Shown: positions 1 to 64,000 of the stretch, in pieces
Numbering within the stretch: position 1 is the first letter of the stretch
Layout: every line of letters begins with the position of its first letter
Assembly (NCBI GenBank): GCA_018333655.1
Contig: JAGXTJ010000023.1
Coordinates: forward strand, 124,001 to 188,000
Direction: 5' to 3'
Source of the DNA: Bacillota bacterium
GTDB lineage: Bacteria > Bacillota > UBA994
DNA length: 64,000 nucleotides
Notes under the pieces: model-generated
The model's input: only the letters and a program-made list of their open reading frames with translations
Told to the model about the DNA's origin: nothing
Databases searched by the model: none
Translations under genes and position numbers: made by a program

Positions 1-1
1 T

Positions 2-100
2 CTCTTGGCTGAGGGCTCTGACCCAGAAACTGTGGCGCGGACCACTAATGTGCCGCTCGGGCAGGTGGAACTTCTTTATCGATTGCATCGGAGGGAGTGA
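2..100 (+). CDS. C-terminal fragment of a flagellar-locus protein (SwrB/DUF6115-like)
   Basis: Only the last 32 codons are inside the window, in the frame ending at the TGA at 98-100. The visible tail contains VARTTNVPLGQVELLYRL, which resembles the C-terminal helix-turn-helix-like motif (IAxxLxxxxGEVxLLLxL) of DUF6115/SwrB-type or DUF2802 proteins that lie in flagellar operons near sigD. This identification is from motif memory only. Its stop overlaps the Shine-Dalgarno region of the next flagellar gene, so the two are probably co-transcribed. Confidence 0.45.
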   Translation, partial: LLAEGSDPETVARTTNVPLGQVELLYRLHRRE

Positions 101-105
101 GTAGG

Positions 106-846
106 ATGTTGAGGGGTTTGTACCAGGCGACAGCGGCGATGGTCGTTGCCAAGGCTAAACAAGAAAATATCTCTGGCAATATATCCAATGTAGAGACGGT
201 GGGTTTTAAACGCCAAGTTCTCAGCGAAGAAATCTTTTCGCAGGCCATGCTGATGGCCAATGTCGGAACGAACTCTACCGCACTTGGTGGAGCCACGGCC
301 AGAGCGGCCGTTAGTGAGCCCGAGCTTGATTGGACGCGCGGCCAGGTTACCGCTTCAGACTCGCCCTACCACCTAGCTTTGGTGGGCAGGGGGCTCTTTG
401 CGGTGGAAAGAGACGGAGAAGTTCGTTTTACGCGCGCCGGTGATTTTCGTCTCGATGCTTCTGGTTACATAACCGATGCTTTTGGTGGACGGCTTCTACT
501 AAGCGATGGCAATCCGTTGCGTACTGCGGGTGAGAGTTTTCGCGTGGCGGAAAATGGCGAGGTTTTTCTTAATGATACTTCTGTAGGCTTCGTGCAGGTA
601 GCTGACTTTGCTGAACTAGGCGACCTTACCAAGGACGAAAATGGTCAGTTTATCGCCGCGGGAGCGGCAACACCGGCCGCCGAGGTACAAATTAAGCAAC
701 ATCATCTAGAGCTCTCTAATGTTGACCTGGCCAAAGAAATAATGGACATGCTCCTCGTGAGCCGCGTGTTTCAGAGTGCACAGCGCATTGTGTCCGCGTA
801 CGATCAGCTTATGGAGCGGACGAGCAATATTGGTAGCGCGAGATAG
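106..846 (+). CDS. flhO: Flagellar basal-body rod protein, FlhO/FlgF type
   Basis: Predicted rod component of the flagellar basal body, acting outside the cytoplasmic membrane as part of the axial structure. The N-terminus (LRGLYQATAAMVVAKAKQ then NISNVETVGFKR) is the conserved flagellar rod/hook domain, and the C-terminus (VDLAKEIMDMLLVSRVFQSA) is the matching coiled-coil-forming helix; the two ends pack together in all axial proteins. About 246 aa, normal for FlgF/FlhO. A GTG at 97 is in frame, but the GGAGGG at 90-95 would touch it; ATG at 106 has about 10 bases of spacing and is preferred. Followed 12 bases later by a paralogue. FlgF versus FlhO is a naming matter only. Confidence 0.85.
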   Translation: MLRGLYQATAAMVVAKAKQENISGNISNVETVGFKRQVLSEEIFSQAMLMANVGTNSTALGGATARAAVSEPELDWTRGQVTASDSPYHLALVGRGLFAVERDGEVRFTRAGDFRLDASGYITDAFGGRLLLSDGNPLRTAGESFRVAENGEVFLNDTSVGFVQVADFAELGDLTKDENGQFIAAGAATPAAEVQIKQHHLELSNVDLAKEIMDMLLVSRVFQSAQRIVSAYDQLMERTSNIGSAR

Positions 847-858
847 GAGGATGAGGCC

Positions 859-1608
859 TTGATAGCTGGAATTAAGCGCAGTTTTAGTGGCTTGCTCGCA
901 CAGCTTGGTCGACTTTCGGCTACGGGCGCGAACATCGCTAATGCCACTACCCCAGGCTATAAACGCACTGCGGGGACATTTAGCGAGATACTACTAGCGG
1001 GTCTGGACCGGGGCAATGTGCCGGTGGTCCCCGGGGAGGAGAGGCAGCTAGCACTCGGCGTAGAATTCCGCAGTGAGATGCTCTTCACACAGGGCGGGCT
1101 ACTGGCCACCGGTAGACCTTTAGACATCGCCATTGAAGGTAACTCCTGGATTGAGCTGGAGCACGAAGGAGGACGCATTAGCTTTACGCGTGAAGGTTCC
1201 TTCACGCAGGACGCCATGGGGCGGCTGGTGCATGGCTCGGGAGGGTGGCTGCCGGGCATCCTGATTCCACCACAGACCTCGGTCATCGATATCGATCATG
1301 CCGGAAGAGTCTCGGTGGGGCAAGAAGGCGTGGTGACAGAGGTAGGGCAGGTACGCCTAGTGGCCTTTATTAATCCTAGCGGTCTGTTAAACGAGGGGCA
1401 GTCAACTTTTGCGCCGAGCGAGAACTCCGGCCCGGCACAACCCAATGTAGAAGGACGCCTCCACCAAGGATACTTGGAACTTTCTACGGTGTCGTTATCA
1501 GATGAAATGACCTCGCTGATCAGGGCGCAGCGGGCCTACCAGGCCAGTAGCCAGGCTGTGCGAACCTTAGATGAGATGTGGGAGAATGTGAATGCTTTGC
1601 GCAGGTAG
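859..1608 (+). CDS. flhP: Flagellar basal-body rod protein, FlhP/FlgG type
   Basis: Second flagellar rod protein, paralogous to the preceding gene. The N-terminal motif GANIANATTPGYKR and the C-terminal VSLSDEMTSLIRAQRAYQAS are the typical FlgG-family signatures. 249 aa. It starts with TTG at 859, about 7 bases after AGGAGG at 846-851, so the SD overlaps the end of the upstream gene. The pair flhO-flhP is found in Bacillota; here it directly precedes chemotaxis genes, in one apparent transcription unit. Confidence 0.88.
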   Translation: MIAGIKRSFSGLLAQLGRLSATGANIANATTPGYKRTAGTFSEILLAGLDRGNVPVVPGEERQLALGVEFRSEMLFTQGGLLATGRPLDIAIEGNSWIELEHEGGRISFTREGSFTQDAMGRLVHGSGGWLPGILIPPQTSVIDIDHAGRVSVGQEGVVTEVGQVRLVAFINPSGLLNEGQSTFAPSENSGPAQPNVEGRLHQGYLELSTVSLSDEMTSLIRAQRAYQASSQAVRTLDEMWENVNALRR

Positions 1609-1620
1609 TCGGGAGGATTT

Positions 1621-2100
1621 ATGGGTATGGAGTATCATGTGGGCATTGGGGAGTTACGAGCCGCGCGGGCCCCAAGCACAATTATCACTCGCGGCCTAGG
1701 TTCATGTGTCGGTGTCATGTTGTGTGACTTCGGACAAGGTGTTGGGGGTTTAGCACATGTGATGTTGCCCCGTAGCTCAGAATTCACGAGTTTTACTAAC
1801 CCCTACAAATTCGCAGATCTAGCGCTTCCGGCCTTACTCGAGGAGCTACGAGCCCTAGGTGGGCGAAATTTTAAGGCCAAGCTCGCCGGCGGGGCCAAGA
1901 TGTTTGCCGCCGCCACCGAACGCGCCGGCTTTGACATCGGTCTGCGCAATGTGGAACAGGTGCGTTTGACTTTGCGTCAACTCGCTATTCCCATAGCCAA
2001 CGAGGATGTGGGGGGCAGTGTTGGGCGCACGGTTACTCTAGATACTGCTACGGGGGTAGTTAAGGTGAGAACGGTAGGACGAGGGGAGCAGCTGCTATGA
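1621..2100 (+). CDS. cheD: Chemoreceptor glutamine deamidase CheD
   Basis: CheD deamidates glutamines on methyl-accepting chemotaxis proteins and, in Bacillus-type systems, binds CheC to raise its CheY-P phosphatase activity. The catalytic cysteine lies in RGLGSCVGVML (about residue 30) and the catalytic histidine in GGLAHVMLP (about residue 47); the LAGGAKMF motif is also conserved. 159 aa, normal length. ATG 1621 follows GGGAGGA; ATG 1627 is an alternative. The end overlaps cheR by 4 bases (ATGA). The presence of cheC two genes downstream supports a CheC-CheD adaptation system. Confidence 0.93.
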   Translation: MGMEYHVGIGELRAARAPSTIITRGLGSCVGVMLCDFGQGVGGLAHVMLPRSSEFTSFTNPYKFADLALPALLEELRALGGRNFKAKLAGGAKMFAAATERAGFDIGLRNVEQVRLTLRQLAIPIANEDVGGSVGRTVTLDTATGVVKVRTVGRGEQLL

Positions 2101-2879
2101 GTGAGCAGGTGGCATATGCCAAGTTTAAAGCGCGTCTAAAAAACCAGTATGGACTAGATCTAGACCTGTACAAAGAGGCGCAAATTAGCAGACGACTGCA
2201 GGGCTACATGCAGCGCCACCAGCTTAGCGACTATGCCGACCTAGAAAGATATGTGGCCGCAACCGAAAAGGCCTCGCACTTGATTGACTACTTGGACATC
2301 AATGTCTCAGAGTTCTTCCGTAACCCCGAGCTCTTTAGCTACCTAGAACAAGAAATTCTCCCGAAGTTAGCGCAGAAAGGCGAGGCCGTTCGCCTTTGGA
2401 GCGCGGGTTGCTCGATTGGTGCCGAACCATACTCGCTCGCTATTGCCCTAGCCGAGGCCAAATTTCGTATAGCGCCCCAGATTTGGGCGACTGACCTTGA
2501 CGCCGGAGCGCTGCAACAGGCCGCTAACGGGCAGTATAGTCTTGGCGATGTACGCAATGTCCCGCCGGAGCGCATAGCCAAGTACTTTGATGTCGCAGGC
2601 ACTGCGGTGACTATTAAGCCGCAGCTCAAAAAGGGCATAAGTTTTGTAAAACATGACTTACTGCGCGACCCAATTAGAGATAAATTCAGCCTTATCGTTT
2701 GTCGGAATGTCGCCATCTACTTCACCGAGGAAGCGAAGACCAGCATGCTGCACCGTTTTGCTGGTGCCCTACATCCGGGCGGGATTCTCTTTACTGGCGC
2801 TACGGAGAGTTACATAAATTACCGTGACTTAGGCTTTAAGCGGCTTCACACATGTTTTTATGAGAAAGCAGGTGAGTAG
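2097..2879 (+). CDS. cheR: Chemotaxis protein methyltransferase CheR
   Basis: S-adenosylmethionine-dependent methyltransferase that methylates glutamates on chemoreceptors. It has an all-helical N-terminal domain (residues 1 to about 75) and a SAM-binding domain with LWSAGCSIGAEPYSLAI (motif I, around residue 100), IWATDLDAGAL and LIVCRNVAIYF. 260 aa, typical. Translationally coupled to cheD by ATGA overlap, and its stop is immediately followed by the cheC ATG. Confidence 0.94.
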   Translation: MSEQVAYAKFKARLKNQYGLDLDLYKEAQISRRLQGYMQRHQLSDYADLERYVAATEKASHLIDYLDINVSEFFRNPELFSYLEQEILPKLAQKGEAVRLWSAGCSIGAEPYSLAIALAEAKFRIAPQIWATDLDAGALQQAANGQYSLGDVRNVPPERIAKYFDVAGTAVTIKPQLKKGISFVKHDLLRDPIRDKFSLIVCRNVAIYFTEEAKTSMLHRFAGALHPGGILFTGATESYINYRDLGFKRLHTCFYEKAGE

Positions 2880-3488
2880 ATGCAGAATATCTCGGCGCAA
2901 CAAATCGATATACTAAATGAAATTGGTAACATCGGCGCGGGTAATGCCGCCACCGCCCTCTCGCAGTTGATGGGCACGATGGTGGACATGTCCCTGCCGT
3001 GGACAAAACTTTGCCTCATTGAGGAAGGCTGCGAGCTACTAAGTCGCCCCGATGAGGCTGGTGTAGGCATTCAAATTGCCTTGGAAGGCAAGATTAACGG
3101 TTTGACGCTTTTAACCTTCGATGAAGAGAGCGCTTTGTATATTTTAAACGCTTTTGGCGACATGCTGCCTGATAAGAGGCTAGAGAGCGACATGGCTCGC
3201 TCCGCCCTCATGGAAGTCGGCAACATTGTCACGGGGTCCTTCGCTACCGCAATTTCAGAATTTCTTAAGACCACCGCCTGGTGTACCCCCCCGCTCCTCA
3301 TCCATGATTATTTTGACGCTTTTGTTTGTTCCGTAGTGGTAAGTGGTTGCCAAGAGACAGATCATGTATTAGTCTTTAAGACAGAACTTTTTGTGGGCGG
3401 CAAGGCTTTGCAGAGCGACCTGGCCTTTATGCCTACCAAGGAATCCTTTCAGTTAATCATGCGCGAGTTAGACGCAACAAGGGGGTAG
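2880..3488 (+). CDS. cheC: CheY-P phosphatase CheC
   Basis: CheC dephosphorylates CheY-P and partners with CheD. Two copies of the phosphatase motif are visible: NEIGNIGAGNAATALSQL near residue 14 and MEVGNIVTGSFATAISEF near residue 110, each with the conserved Glu and Asn pair, so both sites look intact. 202 aa, the usual CheC length. The ATG directly abuts the cheR stop codon; the SD AGGTGAG lies within the cheR end. Confidence 0.92.
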   Translation: MQNISAQQIDILNEIGNIGAGNAATALSQLMGTMVDMSLPWTKLCLIEEGCELLSRPDEAGVGIQIALEGKINGLTLLTFDEESALYILNAFGDMLPDKRLESDMARSALMEVGNIVTGSFATAISEFLKTTAWCTPPLLIHDYFDAFVCSVVVSGCQETDHVLVFKTELFVGGKALQSDLAFMPTKESFQLIMRELDATRG

Positions 3489-3493
3489 AAACT

Positions 3494-3856
3494 ATGAGCA
3501 AAAGAATTTTAGTGGTAGATGACGCCGCGTTTATGCGTATGATGCTGTCAGACCACCTCACTAAGGCTGGTTTCGAGGTGATTGGGCAGGCAGAAAACGG
3601 CGCCGTGGCTGTTGTGAAGTACAAAGAATTACGCCCCGACATGGTCACTATGGACATTACCATGCCTGAAATGGACGGCATTCAAGCCGTTAAAGAGATA
3701 AAAAAGTTTGACCCCACCGCCCGCATCGTCATGTGCAGCGCCATGGGCCAGCAGCACATGGTTATGGAGGCCATACAAGCCGGCGCAAGGGACTTTATCG
3801 TCAAGCCTTTCGATGTGGCGAGGGTAGTGCAGGCAGTGACCAAGGCCTTGGCATAG
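3494..3856 (+). CDS. cheY: Chemotaxis response regulator CheY
   Basis: Single-domain receiver protein that binds the flagellar switch when phosphorylated. Acidic pocket in VVDDAAFMR, phospho-acceptor Asp in MDITMPEMDG (about residue 54), switch Ser in CSAMGQ, and conserved Lys in VKPF (about residue 104) are all present. 120 aa with no output domain. It sits between cheC, which dephosphorylates it, and fliM/fliY, the switch proteins it contacts. CheA and CheW are not in the window. Confidence 0.94.
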   Translation: MSKRILVVDDAAFMRMMLSDHLTKAGFEVIGQAENGAVAVVKYKELRPDMVTMDITMPEMDGIQAVKEIKKFDPTARIVMCSAMGQQHMVMEAIQAGARDFIVKPFDVARVVQAVTKALA

Positions 3857-3863
3857 GTGCCCC

Positions 3864-4847
3864 ATGAGGGAAGTTCTTAGTCAAGCCGAGATAGATAGTC
3901 TCTTAAAGAGTTTGGAACAGGGTGAAGTTGAAGCCCTTGAAGTTCCCAAGGAACAAATCAAGGTGCGTAAGTACGATTTTCGCCGACCCAATCGCTTTTC
4001 CAAGAACAACCTGCGCAATTTGTCGCAAATTCATGACAACTTTGCCCGGCAGTTAGCAAACTTTCTGACTGCCTACTTGCGCACTCCTGTGCAGGCCAAG
4101 GTAGCTACCGTGGACCAAGTGGCTTTTGAGGACTTTATGGTCTCTTTGCCCAGCAATACCGTGGCTACGGTGTTTTCCATGCAAGAACCAGGCCTAGCAT
4201 TGTTTGACGCCGGCACAGACCTTATTGTGCCCATGATTGACCTTGTTTGCGGGGGCGCTGGCGACCCCCTGCGCAAGTCGCGCCTCTTGACCGAAATTGA
4301 GCTGGCGATTTATCGGCGAGTGTGCATGCATATTTTGGAGCGCTATCAGTCGGTGTGGGTAGATTTTGCTACTCTCGACTGCAGTATACAGAGTGTGGAG
4401 ACTAACCCCCGCCTCATCCAGAGTATCGGTCTCGGCGAAATGGTGGCGATTGTTGCGCTTACAGTTACGGTTAACCGCAGCCAAGGAATTATGACCCTTT
4501 GTTTGCCATTTCTCGCGCTCGAGTCCATCTTAAACAAGAAGGGGGACGCCATCTCGGCTAGCGACGGCCCCTCCCTCAGTCAACAATGGTCCGCCCGCCA
4601 ACAGATTCTCAGTGGCGCAGTCCTCGACTTGACGGTCATGCTCGGTGCGAGCGAATTAACGGTGAGAGAGTTTCTCCATCTAAATGCGGGTGATGTCTTT
4701 ACCGTCAACACTAAGCCGGGTGGTTTCGTGGAGTTAAGTGTAGAAAACAACAAGGCTTTTCTGGCCCAGCCGGGCCTGGTCGGGCGGCAAATGGCGGTGC
4801 AAGTAGTGGCGGCACTGGCAGAAGGGAATGATGGGTTTGAGCAATAG
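3864..4847 (+). CDS. fliM: Flagellar motor switch protein FliM
   Basis: C-ring component that binds CheY-P and transmits the switching signal. The N-terminal peptide VLSQAEIDSLLKSL (residues 3-16) is the conserved CheY-P binding segment, the middle is the CheC-like domain, and the C-terminal SpoA domain covers about residues 245-320. 327 aa. Start ATG 3864; the 3' end overlaps fliY by about 20 bases, consistent with coupled synthesis of the two switch proteins. Confidence 0.94.
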   Translation: MREVLSQAEIDSLLKSLEQGEVEALEVPKEQIKVRKYDFRRPNRFSKNNLRNLSQIHDNFARQLANFLTAYLRTPVQAKVATVDQVAFEDFMVSLPSNTVATVFSMQEPGLALFDAGTDLIVPMIDLVCGGAGDPLRKSRLLTEIELAIYRRVCMHILERYQSVWVDFATLDCSIQSVETNPRLIQSIGLGEMVAIVALTVTVNRSQGIMTLCLPFLALESILNKKGDAISASDGPSLSQQWSARQQILSGAVLDLTVMLGASELTVREFLHLNAGDVFTVNTKPGGFVELSVENNKAFLAQPGLVGRQMAVQVVAALAEGNDGFEQ

Positions 4848-5907
4848 ATACTTGTCTCAGGCAGAAATTGATGCCATCCTGCACATGGGGGTTGCCAACG
4901 AGGCACCTGCTTTAAGCGCCATGGAAGCTGATGCCCTCGGTGAAGTGGGGAACATTTCGATGGGCACCGCCGCCACCACGCTTTCCCAGTTGCTGGGCCA
5001 GCGCGTCAGTATCACTACCCCGCGTGTCAGCGTCTCGACTCTAGAGGGTTTGTACGCTCAGTTCACCGTGCCTTATATGGCAATTTCGGTGGACTATATT
5101 CAAGGGCTGTCGGGCTTTAGCCTTTTAGTAATTCGTAACACCGACGCCGCCATTATAGCCGACTTAATGATGGGTGGTAGTGGTAGGCCTGAGACAAATG
5201 AATTAGACGAGATTAAGGTGAGCGCTGTTTCCGAGGTCATGAACCAGATGATCGGCACTGCCGCCACCTCTATGCATTCTTTGTTTGGTAAAAAAGTAAA
5301 TATCTCGCCTCCCCAGGTGATCTTGTTTGACCAGCCGCCCAACCCCGAGGCGCAAAGGGAACTACAGGGAGAAACTTTAGTGGTCGTCACCTTTAAGATG
5401 GTGATTGGCGCCTTGATCGACAGCGAATTGCTGCAGGTGATGCCCATGCGTAGCGCGCAGCAGATGGTTGAATACCTTATGGGTGGGCAGACCCCTGCGG
5501 CAGCTCCCCAAGCGGCAGCCGCAGCGCCACTGCCTGCCGTGACAGAGCCCCCCGCCGCACAACTCGCTGCCCAAGAAGCTCCGCTCGTACAGCGGGCGCA
5601 GTTTTCACCATTGCCGCCCGCGCCAAGCTCTATTCCTGGGGCTAGCATTGATCTGATCCTAGATGTGCCTCTCCAGGTGTCGGTGGTCTTAGGTCGCAGC
5701 CGCAAAACGATTAAAGACGTCATCACGATGGGCATAGGCAGTGTCGTGGAACTTGATCGCATGGTGGAGGACCCGGTAGATATATTAGTAAACGGTACTC
5801 TCATTGCCAAGGGTGAAATTGTGGTCGTGAACGAAAACTTCGGGGTGAGACTGACCAGTATTCTTAGTCAGACGGAGCGCTTAAAAGAGCTCGCCAAGGG
5901 GAAGTAA
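4828..5907 (+). CDS. fliY: Flagellar motor switch phosphatase FliY
   Basis: FliN-type switch protein with an added CheY-P phosphatase domain, as in Bacillus. Domains in order: a CheY-binding N-terminal peptide (YLSQAEIDAILHM), a CheC-like phosphatase domain with LGEVGNISMGTAATTLSQLL and VSEVMNQMIGTAATSM motifs (about residues 30-210), an Ala/Pro/Gln-rich linker (about 215-275), and a C-terminal SpoA/FliN domain (about 280-355). 359 aa. Last gene of the flagellar block in this window; it is followed by a GC-rich palindrome at 5923-5934, but no clear U-tract terminator. Confidence 0.93.
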   Translation: MMGLSNRYLSQAEIDAILHMGVANEAPALSAMEADALGEVGNISMGTAATTLSQLLGQRVSITTPRVSVSTLEGLYAQFTVPYMAISVDYIQGLSGFSLLVIRNTDAAIIADLMMGGSGRPETNELDEIKVSAVSEVMNQMIGTAATSMHSLFGKKVNISPPQVILFDQPPNPEAQRELQGETLVVVTFKMVIGALIDSELLQVMPMRSAQQMVEYLMGGQTPAAAPQAAAAAPLPAVTEPPAAQLAAQEAPLVQRAQFSPLPPAPSSIPGASIDLILDVPLQVSVVLGRSRKTIKDVITMGIGSVVELDRMVEDPVDILVNGTLIAKGEIVVVNENFGVRLTSILSQTERLKELAKGK

Positions 5908-5922
5908 ACGGGGAGTAGTCTG

Positions 5923-5934
5923 ACCCGCGCGGGT
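5923..5934. repeat. GC-rich perfect palindrome after the flagellar operon
   Basis: The 12-base sequence ACCCGCGCGGGT is its own reverse complement, and the flanks (CTG...CAG) add weak symmetry. It lies 16 bases after the fliY stop. No run of T follows, so it is not a clear terminator; it could be an operator or a 3'-end stabilising stem. Function not assigned. Confidence 0.4.
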
Positions 5935-5980
5935 GACCAGAGAAGCTTGTTTCCATAATATACTGGGAGTCTTCTGACAG

Positions 5981-6030
5981 GTACAGCGAACACCTCCACG
6001 AATTTAACTAGTGGAGGTGTTGTATTGTAC
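5981..6030 (+). promoter_or_regulatory. Hairpin enclosing the ribosome-binding site and start codon of the NlpC/P60 gene
   Basis: AACACCTCCAC (5989-5999) pairs perfectly with GTGGAGGTGTT (6011-6021), an 11-bp stem with an 11-base loop. The right arm contains the Shine-Dalgarno GGAGGTG. An outer 5-bp stem, GTACA (5981-5985) with TGTAC (6026-6030), also covers the TTG start at 6025. The structure should block translation unless opened, so a translational switch is inferred. There is no T run, which argues against a terminator. Confidence 0.6.
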
Positions 6031-6852
6031 AAAAAACTACTTGTCGCAGTCGTCCTGTTGTCCCTCTTGACCACGCTGTTTCCCTTGGGTGCAGCGAGCG
6101 AGGCTCCTTTAGGAGCTCGCGCCGCCGAAATCGCGAGAGAAGAAGTGGGTTCCCCCTTTGTAAGGGGCGGAGAAACGCCGCGAGGTTTTGATGCTTCCGG
6201 GCTTGTCTACTATGTCTTTGGACAACTCGGCGTCGAGGTGCCGCGGACAGTGGCCGAACAACATTTGTTTGGCGAAGGGGTTAGGCGGAGCGACCTTAGC
6301 CCGGGAGACATTGTACTTTTTGCCCATGAGGAGGCGCGCTTTACGGGCATCTTTGTGGGTGGGACTACGGTGGTCTGGGCTAGCAGGAGCCTCGGCCGAG
6401 TGCGGACGGCTAATTTGAACGAGGCAGCCATAAGCCGCATGTTTCGAGGCGCACGACGGGTAACGCCTAGTAGCGAGACTAGTATCGCCGACCTAGTGAT
6501 AGCCACCGCGGAACAGTACTTGGGTGTGCCATACCTTTTTGGCGCGGAAGGGCCGACACGCTTTGATTGTTCTGGCTTCACGCAGTGGGTCTTCGCGGCC
6601 CATGGCATTACTTTGCCGCGTACCTCGCGCAGCCAAGCCCTAGTCGGTCGTGCGGTGTCGCGAAATGACCTCGCCAAGGGCGATTTGTTGATTTTTGTGG
6701 ACACGTGGCGAGAGGGTATCTCACATGTGGGTATCTACATCGGAGAAGGCCGGTTTATTCATACCGTGCCACGAAGTGGAGTTTCTTATGCCAATCTAGG
6801 GCAGAGTTACTGGAGCACGCGCCTCCATAGTGTGCGCCGCGTACTACCCTAG
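6025..6852 (+). CDS. Secreted protein with two NlpC/P60 domains, the first catalytically dead
   Basis: Predicted cell-wall hydrolase exported by an N-terminal signal peptide (residues 1 to about 24, hydrophobic, ending AASEA). The second NlpC/P60 domain (about 155-275) has an intact Cys-His-His set: C182 in FDCSGF, H234 in ISHVGIYIG, H246 in FIHT; this fold cleaves peptidoglycan stem peptides. The first domain (about 30-145) keeps the fold signature GFDASGLVYYVF but has Ala for Cys at 57, Thr near 107 and Trp near 118 instead of the histidines, so it is probably a non-catalytic binding domain. TTG start, chosen because GTGGAGGTG lies 5 bases upstream. Confidence 0.88.
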   Translation: MYKKLLVAVVLLSLLTTLFPLGAASEAPLGARAAEIAREEVGSPFVRGGETPRGFDASGLVYYVFGQLGVEVPRTVAEQHLFGEGVRRSDLSPGDIVLFAHEEARFTGIFVGGTTVVWASRSLGRVRTANLNEAAISRMFRGARRVTPSSETSIADLVIATAEQYLGVPYLFGAEGPTRFDCSGFTQWVFAAHGITLPRTSRSQALVGRAVSRNDLAKGDLLIFVDTWREGISHVGIYIGEGRFIHTVPRSGVSYANLGQSYWSTRLHSVRRVLP

Positions 6853-6885
6853 TAGTGCCGCGTAGGGCTCCGAAATGAATAACTG

Positions 6886-6916
6886 GGAAAGGCTGCGTGT
6901 AGTACGCAGCTTTTCC
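6886..6916 (+). terminator. Intrinsic terminator after the NlpC/P60 gene
   Basis: GCTGCGT (6892-6898) pairs with ACGCAGC (6904-6910) around a GTAGT loop; the stem extends outward through GGAAAG/TTTTCC to 13 bp with one G-T. TTTT follows the GC-rich part. It overlaps the promoter region of dprA just downstream. Confidence 0.6.
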
Positions 6917-6925
6917 TGTTATAAT
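6917..6925 (+). promoter_or_regulatory. Extended -10 promoter for dprA
   Basis: TGTTATAAT matches the extended -10 form TGN-TATAAT. No good -35 is visible 17 bases upstream, where the preceding terminator lies. The spacing to the dprA start (about 24 bases) is suitable. Confidence 0.5.
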
Positions 6926-6948
6926 GACCCTAGGCAGGGGGGAGAGTA

Positions 6949-8016
6949 GTGGAGAGAAGGCGTTTAATGGCCGCATTAGCCCGCGTTCCTGGTATGCGGT
7001 ATGCGGATATACTTCAGCTCAATTTTGAGTCAGCTAGAGACTTGACGAGCCGCTCGCTCGCGCAAGCGGGCCTGCTTCCGCGCTTGGCTGAGGCTGTGCC
7101 GCGGGCCATGCAGGACTTCGATTACGACAGCTGGGAGGAGCGCAATGCTCGCGCCGGGTGCCAAGCACTAGTCATCGGTGAGCCTGCCTACCCAAGTAGC
7201 CTGCTCGACCTCTATGCCCCGCCGCTAATCATTTACTGCCGCGGTACACTGGCTAGCCTTAAGCGGGTGGCGGTAGTGGGCACCCGCACAGCGACAGCTT
7301 ACGGCAGGCAGCTGGTCGAGACTTTTGTGCCGCTCTTAGTTGACAACAATTTTACGGTGGTCAGTGGCTTGGCCAAGGGGATAGACACTTTCGCGCACGA
7401 GACGACTCTCAGAATGGGTGGGCATACCATCGCTGTCCTGGGTACGGGTGTAGACAACATGTATCCACGCGAAAATACCAGGCTGGCCTGGCGCATCATA
7501 GAGAGTGGGGGGGCGCTCCTCAGCGAGTATCCACCGGGCACCCCGCCGCTACGCCATCACTTCCCTGAGCGCAATCGTCTCATAAGCGGCTTGTCCATGG
7601 CATGCCTAGTGGCCGAGGGCGACCGCAAGAGTGGGGCCTTGATAACAGCACTGCATGCCCTAGAGCAAGGTCGCGAAGTGCTGGCCGTGCCGGGGAACAT
7701 TTTCAGCCCCCAAAGCAGAGGCCCAAATTATCTTATTAGTCAAGGCGCTACCCCATTGACAGACCCTGCCGTATTGCTGCAAACTCTAGGAGTACAAGAG
7801 CAGAGAGGGCAGGAGCGCAGGGCAAAAGAACTGGGGAGTCATGCTAGCTTGGTGATGCTTGCTCTAAGTAGGAACGCCTGCTCGGTAGACGACCTCGGTC
7901 TCTGCACCAAGCTACCCATGCCAGACCTACTGGCTGCTCTCACCGAATTAGAGCTAGAAGGCACTGTGCTTCGTCTGCCAACTGGGCAGTATATCTGCCA
8001 AACCCCGCCCATCTAG
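6949..8016 (+). CDS. dprA: DNA processing protein DprA (Smf)
   Basis: DprA loads RecA on incoming single-stranded DNA during natural transformation. The Rossmann-fold core shows VAVVGTRTATAYGRQ, SGLAKGIDTFAHE, AVLGTGVDNMYPREN and HHFPERNRLISGLS. An N-terminal helix-hairpin-helix-like region precedes it, and a short winged-helix domain follows (about 300-350). 355 aa. GTG 6949 is 5 bases after GGGGGGA; ATG 6967 is an alternative start. First gene of the conserved dprA-topA-trmFO-xerC-codY order. DprA alone does not prove competence. Confidence 0.92.
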   Translation: MERRRLMAALARVPGMRYADILQLNFESARDLTSRSLAQAGLLPRLAEAVPRAMQDFDYDSWEERNARAGCQALVIGEPAYPSSLLDLYAPPLIIYCRGTLASLKRVAVVGTRTATAYGRQLVETFVPLLVDNNFTVVSGLAKGIDTFAHETTLRMGGHTIAVLGTGVDNMYPRENTRLAWRIIESGGALLSEYPPGTPPLRHHFPERNRLISGLSMACLVAEGDRKSGALITALHALEQGREVLAVPGNIFSPQSRGPNYLISQGATPLTDPAVLLQTLGVQEQRGQERRAKELGSHASLVMLALSRNACSVDDLGLCTKLPMPDLLAALTELELEGTVLRLPTGQYICQTPPI

Positions 8017-8068
8017 CGCCATTTCGGCGCTGTAGTAAGGTTTAATTCACAGGAGCAGAGGTGTTGTG

Positions 8069-10135
8069 ATGGCTGAATACTTAGTTATAGTAGAATCTCC
8101 TGCCAAAGCGAAGACAATCGCCAAGTACTTGGGCCGACAGTATACCGTGAAGGCCTCCTTTGGGCATCTGCGCGACTTGCCTAAAAGCCAGCTGGGTGTG
8201 GATGTCGACCACGACTTCGCCCCAAAATACATTACCATCCGCGGCAGGGGAGACCTTTTAAAGGAACTTAAGACGGCAGCCCGCAAAGCGACCAAGGTGT
8301 ACTTGGCCACTGACCCCGACCGGGAAGGTGAGGCCATTTCTTGGCACTTGGCGCAAGCTCTTGAGCTTGATATGACGAAGCCTTGTCGGGTCACTTTTAA
8401 TGAGATTACGAAGTCGGCTGTGCAAAAGGCTTTTAAGGAACCACGTGACATTGCCGCACTTCTCGTCAGCGCCCAGCAGACTAGGCGCATTTTGGATCGC
8501 ATTGTGGGCTACAAATTGTCGCCCCTCTTGTGGGCCAAAGTTAAAAAGGGCCTTAGCGCAGGTCGCGTGCAGTCTGTGGCCGTGCGCATCATTGTGGACC
8601 GTGACGAAGAAATTGCCGCTTTCATCCCCACAGAGTACTGGAGTCTCATGGCCGAACTCCGGCCAAGTGAGGGCAAAGCTTTTCTGGCTAAGCTTAGTGC
8701 CCGCGAGCTACCCGATGAGGCGGCAGTGAAGGCGGTTATGTCAGACCTCTCTCTGGGTACGTTCGTTGTAGAAAGTGTGAAAAAGAGTCAGCGTGAGCGT
8801 AAGCCGGCACCTCCCTTCACCACCAGCACCCTGCAGCAAGAGGCCTCGCGCAAGCTAGGCTTCACTGCCAAGCGCACCATGCGTTTGGCGCAAGCTCTCT
8901 ACGAAGGTATTGAGCTCGGTAAGGAAGGCGCGGTTGGGCTAATCACCTACATGCGCACCGATAGCACTCGACTGAGTGATACCGCTCTAGCCAGCGCTAG
9001 TCAGTACATAACTGAACGATTCGGAAAAGAATACCATGAAAGCAGGCAGTTTGCCGGCAAGGGGGGGGCGCAGGATGCGCATGAGGCTGTTCGCCCCACC
9101 TATGTGGAGCGCCCTCCTCTCGCGCTTAAAGACTTGCTTAGCCGCGATCACTATAAATTGTACAAACTTATTTTCGAGCGTTTTATCGCTTCGCAAATGG
9201 CGCCCGCACTTTATGCGCAAGTGCACGTCGAAGTAGCCGCCAACAAGTACCTGTTTAAAGCGCATGGTTCGCGCATGGTGTTTGCTGGGTTTACGGCCGT
9301 GTATAGCGAGAGCCAAGATGAAGCCGATGCCGATGTAGAAAGCGAATTGCCTGAGCTAGTAGCGGGGCAAAGGCTTGCCCTCGGCAAGTTGACGCCGAAG
9401 CAGCACTTTACCGAAGCACCGCCTGCCTTTACCGAGGCTAGCCTGATCAAGCTGCTCGAAGAAGAAGGTATTGGCCGCCCTAGCACCTATGCGCCCATTA
9501 TCGATACCATTGTCGAGCGTGGTTACGTCACTAAAGACAAGAAAAAGTTCATGGCGACCGAGCTCGGCCAAGTCGTAGTGCGCTTACTAAAAGAATACTT
9601 CCCTGAAATCGTTGAGGTCGCCTTCACTGCCAAAATGGAGGCGGAGTTAGACTCCATTGAGCATGGCACGGCCACCTCGCAAGAAATTTTGCGGGATTTC
9701 TACGCGCCTTTTGCCGTCAAGCTCGCTCATGCCTTTGGGCACATGGAAAAAATTAGCGTTTCAGATGAAGAATCGGATCAAGTTTGCGAACTTTGTGGGC
9801 GCCGCATGGTTATCAAGATGGGCAGATTCGGCAAGTTCTTAGCCTGCCCAGGCTTTCCGGAGTGCAAAAATACCAAGCCCTTACTCACGGAGACGGGGGC
9901 CATTTGTCCGCTATGTCAGGGGAAGGTCGTACAGAGACGCAGCAAGAAGGGGAGGCTCTTCTACGGCTGCGCAAACTACCCTACCTGTGAGTTTGTGTCC
10001 TGGAACAAACCATTGACTAATAAGTGCACGAAGTGCGGGTCCTTCACTGTCGAAAAGAAGAACCGTAAAGATGAGACAACGATTGTTTGTGGCAACCCAG
10101 CTTGTGGTTTCCTACAGGAGGAAGTACATGCGTGA
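8069..10135 (+). CDS. topA: DNA topoisomerase I (type IA)
   Basis: Relaxes negative supercoils by a tyrosine-linked single-strand break. N-terminal Toprim domain ([28 protein letters not shown]), active-site Tyr about residue 294 in [11 protein letters not shown], and three C-terminal zinc ribbons with CxxC pairs at about residues 573-603, 613-642 and 653-680. 688 aa from ATG 8069; the GTG three bases earlier is less likely. SD AGGAG at 8051. The C-terminus overlaps trmFO by 8 bases. Confidence 0.95.
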
Positions 10136-11459
10136 GGTAGTAGTTATTGGAGGAGGCCTAGCTGGTGTAGAGGCTACATGGCAGCTAGTGCGGCAGGGTA
10201 TCCCCGTGGTGCTCTACGAGATGAGGCCAGTTGTCAGCACGGGTGCGCACCATACTGACCTGCTAGGTGAACTTGTGTGCAGTAATTCGCTCAGGGCCAG
10301 CGATATTGCTAATGCCGTGGGACTACTCAAGGAAGAAATGCGCAGACTAGACTCCTTGATTTTAGCTGTTGCGGAACAAACAAGCTTGCCAGCAGGAGGC
10401 GCTTTGGCAGTAGATAGAACTGAGTTTGCCAACACTTTAACGCGCATCTTAGAGAATCACCCCTTGGTGACCATACGGCGCGAGGAGGTAGGGCAGCTGC
10501 CGAGAGAGGGTGTTGTCGTGGTGGCTTCAGGGCCGCTTACCTCGGCTACTTTGGCCGCAGACGTAGGCTCCCTACTAGGCGCAGATTACCTCTCTTTTTA
10601 TGATGCCGCTGCTCCTATTGTCACCACGGAGTCTATTGATATGGAGAGGGCCTTCTTCGCTTCGCGTTATGATAAAGGCGAAGCCGCTTACCTGAATTGC
10701 CCACTCTCTGAAGAAGAATACCATGAGTTTTACCATGCACTCTGTAGCGCCGAGCGACAGGAGCTAAAGCACCTAGATAAAGAAAAATATTTCGAAGGCT
10801 GCATGCCCATCGAGCAAATGGCCGAGCGCGGCAGGGAGACGATGCTGTTTGGGCCTTTGAAGCCAGTAGGCTTAGTCGACCCTCGCACCGGCAGGCGCCC
10901 TTTTGCGGTGGTGCAGCTGCGCCAAGACAACCGTGCTGGGACTCTCTACAACTTGGTTGGTTTTCAGACTAGGCTTAAGTGGGGTGAGCAGCGCAGGGTC
11001 TTCTCGCTCATCCCTGCGCTAAAGAACGCCGAGTTTGTCCGCTATGGTGTAATGCATCGCAATACCTTTATTAACTCGCGCCAAGTTCTCTCGCCCACTT
11101 TGCAGTACCGACAGAGAGAGTCGCTTTTTTTTGCCGGTCAGCTCACCGGGGTAGAGGGTTATGTCGAGTCTGCTGCCTCAGGTATCGTGGCAGGCATCAA
11201 TGCCGGACGCCATCTACGGGCTCTTGAACCTGTAGTTTTTCCGCAAACAACGGCCATAGGCGCTTTGCTCCACTACATCTCCGCAGAAACTGTGGGCACG
11301 TTTCAACCTATGAATGTTACCTTTGGGCTCTTTCCGCCCTTGACTAGCCCGCCTAGGGACCGCCGACTGCGCAATTTAGCCTATGGCGAACGTTCGCTCA
11401 AAGAGTTGACAGAGTTTTGCGATAAAAATATGATACTCCCTTGTTTGCCAGGGTCGTAA
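10128..11459 (+). CDS. trmFO: tRNA (uracil-54-C5) methyltransferase TrmFO, folate-dependent
   Basis: Flavoprotein that makes ribothymidine at tRNA position 54 using methylenetetrahydrofolate. FAD-binding [15 protein letters not shown] at the N-terminus; catalytic cysteines likely in [10 protein letters not shown] (about residue 51) and [10 protein letters not shown] (about 225). 443 aa. The ATG at 10128, 5 bases after CAGGAGGA, is preferred over an upstream GTG inside topA; it gives an 8-base overlap with the topA stop. Confidence 0.95.
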
Positions 11460-11476
11460 CATGGTAATATCTGAAT

Positions 11477-12355
11477 ATGGAGAAGTATGTCGACGCCTTT
11501 CTGTTGCACCTTTCTGCCGACAAAGGGCTATCCGCAAAGACTGTGGAGAGTTATGCCCATGACCTAGGTCAATTTTGCGGCTTCTGTAGTGAGAGCCGCC
11601 CGATCGCAGAGATCTCGCGCACCGACTTGCGTAGCTTCTTGGCCTATCTATATCAACGCGGTTATGCCAAGAGCAGTGTGGCGCGAAAGATCTCTTGTTT
11701 GCGTTCTTTTTTCGGATTTTTGTTGCGCGAGCAGGTGGTAACAGACAATCCCGCGGGTCAGATTTTGCTGCCGCGCCGCAAGAAGTCGTTGCCGACTTTC
11801 TTGCATCCTCCTGATATGGAGAGACTGCTGGATTCTCCACAAGAAACGCGACTAGAGACGCGTGACCGCGCCCTTTTGGAGTTACTTTATGCCACGGGTT
11901 GTCGCGTCAGCGAGATGGCGGGCTTGACATTAGGGGCGGTGGACTGGTACTCTCGTACCCTACGCGTGGTAGGCAAGGGCGATAAAGAGCGGCAAGTGCC
12001 ATTTGGGAGGACGGCGGCGGACAGTTTGCGCGAGTACCTAGAGAAGGTACGCCCTAAGCTCTTGGCACATGACAACATTAAGCATGTATTCTTAAATTAC
12101 CGCGGCTCTCCCCTTTCGGAGCGGGGTGTAGGCAGGATACTTGACAAGTATGTCGCTCGGGCTAATCTCCCCGAGGCGACAACCCCCCACAGTCTGCGCC
12201 ACTCCTTCGCCACGCACCTGCTAGATAACGGTGCTGACTTGCGCACGGTGCAGGAGCTGCTCGGACACTCCTCAGTTTCTACAACACAAATTTACACGCA
12301 CGTCACAAGTGAACGCATAAAGTCGGTGTATAATAAGGCACATCCTCGTGCCTAG
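11477..12355 (+). CDS. xerC: Site-specific tyrosine recombinase XerC (CodV)
   Basis: Resolves chromosome dimers at dif sites together with a partner recombinase. N-terminal SAM-like DNA-binding domain (VDAFLLHLSADKGLSAKTVE) and catalytic domain with Arg in ATGCRVSEMAGL, Lys in VGKGDKER, HSLRHSFATHLL, LGHSSVSTTQIYTHV (nucleophile Tyr near the end). 292 aa. It sits in the codV position after trmFO. In Bacillus, codV is followed by hslV-hslU before codY; those two genes are absent here. No strong SD before ATG 11477. Confidence 0.92.
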   Translation: MEKYVDAFLLHLSADKGLSAKTVESYAHDLGQFCGFCSESRPIAEISRTDLRSFLAYLYQRGYAKSSVARKISCLRSFFGFLLREQVVTDNPAGQILLPRRKKSLPTFLHPPDMERLLDSPQETRLETRDRALLELLYATGCRVSEMAGLTLGAVDWYSRTLRVVGKGDKERQVPFGRTAADSLREYLEKVRPKLLAHDNIKHVFLNYRGSPLSERGVGRILDKYVARANLPEATTPHSLRHSFATHLLDNGADLRTVQELLGHSSVSTTQIYTHVTSERIKSVYNKAHPRA

Positions 12356-12389
12356 GGAGGGAGTGAGTAGAGGCTCCTGCGCTGCCCCT

Positions 12390-12418
12390 TTGTCAAAAGA
12401 GCAGTAACCAGGTATACT
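12390..12418 (+). promoter_or_regulatory. Sigma-A type promoter for codY
   Basis: TTGTCA (12390-12395) and TATACT (12413-12418) are separated by 17 bases, a strong match to the housekeeping consensus. It lies in the xerC-codY gap, 70 bases before the codY start, so codY can be expressed apart from the dprA operon. Confidence 0.75.
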
Positions 12419-12488
12419 GAAGTAGGGCGCTTTATCCCTGTATTGGATTTCAAGATTTAGGAAGTATATCTTATAGGTGGAGGTTAGT

Positions 12489-13265
12489 ATGGTGAATTTG
12501 CTTGAAAAGACCCGTATGTTGAACAAGGTGCTGCGACAGTCCGCTGGTGAGACCGTTAGGTTTAGCGATTTGGCGCAACTTTTTAGCCAGGTGTTTACGG
12601 CCAACACTTACATTTTGAACACGCGAGGCAAATTGCTTGGCGTCGCCCTCATTGATGAATACGACTGTGACCTGTTAAAGCGCCACGTGCGCTCTGGGCG
12701 TTTTCCTGCTGACTACAACGACAAGTTGATGTCGCTCTCAGAGAGCAATATCAATTGCCGGGAGACAGAGAGTTGTGTCTTTGATGACTCGGTATGTGAT
12801 CACACTAAGAAACTGACGAGCATTGTACCTATTATCGGTCGGGGAGAGCGCCTCGGGACCTTACTTGTGGCGCGTTTTGATGAGCCCTTAAATAGCGATG
12901 ACGTCGCTCTGGCAGAGTTTGGCGCTACTATTCTCGCCATGGAACTACTGCGCGCGCGCCAGGAGATGGCCAGCATAGAATCCCGCCAACGCGCGGTGGT
13001 CGAACTGGCAGTGGATGCGTTGTCTTATTCTGAGCTCGAAGCCATTGAGCATATTATGCGCGAGTTAGGCAGTGAGCAAGAAGGACTACTCGTTGCCAGC
13101 AAAATCGCCGACCAGGCTGGCATTACTCGCTCGGTAATCGTCAACGCCCTGCGCAAGCTAGAAAGCGCGGGAGTCATTATGAGCCGTTCTTTGGGCATGA
13201 AGGGCACCTACATCAAAGTGTTGAACAACAAGTTGCTCGAGGAGTTAGCCAAGAAGGATCACTAA
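12489..13265 (+). CDS. codY: Global nutrient-responsive regulator CodY
   Basis: GTP- and branched-chain-amino-acid-sensing regulator of stationary-phase and metabolic genes in Bacillota. N-terminal GAF ligand domain (about 1-155) and C-terminal winged helix-turn-helix with ASKIADQAGITRSVIVNALR and KLESAGVIMSRSLGMKGTYI. From ATG 12489, 5 bases after GGTGGAGG, the protein is 258 aa, the same size as Bacillus CodY. An in-frame GTG at 12477 is inside the SD and is not used. No CodY-box was recognised at its own promoter. Confidence 0.95.
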   Translation: MVNLLEKTRMLNKVLRQSAGETVRFSDLAQLFSQVFTANTYILNTRGKLLGVALIDEYDCDLLKRHVRSGRFPADYNDKLMSLSESNINCRETESCVFDDSVCDHTKKLTSIVPIIGRGERLGTLLVARFDEPLNSDDVALAEFGATILAMELLRARQEMASIESRQRAVVELAVDALSYSELEAIEHIMRELGSEQEGLLVASKIADQAGITRSVIVNALRKLESAGVIMSRSLGMKGTYIKVLNNKLLEELAKKDH

Positions 13266-13268
13266 GAG

Positions 13269-13297
13269 TTGCTTGTTAATTATGGGTGTGCTATACT
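13269..13297 (+). promoter_or_regulatory. Promoter for the rpsB-tsf operon
   Basis: TTGCTT (13269-13274), 17-base spacer, TATACT (13292-13297), with TG upstream of the -10. It starts right after the codY stop and gives a leader of about 110 bases. Confidence 0.7.
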
Positions 13298-13303
13298 AAC
13301 TCT

Positions 13304-13411
13304 CGGTGTTTAAACTACACACGCTCCCGGATGGGCAGAGCTGTGTCCCCCCACGGGGGGATTCTCTACCAAGCGATGGGTGCGGAGGAAAAACAATAGG
13401 AGGTGAGTCTC
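13304..13411 (+). promoter_or_regulatory. Structured 5' leader of rpsB
   Basis: About 105 untranslated bases precede rpsB. A C6/G6 stem (TCCCCCC...GGGGGGA, 13346-13361) is the main visible fold, followed by a Shine-Dalgarno AGGAGGTGAG at 13398-13407. Ribosomal-protein leaders often bind their own product for feedback; that role is inferred here and no named S2 leader motif was recognised. Confidence 0.4.
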
Positions 13412-14110
13412 ATGGCAGTAGTCAGCATGAAACAACTGCTCGAGGCTGGTGTGCATTTCGGCCACCAAACTCGACGTTGGAACCCAAAGATGGCTCCGTA
13501 TATTTTCATGGAGCGCAACGGCATCTACATTATCGACCTACAAAAGACTGTCCGCAAACTTGAGGAGGCTTACACGTTCATTAAGAGCGTGATCAGAAAT
13601 GGTGAGAGCATCCTTTTCGTGGGGACGAAGAAGCAGGCTCAAGAGGCCGTGCTTGACGAGGCACTTCGCTGCAACATGTACTTCGTCAATCAGCGCTGGC
13701 TAGGTGGTACTCTGACCAATTTCCAAACTATCGAAAAGCGCGTGAAGAGACTGCACGATCTTGAACGCATGAAAGAAGACGGTACTTTTTCCGTCCTGCC
13801 CAAGAAAGAAGTCGTGAATCTCCTCAAGGAGATGGAGCGCTTAGAGAAATTCTTAGGCGGCATCAAGAACATGCAAGGACTCCCTGGAGCCTTGTTCGTA
13901 ATTGACCCGCGCAAGGAGAAAAACGCCATCGCCGAGGCCCGCAGACTAGGTATTCCTATTGTGGCTATCGTCGACACTAACTGTGATCCCGATGAAGTGG
14001 ATTACATTATTCCCGGCAACGACGACGCCATCAGGGCTGTCAAGCTTATAACTGCCACCATGGCTGACGCTGTACTTGAAGCACGCCAGGGCGAGCAATT
14101 GGCCGAATAA
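13412..14110 (+). CDS. rpsB: 30S ribosomal protein S2
   Basis: Structural protein of the small ribosomal subunit. Typical S2 signatures: [20 protein letters not shown] at the N-terminus, [35 protein letters not shown] and [20 protein letters not shown]. 232 aa. The ATG 13412 follows AGGAGGTGAG by about 5 bases; the GTG at 13403 lies within the SD and is rejected. Paired with tsf as in nearly all bacteria. In Bacillus, the flagellar operon lies between codY and rpsB; here they are adjacent. Confidence 0.97.
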
Positions 14111-14141
14111 TACGCATCCTACAGGCACGAGGGGAGGTCCT

Positions 14142-14765
14142 ATGATGGCTAAAATTGAGGCAAGTCTAGTCAAAGAACTGCGCGAACGTACTGGCGCAGG
14201 AATGATGGACTGCAAAAAGGCGCTCGGCGAGACAGCCGGCGATATGGAGAAAGCAATTGAGTTTCTACGTGAAAAAGGCCTCGCTGCTGCCAGCAAAAAG
14301 GCGGGGCGCATCACAAGTGAAGGCGTCGTGGAGTCTTATATACACGGCGGGGGCCGTATTGGTGTATTAGTGGAGATGAACTGCGAGACTGATTTCGTGG
14401 CTAAGAACGAAGATTTTCGGGCTTTAGTGCGCGACATGGCCATGCAGATTGCCGCCGCTAATCCACAGTACATCACCCGTGAAGAGGTTCCACAGAGTAT
14501 TATTGAGCACGAAAGAGAAATTTTGCGTGCGCAGGCTATAAACGAGGGCAAGCCTGAGAAGATTATCGACAAAATGGTTGACGGCAGAATCGAGAAATAT
14601 TTTGCTGATGTTTGCCTCATGGAACAGGCCTTTGTGCGTGAAGGTGAGCAAACGGTCAAGGAGTACATCCAGTCTAAGGTGGCCGTCTTTGGTGAGAATA
14701 TTGCCGTACGTCGGTTCGCGCGTTTTCAGATGGGTGAGGGACTACAAAAGCGAACTGAAGCCTAG
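14142..14765 (+). CDS. tsf: Translation elongation factor Ts (short form)
   Basis: Nucleotide exchange factor for EF-Tu. UBA-like N-terminal domain ([19 protein letters not shown]) and the core motif [14 protein letters not shown] are intact. At about 207 aa it is the short form found in Thermus and many Clostridia, lacking most of the C-terminal subdomain of the roughly 290-aa Bacillus protein. ATG 14142 and ATG 14145 are tandem starts behind GGGGAGGT. A strong terminator follows at 14777. Confidence 0.95.
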
Positions 14766-14776
14766 GACGAAGTAAA

Positions 14777-14800
14777 GGAACACCGCGGTGTTCCTTTTTT
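14777..14800 (+). terminator. Intrinsic terminator after tsf
   Basis: GGAACAC-CGCG-GTGTTCC stem-loop (14777-14794, a perfect palindrome) followed by six T. It ends the rpsB-tsf unit 12 bases after the tsf stop and 44 bases before pyrH. Confidence 0.88.
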
Positions 14801-14843
14801 CAGATGCCTAATTTGCGGTGTGACAAGGGAGTGTGGAATTTTA

Positions 14844-15569
14844 ATGGAGTGTCCCAAGTATCGTCGGGTCATCCTCAAATTGAGCGGCGAAGCCCTAGCG
14901 GGGAAACTGGGTTATGGAATTTGCGGCGAAGTCATGGAAAAGGTGGCAGAGCAGCTCGTTAAGATTCGTCGTAGCGGCATAGAGATTGCCGTCGTTGTGG
15001 GTGGCGGTAATATTTGGCGCGGTGCTGCTGGTAGTGCACAGGGTATGGATCGCGCTACTGCGGATTACATGGGTATGCTGGCTACTGTGCTTAATGCCTT
15101 GGCTCTCCAGGATGCCATTGAAAAACTCGGCGTGGACACGCGCGTACAGACAGCCATTGAAATGCGAGAAATTGCGGAGCCCTATATTAGGCGTAAGGCC
15201 ATTACCCATCTTGAAAAGGGGTACATTGTAATTTTCGCTGCCGGAACCGGAAATCCTTATTTTTCGACTGATACCACCGCTGCCCTGCGCGGGGCAGAGA
15301 TTGGGGCGGAGATTATTCTTAAGGCCACCCAAGTCGACGGCGTTTATGATAGTGACCCCCGTAAAAATCCAGAGGCGAAACGCTTTGCAGAACTATCCTA
15401 TATCGAGGTTTTGCGCCAAAATTTAGGTGTTATGGACGCCACCGCAACTTCTCTGTGCATGGTCAATAATATTCCCATCTTAGTGTTCAGCCTTGAAGAT
15501 ACCGACAACATTTACCGTGCCGCTTTGGGAGAGGACATTGGAACATATGTAAGGGGTGACAATAATTGA
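14844..15569 (+). CDS. pyrH: Uridylate kinase
   Basis: Phosphorylates UMP to UDP; hexameric amino-acid-kinase fold enzyme. Motifs: [52 protein letters not shown]. 241 aa from ATG 14844. An in-frame GTG at 14820 would add 8 residues; it lacks an SD. Conserved position between tsf and frr, and overlaps frr by 4 bases (TTGA). Confidence 0.95.
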
Positions 15570-16123
15570 TTAAGGAGACGCTGAAAGAGCTAGAGGATAA
15601 AATGAAGAAGACGGTGGCCGCCTTGCAGAAAGAACTGGCCGGTTTACGTGCCGGTCGTGCCACGCCAGGGCTTTTAGAGAAGATAACTGTAGAATACTAT
15701 GGTGTGCCCTCGCCCTTGTCGCAAGTTGCCACTATTACCGTTCCCGAGGCGCGGATGTTAGTTATTCAACCGTGGGACAAGTCCTTGCTAAAGGCTATTG
15801 AAAAAGCCATACAGAAGTCAGACCTCGGGCTCACCCCAAACACTGATGGCACCGTCATCCGCTTGACTATTCCGGCACTCACGCAAGATCGGCGTAACGA
15901 GCTAGTCAAGGTGGCCAAGAAGAAGACCGAGGATGGACGAGTGGCCTTGCGGAACCTGCGACGTGAAGGCAATGAACTGATTAAGGAACTAGAAAAAGAC
16001 GGGGAGGTCTCCGAGGACCAAGCCAAGAAGGCGCAGGAAGACGTTCAGAAGCTAACGGATAAGTATATTAAAGAAGTCGAGGATGTTCTGCACGCTAAAG
16101 AAGCAGAAATCATGGAGATCTAG
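15566..16123 (+). CDS. frr: Ribosome recycling factor
   Basis: Splits post-termination ribosomes together with EF-G. Typical features: [20 protein letters not shown], a proline-rich turn, [19 protein letters not shown], and a long helical C-terminus. 185 aa, standard. Starts with TTG at 15566 overlapping the pyrH TGA; SD AAGGGGTG at 15551. Followed by a terminator that almost touches the uppS SD. Confidence 0.96.
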
Positions 16124-16129
16124 TCTGCT

Positions 16130-16152
16130 ACCCCTCTCACCAGGGGTTTTTT
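16130..16152 (+). terminator. Intrinsic terminator between frr and uppS
   Basis: ACCCCT (16130-16135) pairs with AGGGGT (16142-16147) and is followed by six T. The uppS Shine-Dalgarno starts only about 6 bases later, leaving no room for a promoter, so uppS must rely on read-through or on a promoter inside frr. Confidence 0.75.
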
Positions 16153-16169
16153 GATATAAGGAGGGCAGC

Positions 16170-16907
16170 ATGTTTGGTCTGAGAACCGAAGCCTTAGATA
16201 TAAGTAACTTACCTTGTCATGTGGCCATTGTCATGGACGGTAACGGACGCTGGGCTGAACGCCGGGGCCTGCCTCGTGTGGCTGGGCATCGGGCTGGTTT
16301 AGCGGCGGCGCGGACGATTATCACTGAGTCCGCGCGTCTTGGCATAAAATTTCTCACCTTGTATACTTTTTCCACGGAAAATTGGCAGAGACCAAGGGAA
16401 GAAGTAGATTTTCTCATGCGTTTGCCCGAGGAGTTTTGGCGCAAGGAGAAAAAAATGCTAGAAGAGCGTGACGTGCGTATTAATGTGCTAGGGGACATCG
16501 CTGGTTTGCCAGAGGCCACGCGTCGCGTGACGCTTGAGGCGATGTCTGCCACTAAGGATCGTCAAGGCATGACAGTCAATTTGGCCCTCAACTACGGGTC
16601 TAGAGCAGAAATTTTGCGGGCGGCGCGACTCTATGCAGAGCGTTTCCCAGATGCGAGTGGGGACGAGGCGGCCTTTGCACAGTGCTTGTACTCTGCTGGC
16701 ATGCCAGACCCCGACCTTTTGCTCAGGCCGGGTGGCGAGAAAAGGCTCAGCAATTTTCTTTTGTGGCAGGCTGCCTACGCGGAGATTGTCTTTAGTGATG
16801 TTAACTGGCCAGATTACGGGGTCAAACACTATCATGCTGCCCTCGTGGAGTACCAGAAGCGCAACCGCCGCCGGGGACGGGTATGGAGTCGGGGGGCGAA
16901 GCCGTGA
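16170..16907 (+). CDS. uppS: Undecaprenyl diphosphate synthase (isoprenyl transferase)
   Basis: Makes the C55 lipid carrier for cell-wall precursors by adding isopentenyl diphosphate units in cis. Signature HVAIVMDGNGRWAERRG with catalytic Asp (about residue 26), TLYTFSTENWQRP, and DLLLRPGGEKRLSNFLLWQ near the C-terminus. In most family members the last motif reads RTSGExRxSNF; here it reads RPGGEKRLSNF, a small change at the substrate loop. 245 aa. SD AAGGAGGG before ATG 16170; GTGA overlap with cdsA. Confidence 0.95.
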   Translation: MFGLRTEALDISNLPCHVAIVMDGNGRWAERRGLPRVAGHRAGLAAARTIITESARLGIKFLTLYTFSTENWQRPREEVDFLMRLPEEFWRKEKKMLEERDVRINVLGDIAGLPEATRRVTLEAMSATKDRQGMTVNLALNYGSRAEILRAARLYAERFPDASGDEAAFAQCLYSAGMPDPDLLLRPGGEKRLSNFLLWQAAYAEIVFSDVNWPDYGVKHYHAALVEYQKRNRRRGRVWSRGAKP

Positions 16908-17686
16908 ATCAACGTATTGTAACTGCCCTAGTAATACTGCCCATTGTCATCTTCTCTACCTATGTGGGAGGGAATATATTCGCCCTCATGGTCACCATTT
17001 TAGGGGTGCTCGCGGTATTTGAAGGACGCACCTTGCTCTTGGCGCAGGGCATACACTTTACACGCTTGACTTACCTACTGCCATTGATTTACTTTGGCGT
17101 CCTTATTTTCGACCAGGCAGACATGGCCTTGCAAGTAGTGGTAGCATCGGTTTTGGCAATTCTTACGCGACAACTACTGGATTTCCCGAGGTTTAATCTC
17201 GTGGCGGCGGGGGCTAATTTGCTCGTCGTCTTCTATCCCACGCTGCTCCTGGGCAACCTACTGCTGCTGCGTCTATCAGCTGGCTGGGAGTGGACCTTCA
17301 TTCCCTTGGCTGCTGTGTGGGCTTATGATGCCTTTGCCTATTTATTTGGCGTGCGGTTCGGTAAAATTAGAATGTGGACCAGTGTATCTCCGAAGAAAAG
17401 TTTGGAGGGGGCCATGGCGGGTCTGGTCAGCAGTGTCCTAATAATGGTGTTGGCGCGACAATTTCTTGATATCGGACTAATGGTGTCCCTTTTCTTAGGT
17501 GTAATCTTAGCTGGCACGGCCCACGTAGGTGACTTGGTGGAGTCGGCCCTAAAACGCTCCGTAGGGGTAAAGGACTCGGGAGATTTTTTCCCCGGTCATG
17601 GAGGGGTGCTAGACCGACTTGATTCTACGGTTTATGCGGCTTCAGTAGTTTACTGGCTGTGGTCTGCCAATGTGATGGTCTGGTAG
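16904..17686 (+). CDS. cdsA: Phosphatidate cytidylyltransferase
   Basis: Makes CDP-diacylglycerol from phosphatidic acid and CTP at the membrane; feeds PgsA (47048-47584). About eight hydrophobic segments and the CDS signature PGHGGVLDRLDSTVYA near the C-terminus. 260 aa from GTG 16904, which overlaps the uppS TGA and has a GGGGGG stretch 7 bases upstream; an ATG 21 bases earlier is inside uppS. Confidence 0.93.
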   Translation: MNQRIVTALVILPIVIFSTYVGGNIFALMVTILGVLAVFEGRTLLLAQGIHFTRLTYLLPLIYFGVLIFDQADMALQVVVASVLAILTRQLLDFPRFNLVAAGANLLVVFYPTLLLGNLLLLRLSAGWEWTFIPLAAVWAYDAFAYLFGVRFGKIRMWTSVSPKKSLEGAMAGLVSSVLIMVLARQFLDIGLMVSLFLGVILAGTAHVGDLVESALKRSVGVKDSGDFFPGHGGVLDRLDSTVYAASVVYWLWSANVMVW

Positions 17687-17687
17687 G

Positions 17688-18839
17688 ATGAGAAAATTAA
17701 TCATTCTAGGGTCTACAGGCTCGATTGGTCGGTCTACACTGGAAGTAGTAGCAAAACACAGCGATCGCCTGCAAGTAGTGGGCCTCTGTGCTGGTAAAAA
17801 TGGCGACTTACTGCTAGAGCAAGTGGCTTATTTTCGCCCCTTAGCTGTGGCCGTAGAGGACCTTAGTTACGTAGAGCTGCTTCGCCGCACTTTTCCCTAC
17901 GTCAAAGTATACGGCGGTATAGATGCGGCTACAGAGTTGGTTCGTGAAACAGACTGCGATGTCGTCATGGCCGCTATTTCTGGGATGGCCGGGCTAAGGC
18001 CAGTTATTGCCGCCGCTAAACTGGGCAGGGCCATTGCCCTAGCGAACAAAGAGAGTTTGGTTGTCGGCGGCAAACTGCTCATGGATGTTACCAAGGCACA
18101 GGGGTCAATGTTGCTGCCGGTAGACAGCGAGCATTCGGCCTTGTGGCAAGCTTTAGCGGCTTGGCCGCGGGAGGCCGTGCGAAAGCTTATTTTGACAGCT
18201 TCGGGGGGGCCTTTCTTTGGTAAGTCAAGGGATGATTTGCGTGAAGTTAAAGTGGCGCAAGCCCTCGATCATCCTACCTGGAAGATGGGTGGAAAAATAA
18301 GCATCGACTCGGCGACCTTGATGAACAAGGGTCTCGAGGTCATCGAGGCACACCACCTCTTTGGTTTTGCCTACGAGGATATTCAAGTCTTGGTGCACCC
18401 CGAAAGCATAGTTCATTCACTGGTGGAATTTGTCGACGGTGCCCAGCTAGCACAGTGTAGCAACCCAGATATGCGTATTCCCATACAGTATGCTCTCTCT
18501 TACCCAGAGCGCTGGCCGGCAGACTATGTCGTCAATAACTATGCGGGCAGGCAACTTAGTTTTTATGACCCTGATCTAGGCACTTTTCGCTGTCTGCCAC
18601 TGGCCCTTCGGGCCGGTAAACTGGGTGGGGCCTATCCTGTCGTGCTGAATGCAGCCAACGAAGTGGCGGTGGAGGCTTTTTTGCGCGGCAGGCTGTCATT
18701 CCTAGGTATCGCCGAACTGCTCGAGGCGGTACTAGGCGAGCAAGTTCCGGATGCTCCGCGGGCTCTGTCTGATCTTTTTCTCATTGATGAGTGGGCTCGC
18801 CGGCGGGCAGCCGAGATTATCAAGCTAAGGACGGTGTAG
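17688..18839 (+). CDS. dxr: 1-deoxy-D-xylulose 5-phosphate reductoisomerase
   Basis: Second enzyme of the MEP isoprenoid pathway, NADPH-dependent. LIILGSTGSIGRSTLEVV is the nucleotide-binding motif; ALANKESLVVGG, LPVDSEHSALWQAL and TLMNKGLEVIEAHHLF are the catalytic/metal segments. 383 aa. ATG 17688 is one base after the cdsA stop. The pathway partner IspG follows two genes downstream. Confidence 0.96.
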   Translation: MRKLIILGSTGSIGRSTLEVVAKHSDRLQVVGLCAGKNGDLLLEQVAYFRPLAVAVEDLSYVELLRRTFPYVKVYGGIDAATELVRETDCDVVMAAISGMAGLRPVIAAAKLGRAIALANKESLVVGGKLLMDVTKAQGSMLLPVDSEHSALWQALAAWPREAVRKLILTASGGPFFGKSRDDLREVKVAQALDHPTWKMGGKISIDSATLMNKGLEVIEAHHLFGFAYEDIQVLVHPESIVHSLVEFVDGAQLAQCSNPDMRIPIQYALSYPERWPADYVVNNYAGRQLSFYDPDLGTFRCLPLALRAGKLGGAYPVVLNAANEVAVEAFLRGRLSFLGIAELLEAVLGEQVPDAPRALSDLFLIDEWARRRAAEIIKLRTV

Positions 18840-18842
18840 GGA

Positions 18843-19868
18843 TTGGTTATTTTAATGGCCATTGCCATTATTGGCGTTTTGGTGTTTTTTCATGAGTTAG
18901 GGCATTTCTTGACGGCCAAAGCCTCAGGCATGATGGTGCATGAATTTGCGCTAGGTATGGGGCCCGTCTTGCTCGCGCATACACGAGGAGAGACCAAGTA
19001 CTCTTTGCGCATGTTGCCCATTGGCGGTTTTCTCCGAGTAGCAGGTGAGGAAAATGAGCCTGGTAAGCTGGCTATACCCTTCGACCGGCGTTATGATACC
19101 AAGCCAGTCTGGCAGCGCATGGTCTTTGTTGCTGGGGGTTCGCTGATGAACTTCGTACTAGCCTCCTTGATTTTTGCCATAATTTTTATGGCTGTAGGTG
19201 TCCCTACCACGGAGCCGCTGATCGGATCGGTTACCCCAGACTGGCCTGCCGCACAGGCGGGGCTCCAAATTGGAGACCGCGTAGTGAACATTGAGGGGCG
19301 AGATATTGCCACATGGACCGAGTTGCAGCGAGCCATTGGGGAAACCACGGCACCGACAATTACGGTCGAGATTTTGCGCGATGAGACACGACTTACCCTG
19401 TCGATGACTCCGCGGGTGGATGAGGCCACCGGGCGTCGCTTGGTAGGTGTAGCCCCGGCCAATGTTAGGCACGGTTTCTTTACGGCTTTGTTCCTCGGAA
19501 CTCGCGAGGTAGTTTGGTTTACCGCGGAGATTCTTTCCGTCATAGGACGCATGGTCACAGGCCGCATGCCAGCCGAGGGTGCCGGGCCTATCGGCATGGT
19601 AGTCATGGTGGGTGAAGTAGCGCGCACAGGACTGGCCAACTTGCTTTCTTTCGCAGCAATCATCAGCATACAGCTCGGCATGTTTAATCTGCTGCCCATA
19701 CCCGCCTTGGACGGCAGCAAGCTAGTCTTTCTGGCTCTAGAGGGCGTGCGTGGTAAGCCTATAGCTCCCGAGAGAGAAAACATGATTCATTTTCTGGGCT
19801 TTGTCATGCTCATGGTGCTTATTGTGCTGGTGACCTACCAGGATTTGCAGCGACTTAATATCTTTTAG
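18843..19868 (+). CDS. rseP: Site-2 membrane metalloprotease RseP/RasP
   Basis: Intramembrane zinc protease that cleaves anti-sigma factors and signal peptides. HELGH motif (about residue 17) in the first membrane helix, a PDZ domain (about 115-200), and the third ligand in NLLPIPALDGSKL in a late membrane helix. 341 aa. TTG 18843 is used by default; ATG 18855 is also possible. Position after cdsA-dxr is conserved across Bacillota. Confidence 0.94.
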   Translation: MVILMAIAIIGVLVFFHELGHFLTAKASGMMVHEFALGMGPVLLAHTRGETKYSLRMLPIGGFLRVAGEENEPGKLAIPFDRRYDTKPVWQRMVFVAGGSLMNFVLASLIFAIIFMAVGVPTTEPLIGSVTPDWPAAQAGLQIGDRVVNIEGRDIATWTELQRAIGETTAPTITVEILRDETRLTLSMTPRVDEATGRRLVGVAPANVRHGFFTALFLGTREVVWFTAEILSVIGRMVTGRMPAEGAGPIGMVVMVGEVARTGLANLLSFAAIISIQLGMFNLLPIPALDGSKLVFLALEGVRGKPIAPERENMIHFLGFVMLMVLIVLVTYQDLQRLNIF

Positions 19869-19876
19869 GAGTGGAT

Positions 19877-20947
19877 ATGGTGCGGCGGAAGACGATCCCT
19901 GTACAGCTGGGTCGCTTGACGATAGGTGGTGATGCGCCTATTGTCATACAGTCCATGACTAATACTGCCACCGAGGATGTGCCGAGCACTTTGCGGCAAA
20001 TTGTGGCCCTCAGTCAAGCGGGATGTGCGATGGTGCGCATCGCAGTTCCCCATGAAAAAGCGTTAGTTGCCGTAGAAGAGTTGGTGCGGGCGTCACCAGT
20101 CCCCTTAGAGGCAGATATCCACTTCGATCATCACCTAGCTGTGGGGTCTCTGGAACGCGGTGTCGCTAAAGTTCGCATCAACCCAGGCAATATCGGGGGG
20201 CACGACAAAGTTCGCGAGGTCATGGAAACGGCTGCGCGCTACGGTGCGGCGGTGCGCATCGGAGTTAATTCCGGTTCTTTGCCCAAGCACATTCTGGCGA
20301 AGCATGGCTCTCCCTCTGCGCAAGCTCTCTTCGAGGCCGCCTTGGAGTATCAAGAGCAAGTAACTGGGTGGGGTTTTTCTAATCTTGTTTTCTCTTTAAA
20401 ATCCTCCGACGTAGTGCGAACGGTGCAGGCTAACGAGCTTTTTGCCGCGGAGTCTCCCTTTCCTCTCCATATCGGTGTTACCGAGGCCGGTACCTTGCTT
20501 AAAGGTGCAGTGCGCTCGTCGGTTGCTCTGGCCCTGCTGCTCAGTAAGGGCATCGGTGATACTTTACGAGTGTCGCTGACCGCCGACCCTGTAGAAGAAG
20601 TCGTGGTGGCGAAGGAGATTCTCATGAGTCTCGGGCTGTACCCTAAAGGCTTGCATGTCGTCAGTTGCCCAACCTGCGCTCGCACGTCGGGGGATTTGAT
20701 TGCCTTGACAGAGAGTGTAGAACGTGAACTCACAGAGCTCTCCTCTGTGCCGCTACGCGTGGCGGTAATGGGCTGCGCGGTCAATGGGCCTGGTGAGGCC
20801 AAAGAAGCGGATCTCGGCATTGCTTTATCTCACGGTAAGGCTGTATTGTTTCGGCAGGGGCAAGCGATCGAAACGATACCACTTGAAGCTGCTGCTGCTC
20901 GACTTATAGCCGAAGTGCGCCGCATGGCGTCTACTTTACCAAGATAG
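19877..20947 (+). CDS. ispG: 4-hydroxy-3-methylbut-2-en-1-yl diphosphate synthase (IspG/GcpE)
   Basis: 4Fe-4S enzyme of the MEP pathway that converts MEcPP to HMBPP. TIM-barrel N-terminal part (PIVIQSMTNTATEDV, VRINPGNIG) and C-terminal cluster domain with cysteines in SCPTCARTSGD and MGCAVNGPGEA. 356 aa from ATG 19877, 6 bases after TTAGGAG; the GTG at 19871 touches the SD. In this position Bacillus has proS and polC. Needs reduced ferredoxin or flavodoxin, in keeping with an anaerobe. Confidence 0.95.
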   Translation: MVRRKTIPVQLGRLTIGGDAPIVIQSMTNTATEDVPSTLRQIVALSQAGCAMVRIAVPHEKALVAVEELVRASPVPLEADIHFDHHLAVGSLERGVAKVRINPGNIGGHDKVREVMETAARYGAAVRIGVNSGSLPKHILAKHGSPSAQALFEAALEYQEQVTGWGFSNLVFSLKSSDVVRTVQANELFAAESPFPLHIGVTEAGTLLKGAVRSSVALALLLSKGIGDTLRVSLTADPVEEVVVAKEILMSLGLYPKGLHVVSCPTCARTSGDLIALTESVERELTELSSVPLRVAVMGCAVNGPGEAKEADLGIALSHGKAVLFRQGQAIETIPLEAAAARLIAEVRRMASTLPR

Positions 20948-20959
20948 GGGTGCCAAGCG

Positions 20960-21610
20960 ATGCGTTGTGTGGTCATAATACCCGCATATAATGAAGAGAA
21001 GACAATTGCCGAGGTAGTGGTGGCCGCGGCTGCCTGCCCGCTGGTGGCCGAGGTAGTGGTCGTTAGCGATGGCTCTAGGGATAACACCGCGGTGATTGCT
21101 GCGACTGCCGGCGCTACAGTTGTTGATCTGACCACAAATCGAGGCAAAGGCGGTGCCATGCAGGCGGGGGTAACGGAAGTGCCGGGGGATGTGTATCTAT
21201 TCCTTGATGGCGATCTACTTGGTCTGACACCGCTTCATGTGGCCGCCCTTCTGCAGCCCATAGTAGAAGGGGAGTACGAGGCCACGCTTGGGATTTTTGG
21301 CAACGGGAGACTGGCCACGGACTTAGCCCAGAAGATTGCCCCCTTTTTATCAGGCCAGCGTGCTATTACAGCGCGCCTTCTCGCTCAAATACCTGACTTC
21401 TCTGCTACGGGATGGGGAGTCGAGGTGCTGCTAACACAACACTTGCAGACTGCCAAAATCCCCGTGGCCCATGTCCCTCTGGTTGATGTGACCCATGTGA
21501 TGAAAGAAGAAAAGCGCGGCTTGATGTCGGGGGCACTCTCTCGCCTGCGTATGTACTGGCATATTCTCAAGGCATTAGGTAGAGCAAGGAGGCCTAATTG
21601 TGATAGATAA
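20960..21610 (+). CDS. Family 2 glycosyltransferase
   Basis: Cytosolic GT-A fold transferase. N-terminal VVIIPAYNEEKTI (nucleotide-sugar binding), VVVSDGSRDNT, and the metal-binding DxD in FLDGDLLGL (about residue 90). 216 aa, without predicted membrane helices, similar in layout to glucosyl-3-phosphoglycerate or dolichyl-phosphate-sugar synthase-like enzymes. Donor and acceptor cannot be told from sequence. Overlaps the next gene by 11 bases and follows ispG by 12, so it belongs to the same operon. Confidence 0.8.
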   Translation: MRCVVIIPAYNEEKTIAEVVVAAAACPLVAEVVVVSDGSRDNTAVIAATAGATVVDLTTNRGKGGAMQAGVTEVPGDVYLFLDGDLLGLTPLHVAALLQPIVEGEYEATLGIFGNGRLATDLAQKIAPFLSGQRAITARLLAQIPDFSATGWGVEVLLTQHLQTAKIPVAHVPLVDVTHVMKEEKRGLMSGALSRLRMYWHILKALGRARRPNCDR

Positions 21611-22262
21611 TGTCGAGCTAATTGCTCGCCTTGGTGTATCGTGCATATTGGGCGGCTTGATTGGGCTTGAGCGTGAGGGGCTTAACCGCCCCGCTGGTTT
21701 TCGCACGCATGTCTTGGTGGCTCTAGGCTCTACTTTGATTATGTTGATTTCTATTTATGGGTTTCGCAATGTGTCAGGGCCCCATGACCCCGCACGTCTG
21801 GCGGCCCAAGTGGTAAGCGGCATTGGGTTTCTCGGTGCTGGCACCATCATGAAGGAAGGCCTTAGTATCAAGGGCCTGACCACGGCCGCGTCCCTGTGGG
21901 TGGTGGCAGCCATTGGGCTGGCCTCGGGTGCCGGCTTTTACGTGGGTGCGGTAGCGACAACCATCTTTGTCTATGTTACTTTGGTGTTTTTTACACGTCT
22001 CGAGAGATACTACTTACATCGCGATCACTATGTGCGCTTAACTGTGGTGATGCTAGATACAGCAGGGCAGCTCGGAAAAATCGGCACCGTCCTAGGTAGG
22101 CGTGAGATAAGCATGCGCAATATCTGTACTAGTCATGTGGGTGTGGAAGGGGAACAAGTTATTGTTCAGTTAGAAATTAAACTGCCTCATGGGGTGACCC
22201 TGCTGCATGTGCTGTCCGATCTTAAAGAGGTGGCGGGGGTAGTGCGTGTCACCGAGTCTTGA
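21600..22262 (+). CDS. MgtC/SapB family membrane protein
   Basis: Integral membrane protein of the MgtC family, linked in other bacteria to magnesium limitation and control of ATP synthase or cell-surface polymers; exact role here is unknown. About four or five membrane helices in the first 130 residues with the family motif GGLIGLEREGLNRPAGFRTH and GAGTIMKEGLSIKGLTTAAS, then a cytoplasmic ACT-like C-terminal domain (about 140-220). 220 aa. GTG 21600, SD AAGGAGG at 21586, overlapping the glycosyltransferase end. Confidence 0.88.
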   Translation: MIDNVELIARLGVSCILGGLIGLEREGLNRPAGFRTHVLVALGSTLIMLISIYGFRNVSGPHDPARLAAQVVSGIGFLGAGTIMKEGLSIKGLTTAASLWVVAAIGLASGAGFYVGAVATTIFVYVTLVFFTRLERYYLHRDHYVRLTVVMLDTAGQLGKIGTVLGRREISMRNICTSHVGVEGEQVIVQLEIKLPHGVTLLHVLSDLKEVAGVVRVTES

Positions 22263-22276
22263 GCAGATGGCAATGC

Positions 22277-22306
22277 TTGCATAGCGTTCTTCCTTTGTGA
22301 TATGAT
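22277..22306 (+). promoter_or_regulatory. Promoter for the rimP-nusA-infB operon
   Basis: TTGCAT (22277-22282), 18-base spacer, TATGAT (22301-22306). It lies just after the MgtC-like gene and before the hairpin leader of rimP. Confidence 0.6.
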
Positions 22307-22315
22307 GTTTGCGGC

Positions 22316-22340
22316 AAAGAGTGGGGTTTTCCCACTCTTT
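22316..22340 (+). promoter_or_regulatory. Leader hairpin before rimP
   Basis: AAAGAGTGGG (22316-22325) pairs perfectly with CCCACTCTTT (22331-22340) around GTTTT, a 10-bp stem. It starts about 10 bases after the -10 box, so it is at the very 5' end of the transcript. No T run follows beyond the stem, so it is more likely a stabiliser or an attenuation element than a full terminator. Confidence 0.5.
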
Positions 22341-22376
22341 CGTTCATAAATAGTTAACTCAGCGAGGTGTTTTTTC

Positions 22377-22841
22377 TTGCAGCAAGCAGCTCTGCCTCTC
22401 TATGAATTATTCTTGCCCGTGGTGGATTCTCTAGGGCTCTCGTTAGTCGATGTGGAATGGCTCCCCGCTAGGGGTGGGGCGAGACTCGCGGTGCTTATTG
22501 CTCGTAGGCATGGTTCAGTTAGCACTGCGGATTGCGAGGAAGTAGCTCGCGCCCTTCTGCTCGCCCTGGAGGCCTCGCCTTTACTTGCGCCGAATTGTGC
22601 TCTCGAAGTATCCTCTCCGGGCTTAGACCGGGTGCTTAAGCGACCACATGAATTTGAGGTGTTTGCAGGTCGCCTTATTGATATCAGTCTCTCTGTGCCA
22701 TTCTGTGGAAAAGCAGAATTTCAGGGCACTCTACAGGGCAGGGAGGGCGACAATGTGCTGCTAGAACTGCCGTCCGGCGAGTCACTGGCCTTGCCCGAGC
22801 AGCATATTAGAAAAGCCAAGTTAGTTTTTAAAATGAAATGA
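22377..22841 (+). CDS. rimP: Ribosome maturation factor RimP
   Basis: Needed for assembly of the 30S subunit. N-terminal domain with GLSLVDVEWLP and ALEVSSPGLDRVLKRPHEFE, followed by an Sm-like C-terminal domain (about 90-154). 154 aa. TTG start at 22377, SD GCGAGGTG at 22362. First gene of the rimP-nusA-ylxR-ylxQ-infB operon. Confidence 0.93.
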   Translation: MQQAALPLYELFLPVVDSLGLSLVDVEWLPARGGARLAVLIARRHGSVSTADCEEVARALLLALEASPLLAPNCALEVSSPGLDRVLKRPHEFEVFAGRLIDISLSVPFCGKAEFQGTLQGREGDNVLLELPSGESLALPEQHIRKAKLVFKMK

Positions 22842-22854
22842 GGGAAACAAGGCA

Positions 22855-23892
22855 ATGAATTCGGAATTCATCGATGCCATCAATCACCTATCTAAAGAGA
22901 AAAATCTAGACAAGGGAGTTCTTTTTGAAGCCATCGAGACCGCCCTAGTATCTGCCTACAAGAAGAACTTTGGTGGCAGTGGGAATGTGAGGGTCCAGGT
23001 GGACCGCGAAACGGGAGAAATACATGTCTATGCTCTTAAGCGTGTGGTGACCCAAGTGGTAGATGCTCACGCTGATATAGGTATTGACGAGGCTAAATCT
23101 ACTAACCCTAATTACGAATTAGGCGATGTCTTTGAAGAAAAGGTTACACCGCGAAACTTTGGGCGAGTTGCCGCGCAGACAGCTAAACAAATCGTGGTGC
23201 AGCGCATTCGTGAGGCCGAGCGCGGACTTATCTATGAAGAGTTTACTAATCGCGAGAGTGATATCGTTTCGGGCATAGTGCAAAGGGCCGATGCCCGGAA
23301 TGTAATTATTGACCTAGGCAAAGTGGAGGCAGTGATGCCCACTTCGGAGAGGGTTCCCGGAGAAGTATACCGCATGGGTCAACGGCTTAAAACATATGTG
23401 CTTGAAGTCCGTAAAACTACCAAGGGACCCCAAGTGACCGTTTCGCGCAGCCATCCTGGGCTGCTCAAACGCTTGCTCGAGTTAGAAGTAGAAGAAATCC
23501 ATGACGGCATAGTGGAGCTTAAGTCGGTGACTAGAGAAGCGGGTAGCCGCAGTAAAGTGGCGGTGAGCTCGCGCGACCTAAATGTAGACCCGGTGGGTGC
23601 CTGTGTAGGGCAAAAAGGCATGCGTATCCAAATCATTGTCAACGAGCTTGGCAATGAAAAGATTGACGTTATTGAGTACAAGAGTGACCCTGCGCAGTAT
23701 GTGGCTAATGCTTTGAGTCCAGCCAAGGTCATTCGCGTGGATATTGATGAACTGGCCAAAGTGGCAAGGGTTGTCGTTCCAGACTATCAACTGTCACTGG
23801 CCATTGGTAAAGAAGGCCAAAACGCTAGGTTGGCCGCCAAGTTGACAGGTTGGAAGATTGATATCAAGAGCGAGAGCCAGGCCGAAGCTTAA
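22855..23892 (+). CDS. nusA: Transcription termination/antitermination protein NusA
   Basis: RNA polymerase-binding factor controlling pausing and termination. N-terminal polymerase-binding domain (about 1-125), S1 domain (about 130-200), then two KH domains (GACVGQKGMRIQIIVNELGN and SLAIGKEGQNARLAAKLTGW). 345 aa, the short Gram-positive form without extra C-terminal acidic repeats. ATG 22855, SD GAGGG near 22842. Confidence 0.95.
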   Translation: MNSEFIDAINHLSKEKNLDKGVLFEAIETALVSAYKKNFGGSGNVRVQVDRETGEIHVYALKRVVTQVVDAHADIGIDEAKSTNPNYELGDVFEEKVTPRNFGRVAAQTAKQIVVQRIREAERGLIYEEFTNRESDIVSGIVQRADARNVIIDLGKVEAVMPTSERVPGEVYRMGQRLKTYVLEVRKTTKGPQVTVSRSHPGLLKRLLELEVEEIHDGIVELKSVTREAGSRSKVAVSSRDLNVDPVGACVGQKGMRIQIIVNELGNEKIDVIEYKSDPAQYVANALSPAKVIRVDIDELAKVARVVVPDYQLSLAIGKEGQNARLAAKLTGWKIDIKSESQAEA

Positions 23893-23903
23893 GGGGTGGG
23901 CTA

Positions 23904-24170
23904 ATGAAAAAGAAGCATGTTCCAGAACGCACCTGTGTGGGATGTCGCTCTGTCAAGCCTAAACGTGAACTTATCAGGATTGTACGCGACCCTGAAGGAC
24001 ATGTTGATGTGGACTTTACCGGGAAGAAGTCTGGGCGGGGTGTGTACATTTGCCCCAATGTCCCCTGCCTTGAGGCTGCACTAAAGGGCGGCAGAATAAG
24101 CGCGGGCCTAGAGACAGACCTACCTCCGGAAGTGGTCTCTCGTTTAAGAGAGAAATTGCACCATGTCTGA
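23904..24170 (+). CDS. rnpM: YlxR family RNA-binding protein (RnpM)
   Basis: Small DUF448 protein; in Bacillus the YlxR protein has been linked to RNase P and renamed RnpM. PERTCVGCRSVKPKRELIRI and KSGRGVYICPN are the family signatures. 88 aa. Conserved between nusA and ylxQ; its stop overlaps the ylxQ start. Confidence 0.9.
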   Translation: MKKKHVPERTCVGCRSVKPKRELIRIVRDPEGHVDVDFTGKKSGRGVYICPNVPCLEAALKGGRISAGLETDLPPEVVSRLREKLHHV

Positions 24171-24507
24171 TAAATTTCTGCAATTTTTAGGTTTGGCGCA
24201 GCGGGCTGGGGCGGTCGTAAGCGGGACCATGGCCTGTACTGAAGCCCTTAAAAAGGGAAAAGTCAGCTTACTGGTAGTTGCCGAGGACACCGAGCCCAAG
24301 TCAGCCGCCCTCTATCGCCAGATGGCGGAGAGTAAATCTATTCCTTATCTTACCATTTTTTCGCAGGCCGCACTGGGTCATGCCATCGGCAAGAGCAGGA
24401 GAGCCCTAGTAGTCATAAATGATGCCAATTTCGCCCGTCGCTTACAGGAGTTAAGCCTGAACATTGGAGGTGGACCGACATGTCCAAAATTAGAATCTTT
24501 GAGTTAG
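24163..24507 (+). CDS. YlxQ, L7Ae-family ribosomal protein-like
   Basis: L7Ae/L30e-fold RNA-binding protein predicted to bind kink-turn RNA. LGLAQRAGAVVSGTMACTEAL and LLVVAEDTEPKSAALYRQ are typical. 114 aa. It overlaps ylxR by 8 bases and runs 28 bases into infB, a longer overlap than the usual 4-8 bases in this operon, so its last 9 codons are shared with the start of infB in another frame. Confidence 0.86.
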   Translation: MSDKFLQFLGLAQRAGAVVSGTMACTEALKKGKVSLLVVAEDTEPKSAALYRQMAESKSIPYLTIFSQAALGHAIGKSRRALVVINDANFARRLQELSLNIGGGPTCPKLESLS

Positions 24508-26690
24508 CCGAGGAATTGCAGGTACCTGCTGAGACTCTCGTGGAGGCTCTGCGTGATTTAAAACTCAATATCACAAACCCCATGAGCATGGTCGACACAC
24601 AAGTCGCGTCAGTCATTCGCGAAGTGATTATCAAGCAAAAAAAGAGGCGTCCCGTAGATACAGCGCCTGCGGTCAACGCTGCTCCGGCAGTGGTTGTACC
24701 AGAAACGTCTTCACCACTAGAGGCTGTACCTATGCCGCCGACGGATGTGCGGCCTGCACCTGCACCCGGAAACAAGAAACCTGCCGATAATAAGCCTGGC
24801 ACGCGGCAGCAGGCCGACAGGCCTAGGGATAAACGGCGTGCCGAACCCGCAGCCAATATTGTTAATCGCAAGCTGGCCTCCCATGGGCGCCCGCAGCGGT
24901 CTGGCGGCAGCTCAGCGCCCTCGGGTGCTAACTTGACGCCAACTGCGCTAGTGTCTATAGAGAGTGCCGTCACGGTGGGTGAGTTCGCCAAACTCACTGG
25001 GCGTTCCGTGGGTGATATCATTACTAAGTTAATGCACTTGGGTGTGATGGCCACCATTAATCAGCAGCTAGATTTTGATACTCTTGGCGTGTTGGCGGCT
25101 GAACTCAATATTAAACTCGAAATAAAACTGCCCCCGACCGTAGATGCTGCTACTGCCATTGATGATGATCCAGCCGAGAGTCTGAAGCACCGCTACCCAG
25201 TGGTCACCGTCATGGGTCATGTGGACCATGGCAAGACTTCGCTACTTGATTGCATACGTCGCACTAATGTTACTGCTTCGGAAGCGGGGGGCATAACGCA
25301 GCATATTGGGGCTTACCAGGTTGATGTTGGTGAGGAGAAAATTGTCTTCTTAGACACCCCAGGCCACGAAGCTTTTACCCAAATGCGGGCGCGTGGAGCA
25401 AAAGTTACAGATATAGCTATTTTGGTTGTGGCTGCGGATGACGGTGTCATGCCGCAAACAATTGAAGCCTTAAATCACGCCAAAGCAGCTAATGTGCCCA
25501 TCATTGTAGCGGTTAATAAGATGGATAAGCATAATGCCGACCCCGACCGCATCAAGCAGCAGCTGACTGAGTATGGCCTCGTGACCGAAGAGTGGGGTGG
25601 AGACACAATTTTTGTCGGCGTCTCCGCGTTGCAACGCCGGGGCATCGATGATTTGCTGGCCTCGGTGCTAACCGTGGCTGAAGTTTTAGAGCTTAAGGCT
25701 AACCCCGATCGCCCAGCAAAAGGGATAGTCATTGAAGCCCATGTTGACAAGGGCAAAGGGCCCATCGCCACGCTGCTGATTCAAAAAGGCACCCTCAATG
25801 TGGGCGATATTGTCGTGGCAGGTGGTGCTTATGGCCGCGTTCGAGCCATGGTCAGCGATAAGGGGAAGCGTCTTAAGAAGGCGCCACCTTCGACTCCGCT
25901 CGAACTACATGGTCTTTCTATGGCCCCGCAGGCAGGCGATGAGTTTGTTGTAGTAAAAGACGACAAATTGGCGCGCTCCATGGCGGAAAAAGCGGCAGAA
26001 CTCCGCAAGTTAGAGCTGCAAAGACCAGTACGAAATGTCACTCTGGATGATTTCTTCAAGCAGGTACAAGCTGGGCAAACTAAGTCCCTTAACTTGATCA
26101 TCAAGGGTGACGTGCAAGGTTCGGTAGAGGCCCTCAAGCCCGCGGTGGAGAAGCTCTGCAACCAAGAGGTGGATGTCAAAGTCATTCATACTGGGGTGGG
26201 TCCTGTAAATGAGAGCGACATCATGCTCGCTAAGGCTTCTAGTGCCATTATTATTGGTTTCAATGTGCGGGCTGAAGTTAATGCGCGCAAAGCGGCGGAG
26301 CAAGAGCAAGTGGACCTTAGATTTTATCGCATCATCTACGAGGTAATCGACGATATTAATGCAGCCCTTAAGGGCATGCTAGCCCCTGTTTTCAAGGAGG
26401 TAGTCCTTGGCCAAGCTGAAGTGCGCGTTGTATTCCGTGTCACAGGTTCAGGCGTCATTGCCGGCTGCATGGTTACCGAGGGCAAGATAACCCGCCAAGC
26501 AAACGCGAGACTCCTGCGGGGCGGCGTCATTATTCACGAGGGCAGGATTGGTTCGCTTAAACGCTTCAAGGATGATGCGAAGGAAGTCGCCACGGGTTAT
26601 GAATGCGGCATTGGCCTTGATAACTATGACGATCTTAAGGAAAGCGATGTCATTGAGGCCTTTGTCAAGGAACTAGTTTTACCGTCATGA
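24480..26690 (+). CDS. infB: Translation initiation factor IF-2
   Basis: GTPase that places initiator tRNA on the 30S subunit. N-terminal IF2_N helix domain ([20 protein letters not shown]), an Ala/Pro-rich linker (about 60-155), a second IF2_N module, then the GTPase with G1 GHVDHGKT, G3 DTPGHEAF, G4 NKMD, followed by domains II-IV. 736 aa. ATG 24480 follows GGAGGTGG; ATGA overlap with the next gene. Confidence 0.96.
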
Positions 26691-26977
26691 AACATCGCCT
26701 AGGACTGCTCTCTTTAGAACTTCACTTTCCTTTGGCGCATTCCCTCAAAGACAAGCGAGCCATTGTGAAATCGCTGATCGCGAAAATTCGCGGCAGGTTC
26801 AATGTCTCGGTTGCCGAGGTGGGCCACCAAGAAGTCTGGCAGAGAGCACGCATAGTCATAGCAGTTGTATCAGGTAATGCTCTGGAGGTTGAGAAGACCT
26901 TTGCCGCAATAACAAATTTTGTGGAGAGTGCTTTAGCCGAAGGGACGATACTAGATGCGACCGAAGAACTATTCTAA
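26687..26977 (+). CDS. YlxP, DUF503 family protein
   Basis: Small conserved protein found between infB and rbfA in Bacillota. LELHFPLAHSLKDKRAIVKS and FNVSVAEVGHQEVWQRARI are family signatures. 96 aa. Function not established; position in an RNA/ribosome-assembly operon hints at a translation-linked role. Starts in the infB stop. Confidence 0.88.
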   Translation: MKHRLGLLSLELHFPLAHSLKDKRAIVKSLIAKIRGRFNVSVAEVGHQEVWQRARIVIAVVSGNALEVEKTFAAITNFVESALAEGTILDATEELF

Positions 26978-27001
26978 GGTTTAGACAAGGGGGAACGTGT
27001 A

Positions 27002-27349
27002 ATGTCCCAATTTCGCACTGAACGCATCAAGGGGCAAGTGAAAGAAGAGCTAAGCGCTATTTTGCGCTTGCTTAAGGACCCTCGCCTCGGCTTTGCCACC
27101 GTAACTAGTGTTGAGCTGTCTGGTGACCATAGGCATGTCAAGGCTTTTGTTTCCGTCCTGGGGAGCGAGGATGAAAAAAGGGCCACTCTAGAGGCCCTAG
27201 AGAGCGCCACTGGCTTCGTGCGCACCGAGATTGGCAAGCGTATCAAGATGCGTCACACTCCAGAGATAATCTTTCGCCTTGATGAGTCGATCGAACACGG
27301 CGCACACATTAACAAGCTGTTGAAGGATATTGAGCGTGAAAACAAGTAA
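27002..27349 (+). CDS. rbfA: 30S ribosome-binding factor RbfA
   Basis: Cold-shock assembly factor that binds 16S rRNA helix 1. KH-like fold with RIKGQVKEELSAILR, DPRLGFATVTSVELSGDH and KRIKMRHTPEIIFRLDESIE. 115 aa. SD GGGGGAACG before ATG 27002. Overlaps the next gene by 14 bases. Confidence 0.94.
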   Translation: MSQFRTERIKGQVKEELSAILRLLKDPRLGFATVTSVELSGDHRHVKAFVSVLGSEDEKRATLEALESATGFVRTEIGKRIKMRHTPEIIFRLDESIEHGAHINKLLKDIERENK

Positions 27350-28316
27350 CTCCACACTAGGCGAGATTGTTTCACTGATCAACAAGGCAGAAAAGCTCTT
27401 GGTCGTGGGGCATATCGCTCCTGATGGCGACTCTTTAGGCTCTTCTATCGCCTTCGCGCGCCTCCTCCGTCAGTTAGGCAAGGAGACGCAGGTGGCTTGC
27501 CTAGATCGCATACCACCTCGCTATGAGTTCTTACTGCGCTATGCCCCCTTAATTACTGAGGTGGGGCAGCTTCCGCGCGAAGTCGATTGCTTGGTCGTTG
27601 TTGACTGCGGTGACCTGGTGCGGACAGGCTTGCCTGAAACTTATGTTACGGGGCTCACCGTGGTAAATATTGATCACCATGTATCGAACAGAGGAACCTG
27701 GGGAAAGTCTTGGGTTGATGAGGACAGTAGCGCCACAGGGCAGCAAATTTTACGCTTGGTAGAACATGCACATTGGCAGGTGGACGGGGGGACGGCTACT
27801 TGTCTTTATGCCTCGCTCACTGCCGATACAGGGTTTTTCCGTCACAGCAACACCACGCCAGCACTCTTTAGGGATGCGGCTAACTTGCTAGAGTGGGGCG
27901 CTGACGCTAGACTCGTGACGGAGCAGGCACTAGAGCGTAAGAGTCTTGGTGAACTCTGCTTACTGCGCCATGCTCTTCATACCTTGACCCTGCACGGCGG
28001 GGGTAGAATTGCCCTGATTATGGTTTCTTTTGACGTCGCTAGGCAATGCGGGGTACAAGCCGATGAAGTCGAGGACATGGTCGATTATGCGCGAGCTGTT
28101 CCGGGGGTCCAAGTCGCTATCTTGCTCAAGGAAATGGCTCCCCAAATTACTAAGGTTAGTCTGCGCGCCAAAGGTCAGATTGATGTGAGCGGTGTGGCGG
28201 AGACTCTTGGTGGGGGTGGCCATCGTGCGGCGGCGGGGGCTACCCTGGCCTATGGCATCGACGCGGCACGAGAAGTAGTTTTAGAGAGAGTTCTGCGAGT
28301 GCTTGGCTGTGACTGA
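27336..28316 (+). CDS. nrnA: DHH-family nanoRNase/pAp phosphatase NrnA
   Basis: Degrades short RNA oligomers and 3'-phosphoadenosine 5'-phosphate. DHH domain with VVGHIAPDGDSLGSSIAFAR, VVVDCGD and NIDHHVSNRGTWG, and DHHA1 domain ending LGGGGHRAAAGATL. About 326 aa. GTG 27336 is 8 bases after AAGGA and is preferred to TTG 27330. Common placement between rbfA and truB in Clostridia. Confidence 0.92.
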   Translation: MKTSNSTLGEIVSLINKAEKLLVVGHIAPDGDSLGSSIAFARLLRQLGKETQVACLDRIPPRYEFLLRYAPLITEVGQLPREVDCLVVVDCGDLVRTGLPETYVTGLTVVNIDHHVSNRGTWGKSWVDEDSSATGQQILRLVEHAHWQVDGGTATCLYASLTADTGFFRHSNTTPALFRDAANLLEWGADARLVTEQALERKSLGELCLLRHALHTLTLHGGGRIALIMVSFDVARQCGVQADEVEDMVDYARAVPGVQVAILLKEMAPQITKVSLRAKGQIDVSGVAETLGGGGHRAAAGATLAYGIDAAREVVLERVLRVLGCD

Positions 28317-29196
28317 CGGCTTTATAAACCTCTATAAAGAAGAAGGGTTGACCTCCCATGCGGTCGTCAATCAAGTGCGCCGTATCTTCGGTGTGCGAGC
28401 GATTGGGCATATGGGGACGCTTGACCCTGCCGCTAGGGGAGTTTTACCCTTAGCCGTAGGCAAGGCGACGCGCCTCATCCCCCTTGTTGAGGGGGATACA
28501 AAAGTGTATCGTGCCGAACTAGTGCTAGGGCGAGCGACAGACACCTATGACACCTCGGGAACAACGCTCGCGACGGCCGAGGCATCCTCTATTGCAGCTA
28601 GCGCCATAGGGCAGGTTTTGCCGCTCTTTGTCGGCAGGCAAGAACAGGTTCCCCCCATGTATTCGGCCATTAAAGTTAAGGGCCAGAAGTTGTATGAGTT
28701 AGCGCGGCGCGGAGAGACGATCGAAGTTCCGCCCCGCATTGTACATGTGCAAAGCATTGTGCTCGGTGAATTGCGCCGTGAACAGAGTTTGTCGATCGCC
28801 ATGCTTGACATCACCTGTTCTAAGGGGACATACGTGCGCTCGCTTTGCTATGATATCGGTCGTATTTTGCACTTGCCCGCGTGCATGGGCAGGCTGTGGC
28901 GAGTGAGAAGCGGGCCTTTTGCTGCCGAAGATAGTGTTATGCTTGCCCGTCTCGCCGAAGACCCCTATCGCTACCTAATCCCGATAGATAAGTTGCTCGC
29001 AGCTTTTCCGCGCGTAGACCTATGCTTACCTACAGCCAAACAATTTGTGCATGGTCAACGCCTAGCCGTGGTTCATGGGGATGTCGTGGAATGCCCAGTC
29101 TATTGTGGACCACTGTTTATAGGTCTGGGAAAAGTAGCAGCGGGAATATTGTCCCCGACCAAGGTCATGGTGCAGGAGGTAGAACTGCTTTGTTGA
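28309..29196 (+). CDS. truB: tRNA pseudouridine-55 synthase TruB
   Basis: Isomerises U55 in the tRNA T-loop. NLYKEEGLTSHAVVNQVRR, catalytic Asp in MGTLDPAARGVLPL (about residue 40), PPMYSAIKVKGQKLYELARRG and TCSKGTYVRSLCYDIG are the TruB motifs; a PUA-like domain follows. About 295 aa. GTG 28309 overlaps the nrnA stop and fits the family start; TTG 28303 is an alternative. Confidence 0.94.
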   Translation: MTDGFINLYKEEGLTSHAVVNQVRRIFGVRAIGHMGTLDPAARGVLPLAVGKATRLIPLVEGDTKVYRAELVLGRATDTYDTSGTTLATAEASSIAASAIGQVLPLFVGRQEQVPPMYSAIKVKGQKLYELARRGETIEVPPRIVHVQSIVLGELRREQSLSIAMLDITCSKGTYVRSLCYDIGRILHLPACMGRLWRVRSGPFAAEDSVMLARLAEDPYRYLIPIDKLLAAFPRVDLCLPTAKQFVHGQRLAVVHGDVVECPVYCGPLFIGLGKVAAGILSPTKVMVQEVELLC

Positions 29197-30101
29197 TATC
29201 AGCATTAGATCAGTCCATGAAAATTGGCGCTGTCTGCCTAGGAACCTTTGACGGCGTCCATCTTGGGCATCAAGCTATCTTTAAGAAGACCTGTGAGGTG
29301 GCTAGACAAAGACAGGGTTTGTCAGTAGTCTTCACTTTTTATCCCCACCCGGGGGCTATGGTAGGCAGGAACCAAGTCGGTTCTATCACTACGAGGCAGC
29401 AGAGAGCCCGTTTAATCGCCGAGTGTGGCCTGGATTTGCTCATTGAGCATCCCTTTACAGCGGAGTTTGCTTCCTTAAGTCCTGAGCAGTTTGTGCACGA
29501 AGTGCTCCTTAGGTCCTTTCCTAAAGCTACAGTTGTGGCGGGGTTTAACTACAGATTTGGACATGCGGCACAAGGAAATGTAGAGATCTTGCGAACGCTC
29601 GGGGAGAGACATTCTTTTAGCGTGGTGGAAGTGCCACCGGTTTTTGTCGACGGGGCCATAGTCAGCAGTACGCGAGTCAGGCAGGACATCCTAGCGGGTA
29701 ATTTTGCCAGCATCACCGCTTGTCTCGGCAGGGTCTTTGCTTTGCAGGGTGCAGTGGGCACAGGCGATGGTCGCGGACGCACACTCGGTTTCCCTACCGC
29801 TAATGTGCATTTTCTACCTGAACAAGTACTACCACCTTCCGGGGTTTATGCCGTTTTCTCGCGTGAATTGGGCTACGGAGTCGCTAATTTGGGTAAGCGC
29901 CCCACCTTTCCCCAAGCTAGCACTACCTTGGAAGTGCACTTCTTCTCTCCCACGCCCGATCTCTATGGGCAAGAACTAGAAGTAGAGCTCCTCCACTACT
30001 TGCGGCCCGAAAGCCGCTTTGCAGATCAGGAGTCGTTGCGCCTGCAAATTGCTAAAGACATCGCCGACGCCTCTGTCTATACCTTGCACCAGAGAACCTA
30101 A
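29193..30101 (+). CDS. ribF: Bifunctional riboflavin kinase / FAD synthetase RibF
   Basis: Makes FMN and FAD. N-terminal FMN adenylyltransferase domain (VCLGTFDGVHLGHQAIF, GFNYRFGH, SSTRVRQDI) and C-terminal riboflavin kinase domain (GRTLGFPTANVHF, PPSGVYAVF). About 302 aa. The start is taken as TTG 29193, overlapping the truB TGA as TTGA, because GGAGGT lies at 29175-29180 and the family has about 15 residues before the GTFDG motif; TTG 29190 and ATG 29217 are alternatives. Confidence 0.92.
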   Translation: MISALDQSMKIGAVCLGTFDGVHLGHQAIFKKTCEVARQRQGLSVVFTFYPHPGAMVGRNQVGSITTRQQRARLIAECGLDLLIEHPFTAEFASLSPEQFVHEVLLRSFPKATVVAGFNYRFGHAAQGNVEILRTLGERHSFSVVEVPPVFVDGAIVSSTRVRQDILAGNFASITACLGRVFALQGAVGTGDGRGRTLGFPTANVHFLPEQVLPPSGVYAVFSRELGYGVANLGKRPTFPQASTTLEVHFFSPTPDLYGQELEVELLHYLRPESRFADQESLRLQIAKDIADASVYTLHQRT

Positions 30102-30112
30102 AGTGCTAGAAT
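30084..30112 (+). promoter_or_regulatory. Promoter for rpsO
   Basis: TTGCAC (30084-30089), 17-base spacer, TAGAAT (30107-30112), with TGC directly before the -10 (extended form). The -35 lies inside the 3' end of ribF. Confidence 0.7.
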
Positions 30113-30118
30113 AAAACG

Positions 30119-30194
30119 TAGCCTTTGGCTGGGTTTTCCGACTCCTCCGCCGGATTACGTGGCCAGGGGAGAATATTATGAGGAGGTGAAGTAT
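30119..30194 (+). promoter_or_regulatory. rpsO 5' leader, possible S15 autoregulatory site
   Basis: About 75 untranslated bases with several short complementary arms (for example TGGC near 30126 with GCCA, and CCG/CGG around 30143-30155) and an SD GAGGAGGTGA at 30180-30189. S15 represses its own mRNA in many bacteria through a three-way-junction leader; I infer that possibility here but could not confirm the fold by eye. Confidence 0.35.
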
Positions 30195-30461
30195 ATGAGC
30201 ATCAACCAAGAACAAAAACGCGGCATCATCGATCAGTATCGCCTTCATGAGTCCGACACAGGTTCGGCTGAAGTGCAGATTGCGATTTTGACGAACCGCA
30301 TTACTGAGTTAACAACTCATTTGAAGATGCACTCCAAAGACCATCACTCAAGGCGTGGTTTGTACAAAATGGTTGGACAACGCCGTCGCCTATTGAATTA
30401 TCTGCAGGCCAAGGATGTGGAACGTTTCCGCGCCATTAAGGAGCAGCTAGGAATACGCTAA
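30195..30461 (+). CDS. rpsO: 30S ribosomal protein S15
   Basis: Binds the 16S rRNA three-way junction early in assembly. [32 protein letters not shown], and [14 protein letters not shown] are typical. 88 aa. ATG 30195 follows GAGGAGGTGA by 5 bases; upstream GTG codons lie in the leader. Followed by its own terminator and then pnp, the classical rpsO-pnp pair. Confidence 0.97.
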
Positions 30462-30466
30462 AGAGC

Positions 30467-30493
30467 AAAGCGGGGTCGCCCGCTTTTCTTTTT
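30467..30493 (+). terminator. Intrinsic terminator between rpsO and pnp
   Basis: AAAGCGGG (30467-30474), loop GTCG, CCCGCTTT (30479-30486), then TTCTTTTT-type tail. Located 5 bases after the rpsO stop. Confidence 0.85.
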
Positions 30494-30530
30494 AGTTCGA
30501 TTTGGCATACTAAGCTAAAGGAGGTAGAGC

Positions 30531-32636
30531 ATGAACCAGTACTCCATATCCATCGCAGGACGAACTATGACCTTAGAGACAGGTCGCTTGGCTAAACAGG
30601 CCAACGGCGCCGTATTAGTGAACTACGGCCATACCTCTGTGTTGGTGACAGCCACCATGTCCCGTTCACCGCGAGAGGGCATTGACTTCTTCCCCCTACT
30701 AGTGGATTACGAAGAGCGCCTCTATGCTGTGGGTAGAATACCCGGTGGTTTCTTGCGTCGGGAAGGGCGTCCTGGCGAGAAGGCAACTTTGGCGGCCAGA
30801 CTTATTGATCGCCCGCTGCGTCCTCTTTTTCCGGAGGGTTTTCGCAATGACGTGCAAGTCGTTGCCACAGTTCTGTCAGTTGACCAGAATAACCCCCCCG
30901 AAATTGCCGCCATGGTTGGCGCATCCGCCGCACTGTCCATCTCCAACATTCCCTTTTCCGGACCAATTGCCGGAGTGATTGTCGGCTTGGTCGACGGGCA
31001 GTACATAATCAACCCCACTATCGAACAATCCAGTAAAAGTCTGATCCACTTGGTGGTCGCGGGCACAAAAGACGCTATCATGATGGTCGAAGCTGGCGCT
31101 CTGGAAGTTAGCGAAGCGCAGATGATAGAAGCTATCATGGCCGGACATGAGGAAATTAAGCGCATCATCGCCCTTATCGAGACCATGCAAGAAGCGCACG
31201 GCGTACCCAAATTGTCCGTTTCCCTGTTTGAAGTGCCAGAGGCACTTCGTGTAGCTGTGGAAGATTATGCTGCTCTTCCCCTCGAGCAGGCCGTCATGGT
31301 TGCCGATAAACTGTCCCGCGAGGACGCGATTGCCGCAGTTATGAGCGAAGCCAAACTCAAATTCAGCGAGCTTTTTCCTGGTCAAGGAAAACTCGTCAGC
31401 GAGGTTCTGCACGATATAGTGAAGAATATTGTGCGCGAACGCATTCTCGCTTATGCCGAGAGACCAGATGGTAGGAAACCGCGCGAAATTCGTCTGATAA
31501 CATGCGAAGTCGGTGTCCTGCCGCGCACTCACGGCTCTGGCTTGTTCACACGCGGTCAGACGCAGGTTCTCTCTGTTGTCACCCTCGGCACTAGAGGGGA
31601 TATACAGATTATTGATGACCTTGGCCTTGATGAGTCGAAGAGGTACTTGCATCACTACAATTTCCCTGCCTACAGTGTTGGTGAAGTGCGCCCACAGCGC
31701 GGCACCTCGCGGCGGGACATTGGGCATGGCGCCTTGGCAGAGCGCGCGCTCCTGCCGATGATACCTTCTGAAGAAGAGTTCCCCTACACTATTCGCGTGG
31801 TCAGCGAGGTTTTAGAATCTAACGGTTCCACTTCGCAGGCGAGCGTTTGCGGCAGCACCTTGGCGCTCATGGAGGCTGGTGTGCCTATTAAGGCGCCTGT
31901 GGCTGGTATCGCCATGGGTCTTATCACCGATGGGCAGCGTCATGTAGTTCTTTCTGATATTCAAGGGATGGAAGACCATCTCGGCGATATGGATTTCAAG
32001 GTGGCCGGCACAGCCAAGGGCATCACCGCGCTGCAAATGGACGTGAAGGTGGCGGGCTTAGACAAAGACATTCTCACCGAATCTTTGGCCGAGGCACATA
32101 CTGGCCGTATGCATATCCTGCACAAGATGCAAGAGACCATTAAAGAACCACGCCCAGATCTCTCCGCTTTTGCCCCACGCATGTTGACCATTTCCATACC
32201 GGTAGACAAGATCAAAGATGTCATTGGCCCCGGTGGCAAAATGATTAACAAAATCATTGCTGAGACGAATGTCAAAATCGATATTGAAGATGATGGTAGG
32301 GTTTTTATCGCTGCGGTTGATGCGGCACAAGGCATGAAAGCCAGGAGAATCATCGAAGATTTGACGCGCGAAATGGGCATTGGCGAGATTTACAATGGTC
32401 GTGTAACCCGCGTAGAAAAGTACGGCGCTTTTGTCGAGCTTATGCCTGGAAAAGAAGCCTTAGTCCACATTTCACAACTCTCGCACGGTCGGGTCGCGAG
32501 AACGGAAGACGTGGTCAACATTGGCGATGAAATACAGGTCAAAGTCATTGGCGTAGACCGTCAGGGACGCATTGATGCCTCACGAAAAGAGCTGTTATCG
32601 CCACAATCTAATGGTGGACCGCAAGGACAAGCCTAG
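30531..32636 (+). CDS. pnp: Polyribonucleotide nucleotidyltransferase (PNPase)
   Basis: 3'-to-5' phosphorolytic exoribonuclease. Two RNase PH domains (about 10-230 and 310-545; the second has [17 protein letters not shown]), a KH domain ([19 protein letters not shown]) and an S1 domain ([20 protein letters not shown]). 701 aa. SD AAAGGAGG before ATG 30531. A counterpart to RNase Y (53406-54944) in the RNA-decay machinery. Confidence 0.96.
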
Positions 32637-32644
32637 GGATATGG

Positions 32645-32678
32645 GAGCGTTGCCCTGGCAATGCTCTTTATTTTTTTG
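32645..32678 (+). terminator. Intrinsic terminator after pnp
   Basis: GAGCGTTGC (32645-32653), loop CCTG, GCAATGCTC (32658-32666), one G-U, then TTTATTTTTTT. It closes the ribosomal/RNA operon. Confidence 0.85.
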
Positions 32679-32724
32679 GCGCCACCCACATATACATTAG
32701 AGTATAGAGTGGGGAGGGTTGCCG

Positions 32725-33681
32725 GTGAAAAACAAAGTAACCCTAGTTGTTGTGGTGCTGCTTTGTGCGCTCTTGCTCCAAGCCCTTCGGCCTAGCACAG
32801 CCATTCCTGTGGCCCGGGTAGCCAAAGGAGTGACTTTAGCGGGCATGGAGATTGCGGGCTGGACTGAAATGGAGCTAGAAGCGCACTTAGAGAGCGTTCA
32901 GCCACAGCTTTTTAGCGCGCCAGTTGAGCCAAGTTATGACAAGGTACAGCGCGGGGTCATCCCAGGGCTGGCTGGCCGCGAGCTAGATATCGCCGCCACT
33001 CTAGCGCACTGCCTAGGGGCCTTGCCGCAAACCAGTTGTGACTATGTTTTTCGCCCGGTCCTGCCTAGCGAGCCTTCGCTCGAGCTACCTATTTTTCAGG
33101 GCAACCCAGACAAAAGAAAGATTGCTTTCGTCATCAATGTAGCCTGGGGAAATGAAGAACTGAGCGAAATTCTCGATATTTTGGATTACTACAAGCTGCA
33201 GAAGACATTTTTCTTGGTCGGGCGTTGGGTCAGTAAATACCCTGAATTAGTTAGGGAAGTATATAGGCGTGGACACGAACTAGCAAACCATGCTTACTCT
33301 GACCTGCACTTGTCGCAGCAGAGCAGCGAAAAGATCAAGGACGAAATTTTGCGCACGACGGCAGCCATCGTCGCGGCCGTAGGGCCACTAGAAATTCGCT
33401 TCTTCAGCCCGTCCTACAATGATTTCGACCAGGAAGTCATACAAGCCGCAGCGGCACTCGGGTATCAGACGGTGCTCTGCAGCTTGGACACTGCGGATTG
33501 GATGCGCCAAGGGGCAGACCAAATCGTTCGGCGCATCGTGCCGCGAGCCCACAATGGCGCTATCGTCTTAATGCATCCCGCTAGGGATACCCCGCGCGCA
33601 CTGCGTATCATGATTCCTCTGCTTAAGCAGAAGGGTTTTGCCTTGGTGACCCTAGGTGAGCTGCTTTCGCCTCTACCCTAG
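32725..33681 (+). CDS. ylxY: YlxY-like polysaccharide deacetylase family protein with altered metal site
   Basis: Membrane-anchored or secreted NodB-homology protein (hydrophobic N-terminus, residues 5-20; deacetylase-like domain about 130-315). In the conserved position of Bacillus ylxY, after pnp and before the M16 peptidase. The usual metal-binding Asp-His-His is changed: the first motif reads VINVAWGN (Asn138 where Asp is expected) and the second reads NHAYSD (His189 kept, Asp193 where His is expected). Catalysis is therefore doubtful. GTG 32725, 6 bases after GGGGAGGG, is preferred over TTG 32719. 318 aa. Confidence 0.82.
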   Translation: MKNKVTLVVVVLLCALLLQALRPSTAIPVARVAKGVTLAGMEIAGWTEMELEAHLESVQPQLFSAPVEPSYDKVQRGVIPGLAGRELDIAATLAHCLGALPQTSCDYVFRPVLPSEPSLELPIFQGNPDKRKIAFVINVAWGNEELSEILDILDYYKLQKTFFLVGRWVSKYPELVREVYRRGHELANHAYSDLHLSQQSSEKIKDEILRTTAAIVAAVGPLEIRFFSPSYNDFDQEVIQAAAALGYQTVLCSLDTADWMRQGADQIVRRIVPRAHNGAIVLMHPARDTPRALRIMIPLLKQKGFALVTLGELLSPLP

Positions 33682-33740
33682 TAGATGTGCTTGGAAGTGT
33701 TTGGAAAAATAGAATGAATGGCTTGAATAGAGGGATTTTG

Positions 33741-35003
33741 ATGGAGATCAGCAAGAACAAAGCAGGCATAGTTGTGGCGAGCGAACACATTCCCCATGTT
33801 GACACTGTGGCCCTCGGATTTTGGGTGCGCTGTGGTACCCTCTACGAGGGAGAGTCTGAGCAGGGTTTGTCGCATTTTTTAGAGCACTTGTTTTTTAAAG
33901 GAAGCCAGGAGCGTAGCGCGCGTGACATCGTGGAGGCCATTGATAACGTGGGTGGCGAGCTCAATGCCTACACTACCAAGGAATATACTTGTTTCTATGT
34001 TAAAGTGCTCAAGGAGCATTTGGGCTTAGCGGTAGATGTACTTAGCAATATGTTAAGCGCACCTAAGCTCTCGGTTAGCGACGTGGAAAAAGAGAAACAG
34101 ATTGTACTTGAAGAGATAGCTCTTTACGAGGACACGCCTGACGAACTCATTCACGACTACTTGGCAACCACGATATGGCCGCATCATCCCCTGGGTCTGC
34201 CGATTTTAGGCAACAAGGAAAGTATCATGGCCCTCAATCGTGAGAAATGTTGGGATTTCTATCGGAGGCATTACCAGCCGCGCAACATTGTTATCACGGC
34301 AGCCGGAAATCTTCTTCATCAACAGCTCGTAGAACTAGTGGAAGAAAAACTCAAACTCGATGGTGAGCAGGGTGGCGACGCTTCTCCCGCCACGGCTACC
34401 GCCTACTCAGAGCGCTCCTGCTTTGTTGATAAGCCTACCGAACAATTGCACATTTGCTTGGGGTTTCCGGGCCTAGCCTGGCAACACGAGGACATCTACA
34501 CCTTGAGCATGCTAAACAACATCTTGGGAGCAGGCATGTCTTCGCGCCTTTTTCAGCTCGTTAGGGAAGAGATGGGGCTAGCCTACAATATTTATTCCTA
34601 CAGTGCGTCTTTTGTAGAGAATGGATATTACGGCATCTATGCCGGACTCTCGCCGCGCAATGCCGAACAACTCGTTACGGCAATTGGCGGTGAGCTTAAG
34701 GCCATGAAAAATGGCCTTGTCAGTGCCGCCGAGCTAGCGCGAGCGCGTGAACAGGTTAAAGGCGCCATAGTCATGGGGCTAGAGAGCACGGCAAATCGCA
34801 TGAGTCGTATGGGGCGCGGGCTCCTCTTGGTAGGGGAGGTTACCCCGACTTTAGAAATCGTCAACAAGATTGAGGCCGTTACTCCCGATGACATCCAAAG
34901 ATTGGCAGAGCGTTTACTCAAGATGGGTAGCAGTACTATCTGTGCCTTAGGACCAACCAAGGATCTACCTGATCTCAGTGCCACACTTCACGCTGCCTTC
35001 TAA
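33741..35003 (+). CDS. M16 family zinc peptidase (MlpA/YmxG-like)
   Basis: Pitrilysin-family metallopeptidase related to mitochondrial processing peptidase. Inverted zinc motif in GLSHFLEHLFFKG (HxxEH, about residues 47-51) with the distal Glu in VLEEIALYEDTPDELIHD; N- and C-terminal M16 domains both present. 420 aa from ATG 33741, 6 bases after AGAGGG; an in-frame upstream TTG would add 18 unconserved residues. Conserved next to ylxY and ymxH. Confidence 0.92.
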   Translation: MEISKNKAGIVVASEHIPHVDTVALGFWVRCGTLYEGESEQGLSHFLEHLFFKGSQERSARDIVEAIDNVGGELNAYTTKEYTCFYVKVLKEHLGLAVDVLSNMLSAPKLSVSDVEKEKQIVLEEIALYEDTPDELIHDYLATTIWPHHPLGLPILGNKESIMALNREKCWDFYRRHYQPRNIVITAAGNLLHQQLVELVEEKLKLDGEQGGDASPATATAYSERSCFVDKPTEQLHICLGFPGLAWQHEDIYTLSMLNNILGAGMSSRLFQLVREEMGLAYNIYSYSASFVENGYYGIYAGLSPRNAEQLVTAIGGELKAMKNGLVSAAELARAREQVKGAIVMGLESTANRMSRMGRGLLLVGEVTPTLEIVNKIEAVTPDDIQRLAERLLKMGSSTICALGPTKDLPDLSATLHAAF

Positions 35004-35043
35004 GCACAGTCATCTCATCATAGACATAGATGAGGTGAAGGAA

Positions 35044-35289
35044 GTGAAGTTCAGTGAGCTAGCCGGAAAAGAGATCATCAACACCTTTGATGGCTCCAGA
35101 CTAGGGCTCCTAGGAGACAGCGACCTAGTTATCAATGGGCGCACGGGTAAAATATTGTCTCTAGTGGTCTGCAAGCGTGGTCTTTTCGGCCTCGCTAGAG
35201 GGCAGAATGAGAGCATTCTCTCGTGGACAGCAGTCAAGAAAATAGGCCAAGACATGATTATTATTGACATGGGCAAACGAAGTCTCTGA
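35044..35289 (+). CDS. ymxH: YlmC/YmxH family PRC-barrel protein
   Basis: Small single PRC-barrel protein seen in sporulation-linked loci; biochemical function unknown. FSELAGKEIINTFDGSRLG and LVVCKRGLFGLARG match the family. 81 aa from GTG 35044, 7 bases after GAGGTG; the upstream ATG inside the peptidase gene is rejected because family members begin with the SELxGKE segment. Its stop codon lies inside the terminator stem. Confidence 0.85.
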   Translation: MKFSELAGKEIINTFDGSRLGLLGDSDLVINGRTGKILSLVVCKRGLFGLARGQNESILSWTAVKKIGQDMIIIDMGKRSL

Positions 35290-35314
35290 GCTACTTGCAG
35301 AGACTCTTTTTTTT
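35281..35314 (+). terminator. Intrinsic terminator overlapping the ymxH stop codon
   Basis: AGTCTCTG (35281-35288) pairs with CAGAGACT (35298-35305), followed by C and eight T. The ymxH TGA at 35287-35289 is inside the structure. Confidence 0.85.
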
Positions 35315-35315
35315 C

Positions 35316-35343
35316 ACCCCTACAGCCCGCAGCACATATAGTG
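35316..35343 (+). promoter_or_regulatory. Possible sigma-K-like promoter for dpaA-dpaB
   Basis: CATATAGTG (35335-35343) resembles the sigma-K -10 consensus CATANNNTA except at the last base, and AC lies 17 bases upstream (35316-35317). Bacillus spoVF is transcribed by sigma-K in the mother cell. The match is short, so this is weak evidence. Confidence 0.25.
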
Positions 35344-35373
35344 ATGTTGAAGTAGCTGTAGAGGAGGATGAAT

Positions 35374-36258
35374 GTGGCTACCACTCTAGCCGGTCTCTGC
35401 ATTGCCCTGGTAGGCGGTGATTTGCGAGTCGAGCATTGCCTCCAAGGTCTCATCTCCCAAGGGGCCAGGTTGTATGGAGTAGGTCTCGAGAAGCTACCGC
35501 CCACCCTAGACATGGTGCATTGTAGCCTAGAGCGGGCGGTGCACGAGTGCCACGCCCTAGTGCTGCCCATGCAAGGCTGTGATGAAGACGGCTCTGTGAA
35601 AAGCAGTTTCTGTAATGAGCCCCTGTCGCTAGTCGGTGAGTATCAGGCACGAGGTCTCTTGGTCTTAACGGGGGTAGCCGGGCCTACATTGCGTTTACTG
35701 GCTGCTGATTACGGCTGGAACTTAGTCGAAATTGGTGAAGATGATGAACTAGCCTACCTCAATGCGGTTCCGACAGCTGAAGGAGCTGTGCGCCTAGCGC
35801 AAGAGTTAGCGCAGAAGACGATTCATCATAGCAAGGCGCTAGTCATAGGCTTTGGGAGGTGTGGGACGATTCTAGCACACCTTTTGCGCAACATGGGCGC
35901 CGAGACTTATGTCTATGCAAGACAAAACGGCGATTTGGCACGAGCTATTGCGCTTGGGTTCATAAAGGTTTCTCAAGTGGAACTGGTTGAGACGTTCTCG
36001 CGCATGGACCTAGTTTTTAACACGGTACCTGCCGTCATAGTGGGTCGCGAGCTGCTCTTGGTCTCACAGCCCAAAGTGATCGTCATCGATATTGCCTCTA
36101 GGCCCGGGGGGGTTGACTACAGCGTGGCTAAGGAGCTAAAGCGTGTCGCGGTGCTAGCCCCAGGACTACCCGGTAAATGTGTGCCGGAGACCGCAGGGCG
36201 AATTCTCGGCGCCGTGCTGCCTCGACTCATAGTGGAAAACATGGCGAAGGAGAGGTAA
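35374..36258 (+). CDS. dpaA: Dipicolinate synthase subunit A (SpoVFA)
   Basis: With DpaB makes dipicolinic acid, the spore-core chelator, from the dihydrodipicolinate route. N-terminal domain with LCIALVGGDLRVEHCLQGL, and a Rossmann NAD(P)-binding domain with LVIGFGRCGTILAHLLRNMG (about 150-170). About 294 aa from GTG 35374, 6 bases after GAGGAGG; ATG 35368 directly touches the SD and is less likely. Its presence marks the organism as a spore former, or a recent descendant of one. Confidence 0.92.
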   Translation: MATTLAGLCIALVGGDLRVEHCLQGLISQGARLYGVGLEKLPPTLDMVHCSLERAVHECHALVLPMQGCDEDGSVKSSFCNEPLSLVGEYQARGLLVLTGVAGPTLRLLAADYGWNLVEIGEDDELAYLNAVPTAEGAVRLAQELAQKTIHHSKALVIGFGRCGTILAHLLRNMGAETYVYARQNGDLARAIALGFIKVSQVELVETFSRMDLVFNTVPAVIVGRELLLVSQPKVIVIDIASRPGGVDYSVAKELKRVAVLAPGLPGKCVPETAGRILGAVLPRLIVENMAKER

Positions 36259-36259
36259 A

Positions 36260-36841
36260 ATGATAGCTAAGCGTATTGGTTTCGCTTTGACGGCGTCCTA
36301 CTGCACCTTTTCGTCTGTACTACCTGAAATACGGGAGCTCACCGCTCGTGGCGCCCAAGTAATCCCCATTATGAGCGAAAATGCAGCCACCTCCGACACT
36401 AAGTTTGGTCAAGCTGCCATGTGGAAGGAGAAAATACTAGAAGTCTCTCGGGCGCATGCTATAATCGAAACTATTGTGCAAGCAGAACCTATCGGCCCAG
36501 GTAAACTGCTAGATCTTTTAGTGGTTGCCCCTTGCACCGGCAACTCGCTTGGTAAAATAGCTAATGCCATCACCGATAGTGTAGTGACGATGGCCGTTAA
36601 GGCGCACTTACGCAATATGAGGCCCGTGCTAATCGCGGTATCAACCAATGATGGCTTAGGCCTCAATGCCGTCAATATAGGCAAACTCCTAAATAGCAAA
36701 AACGTGTTTTTCGTTCCGTTCTCACAGGATAACCCCGAGTTCAAACAGAATTCCCTAGTAGCGCATATGAACCTCATACCAGATGCGGTAGAACATGCTT
36801 TGCGTGGTCTGCAGCTCTCCCCGGTGCTCCGCGGCACATAG
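36260..36841 (+). CDS. dpaB: Dipicolinate synthase subunit B (SpoVFB)
   Basis: Flavoprotein-fold partner of DpaA. RIGFALTASYCTFSSVLPEI, VVAPCTGNSLGKIANAITDS and PFSQDNPEFKQNSLVAHM match the SpoVFB family. 193 aa. ATG 36260 is one base after the dpaA stop with SD GGAGAGG. In Bacillus, asd follows; here dapG follows directly. Confidence 0.94.
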   Translation: MIAKRIGFALTASYCTFSSVLPEIRELTARGAQVIPIMSENAATSDTKFGQAAMWKEKILEVSRAHAIIETIVQAEPIGPGKLLDLLVVAPCTGNSLGKIANAITDSVVTMAVKAHLRNMRPVLIAVSTNDGLGLNAVNIGKLLNSKNVFFVPFSQDNPEFKQNSLVAHMNLIPDAVEHALRGLQLSPVLRGT

Positions 36842-36876
36842 TTTACTCGCTTCGGCCATGAAGATTGGAGGTCATT

Positions 36877-38079
36877 ATGGGCATTATAGTACAGAAGTTT
36901 GGCGGTACCTCAGTTGCCACAGCAGAGTTGCGGCAGAAAGTTATCCAGAAGGTCGTAGAGGGCAGGGCCCTCTACGACGTCGTCGTGGTGGTATCGGCCA
37001 TGGGTCGCAAGGGGGACCCCTATGCGACAGACACTCTTATCGGCCTGCTGCAGCAAGCAGGTGTCCCCGATAAGCACGATTTAGACATCATGATGGCTTG
37101 TGGTGAACTGATGTCGGCCGCTCTAGTGGCGACTAGCTTGCGACAGGCCAGAATAAAGGCTGTAGCTTTGGCCGGCTGGCAGGCCGGCATTGTTACTGAT
37201 GCGACCTTTGGCGACGCACGCATTATTACGGTCAAAGCTGACTACTTGAGAAGTCTCATTGCCCAGGGTATAGTGCCAGTTGTGGCAGGCTTTCAGGGCG
37301 CTAGTGACAATGGTGATATCACGACGCTCGGCAGGGGTGGTAGTGATACTTCTGCCGCGGCCATAGGCGTGGCCTTAGGCGCGAGTGCCATTGAGATTTA
37401 CACAGATGTCGACGGCATAATGACGGCCGACCCACGTGTGGTGCGTGACGCGCGCGTCATCAACACCCTAGACTACTCTGAGGTCTTTAACATGGCCTCG
37501 CAAGGTTCTAAGGTCATTCATCCGCGAGCCGTAGAACTGGCCATGCAGCGCAACATACCCCTCATCATTAAGAGCACGCTGAGTGAGGCGGCGGGTACGG
37601 TCATTGCTAACAACGTTCTCTTTGAAAGAAAGATTGGCAGAGCGGTAACTGCAGTCGCGCATTTGCCCGGGGTATCACAGGTGACTATCACGACTCCGAG
37701 CGATGATAGTACCTTGGAATATGAGATCTTTCGACGTTTAGCTCTAGCGGTGGTCAGTGTGGACTTAATAAACGTGAGCCCCGCGGAAAAGAAATTCATC
37801 GTGCAGTCCGAGGCCGTGGAGAAGGTGCAAGACGCCTTGCGCGATCTACCTGTGGTAGTTAACCATAGAGCGGGTTGCGCTAAGGTGAGCGTCATCGGTA
37901 CAGGTATGCGCGGCATACCTGGGGTCATGGCCAAGGTGGTAGCCGCCATGCGCGAAGCTGCGGTGCGCATTTTGCAAACGAGCGACTCCTACTTGACTAT
38001 CTCCGTTCTTATCGACGAGAAGGACATGGAAAGAGCTGTGCAGGCTTTGCATCACCAATTTGAACTTAACATCGAGTAG
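36877..38079 (+). CDS. dapG: Aspartokinase (DapG/LysC type)
   Basis: First step of lysine/diaminopimelate synthesis. Kinase domain starts IVQKFGGTSVATAELRQK; the catalytic GRGGSDTSAAAIGVALGA lies near residue 155; two ACT regulatory modules occupy about 260-400. 400 aa from ATG 36877, 5 bases after TTGGAGG; the TTG in that SD is rejected. It sits next to dapA and the dipicolinate genes, so the operon supplies precursor for both cell wall and spore. Confidence 0.94.
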   Translation: MGIIVQKFGGTSVATAELRQKVIQKVVEGRALYDVVVVVSAMGRKGDPYATDTLIGLLQQAGVPDKHDLDIMMACGELMSAALVATSLRQARIKAVALAGWQAGIVTDATFGDARIITVKADYLRSLIAQGIVPVVAGFQGASDNGDITTLGRGGSDTSAAAIGVALGASAIEIYTDVDGIMTADPRVVRDARVINTLDYSEVFNMASQGSKVIHPRAVELAMQRNIPLIIKSTLSEAAGTVIANNVLFERKIGRAVTAVAHLPGVSQVTITTPSDDSTLEYEIFRRLALAVVSVDLINVSPAEKKFIVQSEAVEKVQDALRDLPVVVNHRAGCAKVSVIGTGMRGIPGVMAKVVAAMREAAVRILQTSDSYLTISVLIDEKDMERAVQALHHQFELNIE

Positions 38080-38098
38080 AGTAGGGGGGGGTAAAGTC

Positions 38099-38977
38099 AT
38101 GAATTTTGGTCGACTGATGACCGCGATGATTACGCCTTTTGGTGAGGATGGCCAAATTAGTGCCGAGGCCGTTGGGGTGGTCGTAGAACATCTGGTGCAG
38201 ACTAAGACGGACACTATTGTCGTGTCTGGCACGACAGGGGAATCGCCCACACTTAGTCAGGATGAAAAGACTTTTCTCTTACAGACCGTAAAGAAGATGG
38301 CTCGCGGCCGCGTAAAGGTACTTATGGGCACGGGTACCAATGACACCAAGGAGACTATCGCCAATTCGCGCCGGGCCATACAACATGGGGCGGATGGCAT
38401 CATGCTCGTGACTCCCTACTACAACAAGCCACCTCAAGACAGTCTCTACCAGCACTTTCTCGCAGTGGCGAAAAGCGTAGATGTACCGGTGCTCCTCTAC
38501 AATGTGCCGGGGCGCACCGGTTGCAATATGCTGCCGGCCACGGTGGCGAAGTTATCGCAGGTAGAGGCCTTCATTGGTGTGAAAGAAGCTAGTGGCAGCT
38601 TAGACCAAGTCAGCGAGATCGCCCGCTCGGTGCGAGAGGGTTTTCTTATTTATTCGGGTGACGACTCTCTCACTTTACCCATGCTCTCTGTCGGAGCGGT
38701 AGGGGTGGTAAGCGTGTCCTCCCATATTGTGGGCAGCGAGATGAAGGACATGATAGAGGCCTTTTTCGCTGGTAGAGTTGATGCTGCCTGCAAAACGCAT
38801 CTCCATCTCTTGCCCTTGTTCAAGGCACTCTTTACTACGACTAGCCCCATTCCCCTAAAGTGGGCCCTAAACCGCCTCTGTTATCCGGCGGGTGAGGTTC
38901 GGCCGCCCCTCTACGATATGTCGGTAGCGGACAAGGCTTTAGTGGAAGAGTCCTTACGATTAGTTGGTAAACTTTAG
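38099..38977 (+). CDS. dapA: 4-hydroxy-tetrahydrodipicolinate synthase
   Basis: Condenses pyruvate with aspartate semialdehyde; its product feeds lysine and dipicolinate. Schiff-base Lys in FIGVKEASGS (about residue 163), SGTTGESPTLS, and Tyr in LLYNVPGRTGCN. 292 aa from ATG 38099, 7 bases after the G-rich SD (38084-38091). An ATG at 38060 within dapG is not used. Confidence 0.95.
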   Translation: MNFGRLMTAMITPFGEDGQISAEAVGVVVEHLVQTKTDTIVVSGTTGESPTLSQDEKTFLLQTVKKMARGRVKVLMGTGTNDTKETIANSRRAIQHGADGIMLVTPYYNKPPQDSLYQHFLAVAKSVDVPVLLYNVPGRTGCNMLPATVAKLSQVEAFIGVKEASGSLDQVSEIARSVREGFLIYSGDDSLTLPMLSVGAVGVVSVSSHIVGSEMKDMIEAFFAGRVDAACKTHLHLLPLFKALFTTTSPIPLKWALNRLCYPAGEVRPPLYDMSVADKALVEESLRLVGKL

Positions 38978-38985
38978 CATGGTAT

Positions 38986-39059
38986 TTTCTCCGCTCGAAT
39001 AGCCACACTATCAATGAGTCGACGTGGGGTGCCTGTCGACTAAGAAAAGAACGGAGAAA
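38986..39059 (+). promoter_or_regulatory. Nested hairpins that cover the tepA ribosome-binding site
   Basis: TTTCTCCG (38986-38993) is complementary to CGGAGAAA (39052-39059), which holds the SD of the next gene. Between them, AGTCGAC (39017-39023) pairs with GTCGACT (39035-39041). The combined fold would hide the SD. The long-range pairing is by eye only. Confidence 0.4.
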
Positions 39060-39064
39060 GAGCT

Positions 39065-39754
39065 GTGCGTCAAGAACAAGAAGAAGTAAAACCCGCTGTT
39101 CCACCTCCCTCTACATCCCTACAAGAGTTTGGTCAACTGCGTCTACCATCAACCGAGAGTAGTCTTCACGTCATGACCATTGTGGGACAGATAGAGGGGC
39201 ATATGATTCTGCCACCTCAGAACAAGACGACGAAGTACGAGCATATCATTCCACAACTAGTGGCCATCGAGCAAAACCCAAAAATCTTGGGGCTCCTGGT
39301 CATTCTTAATACCGTGGGGGGAGATGTCGAAGCCGGCCTGGCCATAGCAGAAATGCTGGCCACCATGTCTAAACCAACAGTGTCTCTAGTCTTAGGGGGT
39401 GGGCATTCCATCGGCGTGCCCATTGCCGTGGCGGCAGGACATTCATTCATCGCTGAAACGGCGACCATGACCATTCACCCCATTCGTTTGACTGGGATGG
39501 TCATCGGAGTACCACAGACATTTGAGTACTTAGAGAAAATGCAAGAGAGAGTAGTACGCTTTGTGGTGAATAATAGCGGCATCAGCACTGAGAGATTTCG
39601 TGAACTGATGTTTAGGACGGGGGAGTTAGCCAGAGATATTGGTACGGTGATTGTAGGAAAAGAAGCCGTACAAGAAGGGCTCATTGATGATGTGGGTGGC
39701 CTGGCACAGGCCCTTAGCAAGCTGCGCCAGATGTGTCATATAGGTGCAGAATGA
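39065..39754 (+). CDS. tepA: ClpP-fold serine protease TepA (YmfB)
   Basis: Cytosolic ClpP-like protease named translocation-enhancing protein in Bacillus. Nucleophile Ser in [15 protein letters not shown] (about residue 119) and His in [11 protein letters not shown] (about 141). 229 aa, with a proline-rich N-terminal tail. GTG 39065, SD CGGAGAAAG at 39052. Conserved location between dapA and spoIIIE; ATGA overlap with the next gene. Confidence 0.9.
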
Positions 39755-39960
39755 TCTACTCCATAGTTCCACCAGAAGTAATTTTTGCCGAGAACATAGC
39801 GCTTAAGTATCCTGAAGAAGTTGTTTACTTGGGCAAGAGAGTCTTGGTACAGCCGATGGATGATAGGACCTGCCAAATTATACAGTTACTCAGTAGTAGT
39901 CCTAGCGATTTTTTGTTACCGGCCTTTTCGCCCGGCAACATCATTACCCTCCACACGTAG
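39751..39960 (+). CDS. YlzJ-like small protein
   Basis: 69-aa protein of the YlzJ family, which follows tepA in Bacillota; function unknown. [32 protein letters not shown] and [12 protein letters not shown] match the family. ATG 39751 overlaps the tepA TGA. Its TAG stop is the first of six consecutive TAG codons. Confidence 0.8.
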
Positions 39961-39978
39961 TAGTAGTAGTAGTAGTAA
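39958..39978 (+). repeat. Tandem TAG microsatellite at the ylzJ stop
   Basis: Six TAG triplets in a row followed by TAA, in frame with the ylzJ-like gene, so the reading frame ends in seven successive stop codons. Simple slippage repeat. Confidence 0.9.
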
Positions 39979-39987
39979 TATGGAATA

Positions 39988-40023
39988 GGGCTGCCCTATG
40001 GAATTGGGTAGTCCCTTTTCTTT
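39988..40023 (+). terminator. Probable terminator after ylzJ
   Basis: GGGCTGCCC (39988-39996) pairs with GGGTAGTCCC (40006-40015) with one bulge and one G-U, then TTTTCTTT. Imperfect but well placed between ylzJ and the uppP promoter. Confidence 0.5.
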
Positions 40024-40047
40024 GCCGCAGCGAAGGGCCCCTCGTTG

Positions 40048-40056
40048 TGGTATAAT
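40048..40056 (+). promoter_or_regulatory. Extended -10 promoter for uppP
   Basis: TGGTATAAT matches TGN-TATAAT; no clear -35. The uppP start is 26 bases downstream of the box. Confidence 0.55.
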
Positions 40057-40081
40057 CCATGTAGCGAAAGGGGAGGTTTTT

Positions 40082-40894
40082 TTGTCTCTGGGGGCTGTTA
40101 TACTCTTGGCTATTGTGCAGGGACTGACCGAGTTCTTGCCTATTTCTAGTTCCGGCCACTTAGTTCTCGCCCAGTACTTGCTAGGGGTAGAGTCGCCGGG
40201 AGTATCTCTTGAGGTGGCCCTCCATATTGGCACCCTCATTTCGGTGGTCATCGTTTTCTGGGACGATATTTTTGGCTTGCTGCGTGCGGTAGTTAGTATC
40301 GTACTAGACCCCTACAATAGGCGGAGTCCCGCGACTGCAGCGTATCGGCGCTTACTTTTTCTCTTGGTCGTCGGCAGTGTGCCTACCGGCCTCTTGGGGG
40401 TTCTCTTTGCTGACACTTTTGAGCTTTTGTTTGCTAGCCCACGTTTTATCGGCTACGCCTTGCTAGTAACGGGCATTATTCTTGTCATAGGCACTATGAA
40501 GCAGGGAAAAAGAGAGATGCGGGACATTGGTCCTGTCGATGCTCTCTGGGTGGGACTAGCGCAAGGGCTGGCCATCACCCCTGGTATTTCGCGTTCTGGC
40601 ACAACTATCGCCGCAGGTCTCTTTAGGAATTTCGATAGGGATACGGCGACTCGTCTTTCATTCTTGCTGTCCTTACCAGCAGTGTTGGGAGCAGCTCTGC
40701 TTAAAACGCCCGAGCTCTTAAACGATTACGCCACGCATCCTCTTTCTCATGTGCTGCTTGGCATTGCGGTGTCGGCCCTTGTTGGCGTAGTGGCCATTAG
40801 GTACTTAGTGGCCCTGCTCAAGCGCGGCAAATTGCAGTATTTTGCCTACTATGTGTGGGCAGTAGGTGTTTTGACGATAATTTTTGTCCAGTAA
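40082..40894 (+). CDS. uppP: Undecaprenyl-diphosphatase (BacA type)
   Basis: Membrane enzyme that recycles undecaprenyl diphosphate to the monophosphate; related to bacitracin tolerance. Signature motifs GLTEFLPISSSGHLVLAQ (about residues 14-31) and AITPGISRSGTTIAAGLF (about 165-182); eight membrane helices. 270 aa from TTG 40082, 5 bases after AAGGGGAGGT. Works on the lipid made by UppS (16170-16907). Confidence 0.95.
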   Translation: MSLGAVILLAIVQGLTEFLPISSSGHLVLAQYLLGVESPGVSLEVALHIGTLISVVIVFWDDIFGLLRAVVSIVLDPYNRRSPATAAYRRLLFLLVVGSVPTGLLGVLFADTFELLFASPRFIGYALLVTGIILVIGTMKQGKREMRDIGPVDALWVGLAQGLAITPGISRSGTTIAAGLFRNFDRDTATRLSFLLSLPAVLGAALLKTPELLNDYATHPLSHVLLGIAVSALVGVVAIRYLVALLKRGKLQYFAYYVWAVGVLTIIFVQ

Positions 40895-40906
40895 GAGGGT
40901 GGGGAG

Positions 40907-43075
40907 TTGAAAACTGTGCCAAGGCGCAACATAAAGAAGACATCGTCTGCCAAAACGGGTCTGTCAAACGAAATTCTCGCTGTTCTTATGATCATTGTGG
41001 CCGCGTTCTTGGCACTGAGTTTGCTTGCGACCGATCTCACCGGTCATGTCGGCAGGTTCGCGAGCGTCATACTTGTGGGCTTGCTGGGCAGAGTGGGGGC
41101 AGTGGTAACCATGATCTGCGCCATGCTAACTGGGGTGCTGGCCTTAGCGGGAAGAAAGAAAGCCACGCGCAGAATTCACTGGTTTATGGTGCTAGTTGTC
41201 GCCGCCGTACTCTTGGCCAGTGCCCTCGCGGTTCCCGCGATTAGGCGCGATTTGCCCTATAGTTACAATACTCCTGGCGGTGGAGGCATAGTGGGAGGCT
41301 TTCTCGGCAACTTGATGGTTAGCTTAGTGGGTGAAATTGGCGCCTGGGTGGTAGTCGTCACGGCGGTGCTGCTAGGTCTCTTGTGGGTTACGGGAGTATC
41401 CTTAGTGGCAGTAGTGCGGCGCCTACTAGGCTCCCTGCAAGGAGCGCTGTCCTTGGCACGAAAACAGCGGCGACCCGCTGTGGCCACTAAGACTGTCGCC
41501 CTACCACCATCCCCCGAGGGGTGGTCAGATATCACGGAAAACGAACATATCCCTGAGCCCACGCCGCTGCCGAAACCGCAGCCCGTGGTGCTAGAGGAGC
41601 TGCCCGCAGGCAAGATAGAGCAACTAAAATTGCCCCTCTCGGATTACCAGCTACCAGACCTTGACCTTCTCAACCGCGCCCTACGCACCAGTGTGGTACG
41701 TGGCAGCCGAGAAGAAAAAGACAATATTCGCACCCTAGAAGAAACGCTCGCTAATTTTGGCGTGAGGGCTAAAGTCGTTGAAGTCACCAGAGGGCCTACC
41801 TGTACCCGTTACGAAATGCACTTATCTCCGGGCACGAAGGTTAGCAAAGTTACAGGCCTTAGCAATGACTTGGCCATGAGCTTGGCCAGTGAGGGCGTGC
41901 GGATAGAGGCTCCCATCCCCGGCAAAGCGGCGATTGGCATCGAAGTTCCTAACAAGGCCAGGGGCTCCGTCTTCTTGCGCGATGTGGTGGAGAGCACCGA
42001 GTTTAATGCCAGCACATCACCCTTGACAGTAGCTTTGGGCAAAGATATAGAGGGCACGACGATTATCGCCGACCTGACTCAGATGCCACATTTGCTGATT
42101 GCTGGTGCTACGGGTGCAGGCAAGAGTGTGTGTATAAATACTATTATTTCTAGCGTATTGTACAAGGCGAAGCCAAGCGAAGTTAAGATGATGCTGATAG
42201 ACCCTAAAGTAGTGGAATTATCGCTCTACAACGGTATACCTCATCTTATTGCGCCCGTATTAAATCACCCTAAGAAAGCAGCCCATGCCCTGAAGTGGGC
42301 CACAGGAGAAATGGAAAAGAGGTACGCTCTCTTCGCGAAGGCTGGCGTGCGCGACATTGCGCGATACAACGAGAGGGCTCTCGAGCGAAACCTCGACCAC
42401 ATGCCCTACTTACTCATCGTCATCGATGAGCTGGCCGATTTGATGATGGTGGCGAGGGCGGATGTAGAAGATGCCATTTGTCGTCTCGCGCAAATGGCGA
42501 GGGCCGCCGGGATGCACCTGGTCATTGGTACACAGCGGCCCTCTACGGACGTGATCACCGGTCTTATCAAGGCCAATATCCCCTCCCGACTTTCCTTCAC
42601 GGTATCATCTGCCACCGACTCCCGTGTAATTCTCGATATGTCAGGCGCCGAGAAATTGCTTGGCCGAGGAGATATGCTCTACCTCCCTGTGGGGCAGAGC
42701 AAGGCCAAGAGAGTGCAAGGAGCTTTTGTATCGAATCGTGAAATTGAAAAAATCGTAGACCATGTCTCAGCCCAGGCTGAAGCCGTGTATGCACCCGGGC
42801 TCGCTGCTCTTGACGATGTCGATAACAGCGTTCCAGAAGGCGACAGCGAGCAAGACGATCGTTTTCTAGATGCGGTGCGCGTCATTGTCGAAACCGGGCA
42901 AGCCTCGGTGTCCATGTTGCAGAGGCGCATGCGGCTCGGCTATACTAGGGCCGCGCGTATTGTAGACCAGATGGAAGAGGCGGGTATCGTAGGCCCAAGC
43001 GACGGTAGCCGACCGCGCCAGATCAACAAAAGCCACGCTCTGGTAAAGCAACTGCTTGACAACAACAAAGGGTGA
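40907..43075 (+). CDS. spoIIIE: DNA translocase FtsK/SpoIIIE
   Basis: Hexameric pump that moves chromosomes through the division or sporulation septum. Four membrane helices in the first 170 residues, a short linker, then the ATPase with Walker A LIAGATGAGKSVCINT and Walker B YLLIVIDELADLMM, and a C-terminal gamma winged helix (ASVSMLQRRMRLGYTRAARI). 722 aa. TTG 40907 or GTG 40916 start behind GAGGGTGGGG. The location after tepA is that of Bacillus spoIIIE. Confidence 0.94.
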   Translation: MKTVPRRNIKKTSSAKTGLSNEILAVLMIIVAAFLALSLLATDLTGHVGRFASVILVGLLGRVGAVVTMICAMLTGVLALAGRKKATRRIHWFMVLVVAAVLLASALAVPAIRRDLPYSYNTPGGGGIVGGFLGNLMVSLVGEIGAWVVVVTAVLLGLLWVTGVSLVAVVRRLLGSLQGALSLARKQRRPAVATKTVALPPSPEGWSDITENEHIPEPTPLPKPQPVVLEELPAGKIEQLKLPLSDYQLPDLDLLNRALRTSVVRGSREEKDNIRTLEETLANFGVRAKVVEVTRGPTCTRYEMHLSPGTKVSKVTGLSNDLAMSLASEGVRIEAPIPGKAAIGIEVPNKARGSVFLRDVVESTEFNASTSPLTVALGKDIEGTTIIADLTQMPHLLIAGATGAGKSVCINTIISSVLYKAKPSEVKMMLIDPKVVELSLYNGIPHLIAPVLNHPKKAAHALKWATGEMEKRYALFAKAGVRDIARYNERALERNLDHMPYLLIVIDELADLMMVARADVEDAICRLAQMARAAGMHLVIGTQRPSTDVITGLIKANIPSRLSFTVSSATDSRVILDMSGAEKLLGRGDMLYLPVGQSKAKRVQGAFVSNREIEKIVDHVSAQAEAVYAPGLAALDDVDNSVPEGDSEQDDRFLDAVRVIVETGQASVSMLQRRMRLGYTRAARIVDQMEEAGIVGPSDGSRPRQINKSHALVKQLLDNNKG

Positions 43076-43100
43076 TGTGCGAGCATAAGGGGGGAGACAA

Positions 43101-43856
43101 GTGCAGGGGATCGGTAAAGCCTTGCGTCAGGCCAGAGAGGCAGAAGGCCTCTCGGTGGCAGAAATGTACCGGCGTACTCACATTAGAGAGTGGATCGTGG
43201 AGGCCATTGAGGCCGAGAATTATGCGGCGATTCCAGGTGGGCCTGCCTACCTTAGAGGCTTTGTCCGCCGTCTGTGTGTGGAGCTTAATCTCGACCTTTT
43301 AGAGTTGTCTCAAGGGGTGGAACTAGAGGGGCGTGAAAATAGGCCGCCCTTAACACAAACTACGCCAGGGCGGCAGCTCAATCGGGCTTCCTTAGCAGGA
43401 GTGGTACTGATGTGCTGTGCGTTCTCTTTGGCGGCCCTGTACTGGTTTTTTGGCTTGCCCAATACACCAAAGCCCCCTGTAGCCAATTTGCCCCCCGTAG
43501 ATCCTCCCCAGGTCGTGACACCCATAACCCCACCCACCCCTCCTCTAGTCGAGCAGCCTACCTTTGTTTTTGCGGGGGTGCTAGAGGGACGACATGTATT
43601 TGTCGTCAAAGAGTGGCCAGTGCAGCTTAAGGTTGCCGTGCGCGAAGAACAGTGCTGGGTCATGGTAGAAGTCGATGGCGCAGGCGGTAGATCGGCCATG
43701 CTACAGGCTGGGGAATCAAGGGAGTTTACCGCCAATCTGTCTCTCCGCCTTCGTCTAGGGCGAGCCCGCGTAGCAGATATTATAGTCAATGGGCATTCCT
43801 TGCCTGGGCAGACGGGCGATGTGATGGATTTCACTTTTACGAAAGCAGGCCCATAA
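43101..43856 (+). CDS. RodZ-like protein (YmfM), membrane-anchored HTH
   Basis: Cell-shape factor family that links MreB to the membrane. N-terminal cytoplasmic helix-turn-helix (GKALRQAREAEGLSVAEMYR, then YAAIPGGPAYLRGFVRRLC), one membrane helix (about 98-118), a proline-rich linker, and a C-terminal DUF4115-type beta domain (about 155-250). 251 aa. GTG 43101. Its stop codon is inside a terminator loop. Confidence 0.85.
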   Translation: MQGIGKALRQAREAEGLSVAEMYRRTHIREWIVEAIEAENYAAIPGGPAYLRGFVRRLCVELNLDLLELSQGVELEGRENRPPLTQTTPGRQLNRASLAGVVLMCCAFSLAALYWFFGLPNTPKPPVANLPPVDPPQVVTPITPPTPPLVEQPTFVFAGVLEGRHVFVVKEWPVQLKVAVREEQCWVMVEVDGAGGRSAMLQAGESREFTANLSLRLRLGRARVADIIVNGHSLPGQTGDVMDFTFTKAGP

Positions 43857-43870
43857 GGGGTCTTTTTTTT
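43848..43870 (+). terminator. Intrinsic terminator overlapping the rodZ-like stop
   Basis: GGCCC (43848-43852), loop ATAAG holding the TAA stop (43854-43856), GGGTC (43858-43862), then eight T. The stem is short with one G-U. The next gene's SD GGAGGT begins directly after the T run. Confidence 0.65.
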
Positions 43871-43879
43871 GGAGGTAGT

Positions 43880-45706
43880 ATGGAAAAAATGTCACTGGCA
43901 AAACATCCCCTACCCATGACGCGGGCGGAGATGGCCATGCGCGGCTGGAACGAGCTTGACTTTCTCCTGATTACGGGGGACGCCTATGTCGATCACCCTA
44001 GTTTTGGTGTTGCGCTCATTGGCAGGCTACTCGAGGATGCCGGCTACAGGGTGGGTATTATCGCCCAGCCTAATTGGCGCGACATAAATTCTTTCCAAGT
44101 GCTGGGCACACCAGCCTTAGCAACCCTGGTGACGGCTGGCAATTTAGACTCTATGGTAGCGAATTACACAGTCGCCGGCAAGCCTAGGCGGGAAGATGAT
44201 TTTTCACCTGGTGGCCGAGGAGGCAATCGCCCGGACCGGGCGGTAGTAGTTTATGCTAACAGGGCGCGCGAGGCGCACCCTGGGGTTCCCGTTGTCATGG
44301 GAGGAATAGAAGCCTCGCTAAGGCGGCTAGTTCACTATGATTTTTGGTCAGACAAGATTAGGCGCTCTGTCTTGTTCGATAGTAAGGCCGACCTGCTGCT
44401 TTATGGCATGAGTGAGTTTTCCTTACTAGAAGTTGCGGAGAGGCTCCGTTTTGGCAAAACGCACTTTGCCGATATCCCAGGAGTGTGCTATATTGTTTCA
44501 CATGTGCCGCAAAGCGCCGTGCTCTTACCTAGTTACGAAGAGATCTGTCAAAACAAAGAGCGTTTTGCGGAGGCATTTCGCCTAGCCCATAATGAGCAAA
44601 ATCCGTACACAGGGCGCATGCTCTGCCAAGGACATGGTGAGACAATGCTCTGTGTTAATCCACCACCGCTACCGCTCAGTACGGCGATGATGGACAAGGT
44701 TTACAGCCTGCCCTTTACGCGACAAGTGCATCCCCGGTATGCGAACGAAGGTGGTGTAAAATCGCTCGAGGAAGTGGAGTTTAGCATAACCAGCCATAGG
44801 GGCTGTTTCGGCAGTTGCTCCTTTTGCGCTTTAACAGCGCATCAAGGGCGCAAAGTGCAGCGCCGTAGTAAGGCCTCGCTGCTCGCGGAAGCTAGGCTCC
44901 TAACTACATTGCCAAACTTCAAAGGGTATATTCACGACATTGGTGGTCCTACCGCTAACTTTCATAATGCCGCCTGTGACAAACAAGAAGCGGAGGGCGG
45001 TTGCCGCGATAAGGAGTGCTTGTCGCCCCTGCCCTGTAAAAGGCTCAAGGCGAACCACAGCGATTACTTAGAGGTACTGCGCGAAGTGCGGGCACTACCT
45101 GGCGTAAAAAAAGTATTTGTGCGCTCAGGAGTCCGTTTTGACTATGTCGTCTTAGATGCCGACGACACTTTTTTGGCAGAGTTATGCCAGCACCATGTCT
45201 CAGGGCAACTCAAAATTGCCCCTGAACACATTTCGCCCCGTGTTTTGCGCCTCATGGGAAAACCAGCGCGGCACGTCTATGAAGAATTCTCGGCCCGTTT
45301 CCACCGCTTTAATGAGAAGCTGCAGCGAGAGCAGTACTTGGTGCCCTACTTTATGTCTAGCCATCCTGGTAGCACCCTAGAAGATGCCGTTCTTCTGGCC
45401 GAGTATCTAAGAGACAACAATATTCGCCCCCAGCAGGTGCAGGATTTTATTCCTACTCCAGGCTCTATGTCCACGTGCATGTACTACACCGGACGGCATC
45501 CTTTGACGGGCGAAAAGGTGTATGTGCCGCGCACCAGTCAGGAAAAGAGATTGCAGCGCGCCCTGCTACAGTACTTTTTACCGAAAAATTATGCCTTAGT
45601 GCGCGAAGCGCTCAGACTTATAGGTCGCGAAGACTTGATAGGGCATGGTAAGAAGGCTCTCGTTCCACCAGATCAAGTTGTACCGCATAGAACAAAAAAA
45701 CGCTAG
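43880..45706 (+). CDS. YgiQ family radical SAM protein
   Basis: Radical SAM enzyme of unknown reaction. N-terminal region LDFLLITGDAYVDHPSFG and VVMGGIEASLRRLVHYDFW are typical of YgiQ; the cluster motif CxxxCxxC is in SHRGCFGSCSFCALTAHQG (about residues 309-316). A second Cys group near 373-395 (GGCRDKECLSPLPCKR) is also family-typical. 608 aa. No substrate is established; oxygen-sensitive chemistry fits an anaerobe. Confidence 0.9.
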   Translation: MEKMSLAKHPLPMTRAEMAMRGWNELDFLLITGDAYVDHPSFGVALIGRLLEDAGYRVGIIAQPNWRDINSFQVLGTPALATLVTAGNLDSMVANYTVAGKPRREDDFSPGGRGGNRPDRAVVVYANRAREAHPGVPVVMGGIEASLRRLVHYDFWSDKIRRSVLFDSKADLLLYGMSEFSLLEVAERLRFGKTHFADIPGVCYIVSHVPQSAVLLPSYEEICQNKERFAEAFRLAHNEQNPYTGRMLCQGHGETMLCVNPPPLPLSTAMMDKVYSLPFTRQVHPRYANEGGVKSLEEVEFSITSHRGCFGSCSFCALTAHQGRKVQRRSKASLLAEARLLTTLPNFKGYIHDIGGPTANFHNAACDKQEAEGGCRDKECLSPLPCKRLKANHSDYLEVLREVRALPGVKKVFVRSGVRFDYVVLDADDTFLAELCQHHVSGQLKIAPEHISPRVLRLMGKPARHVYEEFSARFHRFNEKLQREQYLVPYFMSSHPGSTLEDAVLLAEYLRDNNIRPQQVQDFIPTPGSMSTCMYYTGRHPLTGEKVYVPRTSQEKRLQRALLQYFLPKNYALVREALRLIGREDLIGHGKKALVPPDQVVPHRTKKR

Positions 45707-45735
45707 ATGCACTAAAAAATATGGGAGTGGACGAA

Positions 45736-47061
45736 ATGCGGATCGGTTTTGTTAGCCTCGGTTGCACCAAGAATCAAACTGACAGTGAGCTTATGCAGGG
45801 CCTCCTTACGGCGGGCGGGCATACTCTAGTCAGAGATGTGGCGGATGCCGAAATTATTATCGTCAATACATGTGGCTTTATCCAAGCGGCCAAAGAAGAG
45901 TCAATCCAAGCCATTTTAGCGGCAGCAGAACACAAAAAAGCGCTGTGCCGCAAGCTTATTGTCGCCGGGTGTCTTTCCCAACGATATGCGGAGGAACTGC
46001 TTCTTGACATACCAGAAGTAGACGGGCTTGTTGGCACGGGTAATTTCACCACTATTGGTGAGGTCGTAGCTAGAGTAGAGGCGGGGGAGCGCGTCTTAGC
46101 AGTCGGTGGTGCTGATTACGACTACGAGGAAAGCATTGAACGCACTACCACTCACACCTATTCTGCTTATGTAAAAATAGCTGAGGGCTGTAGCAACTGG
46201 TGTTCCTACTGCGTTATTCCACTAGTGAGAGGTGAATATCGCAGCCGGAGCATGGAGAGTATTTTGCGCGAAGTGGCACAACTAGAAAGCAAGGGACTCA
46301 AAGAGCTTAACTTAATTGCGCAGGACACAACGCGTTATGGTATTGACCGTTACGAGCAAACAAAACTCGCCGAGCTACTCGAGAAGCTCCACGCCATACC
46401 CGGTCTTAACTGGATACGTCTCTTGTACTGCTACCCAGACTTCTTTACGGATGACTTAATTGCGGCCATTGCAGCTCTCCCTAAGGTCTGTAAGTACTTG
46501 GACATGCCCCTCCAGCATATCAACAATCGCGTCTTAAAGGCCATGCAGCGCCGAGGAACTAAGCAGGACATCATGGCTCTCTTGACAAAACTGCGCACCA
46601 ACATACCGGATTTAGTTTTGCGTACTACCTTTATCGTCGGCTTTCCAGGTGAAACCGAGGATGAATTTCGCGAGCTGATGCAGTTTGTGGCCGAGATGAA
46701 ATTTGACCATGTCGGTGCTTTTAAGTACTCTCGCGAGGAGGATACTGCGGCGGATGACTTAGAGGATCACATCCCTGAAGAAATCAAAGAGGCTCGCTAC
46801 CGAGAACTGATGTTACTACAGCAAGAGCTTAGTCGCCAGCACAATCAGCGCTTCATCGGCACTGTGCTAACGGTATTGGTAGAGGGAGCGTGGGAAGAAG
46901 GAAATGGCGTCCTCGGGCGGGCAATGAAAGACGCCCCTGAAGTAGACGGTGTGGTCTACGTACAAGGGGCGCAGGCTGCTGCGGGTCAGTTTATACCGGT
47001 GCTCGTGCAAACTTCGTCAGAATACGATTTGTTTGGGGTGGCTTACCATGAATCTTGCTAA
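45736..47061 (+). CDS. rimO: Ribosomal protein S12 methylthiotransferase RimO
   Basis: Adds a methylthio group to an aspartate of ribosomal protein S12. N-terminal UPF0004 domain with cysteines in SLGCTKNQTDSELM, VNTCGF and AGCLSQRY; radical SAM domain with EGCSNWCSYCVIPLVRG; C-terminal TRAM domain (about 375-441). 441 aa from ATG 45736. Related to MiaB, but the S12 enzyme is favoured by the DSEL motif and the pgsA neighbour. Overlaps pgsA by 14 bases. Confidence 0.93.
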   Translation: MRIGFVSLGCTKNQTDSELMQGLLTAGGHTLVRDVADAEIIIVNTCGFIQAAKEESIQAILAAAEHKKALCRKLIVAGCLSQRYAEELLLDIPEVDGLVGTGNFTTIGEVVARVEAGERVLAVGGADYDYEESIERTTTHTYSAYVKIAEGCSNWCSYCVIPLVRGEYRSRSMESILREVAQLESKGLKELNLIAQDTTRYGIDRYEQTKLAELLEKLHAIPGLNWIRLLYCYPDFFTDDLIAAIAALPKVCKYLDMPLQHINNRVLKAMQRRGTKQDIMALLTKLRTNIPDLVLRTTFIVGFPGETEDEFRELMQFVAEMKFDHVGAFKYSREEDTAADDLEDHIPEEIKEARYRELMLLQQELSRQHNQRFIGTVLTVLVEGAWEEGNGVLGRAMKDAPEVDGVVYVQGAQAAAGQFIPVLVQTSSEYDLFGVAYHESC

Positions 47062-47584
47062 TAAAATCACCTTAAGCAGGATCTTCCTCTTGCCGGTGTT
47101 CCTCTTTTTTATCTCAGAACAGATGCGCTACGGCCCACTTATTGCTGCGGGCATTTTTATCTTGGCCGCGGCCACTGATGGTCTGGACGGCTACGTGGCG
47201 CGCAAGAAGAAGCAGGTCACCACGCTCGGAAAACTACTGGATCCCTTAGCGGACAAATTGCTTGTTATGTCAGCGCTAGTATCCTTGGTGGAGCAGGCGG
47301 CATTGCCAGCTTGGATTGCCATTGTCATCTTAGCACGGGAATTTGCCGTCACCGGGCTTAGGGGTGTGGCTGCAGCCGAGGGGAAAATCATTGCCGCGAG
47401 CAAGTTTGCCAAACTAAAAACAGTAACCCAAATTGTCGCCATAGTGGCGGTTATGACCAACAACTACCCCTTCGCCCTTATTGGTTTCCCCTTTAAGGAC
47501 ATCGCCCTGGCGCTAGCGGTGCTTTTTACCGTCTTGTCAGCACTGGAATATTTTCGTGACGCGGGAACATTGCTTGAGTCTTAA
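47048..47584 (+). CDS. pgsA: CDP-diacylglycerol-glycerol-3-phosphate phosphatidyltransferase
   Basis: Makes phosphatidylglycerophosphate at the membrane. CDP-alcohol phosphotransferase motif DGLDGYVARKKKQVTTLG with LLDPLADKL, and four or five membrane helices. 178 aa. ATG 47048, 6 bases after GGGGTGG. In many Bacillota, cinA and recA follow directly; here three accessory genes intervene. Confidence 0.93.
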   Translation: MNLANKITLSRIFLLPVFLFFISEQMRYGPLIAAGIFILAAATDGLDGYVARKKKQVTTLGKLLDPLADKLLVMSALVSLVEQAALPAWIAIVILAREFAVTGLRGVAAAEGKIIAASKFAKLKTVTQIVAIVAVMTNNYPFALIGFPFKDIALALAVLFTVLSALEYFRDAGTLLES

Positions 47585-47598
47585 GGCCGGAAGTATCT

Positions 47599-48321
47599 CT
47601 AGGGCAGGTCAAAGAGTAGTACCTCGGCTAGGTCGCCGTTTTCTATGCTCACTTTCGGAGCAAATGTTTTTAGCGCGTCGCCACCTAGAAGTACCTGCCC
47701 ATTGACCTTGACGCTGCCCTTAATGACCTGCACATAGGCCCTTCGACCTGTATCTAGTGAATAATCAAGAGCTTCATCACCGTGCAATTTGCAGAGAAAT
47801 ATTTTGGCGTCTTGCTGCAAGGTAACTCCTGTTTCCGTCGCTTGGGGGGCAGCAATGAGCAGCAGTCTACCGCGAGCGTGCTCTACGTCAAGCTGCTTCT
47901 GTTCATAACTTGGCGCCACTCCACGCACATTAGGCTCTATCCATATTTGCAGAAGATGCGTATCTACGCTTCCCTGACTATGCTCACTATGGCGCATGCC
48001 GCTGCCGGCCGTAATCCTTTGCACCTCGTAAGCCCCCATGGTCGCCATATGCCCCATGGAATCTTCATGGCGCAATTGGCCGCTCAACACCAGCGTTACT
48101 ATTTCCATATCGCGATGATGATGCATACCAAAGCCATGGCCTGGTTGCACGTAATCTTCGTTAATGACTCGTAGTGCTCCAAAGCCCATGTGCGCGGGAT
48201 CGTAGTAATCGGCGAACGAAAAAGAATGGTATGTCTTGAGCCAACCATGATTGGCGTGTCCGCGGTCTCGGCCTAGGCGGATTGTATCGGAGAAGCTACT
48301 CTGTTCTGTCACTGTATTCAT
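47599..48321 (-). CDS. Pirin family protein (bicupin, possible quercetin dioxygenase)
   Basis: Only minus-strand gene of the window, convergent with pgsA (14-base gap). N-terminal pirin domain with GWLKTYHSFSFADYYDP, metal ligands in GFGMHHHRDMEIVT and SGMRHSEHSQG; C-terminal cupin follows. 240 aa. Homologues such as YhhW cleave quercetin in vitro; the natural role is unclear. The SD GGAGG directly touches ATG 48321, so GTG at 48312 (minus strand, codon 4) may be the real start. An extended -10 lies upstream at 48354-48362. Confidence 0.85.
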   Translation of the reverse strand: MNTVTEQSSFSDTIRLGRDRGHANHGWLKTYHSFSFADYYDPAHMGFGALRVINEDYVQPGHGFGMHHHRDMEIVTLVLSGQLRHEDSMGHMATMGAYEVQRITAGSGMRHSEHSQGSVDTHLLQIWIEPNVRGVAPSYEQKQLDVEHARGRLLLIAAPQATETGVTLQQDAKIFLCKLHGDEALDYSLDTGRRAYVQVIKGSVKVNGQVLLGGDALKTFAPKVSIENGDLAEVLLFDLP

Positions 48322-48353
48322 CCTCCACTCGGGTAGTTTATGTTGCTACTGCT

Positions 48354-48362
48354 ATTGTACCA
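48354..48362 (-). promoter_or_regulatory. Extended -10 promoter for the pirin gene
   Basis: On the minus strand the bases read TGGTACAAT, an extended -10 form, about 33 bases from the ATG. No clear -35. Confidence 0.4.
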
Positions 48363-48404
48363 TAAATTGTCTTATAGCGCACGGCGCAGCAAGGATAGAG
48401 ATTA

Positions 48405-48413
48405 TGGTATACT
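48405..48413 (+). promoter_or_regulatory. Extended -10 promoter for the membrane protein/FtsH-like pair
   Basis: TGGTATACT matches the extended -10 form and is divergent from the pirin promoter 43 bases away. It lies 34 bases before the ATG at 48447. Confidence 0.45.
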
Positions 48414-48446
48414 GGCAGTATGTTATGTAAATTAGGAGGGCTATGG

Positions 48447-48965
48447 ATGCCTTGGCAGCGTTCTAACTGGAAGCTGATTGTGGTGGTGTCTGCTGTCTCC
48501 CTAGTCGCCCTAATCGCTATACATGTGGTATGGCAACGAATGATGTTAGAGGGCTCTCTGCTGCGGTCCCTGCGTAAAGATGCTGACGTACTGAGCGTGA
48601 CTCTCGAGACTTCGAACAATAAGAGTATCGCCCTAATTGAGCTAAAAAACGTAGCTCGATTGGCTACGACAATCCGTCGTTTAGAAAGTATCAGTGAGAC
48701 AGGTAGGCCACACCTTAGCGAGATTATCTGGAAGGATAACTCTAGTCCCCGTCTCGACCAGCTCTATCAGGAAATGCACTATGCCCTGTATGAAGCGCGT
48801 CTTAGCGGCGCGTTTGTACTGCTATCTACACGCGTAAATGAGGCAGTGAGTCTCGCCAGTATCGATGGCTATGTTCTTGAAGTTGATGATAACGCTTTGT
48901 ACCTAGAGCTCTATGACGCGGAACACTACCTTTACCGGGTTATACCGCTACCGGTGTCGCCATGA
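48447..48965 (+). CDS. Uncharacterised single-pass membrane protein, partner of an FtsH-like protease
   Basis: Not recognised. 172 aa with one N-terminal membrane helix (WKLIVVVSAVSLVALIAIHV, about residues 8-27) followed by a soluble alpha/beta region of about 140 residues (DVLSVTLET, ALIELKNVARLATTIRRL, YALYEARLSGAFVLL), probably outside the membrane if residue order follows the positive-inside rule (WQRSNWK before the helix). ATG 48447 is 6 bases after AGGAGGG; ATG 48420 is upstream of the SD. Translationally coupled by ATGA to the FtsH-like gene, so the products probably work together. Confidence 0.75.
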   Translation: MPWQRSNWKLIVVVSAVSLVALIAIHVVWQRMMLEGSLLRSLRKDADVLSVTLETSNNKSIALIELKNVARLATTIRRLESISETGRPHLSEIIWKDNSSPRLDQLYQEMHYALYEARLSGAFVLLSTRVNEAVSLASIDGYVLEVDDNALYLELYDAEHYLYRVIPLPVSP

Positions 48966-50434
48966 AAAACCATGTAGAGATTGCCGCAGGCTTGTTTCTT
49001 GGCACTCTAGGGTATCTCGCCTACTTGGGGGTAGATGCTGTTTCTCTGGTCGTAGTCTTAGGTCTTGGTGCAGTGGTCTTCTACCGGCTGCTGCAGCCAG
49101 CTGGCTACGGCAGAGCACAAAACATCGACCCCAGTAAAGATGAACAACTTCTTTTTGACGACATAGGTGGTCTCACCACCGCGAAGCAAGAACTCACGGA
49201 AGCTCTCGACTTTATCCGCCTAGATCAAGACGCGGCACGCATGGGCATACGCCCGCTCAAAGGTATTCTGTTATGTGGCCCGCCAGGCACCGGCAAGACC
49301 CTGCTGGCACGGGCAGCTGCTTCTTACACAGACGCCGTTTTTCTTTCCGTAGTCGGCTCGGATTTTGTGCAAATGTACGCGGGTGTAGGTGCGGAGAGAG
49401 TTCGGCAACTATTTAGCCAAGCGCAGGAGCTGTCTAAAAAACAGGGCAAAACACGCGCCATTGTCTTCATCGATGAAATCGATGTCCTCGGCGTTAAGCG
49501 AGGTCAGCATAGCAGCCACATGGAGTATGACCAAACTCTCAACCAACTCCTTTTTGAGATGGATGGATTGACTACCACCATGCTAACTAGGATCCTAGTG
49601 ATTGGTGCGACCAACAGGGCAGACTTGCTAGATGCTGCGTTGATACGTCCAGGACGGTTTGATCGGGTGGTCAAAGTTGATTTGCCAGAGAGAGAAGCTA
49701 GATGGCACATCCTCAAACTGCACACGAGAAAGAAACCGCTAGCCACATGTGTAGACTTAGAAAAGCTAGCCAACGAGACGGCGGGATTTTCTGGCGCACA
49801 TCTTGAGAGCTTGGCCAACGAAGCCGCTATTCTGGCGTGGCGGGCACAGGAGACCTTACTGACCCAGAGACACTTTGAGGAGAGCATTGACAAAGTCTTG
49901 CTGGGGGCCGAGATGCCCCGCCAAGTAGCAAAGGCCGAAATGGAGCGTATTGCTATACACGAACTCGGGCATGCTTTTGTCTCTGAGGCACTGCAAAAGA
50001 GAAGCGTCTGCCATATCAGCATTCTGTCGCGGGGCTCTGCCTTAGGGTATGTACGTCAGCAACCGCAGCAAGACATGATTCTCGAAACAGAAGAGACGCT
50101 ACGGGTTAAGATGGCCTTCCTCTTGGCCGGAGGTGTGGCTGAAGAAATGTTCGCGGGGAGCCGCAGTCTAGGAACGCGCAGCGACTACCACGCCGCAATG
50201 CAAGTGGCTCTGAACATGGTAGCTGCGGGGATGTCTGAGCTAGGTATTGCAGATGAGAACCTGGTCCCTAAAGCGCAATTGCATGCCGCCGTACAGAAAC
50301 TGATTGCCGAGGGCGAGGGGGTCGCTAGGAGCATTTTGCACCAACACAGCACTCGGATAATGGTTGGTAAGGACATGTTGCTAAAGCAGGAGAAAATGTG
50401 TGGCGAAGAGTTGCGCATCTTATTGGCGAGCTAA
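48962..50434 (+). CDS. FtsH-like membrane AAA+ zinc protease
   Basis: AAA+ domain with Walker A GPPGTGKT (106-113), Walker B VFIDEID (168-174), arginine finger region LIRPGRFDR (about 228-235), and an M41 peptidase domain with HELGH (333-337) and a distal Asp at about 408 (GTRSDYHAAM). Two N-terminal membrane helices (about 7-22 and 26-41) are separated by only a few residues, so the external domain of canonical FtsH is missing. At 490 aa it is shorter than housekeeping FtsH (about 600+). Likely a paralogue rather than the essential protease. ATG overlaps the preceding stop. Confidence 0.88.
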   Translation: MKNHVEIAAGLFLGTLGYLAYLGVDAVSLVVVLGLGAVVFYRLLQPAGYGRAQNIDPSKDEQLLFDDIGGLTTAKQELTEALDFIRLDQDAARMGIRPLKGILLCGPPGTGKTLLARAAASYTDAVFLSVVGSDFVQMYAGVGAERVRQLFSQAQELSKKQGKTRAIVFIDEIDVLGVKRGQHSSHMEYDQTLNQLLFEMDGLTTTMLTRILVIGATNRADLLDAALIRPGRFDRVVKVDLPEREARWHILKLHTRKKPLATCVDLEKLANETAGFSGAHLESLANEAAILAWRAQETLLTQRHFEESIDKVLLGAEMPRQVAKAEMERIAIHELGHAFVSEALQKRSVCHISILSRGSALGYVRQQPQQDMILETEETLRVKMAFLLAGGVAEEMFAGSRSLGTRSDYHAAMQVALNMVAAGMSELGIADENLVPKAQLHAAVQKLIAEGEGVARSILHQHSTRIMVGKDMLLKQEKMCGEELRILLAS

Positions 50435-50450
50435 GTAGGCTCGCCCTTTT
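50425..50450 (+). terminator. Intrinsic terminator overlapping the FtsH-like stop
   Basis: GGCGAGC (50425-50431) and GCTCGCC (50439-50445) form a perfect 7-bp stem whose loop contains the TAA stop codon; C and TTTT follow. Confidence 0.75.
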
Positions 50451-50462
50451 GTTGTACATTTC

Positions 50463-50471
50463 TGTTATAGT
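50463..50471 (+). promoter_or_regulatory. Extended -10 promoter for cinA
   Basis: TGTTATAGT resembles TGN-TATAAT with one mismatch, 20 bases before the cinA start. No clear -35. Confidence 0.4.
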
Positions 50472-50491
50472 AAACGGGAGGGGGGATCGGT

Positions 50492-51736
50492 GTGGTAAAG
50501 GCTGAGATTATCTCAGTAGGCACAGAACTACTACTCGGGCAAATTGTCAACACAAATGCACAGTTCCTGGCACAGCAGATGGCTGAACTTGGTTTGGCCC
50601 TCTACTTTCAAACAGTGGTCGGTGACAACGAATCGCGCCTTCAGGAGAGTTTGCACAGGGCCTTAGAGCGGGCACAAGTGGTTATCCTCACGGGTGGTTT
50701 GGGGCCAACCGAGGACGACATCACCCGCGAGGCCGTGGCGCATTACTTGGAGAGAGAGCTAGTATTCTCGCTAGAAGTAGCAGAGCGCTTAGATAGTCAA
50801 TTTGCTGGCCGTGAAATGCCAGCGAACAATTTACGTCAAGCCTACCTACCCAGCGGGGGAATCATGCTGCCAAATCCCCATGGGACAGCGCCTGGTATCA
50901 TGCTAGAAACGGAGCTATGCCAATTTGTTTTTCTCTTGCCCGGACCGCCCCGCGAAATGCAGGCCATGTTTAGAGACTATGTGGTGCCTCACTTACGCGC
51001 TAAGGGCCTGTTGCAGGGGCAAGTTTGTTCGTGGACGCTGCATTTTGTGGGCATTGGCGAGTCCAAAGTCGCACAGATACTCGAGGATCTGATTCGCACC
51101 CAGACAGTGCCGACTATTGCCCTCTACAGCCGCTTAGGCGAAGTAGATGTTCGTTTGACGGCCTATGCTGCGAGTGCTGCTCTAGCAGAGCTCATTATTG
51201 CTCCTGTACGCAGTCTGGTTATAGATAGGCTGAAAGAGCATTACTATGGTGAGAACGAGTGCACACTGCCGAAGGCGGTCGGCTTGGCCTTAGAAGCCGC
51301 AGCATCGAAGCTCTCTCTGGCCGAGTCTTGTACGGGGGGACTAGTGGGGCATCTTATCACGAGCGAACCGGGCTCTTCAAACTATTTTCTCGGCAGCATG
51401 GTCTGCTACTCTAATGAGGCCAAGGTAGAGGTCCTAGGAGTAAGCAGAGAGACACTGCAAAAATATGGTGCGGTGTCAGAACAGTGCGCGCGCGAAATGC
51501 TTAGTGGGGCGATGAGGCTTGGTCAGGCAACGGTGGGCCTAGCCATAACCGGCATTGCTGGTCCGGAGGGAGGTTCAGACTTAAAACCTGTGGGCACGGT
51601 CTGGCTGGCCATAGGGTGTAACTCACGCGTGCAAACTGTGAAACTCACGCTAAGGGGTGACCGCGCTGCCATCAAAGAACGCGCCGCTAGGCTGGCCTTG
51701 GGTCATCTGCTGAATATGTTGCGCCAGAGGAATTAG
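50492..51736 (+). CDS. cinA: CinA, competence/damage-inducible protein (nicotinamide-nucleotide amidase)
   Basis: Two-domain protein: N-terminal molybdopterin-binding-like COG1058 domain (ISVGTELLLGQIVNTNAQFL, TGGLGPTEDDITREAV) and C-terminal NMN amidase domain (LAESCTGGLVGHLIT, GLAITGIAGPEGGSD). Recycles NMN in NAD metabolism. 414 aa. GTG 50492 behind GGGAGGGGGGA. Conserved neighbour of recA, which starts 60 bases later from its own promoter. Confidence 0.93.
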   Translation: MVKAEIISVGTELLLGQIVNTNAQFLAQQMAELGLALYFQTVVGDNESRLQESLHRALERAQVVILTGGLGPTEDDITREAVAHYLERELVFSLEVAERLDSQFAGREMPANNLRQAYLPSGGIMLPNPHGTAPGIMLETELCQFVFLLPGPPREMQAMFRDYVVPHLRAKGLLQGQVCSWTLHFVGIGESKVAQILEDLIRTQTVPTIALYSRLGEVDVRLTAYAASAALAELIIAPVRSLVIDRLKEHYYGENECTLPKAVGLALEAAASKLSLAESCTGGLVGHLITSEPGSSNYFLGSMVCYSNEAKVEVLGVSRETLQKYGAVSEQCAREMLSGAMRLGQATVGLAITGIAGPEGGSDLKPVGTVWLAIGCNSRVQTVKLTLRGDRAAIKERAARLALGHLLNMLRQRN

Positions 51737-51765
51737 TTGCGAACATTTGTTCGTTAGAGTATAAT
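51737..51765 (+). promoter_or_regulatory. recA promoter
   Basis: TTGCGA (51737-51742), 17-base spacer, TATAAT (51760-51765). The start of the -35 overlaps the end of cinA and the spacer is occupied by a LexA box. Confidence 0.85.
51740..51753. promoter_or_regulatory. LexA (DinR) SOS operator at recA
   Basis: CGAACATTTGTTCG is a perfect inverted repeat matching the Bacillota SOS box CGAAC-N4-GTTCG. It lies between and partly over the -35 and the -10, so LexA bound there would block polymerase, giving DNA-damage induction of recA and possibly recX. Confidence 0.92.
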
Positions 51766-51796
51766 TTGCACAGGGAGATTGACAGGAGGATTGGCT

Positions 51797-52819
51797 ATGG
51801 AAAAGAAAAAGGCATTAGAAATGGCACTGCATCAGATCGAAAAACAGTTCGGCAAGGGTTCTATCATGCGCCTCGGAGGCGACCAATTGGTAGCGCTTGA
51901 GGTGATATCTACGGGTGCGCTCTCGTTAGATATTGCCCTTGGCATTGGTGGGGTGCCGCGGGGGCGAATTATCGAGGTCTTTGGCCCTGAATCGAGCGGT
52001 AAAACCACAGTAGCTCTCCATGTCATTGCCGAAGCACAAAAAAACAAGGGCGTGGCAGCTTTCATCGATGCTGAGCATGCGCTTGATGCCTCCTATGCGC
52101 GGAAGCTCGGCGTGAACATAGACGATTTGCTGGTCTCGCAACCTGATACCGGAGAGCAGGCCCTAGAGATTGCCGAAGCCTTGGTGCGCAGCGGTGCACT
52201 TGATGTTGTCGTCATCGACTCTGTTGCCGCCCTAGTTCCCCGTGCCGAAATAGAGGGTGAGATGGGTGATGCCCATGTTGGATTACAGGCACGTCTTATG
52301 TCGCAGGCCTTGCGCAAACTTGCGGGTGCCATAAGTAAGTCAAAGACTACAGCCATTTTTATCAATCAGTTGCGCGAAAAAGTAGGGGTCATGTTCGGCA
52401 GTCCCGAGACCACGCCTGGCGGTAGGGCTCTAAAATTTTATGCTTCTGTACGCCTAGACGTGAGACGGGTTGAGTCGCTCAAGGTAGGGCAGGATGTTGT
52501 CGGTAATCGCACTCGCGTAAAGGTTGTCAAGAATAAAGTCGCTCCCCCCTTTAGACAAGCTGATTTTGATATTATATACGGCGAAGGCATCTCTCGCGAA
52601 GGTTGCATCATTGATACGGCCACCGAAAGCAACATTGTGGTAAAGAGCGGGGCATGGTATTCCTACGAGGATGAGCGCTTAGGACAGGGTCGCGAAAATG
52701 CCAAGCAGTACTTGCGTGAGCACCCCGAGACAGCACAGAAAATTGAGTTGCGCATTAGAGAGAGCCTGAAGCTCGGTCAAGTCGCGCACAAAACCGACGG
52801 CGAGTCTTTTGAAGAATAG
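51797..52819 (+). CDS. recA: Recombinase RecA
   Basis: ATP-dependent strand-exchange protein and LexA co-protease. [20 protein letters not shown], Walker [28 protein letters not shown]-like [17 protein letters not shown], and [14 protein letters not shown]. 340 aa. ATG 51797 is 7 bases after AGGAGG; an in-frame TTG at 51779 precedes the SD. Under LexA control as shown by the operator. Overlaps recX by 11 bases. Confidence 0.97.
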
Positions 52820-53270
52820 CGAAGTTTATAAAACCGCAGTGCGCATCTTAGCTAGGCGGGATTACACGCGGGCGGAACTTGGCCAAAAGTTAAGGATACG
52901 TGGCTTCTCGGCAGATTTAATCGCTGAAGCCTGCGAAACGCTGATTGAGCGGGGCTTCTTAGATGATCAGCGCGTGGCGCAGAATATGCTAAGTGCCGCA
53001 CTCAGCAAAACTGACTTGGGGAGCAGACGTCTCGCTGAACAACTCTACAAGCGCCTGCTCCCGCGGGCCGTAGTAGAGGAAGTAGTGGCGAGTTTTCTTA
53101 GTCAGGCTGATGAGCTGTCTAGGGCTACGACAATGGTCGAGCGGTTCATTAGTCTCGGCCTTGAGAAGGCCGCCATCGAGCGGAAACTTTGGCAAAAAGG
53201 CCTCCCGGCGGCGGTCGTGCGGGCGGCCTTCTCAGACGTCAACCTTGACAAGAACACCGAAGAGGGCTAA
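52809..53270 (+). CDS. recX: Regulatory protein RecX
   Basis: Modulates RecA filaments. Helical repeat protein: [34 protein letters not shown], and a C-terminal third repeat [16 protein letters not shown]. 153 aa. TTG 52809 lies inside the recA end. A consensus promoter for rny is embedded in its last 26 bases. Confidence 0.88.
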
Positions 53271-53273
53271 AAT
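53245..53273 (+). promoter_or_regulatory. Consensus promoter for rny, inside recX
   Basis: TTGACA (53245-53250, perfect), 17-base spacer, TAAAAT (53268-53273). It should start RNA near 53280, giving a leader of about 125 bases before rny. Confidence 0.8.
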
Positions 53274-53279
53274 GTTCCC

Positions 53280-53298
53280 AGAGAGTAGAAATTCTCTC
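53280..53298 (+). promoter_or_regulatory. 5' hairpin at the start of the rny leader
   Basis: AGAGAG (53280-53285) pairs with CTCTCT (53293-53298), a small stem at the predicted transcript start. Confidence 0.35.
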
Positions 53299-53349
53299 TT
53301 TGCTAGTCGAAGTGGCCCTTAATGAGTTCCGCGTGGGATCCCCTAAGCT

Positions 53350-53375
53350 GGCCGAGGGTTCTCGGTCATTTTTTT
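53350..53375 (+). terminator. Intrinsic terminator in the rny leader (candidate attenuator)
   Basis: GGCCGAG (53350-53356), loop GGTT, CTCGGTC (53361-53367, one G-U), then A and seven T. It lies downstream of the rny promoter and only about 16 bases before the rny SD, so it both ends recA-recX messages and can stop transcripts begun at the rny promoter. Confidence 0.75.
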
Positions 53376-53390
53376 GTAGTTTGTTAAAGA

Positions 53391-53408
53391 AAGGAGGAGA
53401 GGAATATC
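53391..53408 (+). promoter_or_regulatory. rny Shine-Dalgarno followed by an ATC initiation codon
   Basis: AAGGAGG (53391-53397) is a near-perfect SD. In the rny frame after the stop at 53385-53387, there is no ATG, GTG or TTG until 53607. ATC at 53406-53408 has 8 bases of spacing and begins the hydrophobic anchor. Either a rare ATC start is used or a sequence error (ATG to ATC) is present. Confidence 0.55.
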
Positions 53409-54944
53409 GAATTTTTACTGTTATTTCTTATTTTACTGGCATTACCTGCCGCAACTTACGGCGGTTATCTATACCGGAGACGAGTTGGCGAGAAAGTTAT
53501 AGGCGACGCTGAGACACATGCCGCGCAGAAGATCGAAGAGGCCAAAAAACTGGCCGAAGCCAAAAAGCGCGAATCTATACTAGAAGCTAAAGACGAAGTC
53601 TACAAGTTGCGCCAGGAATTTGAGCGTGAAGTCAAGGAGCGGCGCGCTGAAATAGTGCGCACCGAGCGCCGACTCGCGCAAAAGGACGAGACCCTCGATA
53701 AGAAAATTGAGCAAATAGAGCGCAAGGATGAGCTATTGACTCGGAAAGATACAGAAGTGCAAAAGCTTAAAGACCGCGCTGCAGAGTTAGTGGACAAGCA
53801 ACAGACCGAGTTAGAGAGAGTTGCTGGTTTGTCTAACGAAGAGGGCCGTCGGCTCCTTCTGGCTAATGTAGAAAGAGAAGTCCGCCACGAGGCCTCCATT
53901 TTAATCAGAGATGTGGAGCAAGAGGCGCGAGATGAGGCCGATAAGCGAGCGCGAGAAATTGTCACTTTGGCAATTCAGCGTTGCGCTGCGGACCACACTG
54001 CGGAGACCACCGTTTCGGTCGTGGCCTTGCCTAATGATGAGATGAAGGGTCGTATCATCGGTCGAGAAGGCCGAAACATTCGTGCGCTAGAAACCCTGAC
54101 GGGCATTGACTTGATTATTGATGACACACCAGAGGCCGTTATCATATCGGGATTTGATCCGGTGCGCCGCGAGGTTGCTCGCATTGCCCTTGAGCGACTC
54201 ATTGTCGATGGGCGCATTCACCCTGCCCGCATTGAGGAGATGGTGGAGAAGGCCCAGAAAGACGTCGAGCAACGTATTCGTGAAGAAGGCGAGAAAGCCG
54301 TCTTTGACGTAGGTGTTCACAACGTGAATCCAGAGATTGTAAAACTCTTGGGTCGCTTGCGTTATCGCACCAGTTACGGCCAGAACGTTTTGAAACATTC
54401 TCTCGAAGTGGCCCATCTTGCCGGCATCATGGCGGCGGAATTAGGTGTAGATGTGCAATTGGCCAAACGGGCTGGCTTGCTACATGATCTGGGCAAGGCT
54501 ATCGATCACGAGGTCGAAGGGTCACATGTTGCCATTGGAGCCGAAATGGCTAAGAAGTATCGCGAACATCCTCAAGTTGTCAATGCTATTGCCTCCCATC
54601 ATGGCGATATCGTAGCAACTTCAGTGGAGTCTGTTCTCGTAGCTGCTGCCGATGCCATTTCTGCAGCACGGCCCGGTGCACGGCGTGAGAGTCTTGAGAA
54701 CTACATTAAACGCTTGCAAAAGCTAGAGGAAATCGGTTCATCTTTTGAGGGCGTGGACAAGGTCTATGCCATACAAGCTGGGCGAGAGATTCGAATCATT
54801 GTAAAGCCAGATCGCATTGACGACTTATCCGCTATCAGGGTGGCGAGGGATATCTCTAAGCGCATTGAGAATGAGTTGGAATACCCAGGTCAGATTCGGG
54901 TGACTGTCATCCGCGAGACGCGGGCTGTTGAACTAGCAAAATAG
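53406..54944 (+). CDS. rny: Ribonuclease Y, with non-canonical start
   Basis: Membrane-anchored endoribonuclease that starts mRNA decay in Bacillota. N-terminal membrane helix ([20 protein letters not shown]), a long charged coiled coil (about 25-200), a KH domain ([19 protein letters not shown]) and an HD domain with [12 protein letters not shown]. 512 aa, about the size of Bacillus RNase Y. The first canonical start, TTG 53607, would remove the anchor and 67 residues that fit the family, and has no SD. The start at ATC 53406 is inferred from SD spacing and homology. Followed by ymdB, its conserved neighbour. Confidence 0.9.
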
Positions 54945-54950
54945 CATTCT

Positions 54951-54975
54951 AAAAGCCGAGCCATGCTCGGCTTTT
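54951..54975 (+). terminator. Intrinsic terminator between rny and ymdB
   Basis: AAAAGCCGAG (54951-54960), loop CCATG, CTCGGCTTTT (54966-54975): a perfect 10-bp stem with A/T base so it may work in both directions. The ymdB SD starts 5 bases later. Confidence 0.8.
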
Positions 54976-54991
54976 GCTACAGGAGGACATT

Positions 54992-55780
54992 ATGCTCAAC
55001 ATACTTTTCCTCGGAGACATAGTTGGTCGTCCCGGTCGCGAGGTAGTCAAGAAATTGCTCCCTGGCCTTCGACAACAGTTCAAGATTCACTACTGTATTG
55101 CTAATGGAGAAAATGCCGCTCATGGCACGGGGCTGACCAAGGAAATTGCTGATGAGCTCTTGTCCTCGGGCATTGATGTGCTCACTGGGGGTAATCATAC
55201 TTGGGACAAGAAAGAAATCTTGACCTTTATTGATGACTATCCTCGCGTGGTGCGACCGCAAAACTATCCCCCAGGAGCCCCTGGGCAGGGGGTATTCTTA
55301 ACTGAGATTGGGCTTCCGCCCGTGCCCTTTGCGGTGGTGAATTTAATGGGGCGGGTCTTTATGCCCCCCATTGACTGTCCATTTCGTACTATGGACGCGG
55401 TACTGCAAAGACTGCCTGAAGACGCAGTCGTGTTGGTTGACTTCCACGCCGAGGCCACTTCCGAAAAGCAGGCCCTAGGTTTCTACTTAGATGGCAGGGT
55501 CGCCGCCGTCATTGGCACGCACACCCATGTTCAAACGGCCGATGAGCGCATTTTGCCTAAAGGTACCGCCTTTCTATCCGATGTAGGGATGTGTGGCCCC
55601 CATATTTCTGTTCTAGGGGTGCAAGTTGAGCAAGTGGTGCGAAAATTTGTCACAGGCTTACCGGCCAGATTTGAAATTGCCGAAGGTCCTGTGATGCTGT
55701 GTGGGGTAGTATTAAGCATAGACCCGTCGACACGAAAAGTTGTCGCGCCTCCAGAACGTATTTTGCGTGTACTAGCCTGA
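54992..55780 (+). CDS. ymdB: YmdB family metallophosphodiesterase
   Basis: Calcineurin-like phosphodiesterase that acts on cyclic nucleotides and influences motility/biofilm choice in Bacillus. FLGDIVGRPGREVV, ANGENAAHGTGLT, GGNHTWDKKEI, DFHAEATSEKQALG and GTHTHVQTADERILP hold the metal ligands. 262 aa from ATG 54992, 5 bases after CAGGAGG. Confidence 0.94.
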   Translation: MLNILFLGDIVGRPGREVVKKLLPGLRQQFKIHYCIANGENAAHGTGLTKEIADELLSSGIDVLTGGNHTWDKKEILTFIDDYPRVVRPQNYPPGAPGQGVFLTEIGLPPVPFAVVNLMGRVFMPPIDCPFRTMDAVLQRLPEDAVVLVDFHAEATSEKQALGFYLDGRVAAVIGTHTHVQTADERILPKGTAFLSDVGMCGPHISVLGVQVEQVVRKFVTGLPARFEIAEGPVMLCGVVLSIDPSTRKVVAPPERILRVLA

Positions 55781-55805
55781 GTTCTTACTTAGGGAGGCTC
55801 TAAGC

Positions 55806-56783
55806 ATGGATTATCAAAGTCTCCACTTCAGCACCATGGTTGTTGACACCCACTGCGATACACTTATGCGCGTCCTGCAAGCAAAACCCTATCGTTTAGC
55901 CTGGCATCATGAAGACGGTCACGTCGACATACCGCGCTTGCGGTTTGGCGGCGTGGGGCTTCAGTTTTTTGCCTCTTACATTGAGCCTGAATTCAAGCCG
56001 GAGCGAGCTCTTAAGCGGGCCCTTCAGTTCTGCGACGGTTTCTATCGTGAACTGCAAGATAATCCTCTGGATTTGCACCACATTTTGTCCTACGCCGATG
56101 TATTAAAGGCACAAGGTGAGAAAAAAATCGGCGCGTTGCTGTCTATAGAAGGTGGCGAGGCCCTAGAGGGTGATTTGGGTGCCCTGCGCATGTTGCATCG
56201 CTTGGGTGTTCGTTCCATCGGTCTGACCTGGAATGAACGTAATCAAATTGCGGAGGGTGTCGGTGATTGTCGAAGTGGGGGCGGACTAACAGATTTCGGT
56301 GTTAGTGTCGTTCTGGAGATGAATCGACTTGGGATGATCGTTGATGTTTCACACATGTCGGAGCCGGGATACTTAGATGTCCTCGCCGTCAGTAAGCAGC
56401 CCATCATCGCCTCACACAGTAATGCTCGAGCCTTATGCAACCATGTGCGCAATTTGACCGACACGCAGATTTTGGCCCTCCAGAAGAACGGAGGCGTAAT
56501 GGGCATAAACTTTGCCTCTGATTTCGTGCGGTCAGGGGAACGCGCCACGGTGAGCGACGTGGTCAATCATATTGTGCATATTGCCAGTCTCACTGGTAGT
56601 TGCGACCATGTCGGCCTTGGGTCAGACTATGATGGGATACCTACTACTCCCACAGGACTAGAGGACGTCTCAAAGTTACCAGCTTTGACCAAGGAGATGT
56701 TGAGACGAGAGTTCACTGAAGTAGAGATTAGGGCTGTCTTGGGAGGAAACTTTCTCCGTGTAATGGCTGCGGTCTTGGGGTAA
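55806..56783 (+). CDS. Membrane dipeptidase family (M19) enzyme
   Basis: Zinc dipeptidase of the renal dipeptidase family. First metal motif VVDTHCDT (HxD), Glu in LSIEGGEALEGD, His in IVDVSHMSEPGY and SHSNARALCNH, and a late Asp in LGSDYDGIP. 325 aa without an obvious signal peptide, so likely cytosolic. ATG 55806 behind GGGAGGC. Followed by a strong terminator. Likely supplies amino acids from dipeptides. Confidence 0.92.
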   Translation: MDYQSLHFSTMVVDTHCDTLMRVLQAKPYRLAWHHEDGHVDIPRLRFGGVGLQFFASYIEPEFKPERALKRALQFCDGFYRELQDNPLDLHHILSYADVLKAQGEKKIGALLSIEGGEALEGDLGALRMLHRLGVRSIGLTWNERNQIAEGVGDCRSGGGLTDFGVSVVLEMNRLGMIVDVSHMSEPGYLDVLAVSKQPIIASHSNARALCNHVRNLTDTQILALQKNGGVMGINFASDFVRSGERATVSDVVNHIVHIASLTGSCDHVGLGSDYDGIPTTPTGLEDVSKLPALTKEMLRREFTEVEIRAVLGGNFLRVMAAVLG

Positions 56784-56807
56784 TACTAGAATATGGATAC
56801 CATGAGC

Positions 56808-56843
56808 AGTAGAACGACAAAATATTTTGTCGTTCTACTTTTT
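56808..56843 (+). terminator. Strong terminator after the dipeptidase gene
   Basis: A 32-base perfect palindrome (56808-56839): AGTAGAACGACAAAAT and its complement, so a stem of 13 bp or more around a small A/T loop, followed by five T. Confidence 0.9.
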
Positions 56844-56853
56844 ACGGAAGGAA

Positions 56854-56882
56854 TTGATTCATTGGCACCGAAATGAGATACT
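56854..56882 (+). promoter_or_regulatory. Promoter for the GntR-oxidoreductase operon
   Basis: TTGATT (56854-56859), 17-base spacer, GATACT (56877-56882). The inverted repeat directly downstream would cover the transcription start. Confidence 0.55.
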
Positions 56883-56884
56883 AG

Positions 56885-56908
56885 AATGGATTAATGGACT
56901 AATCCATT
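56885..56908. promoter_or_regulatory. Inverted-repeat operator, probably for the adjacent GntR regulator
   Basis: AATGGATTA (56885-56893) and TAATCCATT (56900-56908) form a perfect 9-bp inverted repeat with a 6-base spacer. It sits between the -10 box and the GntR gene. GntR-family proteins bind such dyads as dimers; autoregulation is inferred. Confidence 0.6.
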
Positions 56909-56932
56909 AGGCATGAGGGGTGGGGTGGACTA

Positions 56933-57913
56933 GTGGTCGCGATAGAGCTCCGCAGAAAATCTGGAGTGCCCTTGTATGTGCAACTTAAGGAGCGCATTAG
57001 ACAGCAGGTGGAAAGTGGCGCTTGGTCGCCGGGCTTCAAGCTACCCACGGAGAGAGAGTTGTCTACCTTGCTTTCTGTCAGCCGCAATACGGTTAGCCAA
57101 GCCTACAGAGAGTTAGAAACAGAGGGGATCCTTGTTTCTCTCCAGGGCAAAGGCACCTACTTGACAGAGACAGATCCATTCACACTCAATGCTAGTAGAG
57201 CACAACGTTTGCATGGCATTGTTGAGCAGGCGCTAGATAGCGCCCTGCACGAAGGATTTGACTGCGAGGAGTTTCAGGAGGTCGCTCGCCGCCTAGCAGT
57301 ACAGAAACAGCGCTTGCTCAGTGAGGTGCGTATCGTATTTGTCGAATGCAATCGCGAACAAGTCGACTATTTCTCGACGCAATTGGCTCTTGGCAGTGGG
57401 ATCAGCATTGTTCCGCTACTCTTAGAAGAGCTGCTGGCGGGTGGCACTACCGCTCGTCGCATCGTCGATGAGGCAGAAATTGTGGTGACAACGTTTTTTC
57501 ACGAAGAGGCAGTGAGGACTGCTATTGGTGCAGACAAGCTCTTGCTCGCCGTGGCTCTTGACCCACAGTTAGAGACGGTAGTGCGTATCGCGAGAATTCC
57601 GCGCAGCAAAAAACTAGCTCTCATCTGTATTTCACCCATTTTTGCCGAGAAAGTCCAAACGTCACTCCTTGCGGCAGGGGTGGAGCATAAGTTGCTCGTG
57701 GCAACGCAGGGGGAAGATAGCGCGGTTCTCCGTGAACTTCTAGTTGAGGCCGATATCGTTCTGGTATCCCCCGGCCGTAAGCGCGAGGTGGTCGCCCTTT
57801 GTCCTAACGGTAAAGAAATTATTGAATTCGTCTATCGTCCTGACCTAGGCTCAAGCAATCTATTGAAGAGCGCGATTCTCAGGCTCCGCGAAGGAGGAGT
57901 AGAAAGCCGCTAA
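56933..57913 (+). CDS. GntR family transcriptional regulator
   Basis: N-terminal winged helix of the GntR/YtrA-HutC type (PLYVQLKERIRQQVESGAWS, LPTERELSTLLSVSRNTVSQ, LVSLQGKGTYL). The C-terminal part (about 90-326) does not look like the usual UTRA or aminotransferase domains; it has alternating strands (LALICISPIFAEKVQTSL, ADIVLVSPGRKREV) suggesting a periplasmic-binding-like or Rossmann-type sensor. GTG 56933 behind GAGGGGTGGGG. Only 41 bases precede the next gene, so it is probably co-transcribed with the oxidoreductase operon it may control. Ligand unknown. Confidence 0.82.
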   Translation: MVAIELRRKSGVPLYVQLKERIRQQVESGAWSPGFKLPTERELSTLLSVSRNTVSQAYRELETEGILVSLQGKGTYLTETDPFTLNASRAQRLHGIVEQALDSALHEGFDCEEFQEVARRLAVQKQRLLSEVRIVFVECNREQVDYFSTQLALGSGISIVPLLLEELLAGGTTARRIVDEAEIVVTTFFHEEAVRTAIGADKLLLAVALDPQLETVVRIARIPRSKKLALICISPIFAEKVQTSLLAAGVEHKLLVATQGEDSAVLRELLVEADIVLVSPGRKREVVALCPNGKEIIEFVYRPDLGSSNLLKSAILRLREGGVESR

Positions 57914-57954
57914 GACCCATTTCTGCGGAATTACAGACTAAGGTGGTGTAGACA

Positions 57955-58635
57955 TTGATTAAGAAGAAGCCCTACCGCGTCGTGCGCGGCCCAGAAGGTT
58001 TGCTACCCCCAGCAGCAGCCTCACGCGGCATTGTTCTCCCAGAAAAAGGAGAAGGCCTCGTAGAAGGTTGTATTGTTACCGAACAAGATACTCTAGAGGT
58101 TATGGCGCGACAGCTTCTGACCGGCAAGAACCCCACTATTTTTCCTGGACCGCTCGTACTGTGGGCATGGAGGGATGGCGTTGCCGAAAAGGCTGCGGCT
58201 GTGCTCGAATTAGCAGACGAGATTCCTGGCGTGCGTATCATTCCTATGCCTGACTACCGTCCTATCTACCCTAAGATTGACCCCGAAGCCGTCATCAACC
58301 CATGTCATCCTAACCTCACTATTTGGCACAACAAGATAGAGGTCTGTGTCTTTGTGGGTGTGCACTGTCATTTTGCTAATATAACACTCAAGATGATTCG
58401 GGCCGGTACCAACTGCTACACCATCACACTTTGTCACGAAGCGGGACATGAGGACTCTATGGCTTCGCTACCTTTCTGCGGTGTTGACCAAGTGCGTGCC
58501 CTTACGGAGACCATTCGCAGATTAAAGAGCGAAGGCTTGCGCCCGCGGTATGCCGAGGCACCCGGAGTTCAGTTAACGGCCACACAACAAGCGGTATTGA
58601 ATGGTTTGGTCTGGCAACAGGGAGCTACTAGTTAG
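57955..58635 (+). CDS. CdhB-like (CO dehydrogenase epsilon-type) Cys/His-rich protein
   Basis: 226 aa. The middle part resembles the small subunit family of archaeal acetyl-CoA decarbonylase (CdhB/epsilon), a TPP-enzyme-derived fold, with LEVMARQLLTGKNPTIFPGP at the start of the domain. The identification is from memory of annotated homologues. A dense Cys/His cluster spans residues 117-175: C117, H118, H125, C131, H137, C138, H139, C154, C160, H161, H165, C175, which could bind a metal. No catalytic CO dehydrogenase subunit is nearby; it stands first in an oxidoreductase operon. TTG 57955, SD AAGGTGGTG. Confidence 0.55.
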   Translation: MIKKKPYRVVRGPEGLLPPAAASRGIVLPEKGEGLVEGCIVTEQDTLEVMARQLLTGKNPTIFPGPLVLWAWRDGVAEKAAAVLELADEIPGVRIIPMPDYRPIYPKIDPEAVINPCHPNLTIWHNKIEVCVFVGVHCHFANITLKMIRAGTNCYTITLCHEAGHEDSMASLPFCGVDQVRALTETIRRLKSEGLRPRYAEAPGVQLTATQQAVLNGLVWQQGATS

Positions 58636-58673
58636 GTTATGCGGGCGCGGTAGCGCCTAGGGGAGGTTACATT

Positions 58674-59840
58674 ATGGACAAAGAATCGAAACAACGCGTG
58701 GTTACACCTGAGTATATGTTTTTTGAGGCCCCGCGCACTAAGGCATATATTACGGGCAGCGAGGCCGCTAGTGAGGCGGTGCGACGCGCAAATCTAGACA
58801 TAGCCATTGCCTATCCCATTACGCCCCAGAGTGAGACTATGCAGCGCGTAGGCGACCTTTACGGAGAAGGCTACCTTAAAGATTACTACAGGGCCGAAGA
58901 TGAGATCGGTGCTTTTTCGGCAATTTCTGGTGCTTCACGAACCGGCGTCCGTTGCCTGACGGCTTCATCCGGTCCTGGCCTTATGCGTGGTTTAGAGGTC
59001 ATTGCTTCGTGGCCGGGGCATCGATTGCCGCTAGTTTTTCTCATTATGTGCCGCGTCATCAATGCGCCTTTGTCAATTCAACCTGATAATTTGGAGCTCG
59101 ACTACATGCTAACCACGGGGAGCATTCTTTTTCATGCTGAGAATCAGCAAGACTTCTTTGACTATACTTTGGCCGCCTTCATCATCTCCGAAAAGTGTGA
59201 AGTCACCTTGCCTGTGGCCGTGGCCGTGGACGGTTTCTTTGTCACCCATGCTCGGGGCTGGGTAGAGATGCCCTCGGCCGAACTAAAGCTGCCGGGGCGC
59301 GACTGCTACAATGAAGCAGTACCCATGATTGACAACGAGAACCCACCTATCCGCATTGCCCGTGACGCACCAGTACAGAAGAGCAACTTTATCAGCTATC
59401 AGATGCATGCTGCTTGGCAACAAGAAATTCATGCCGCGCAGGAGCGCTCGCGTCGCTGGATTACCCACTACTTGGGTAGTTTACTCGAGGTCACTAACGG
59501 AGACGCCGAAACGATGATTATCGCTTCGGGAAGCGCGGTTTCGCAGTCCCGCGAGGCCCTCCGCCAGGCCGAGGAGATGGGCAAGAAGGTGGGCTTGATT
59601 AAGATCAAGAGCTTGCGTCCCTTCCCGACTGAGGAACTCCGCGCTGCCTGTCAACATGCTAAGCGCATTATCATTCCCGAATTTAACTGCCCTGGCTGGC
59701 TAAATCGCGAAGTGCGGGCAACGCTCTACGGTCACACTCAAGCTGAAATAGCTGATGGTCCTAGGGTTTATGGGGGCATCACTATGCCTACCGAAATGAT
59801 TCTAGAATGGCTGTTTGACAGCGAGAAGGATGAGCAGTAA
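58674..59840 (+). CDS. 2-oxoacid:ferredoxin oxidoreductase, alpha subunit
   Basis: Alpha chain of a four-subunit enzyme that converts a 2-oxoacid plus CoA to acyl-CoA, CO2 and reduced ferredoxin. ITGSEAASEAVRRANLDIAI, AYPITPQSETM, EDEIGAFSAISGASRTGVR and TASSGPGLMRGLEV are the PorA/VorA motifs; a transketolase C-terminal-like domain follows (about 275-385). 388 aa. Pyruvate or branched-chain 2-oxoacids are both possible. ATG 58674 behind GGGGAGG. Confidence 0.88.
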   Translation: MDKESKQRVVTPEYMFFEAPRTKAYITGSEAASEAVRRANLDIAIAYPITPQSETMQRVGDLYGEGYLKDYYRAEDEIGAFSAISGASRTGVRCLTASSGPGLMRGLEVIASWPGHRLPLVFLIMCRVINAPLSIQPDNLELDYMLTTGSILFHAENQQDFFDYTLAAFIISEKCEVTLPVAVAVDGFFVTHARGWVEMPSAELKLPGRDCYNEAVPMIDNENPPIRIARDAPVQKSNFISYQMHAAWQQEIHAAQERSRRWITHYLGSLLEVTNGDAETMIIASGSAVSQSREALRQAEEMGKKVGLIKIKSLRPFPTEELRAACQHAKRIIIPEFNCPGWLNREVRATLYGHTQAEIADGPRVYGGITMPTEMILEWLFDSEKDEQ

Positions 59841-59881
59841 CCGATGGTAGTGAGGAAGTTCATAAAGAGAGGCGTTTTAAT

Positions 59882-60739
59882 ATGGCACTGAGAACATTAA
59901 ATGTAGCCCCTGGTTTTATGCGCTTTATGCCCAAGGAGTATCAAGATTTGGTGGAGAAAGGACCTTTCGGCCGCCAAATCAAGCTAACTGACTTGGGTAC
60001 TTTCAAAGAAATTCTCGAAGAACATCCGATGTGTGAAGGTTGCGCCATGGCCTTTTTCGTGCGCTTGTCACTCATCGCCCTGCCTAATCCAGAGCACACG
60101 GTGATTGTCGGCACGGCCGGGTGCGGACGCTTGTCTTTGTCTCAAGCTGCTATTCCTTTTGTCTATGGCAATTACTGCGATACGAATGGCGTGGCCACAG
60201 GGATTAAGCGTGGACTTGAGATTCGCTTTCCGAATCAGACAAAGGATGTAGTCGTCATGGCGGGTGACGGTGGTCTCTCTGACATTGGTTTCTCCCAAGT
60301 GATGCATTCCTGGTTTCGTAAGGAAAAATTCGCGACGATCATGCTCGATAACGAAGTCTATGGCAATACCGGAGGTCAAGAGAGTGGCATGACCCGTCAA
60401 GGGGCGGTGGTTAAAATGGCGCCTCTAGGCAAGCAATTTGAAAAAATCGACATGCTCGGTCTAGCTAAGACGGCAGGGGTAGCCTATATTGCCCGTCTAA
60501 CACCAACAAATCCAGGCCGGGTAATCAGCACTATTCGCAAGGCAGTACTGATAGCCCGCGAGATTGGTCCTACCTATGTGCAGGCCTACACCTCCTGCAA
60601 CATCGAATACTCAATCTCTCCTGAGAAAGTCATGGACGACGCGCGTCAAGTGGAGAAGGAGCGCTATTCCTTCGTAGAGATTATAAGCGACGAGGCCAAG
60701 GCCTACCTTGAGCGCATTGAGGCAGAAAACAAAGCCTAG
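59882..60739 (+). CDS. 2-oxoacid:ferredoxin oxidoreductase, beta subunit (TPP-binding)
   Basis: Binds thiamine diphosphate and an iron-sulfur cluster. Cysteines in MCEGCAMAF; TPP motif AGDGGLSDIGFSQ through IMLDNEVYGNTGGQES (about 125-165). C-terminal Cys in QAYTSCNIEYS. 285 aa. Pairs with the alpha subunit upstream. Confidence 0.9.
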   Translation: MALRTLNVAPGFMRFMPKEYQDLVEKGPFGRQIKLTDLGTFKEILEEHPMCEGCAMAFFVRLSLIALPNPEHTVIVGTAGCGRLSLSQAAIPFVYGNYCDTNGVATGIKRGLEIRFPNQTKDVVVMAGDGGLSDIGFSQVMHSWFRKEKFATIMLDNEVYGNTGGQESGMTRQGAVVKMAPLGKQFEKIDMLGLAKTAGVAYIARLTPTNPGRVISTIRKAVLIAREIGPTYVQAYTSCNIEYSISPEKVMDDARQVEKERYSFVEIISDEAKAYLERIEAENKA

Positions 60740-60787
60740 GCAGGCCTAAGCGCCGGCAAGGGCAATACATTCTAGGAGGAGTAGGGT

Positions 60788-61492
60788 ATGAGGCGATATA
60801 ACATTCGCATGGCCGGTGTAGGTGGGCAGGGCGTCGTGACGGCCTCCCACGTGCTCAGCAATGGTGTGATCCTTAGTGGGGGAGAGAGTACGATAGTTCC
60901 CTTCTTTGGTTCAGAAAAGCGCATGGCTCCGGTTGAGAGTTATGTGCGCATAGCTGATAGCAAGCTGTTTGAAATCGGGGAGATTATCTTTCCAAACTTC
61001 ATCGCGATCTTTCATAGTCAGGTAATCACGCACGGAAAGTCCTATACCATGCCTTTTTACTCAGGGCTTAAGGATGATTCCACCATCCTCATCAACTCAG
61101 AGCATCCCATTAAGCTAAGCCGTGATGAAGAGCGGGAACTCGAAGATAAGAGGGCGAGGGTCTACTACCTACCAGGCATGCAGCTGGCACTTAAGCATGC
61201 GGGAACTGAGGTGGCCACGAACATGGCGATGATTGGTGCGCTGTCGGCCATTATGGGTGTGCCTGACATGGCTTCATTAGAGAAAGCGGTACGCGAGCGT
61301 TTTCTCGGCAAGGGTTTTGTGGCCTCTGGCGGCACGGCCTCGCTTGACAAAGCCATGGAAAAAGGCTTTTCACACAAGTTTGAGTTGGTGCAAAAGAATC
61401 TAGACGCCATACAGGCAGCCTATAATTACGCGCTAGAGCGCTGTTGGTCGCAAAACGTGCCCAAGGAGGGTGACCTAGCATGTACAAAATAG
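60788..61492 (+). CDS. 2-oxoacid:ferredoxin oxidoreductase, gamma subunit
   Basis: Small catalytic-core subunit that binds CoA. RMAGVGGQGVVTASHVLSNG at the N-terminus is the family signature, and VATNMAMIGALSAIMGV the later one. 234 aa. SD AGGAGGAG before ATG 60788; overlaps the ferredoxin-like delta subunit by 13 bases. Confidence 0.9.
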   Translation: MRRYNIRMAGVGGQGVVTASHVLSNGVILSGGESTIVPFFGSEKRMAPVESYVRIADSKLFEIGEIIFPNFIAIFHSQVITHGKSYTMPFYSGLKDDSTILINSEHPIKLSRDEERELEDKRARVYYLPGMQLALKHAGTEVATNMAMIGALSAIMGVPDMASLEKAVRERFLGKGFVASGGTASLDKAMEKGFSHKFELVQKNLDAIQAAYNYALERCWSQNVPKEGDLACTK

Positions 61493-61752
61493 CCCAAGTT
61501 GATGCCGAGAAGTGCTCGGCAACAAATTGCCGCCTGTGCACCTTGTACTGCCCGGAACCAAATGCCTTGCTCTACGATGAGAAGCGTAAATGTGCCTTTG
61601 TGGCCGTGGACCGCTGCAAGGGTTGCTCGGCCTGTGTACGCATTTGTGCTGACATCGCCAAGCGCAGTTGCATCAAAATGATTCCTGTCGCCGAGGTGAA
61701 AGACGGTTTTGAAATGTCTAAGTACGGCTTTCCGGGAACACCCAAGCAGTAA
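61480..61752 (+). CDS. 2-oxoacid:ferredoxin oxidoreductase, delta (ferredoxin-like) subunit
   Basis: Electron-transfer subunit with two iron-sulfur motifs: EKCSATNCRLCTLYCPEPN (about residues 11-29) and DRCKGCSACVRICADIAKRS (about 48-66), followed by a late Cys. The first cluster motif has a wider CxxxxC spacing than the standard CxxC. 90 aa. SD lies inside the gamma gene. Confidence 0.86.
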   Translation: MYKIAQVDAEKCSATNCRLCTLYCPEPNALLYDEKRKCAFVAVDRCKGCSACVRICADIAKRSCIKMIPVAEVKDGFEMSKYGFPGTPKQ

Positions 61753-61766
61753 CTGCGAGTGCTAGC

Positions 61767-61799
61767 TTCGCAACCGAGATGCAGTTCTGCATCTACGAA
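61767..61799. repeat. Hairpin between the oxidoreductase operon and glutamate dehydrogenase
   Basis: AGATGCA (61777-61783), loop GTTC, TGCATCT (61788-61794), with TTCG/CGAA outside. No T run, so not a clear terminator; may be a processing or stability element. Confidence 0.4.
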
Positions 61800-61817
61800 A
61801 TAAAGGGAGGAATATTC

Positions 61818-63068
61818 ATGTCCAAAGAGAATCTCAATGTTTTTGCACAAGTGCAAGGGCAAATCAAAGAGGCCTGCGACATCCTCGGTTTAGAAAACAG
61901 CTACTATGAAATTCTGAAGACCCCGCAAAGAGCTATGGAAGTGGCCGTACCTGTGCGTATGGACGACGGCTCGGTAAAGACTTTTGTCGGCTATCGTTCC
62001 CAACATAATACGGCCAATGGCCCCGCCAAGGGAGGTATCCGCTTTCATCAGGACGTCACCTTTGATGAAGTAAAGACTCTCTCGATGTGGATGACTTTTA
62101 AGTGTGCCGTAATCGGACTACCGTATGGCGGCGGCAAGGGTGGCATCACGGTTGATCCAAGCAAGCTCTCTCAAGGCGAGAAAGAGCGTTTGGCGCGTGG
62201 CTTTGTCCGTAAACTTGGCGATTTTATCGGCCCAGAGATCGATATTCCCGCACCCGATGTCAATACTAACGCGCAAATCATGGCTTGGATGGTAGATGAG
62301 TACAACGCCATGAAAGGCTACAACAATCCTGGCGTTATCACCGGCAAGCCTGTGCTCATTGGCGGTTCTTTGGGACGCACCGAAGCCACGGGACGGGGTG
62401 TGGTTATCACCACGCGTGAAGCTTGCGCCGCGATGAAGATTGACCTCAAGGGTGCCAAGGTGGCTGTGCATGGCTATGGCAATGTCGGCAGCTTTGCCGG
62501 ACTCTACCTGCATGAGATGGGCTCTAAAGTAGTAGCCGCCTTTGACCTTGGTGGTGGCGCCTATCACCCAGACGGCATGGATGCCAATCAACTCCAAGAC
62601 TATGTCGCCAAGAATCGCACCGTGGCTGGTTTCCCTGGCAGTAAGCCCATCACCGCAGACGAATTGTTCGCCCTTGATGTAGATATTCTCGTGCTAGCGG
62701 CCCTCGAAAACACCATCACCATGGATAATCAGCACCTAGTAAAAGCTAGAGTTGTTTCTGAAGGTGCTAATGGTCCGGTAACCACAGAAGCGGGCAAGAA
62801 AATGCATGAGCGCGGCATTGTCATACTGCCCGACATTCTTGCTAACGCCGGCGGCGTAACCGTGTCGTACTTTGAGTGGGTGCAGAATCTGCAAAACTAC
62901 TACTGGCCGCTAGAAGAAGTAAATGCGAAGCTGGAGCGCAACATGGTTAACGCCTTTAGCGCTGTGTGGAAGATGGCTAACGATAAGAACGTCGATATGC
63001 GCACGGCAGCCTACTTGGTGGGCATTCGTCGCGTAGCCGATGCTATGAAGCTCTACGGCTGGGTATAA
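61818..63068 (+). CDS. Glu/Leu/Phe/Val dehydrogenase, probably glutamate dehydrogenase
   Basis: Oxidatively deaminates glutamate to 2-oxoglutarate, or the reverse. PAKGGIRFHQDV, the catalytic-Lys segment KCAVIGLPYGGGKGGI, PAPDVNTNAQIMAWM, and Rossmann KVAVHGYGNVGSFAGLYL are typical. 416 aa, the hexameric class. ATG 61818 is 7 bases after AGGGAGG; an ATG at 61779 is in the hairpin. Beside a 2-oxoacid oxidoreductase it fits amino-acid fermentation. Confidence 0.94.
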   Translation: MSKENLNVFAQVQGQIKEACDILGLENSYYEILKTPQRAMEVAVPVRMDDGSVKTFVGYRSQHNTANGPAKGGIRFHQDVTFDEVKTLSMWMTFKCAVIGLPYGGGKGGITVDPSKLSQGEKERLARGFVRKLGDFIGPEIDIPAPDVNTNAQIMAWMVDEYNAMKGYNNPGVITGKPVLIGGSLGRTEATGRGVVITTREACAAMKIDLKGAKVAVHGYGNVGSFAGLYLHEMGSKVVAAFDLGGGAYHPDGMDANQLQDYVAKNRTVAGFPGSKPITADELFALDVDILVLAALENTITMDNQHLVKARVVSEGANGPVTTEAGKKMHERGIVILPDILANAGGVTVSYFEWVQNLQNYYWPLEEVNAKLERNMVNAFSAVWKMANDKNVDMRTAAYLVGIRRVADAMKLYGWV

Positions 63069-63088
63069 GACGAGAATAGAACTGATAA

Positions 63089-63112
63089 GCCCTCCCGGTT
63101 AGCTGGGAGGGC
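63089..63112 (+). terminator. Probable terminator after glutamate dehydrogenase
   Basis: GCCCTCCC (63089-63096) and GGGAGGGC (63105-63112) form a perfect 8-bp stem with loop GGTTAGCT. The T run (GACAAGTTTT) starts seven bases later, so efficiency is uncertain. Confidence 0.55.
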
Positions 63113-63139
63113 GACAAGTTTTGCGAAAGTGCATTCTCA

Positions 63140-63169
63140 TTGTGCGATAATAGTGCTAAAATGTATACA
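63140..63169 (+). promoter_or_regulatory. Possible promoter for the acyl-CoA mutase gene
   Basis: TTGTGC (63140-63145), 18-base spacer, TATACA (63164-63169). Moderate match. No B12 riboswitch motif was recognised in the 145-base gap. Confidence 0.4.
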
Positions 63170-63215
63170 GTATTACAGACCCTTAGGCGAAATTTCCTCA
63201 TGAGGAGGCTCTTTG

Positions 63216-64000
63216 ATGGACGAGCATTTGCAAGACCAACTTTCCAAGTGGGTTGAAAAGACCAATAGGTCGTTAGCCAAAAATCCGGAGCGCAAACTAA
63301 AGTTTAAGAATGCCTCACAACTCACTGTCGAGCGCGTTTACACGCCCCAAGATGTCAGGAATGACTATGTAGCCAACATCGGGCTGCCAGGCGAGTACCC
63401 TTTTACGCGGGGTGTGCAGCCAACCATGTATCGCGGTCGATTTTGGACCATGCGGCAGTACGCTGGCATGGCCAGTGCGGAAGAGTCTAATGCCCGCTAT
63501 CGCTACTTGTTAGAGCAAGGGCAGACTGGACTCAGCGTGGCCTTTGACTTGCCCACGCAAATAGGGCACGACTCTGACCATCCCTTAGCCGAAGGTGAAG
63601 TCGGCAAAGTCGGTGTGGCCATTGATTCGCTGGCTGATATGGAACTTTTGTTCAAAGATATTCCTCTGGACAGAGTGAGCACTTCCATGACCATAAACGC
63701 TCCCGCGGCGGTTCTACTGGCTATGTACATTGCTGTAGCGGAAAAACAGGGCGCAAGTATGGACAAGCTCTCGGGCACCATTCAGAATGACATTCTTAAA
63801 GAATATGTGGCGCGCGGTACTTACATTTTCCCCCCGGCACCTTCTATGCGTCTGATAACCGATATTTTTGCTTTTTGCGCGCAACATGTGCCGGAGTGGA
63901 ACACCATTAGTATCAGTGGCTACCACATACGTGAGGCTGGTTCCACGGCCGTACAAGAAGTAGCCTTCACCTTGAGCGATGGTATTGCTTATGTGGAGGC
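63216..64000 (+). CDS. Methylmalonyl-CoA mutase family large (alpha) subunit, 5' part
   Basis: Runs off the window end; 261 codons are visible. B12-dependent acyl-CoA mutase: TIM-barrel N-terminal region with [57 protein letters not shown] and [17 protein letters not shown]. The TMYRGR form is that of enzymes whose B12-binding domain is a separate small subunit. It could also be an isobutyryl-CoA or related mutase; the rest of the gene and the B12 subunit would decide. ATG 63216 behind GAGGAGG. Confidence 0.88.

Follow-up and report, generated by a model that had tools for sequence, protein, structure and literature searches.

A hairpin over the Shine-Dalgarno sequence of a secreted NlpC/P60 protein gene as a probable read-through translation lock in a family of uncultured Bacillota

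We analysed a 64,000-nt stretch of DNA (the window) from contig JAGXTJ010000023.1 of a Bacillota bacterium of the GTDB lineage UBA994 (genome G000). Near its start lies a gene for a secreted protein with two NlpC/P60 domains, nlpC. Upstream on the same strand are frames resembling flgF/flgG, cheD, cheR, cheC, cheY, fliM and fliY, while dprA and topA follow downstream. Pfam was run on fliY, nlpC and dprA only, and the other neighbours were named by sight. The nlpC start codon is separated from the end of fliY by 117 nt, and no terminator-like site was called between fliY and the nlpC start in G000. In a relative, G007, a terminator-like hairpin is visible by eye after fliY, so read-through is less likely in that genome. 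The N-terminus of the nlpC product resembles a signal peptide by eye. The N-terminal NlpC/P60 domain carries FDASG in place of FDCSG in all four intact orthologs, and is a conserved domain without the catalytic cysteine; the best NCBIfam match over this part is the inactive RipD family, below the cut-off. Elsewhere in the window, long perfect inverted repeats are found at 36952-36978 and 56808-56839, with stems of 12 and 14 bp and loops of 3 and 4 nt. The features of the locus are collected in Table 1.

Table 1 Features of the nlpC locus and of a second closed leader, in window coordinates.
Feature	Position	Strand	Remarks
fliY-like gene (CheC and FliN C-terminal domains)	4828-5907	+	Co-directional, just upstream of nlpC; supposed source of read-through
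-35-like box, sigma-H type, ACAGGTACA	5977-5985	+	Core AGG invariant in 6/6 leaders; full match weak in G000
Outer stem over the TTG, GTACA 5981-5985 / TGTAC 6026-6030	5981-6030	+	Probably incidental
Left arm of the putative lock (anti-SD), AACACCTCCAC	5989-5999	+	In the promoter spacer and first bases of the -10-like box
-10-like box, sigma-H type, CACGAATTT	5997-6005	+	GAAT in the loop; core GAA invariant in 6/6 leaders; PWM
Loop, 11 nt	6000-6010	+
Predicted transcription start zone of the local promoter	6008-6013	+	Inferred from the usual distance to the -10
Right arm of the putative lock, GTGGAGGTGTT	6011-6021	+	Holds the SD
Shine-Dalgarno sequence, GGAGG	6013-6017	+
nlpC, 275-aa secreted protein, two NlpC/P60 domains	6025-6852	+	TTG start at 6025; first domain Ala57 for catalytic Cys; second Cys182, His234, His246
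Leader of YlxY/PdaB-like polysaccharide deacetylase gene (start 32725), second closed SD in the window	32682-32727	+	CATATACAT in the loop

The initial annotation of this DNA had described an 11-bp perfect stem that buries the Shine-Dalgarno sequence (SD) of nlpC. The two arms indeed form 11 perfect Watson-Crick pairs, and RNA structure prediction keeps the SD closed with an opening cost of 15.6 kcal/mol. When the upstream part of the leader was shuffled, none of 2000 mononucleotide or 500 dinucleotide shuffles reached this cost, which upholds the earlier claim that such an arm is unlikely by chance. In a simple stem scan, only 2 of 302 called genes, nlpC among them, fell into the longest class of perfect stems over the SD. 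By opening cost, nlpC ranked second of the 548 entries in a list of G000 genes, in which the genes of one 20-kb stretch (L124), present in both source lists, are counted twice. The shuffles, the rank and the cross-gene control described below give good support to the proposal that a non-accidental anti-SD arm would block translation. The genome has a single copy of the exact arm pattern, and a repeat element was rejected on this ground. A search of the eight genomes of the family with a simple anti-SD dyad pattern gave no clear excess (23 forward sites against 16 for the reversed control), and a stricter whole-leader pattern gave 0 sites.

The predicted closure depends on the left arm. For G000 the predicted opening cost is 18.4 kcal/mol with an 85-nt leader and 1.7 kcal/mol with a short one. 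Without the left arm, opening of the SD is predicted to cost 0.8-1.7 kcal/mol across the four intact orthologs, and an RNA beginning at 6008 is predicted to form no lock-like stem over the SD. A second, 5-bp stem had been proposed to bury the TTG start codon. This outer stem is present in G000, but its upstream half is altered in G001 and G002 even though TTGTAC persists there as codons (by eye), and we therefore regard it as probably a chance, incidental pairing.

We compared the locus across the eight genomes of the family. nlpC is intact in four of them (G000, G001, G004 and G007). The G002 gene has lost internal parts, the G005 gene has its two ends in different frames with the middle missing, and the G006 gene is without leader, start and signal part, the stop reported by the search falling in the end of fliY. 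G003 has no nlpC match. Draft assemblies could explain part of this breakage and absence. In G000, G001, G004 and G007, respectively, the SD costs a predicted 15.6, 9.6, 10.3 and 11.3 kcal/mol to open, values reached by 0, 14, 17 and 14 of 2000 shuffles; for G004 the figure falls to only 6.9 in the wider cross-gene control. The SD of the broken G002 gene is still closed (9.9 kcal/mol, 10 of 2000 shuffles as high) and that of the broken G005 gene is not (2.6 kcal/mol, 1439 of 2000 shuffles as high).

Compensatory changes in relatives had been put forward as a check on the hairpin. The pairs flanking the SD do change on both sides between relatives, appearing as A-U, G-C or U-A, and the ten pairs tabulated for four leaders contain one mismatch in G007 and one in G001/G002. 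The arms thus compensate in part, a pattern that is supportive and falls short of formal covariation. The order and the class hold only 8 and 15 genomes, so the covariation at nlpC rests on few sequences. According to these predictions, the SD is kept shut in all four intact orthologs by differing, partly compensating sequences.

The left arm also coincides with a promoter-like element. The leaders of the four intact genes, together with those of G002 and G005, give a gap-free alignment of 56 columns, 13 of them invariant. Seven of the invariant columns make up CAGG and GAA, the cores of a sigma-H-like element with an 11-nt spacer; the sigma-H consensus is RnAGGAwWW, 11 or 12 nt, RnnGAATww. 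The chance of all six core columns (AGG and GAA) being invariant was calculated as 5e-5, in a test made post hoc once the pattern had been seen. In each of the six leaders, the best hit of a sigma-H position weight matrix (PWM) falls at this same conserved place. Among 302 control leaders, scores as high were found in 2 for G002, 5 for G001, 58 for G000, 77 for G004, 30 for G005 and 29 for G007; by PWM, the match is strong in G002 and G001 and unremarkable in the other four. Sites of the same form precede spoIIAA in four genomes (with GAAC for GAAT in G007), xerD in three and aroH in one, while none was found within 140 nt of aroH in G001. A sigH gene scores above the cut-off in 7 of 8 genomes. 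The usual distance from a -10 box to the start of transcription was used to place the predicted start zone. Further upstream, ahead of the left arm, a CATAAT-like stretch is fairly conserved by eye; we rejected a SigA, SigE or SigK reading of it, as no conserved -35 is seen by eye.

We propose, with modest confidence, that the nlpC hairpin is most likely a lock against read-through translation. Transcripts that read through from the flagellar/chemotaxis operon would carry both arms and fold, so that the SD would be hidden and the wall hydrolase not made. The putative local promoter of sigma-H type would overlap the left arm. With the left arm in the promoter spacer, the -10 in the loop and the start between the arms, local mRNA would lack the left arm; such transcripts would begin near 6010 with the SD exposed. 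Production of the enzyme would then require activity of the gene's own promoter, most likely in stationary phase or during sporulation. The analysis shows the stem, its persistence among relatives despite sequence change, the conserved promoter-like core and the retention of nlpC together with intact sigG. That read-through occurs, where transcription starts, which sigma factor acts and that translation differs are the parts of this model that we infer. A start of transcription downstream of 5999 had been named in the initial annotation as a finding that would speak against the gate. The promoter-like element places the start between the arms, which suggests a bypass of the lock rather than its refutation.

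Several observations stand against the lock, among them the unremarkable sigma-H scores in G000, G004, G005 and G007, the terminator-like hairpin after fliY in G007, the SD of the broken G005 gene, which is not closed, and the lower G004 value in the wider control. By sequence, flgB is an early flagellar gene, and it has sigma-H-like sites in the four genomes, so the flagellar operon and the local nlpC promoter may share a sigma factor. Nor do such locks show an excess at sigma-H-like sites (4 of 41 against 46 of 859, P 0.19), and we rejected sigma-H as their general partner.

Conserved closure of the SD would also be expected if all nlpC mRNA carried the hairpin and a factor acting in trans, be it a small RNA, a helicase, an RNase or an RNA-binding protein, opened it on a signal. 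By eye, the conserved CATAAT-like stretch could serve as the -10 of a promoter whose transcripts begin ahead of the left arm. We consider such a gate rather unlikely. The stem is strong: any opener faces a predicted cost of about 10-16 kcal/mol. Rfam gave 0 matches at gathering score in the window, for known riboswitches or Rfam leaders, and 2 chance-level matches at 5850-6150 with E up to 10. CsrA might be a candidate opener, as csrA is found in 7 of 8 genomes and a G001 stretch is close to what we take to be the CsrA consensus, but no GGA is kept at one conserved place upstream of the SD in the leaders (by eye), and we rejected a CsrA gate.

It is improbable that the hairpin is a constant damper that lowers nlpC translation at all times. 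The TTG start is also weak, as damping would have it, and passages of one study report that a weaker hairpin over the ribosome-binding site (RBS) of B. subtilis sigG cuts translation 2-4-fold while a strengthened one nearly blocks it (PMC5942855). However, the predicted 15.6 kcal/mol far exceeds what fine adjustment would need. Still less probable is that the hairpin arose by chance, or that it is a DNA dyad or terminator that plays no part in translation. The site directly follows a gene cluster, and operators can be perfect dyads, but the site shows neither a T run nor a terminator call, the sequence shifts among relatives yet still matches the SD, and shuffles rarely reach the opening cost in the intact orthologs (0-17 of 2000). 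An intrinsic terminator was rejected, as the site does not combine a G+C-rich stem with a T run. The temperature gating suggested in the initial annotation is scarcely credible for this hairpin over an SD, since the SD is predicted to be unpaired with a probability of no more than 0.05 even at 80 °C (with extrapolated energy parameters) and stem strength varies among relatives.

We compared the proposed read-through lock with known systems. In B. subtilis, a large hairpin has been proposed to block read-through translation of sigG (spoIIIG), and cannot form from sigG promoter transcripts, according to passages of that work (PMC5942855). The likeness proposed for nlpC is that the RBS hairpin forms only in transcripts from the upstream operon and not in those from the gene's own promoter, and that sigG is a sporulation gene (PMC5942855). 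Unlike sigG, nlpC encodes a wall hydrolase behind flagellar/chemotaxis genes, with a putative sigma-H-like in place of a sigma-F/G promoter, and has a short 11-bp stem whose left arm lies inside the promoter spacer. The SDs of sigG orthologs in the bacterial family of nlpC are closed too. In phage T4, an RBS hairpin is described as locking the long early transcripts of gene e (lysozyme), while mRNA from late promoters a short way upstream of the gene lacks the 5' arm (passages of PMC3014915). Gene e and nlpC both encode a lysis or wall enzyme and would share the same lock geometry (PMC3014915), whereas gene e belongs to a phage with temporal early and late promoters and encodes an unrelated enzyme; we claim no homology. 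The MraW-dependent stem-loops of B. subtilis cmpA and isp lie at translation starts of sporulation or stationary-phase mRNAs, as that of nlpC probably does (passages of a preprint, PMC13317604). The cmpA stem differs in that it blocks the stretch from RBS to start and the early codons and depends on rRNA methylation, and a promoter switch is not described in those passages (PMC13317604). By analogy, the nlpC geometry would equal the two described cases, sigG and T4 gene e. Among the titles, abstract openings and passages covered, these were the cases of the same geometry, and a general form of the read-through lock was not recognised.

We explored closed SDs at other genes in stretches of the four intact genomes, with 555 called genes and 88 orthogroups of at least three members. 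The minimum opening cost exceeded 5.5 kcal/mol in four of the 88: a small unknown gene (11.0), sigG (11.0), nlpC (6.9) and a gene for a DacF-like S11 peptidase (5.8), the next being 5.0. The small gene (L188:10576-10821) encodes an 82-aa protein with no Pfam or NCBIfam match and has the most consistently closed SD of the 88 orthogroups. It is found in 6 of 8 genomes and is not limited to those with intact sigG; in all six, its leaders share GTTCTA, 16 nt, CATA (by eye). Closed SDs were also found at spoIIGA (21.4 kcal/mol in G001, 17.5 in G000), at a YlmC/YmxH gene (18.8 in G000, 6.5 in the likely G007 counterpart) and at a SpoVAC gene (10.0). The YlxY/PdaB-like deacetylase gene in the window (10.9 kcal/mol; likely G001 counterpart 13.6) has a layout like that of nlpC and is separate from the nlpC lock. 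The SD of an M19 membrane dipeptidase gene starting at window 55806 is closed (10.7 kcal/mol), and that of a flgB-like gene (start L192:4124) is closed in G000 (10.7) and G001 (8.9) and open in G004 (0.6) and G007 (1.5). Closed genes are thus not all developmental, as the M19 dipeptidase, flgB and several others listed show.

Promoter-like -10 elements can be seen by eye between the arms at several of these genes, of the CATATA type at the DacF-like, YlmC/YmxH and deacetylase genes, TATAAT at spoIIGA and GGTGATAAT at sigG in three of four. In a sample that included chosen sporulation clusters and counted orthologs separately, a sporulation-type -10 motif precedes 9 of 29 closed and 8 of 502 open genes; one intended control motif, which overlaps the real -10 motif, showed enrichment as well (4 of 29 against 4 of 502). 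A second sample combined 20 G000 stretches picked without regard to sporulation genes with the earlier stretch L124. It held 5 closed genes among 359, and the sporulation -10 motif was found at 0 of these 5 against 5 of 341 open genes. In G000, 7 of 76 genes were closed in the sporulation-cluster stretches, 5 of 99 in the window together with L125 and L192, and 5 of 359 in the broader sample. The first and the last of these proportions differ (P 0.0015), but the clusters had been picked for holding sigG, the DacF-like gene or spoIVA. As the motif enrichment is absent from the second sample, a wider class of locks at developmental genes is suggestive, not established. Two further genes, both named by eye and with their starts on the minus strand, were noted: a PLP-enzyme-like gene (L211:7741; SD closed, 18.1 kcal/mol), among the 5 closed genes of the second sample, carries its anti-SD arm within the spacer of a sigma-H-like site, as in the nlpC layout, and a transporter-like gene (L222:14017; SD closed, 10.2 kcal/mol) has TTGTCGAAA and TATAGT between the arms, the former resembling what we take to be a Spo0A box.

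Comparison of gene content across the family bears on the role of nlpC. Four of 8 genomes have a sigG match over the family cut-off; they are exactly the genomes with intact nlpC, and they also contain the DacF-like gene and a full-length match to the SpoIVA ATPase. In G002, the tested flagellar/chemotaxis neighbours, dprA and topA have open frames and nlpC is broken. G005 has the same pattern, with fliY cut by the end of the fetched stretch, while G006 was covered in pieces only. Since nlpC tracks intact sigG and is broken where the flagellar neighbours persist, this comparison of four against four genomes of one family points to a role that may be linked to sporulation and not to flagella. 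Intact sigG has been lost in G002, G003, G005 and G006, and pieces of sporulation genes, sigG or spoIVA for example, remain in G005 and G006. Sporulation therefore seems to be decaying in parallel within the family.

As a tentative extension, which we hold with less confidence than the lock at nlpC itself, this family of uncultured Bacillota may have built anti-SD arms into several classes of developmental promoter: sigma-H-like at nlpC, TATAAT at spoIIGA, sigma-F/G-like at sigG, and CATATA at the DacF-like, YlmC/YmxH and deacetylase genes. Promoter position would then double as a key to translation, such that protein is made from a gene's own promoter only and growth-phase read-through stays silent. 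In the parts of the literature covered, sigG was the sole sporulation read-through hairpin of the nlpC type. Were the layout common, gene-dense genomes would have a general design against read-through, in which developmental genes are insulated at the translational level, and the lock would provide a sequence signature that marks unknown genes, such as nlpC, as developmental.
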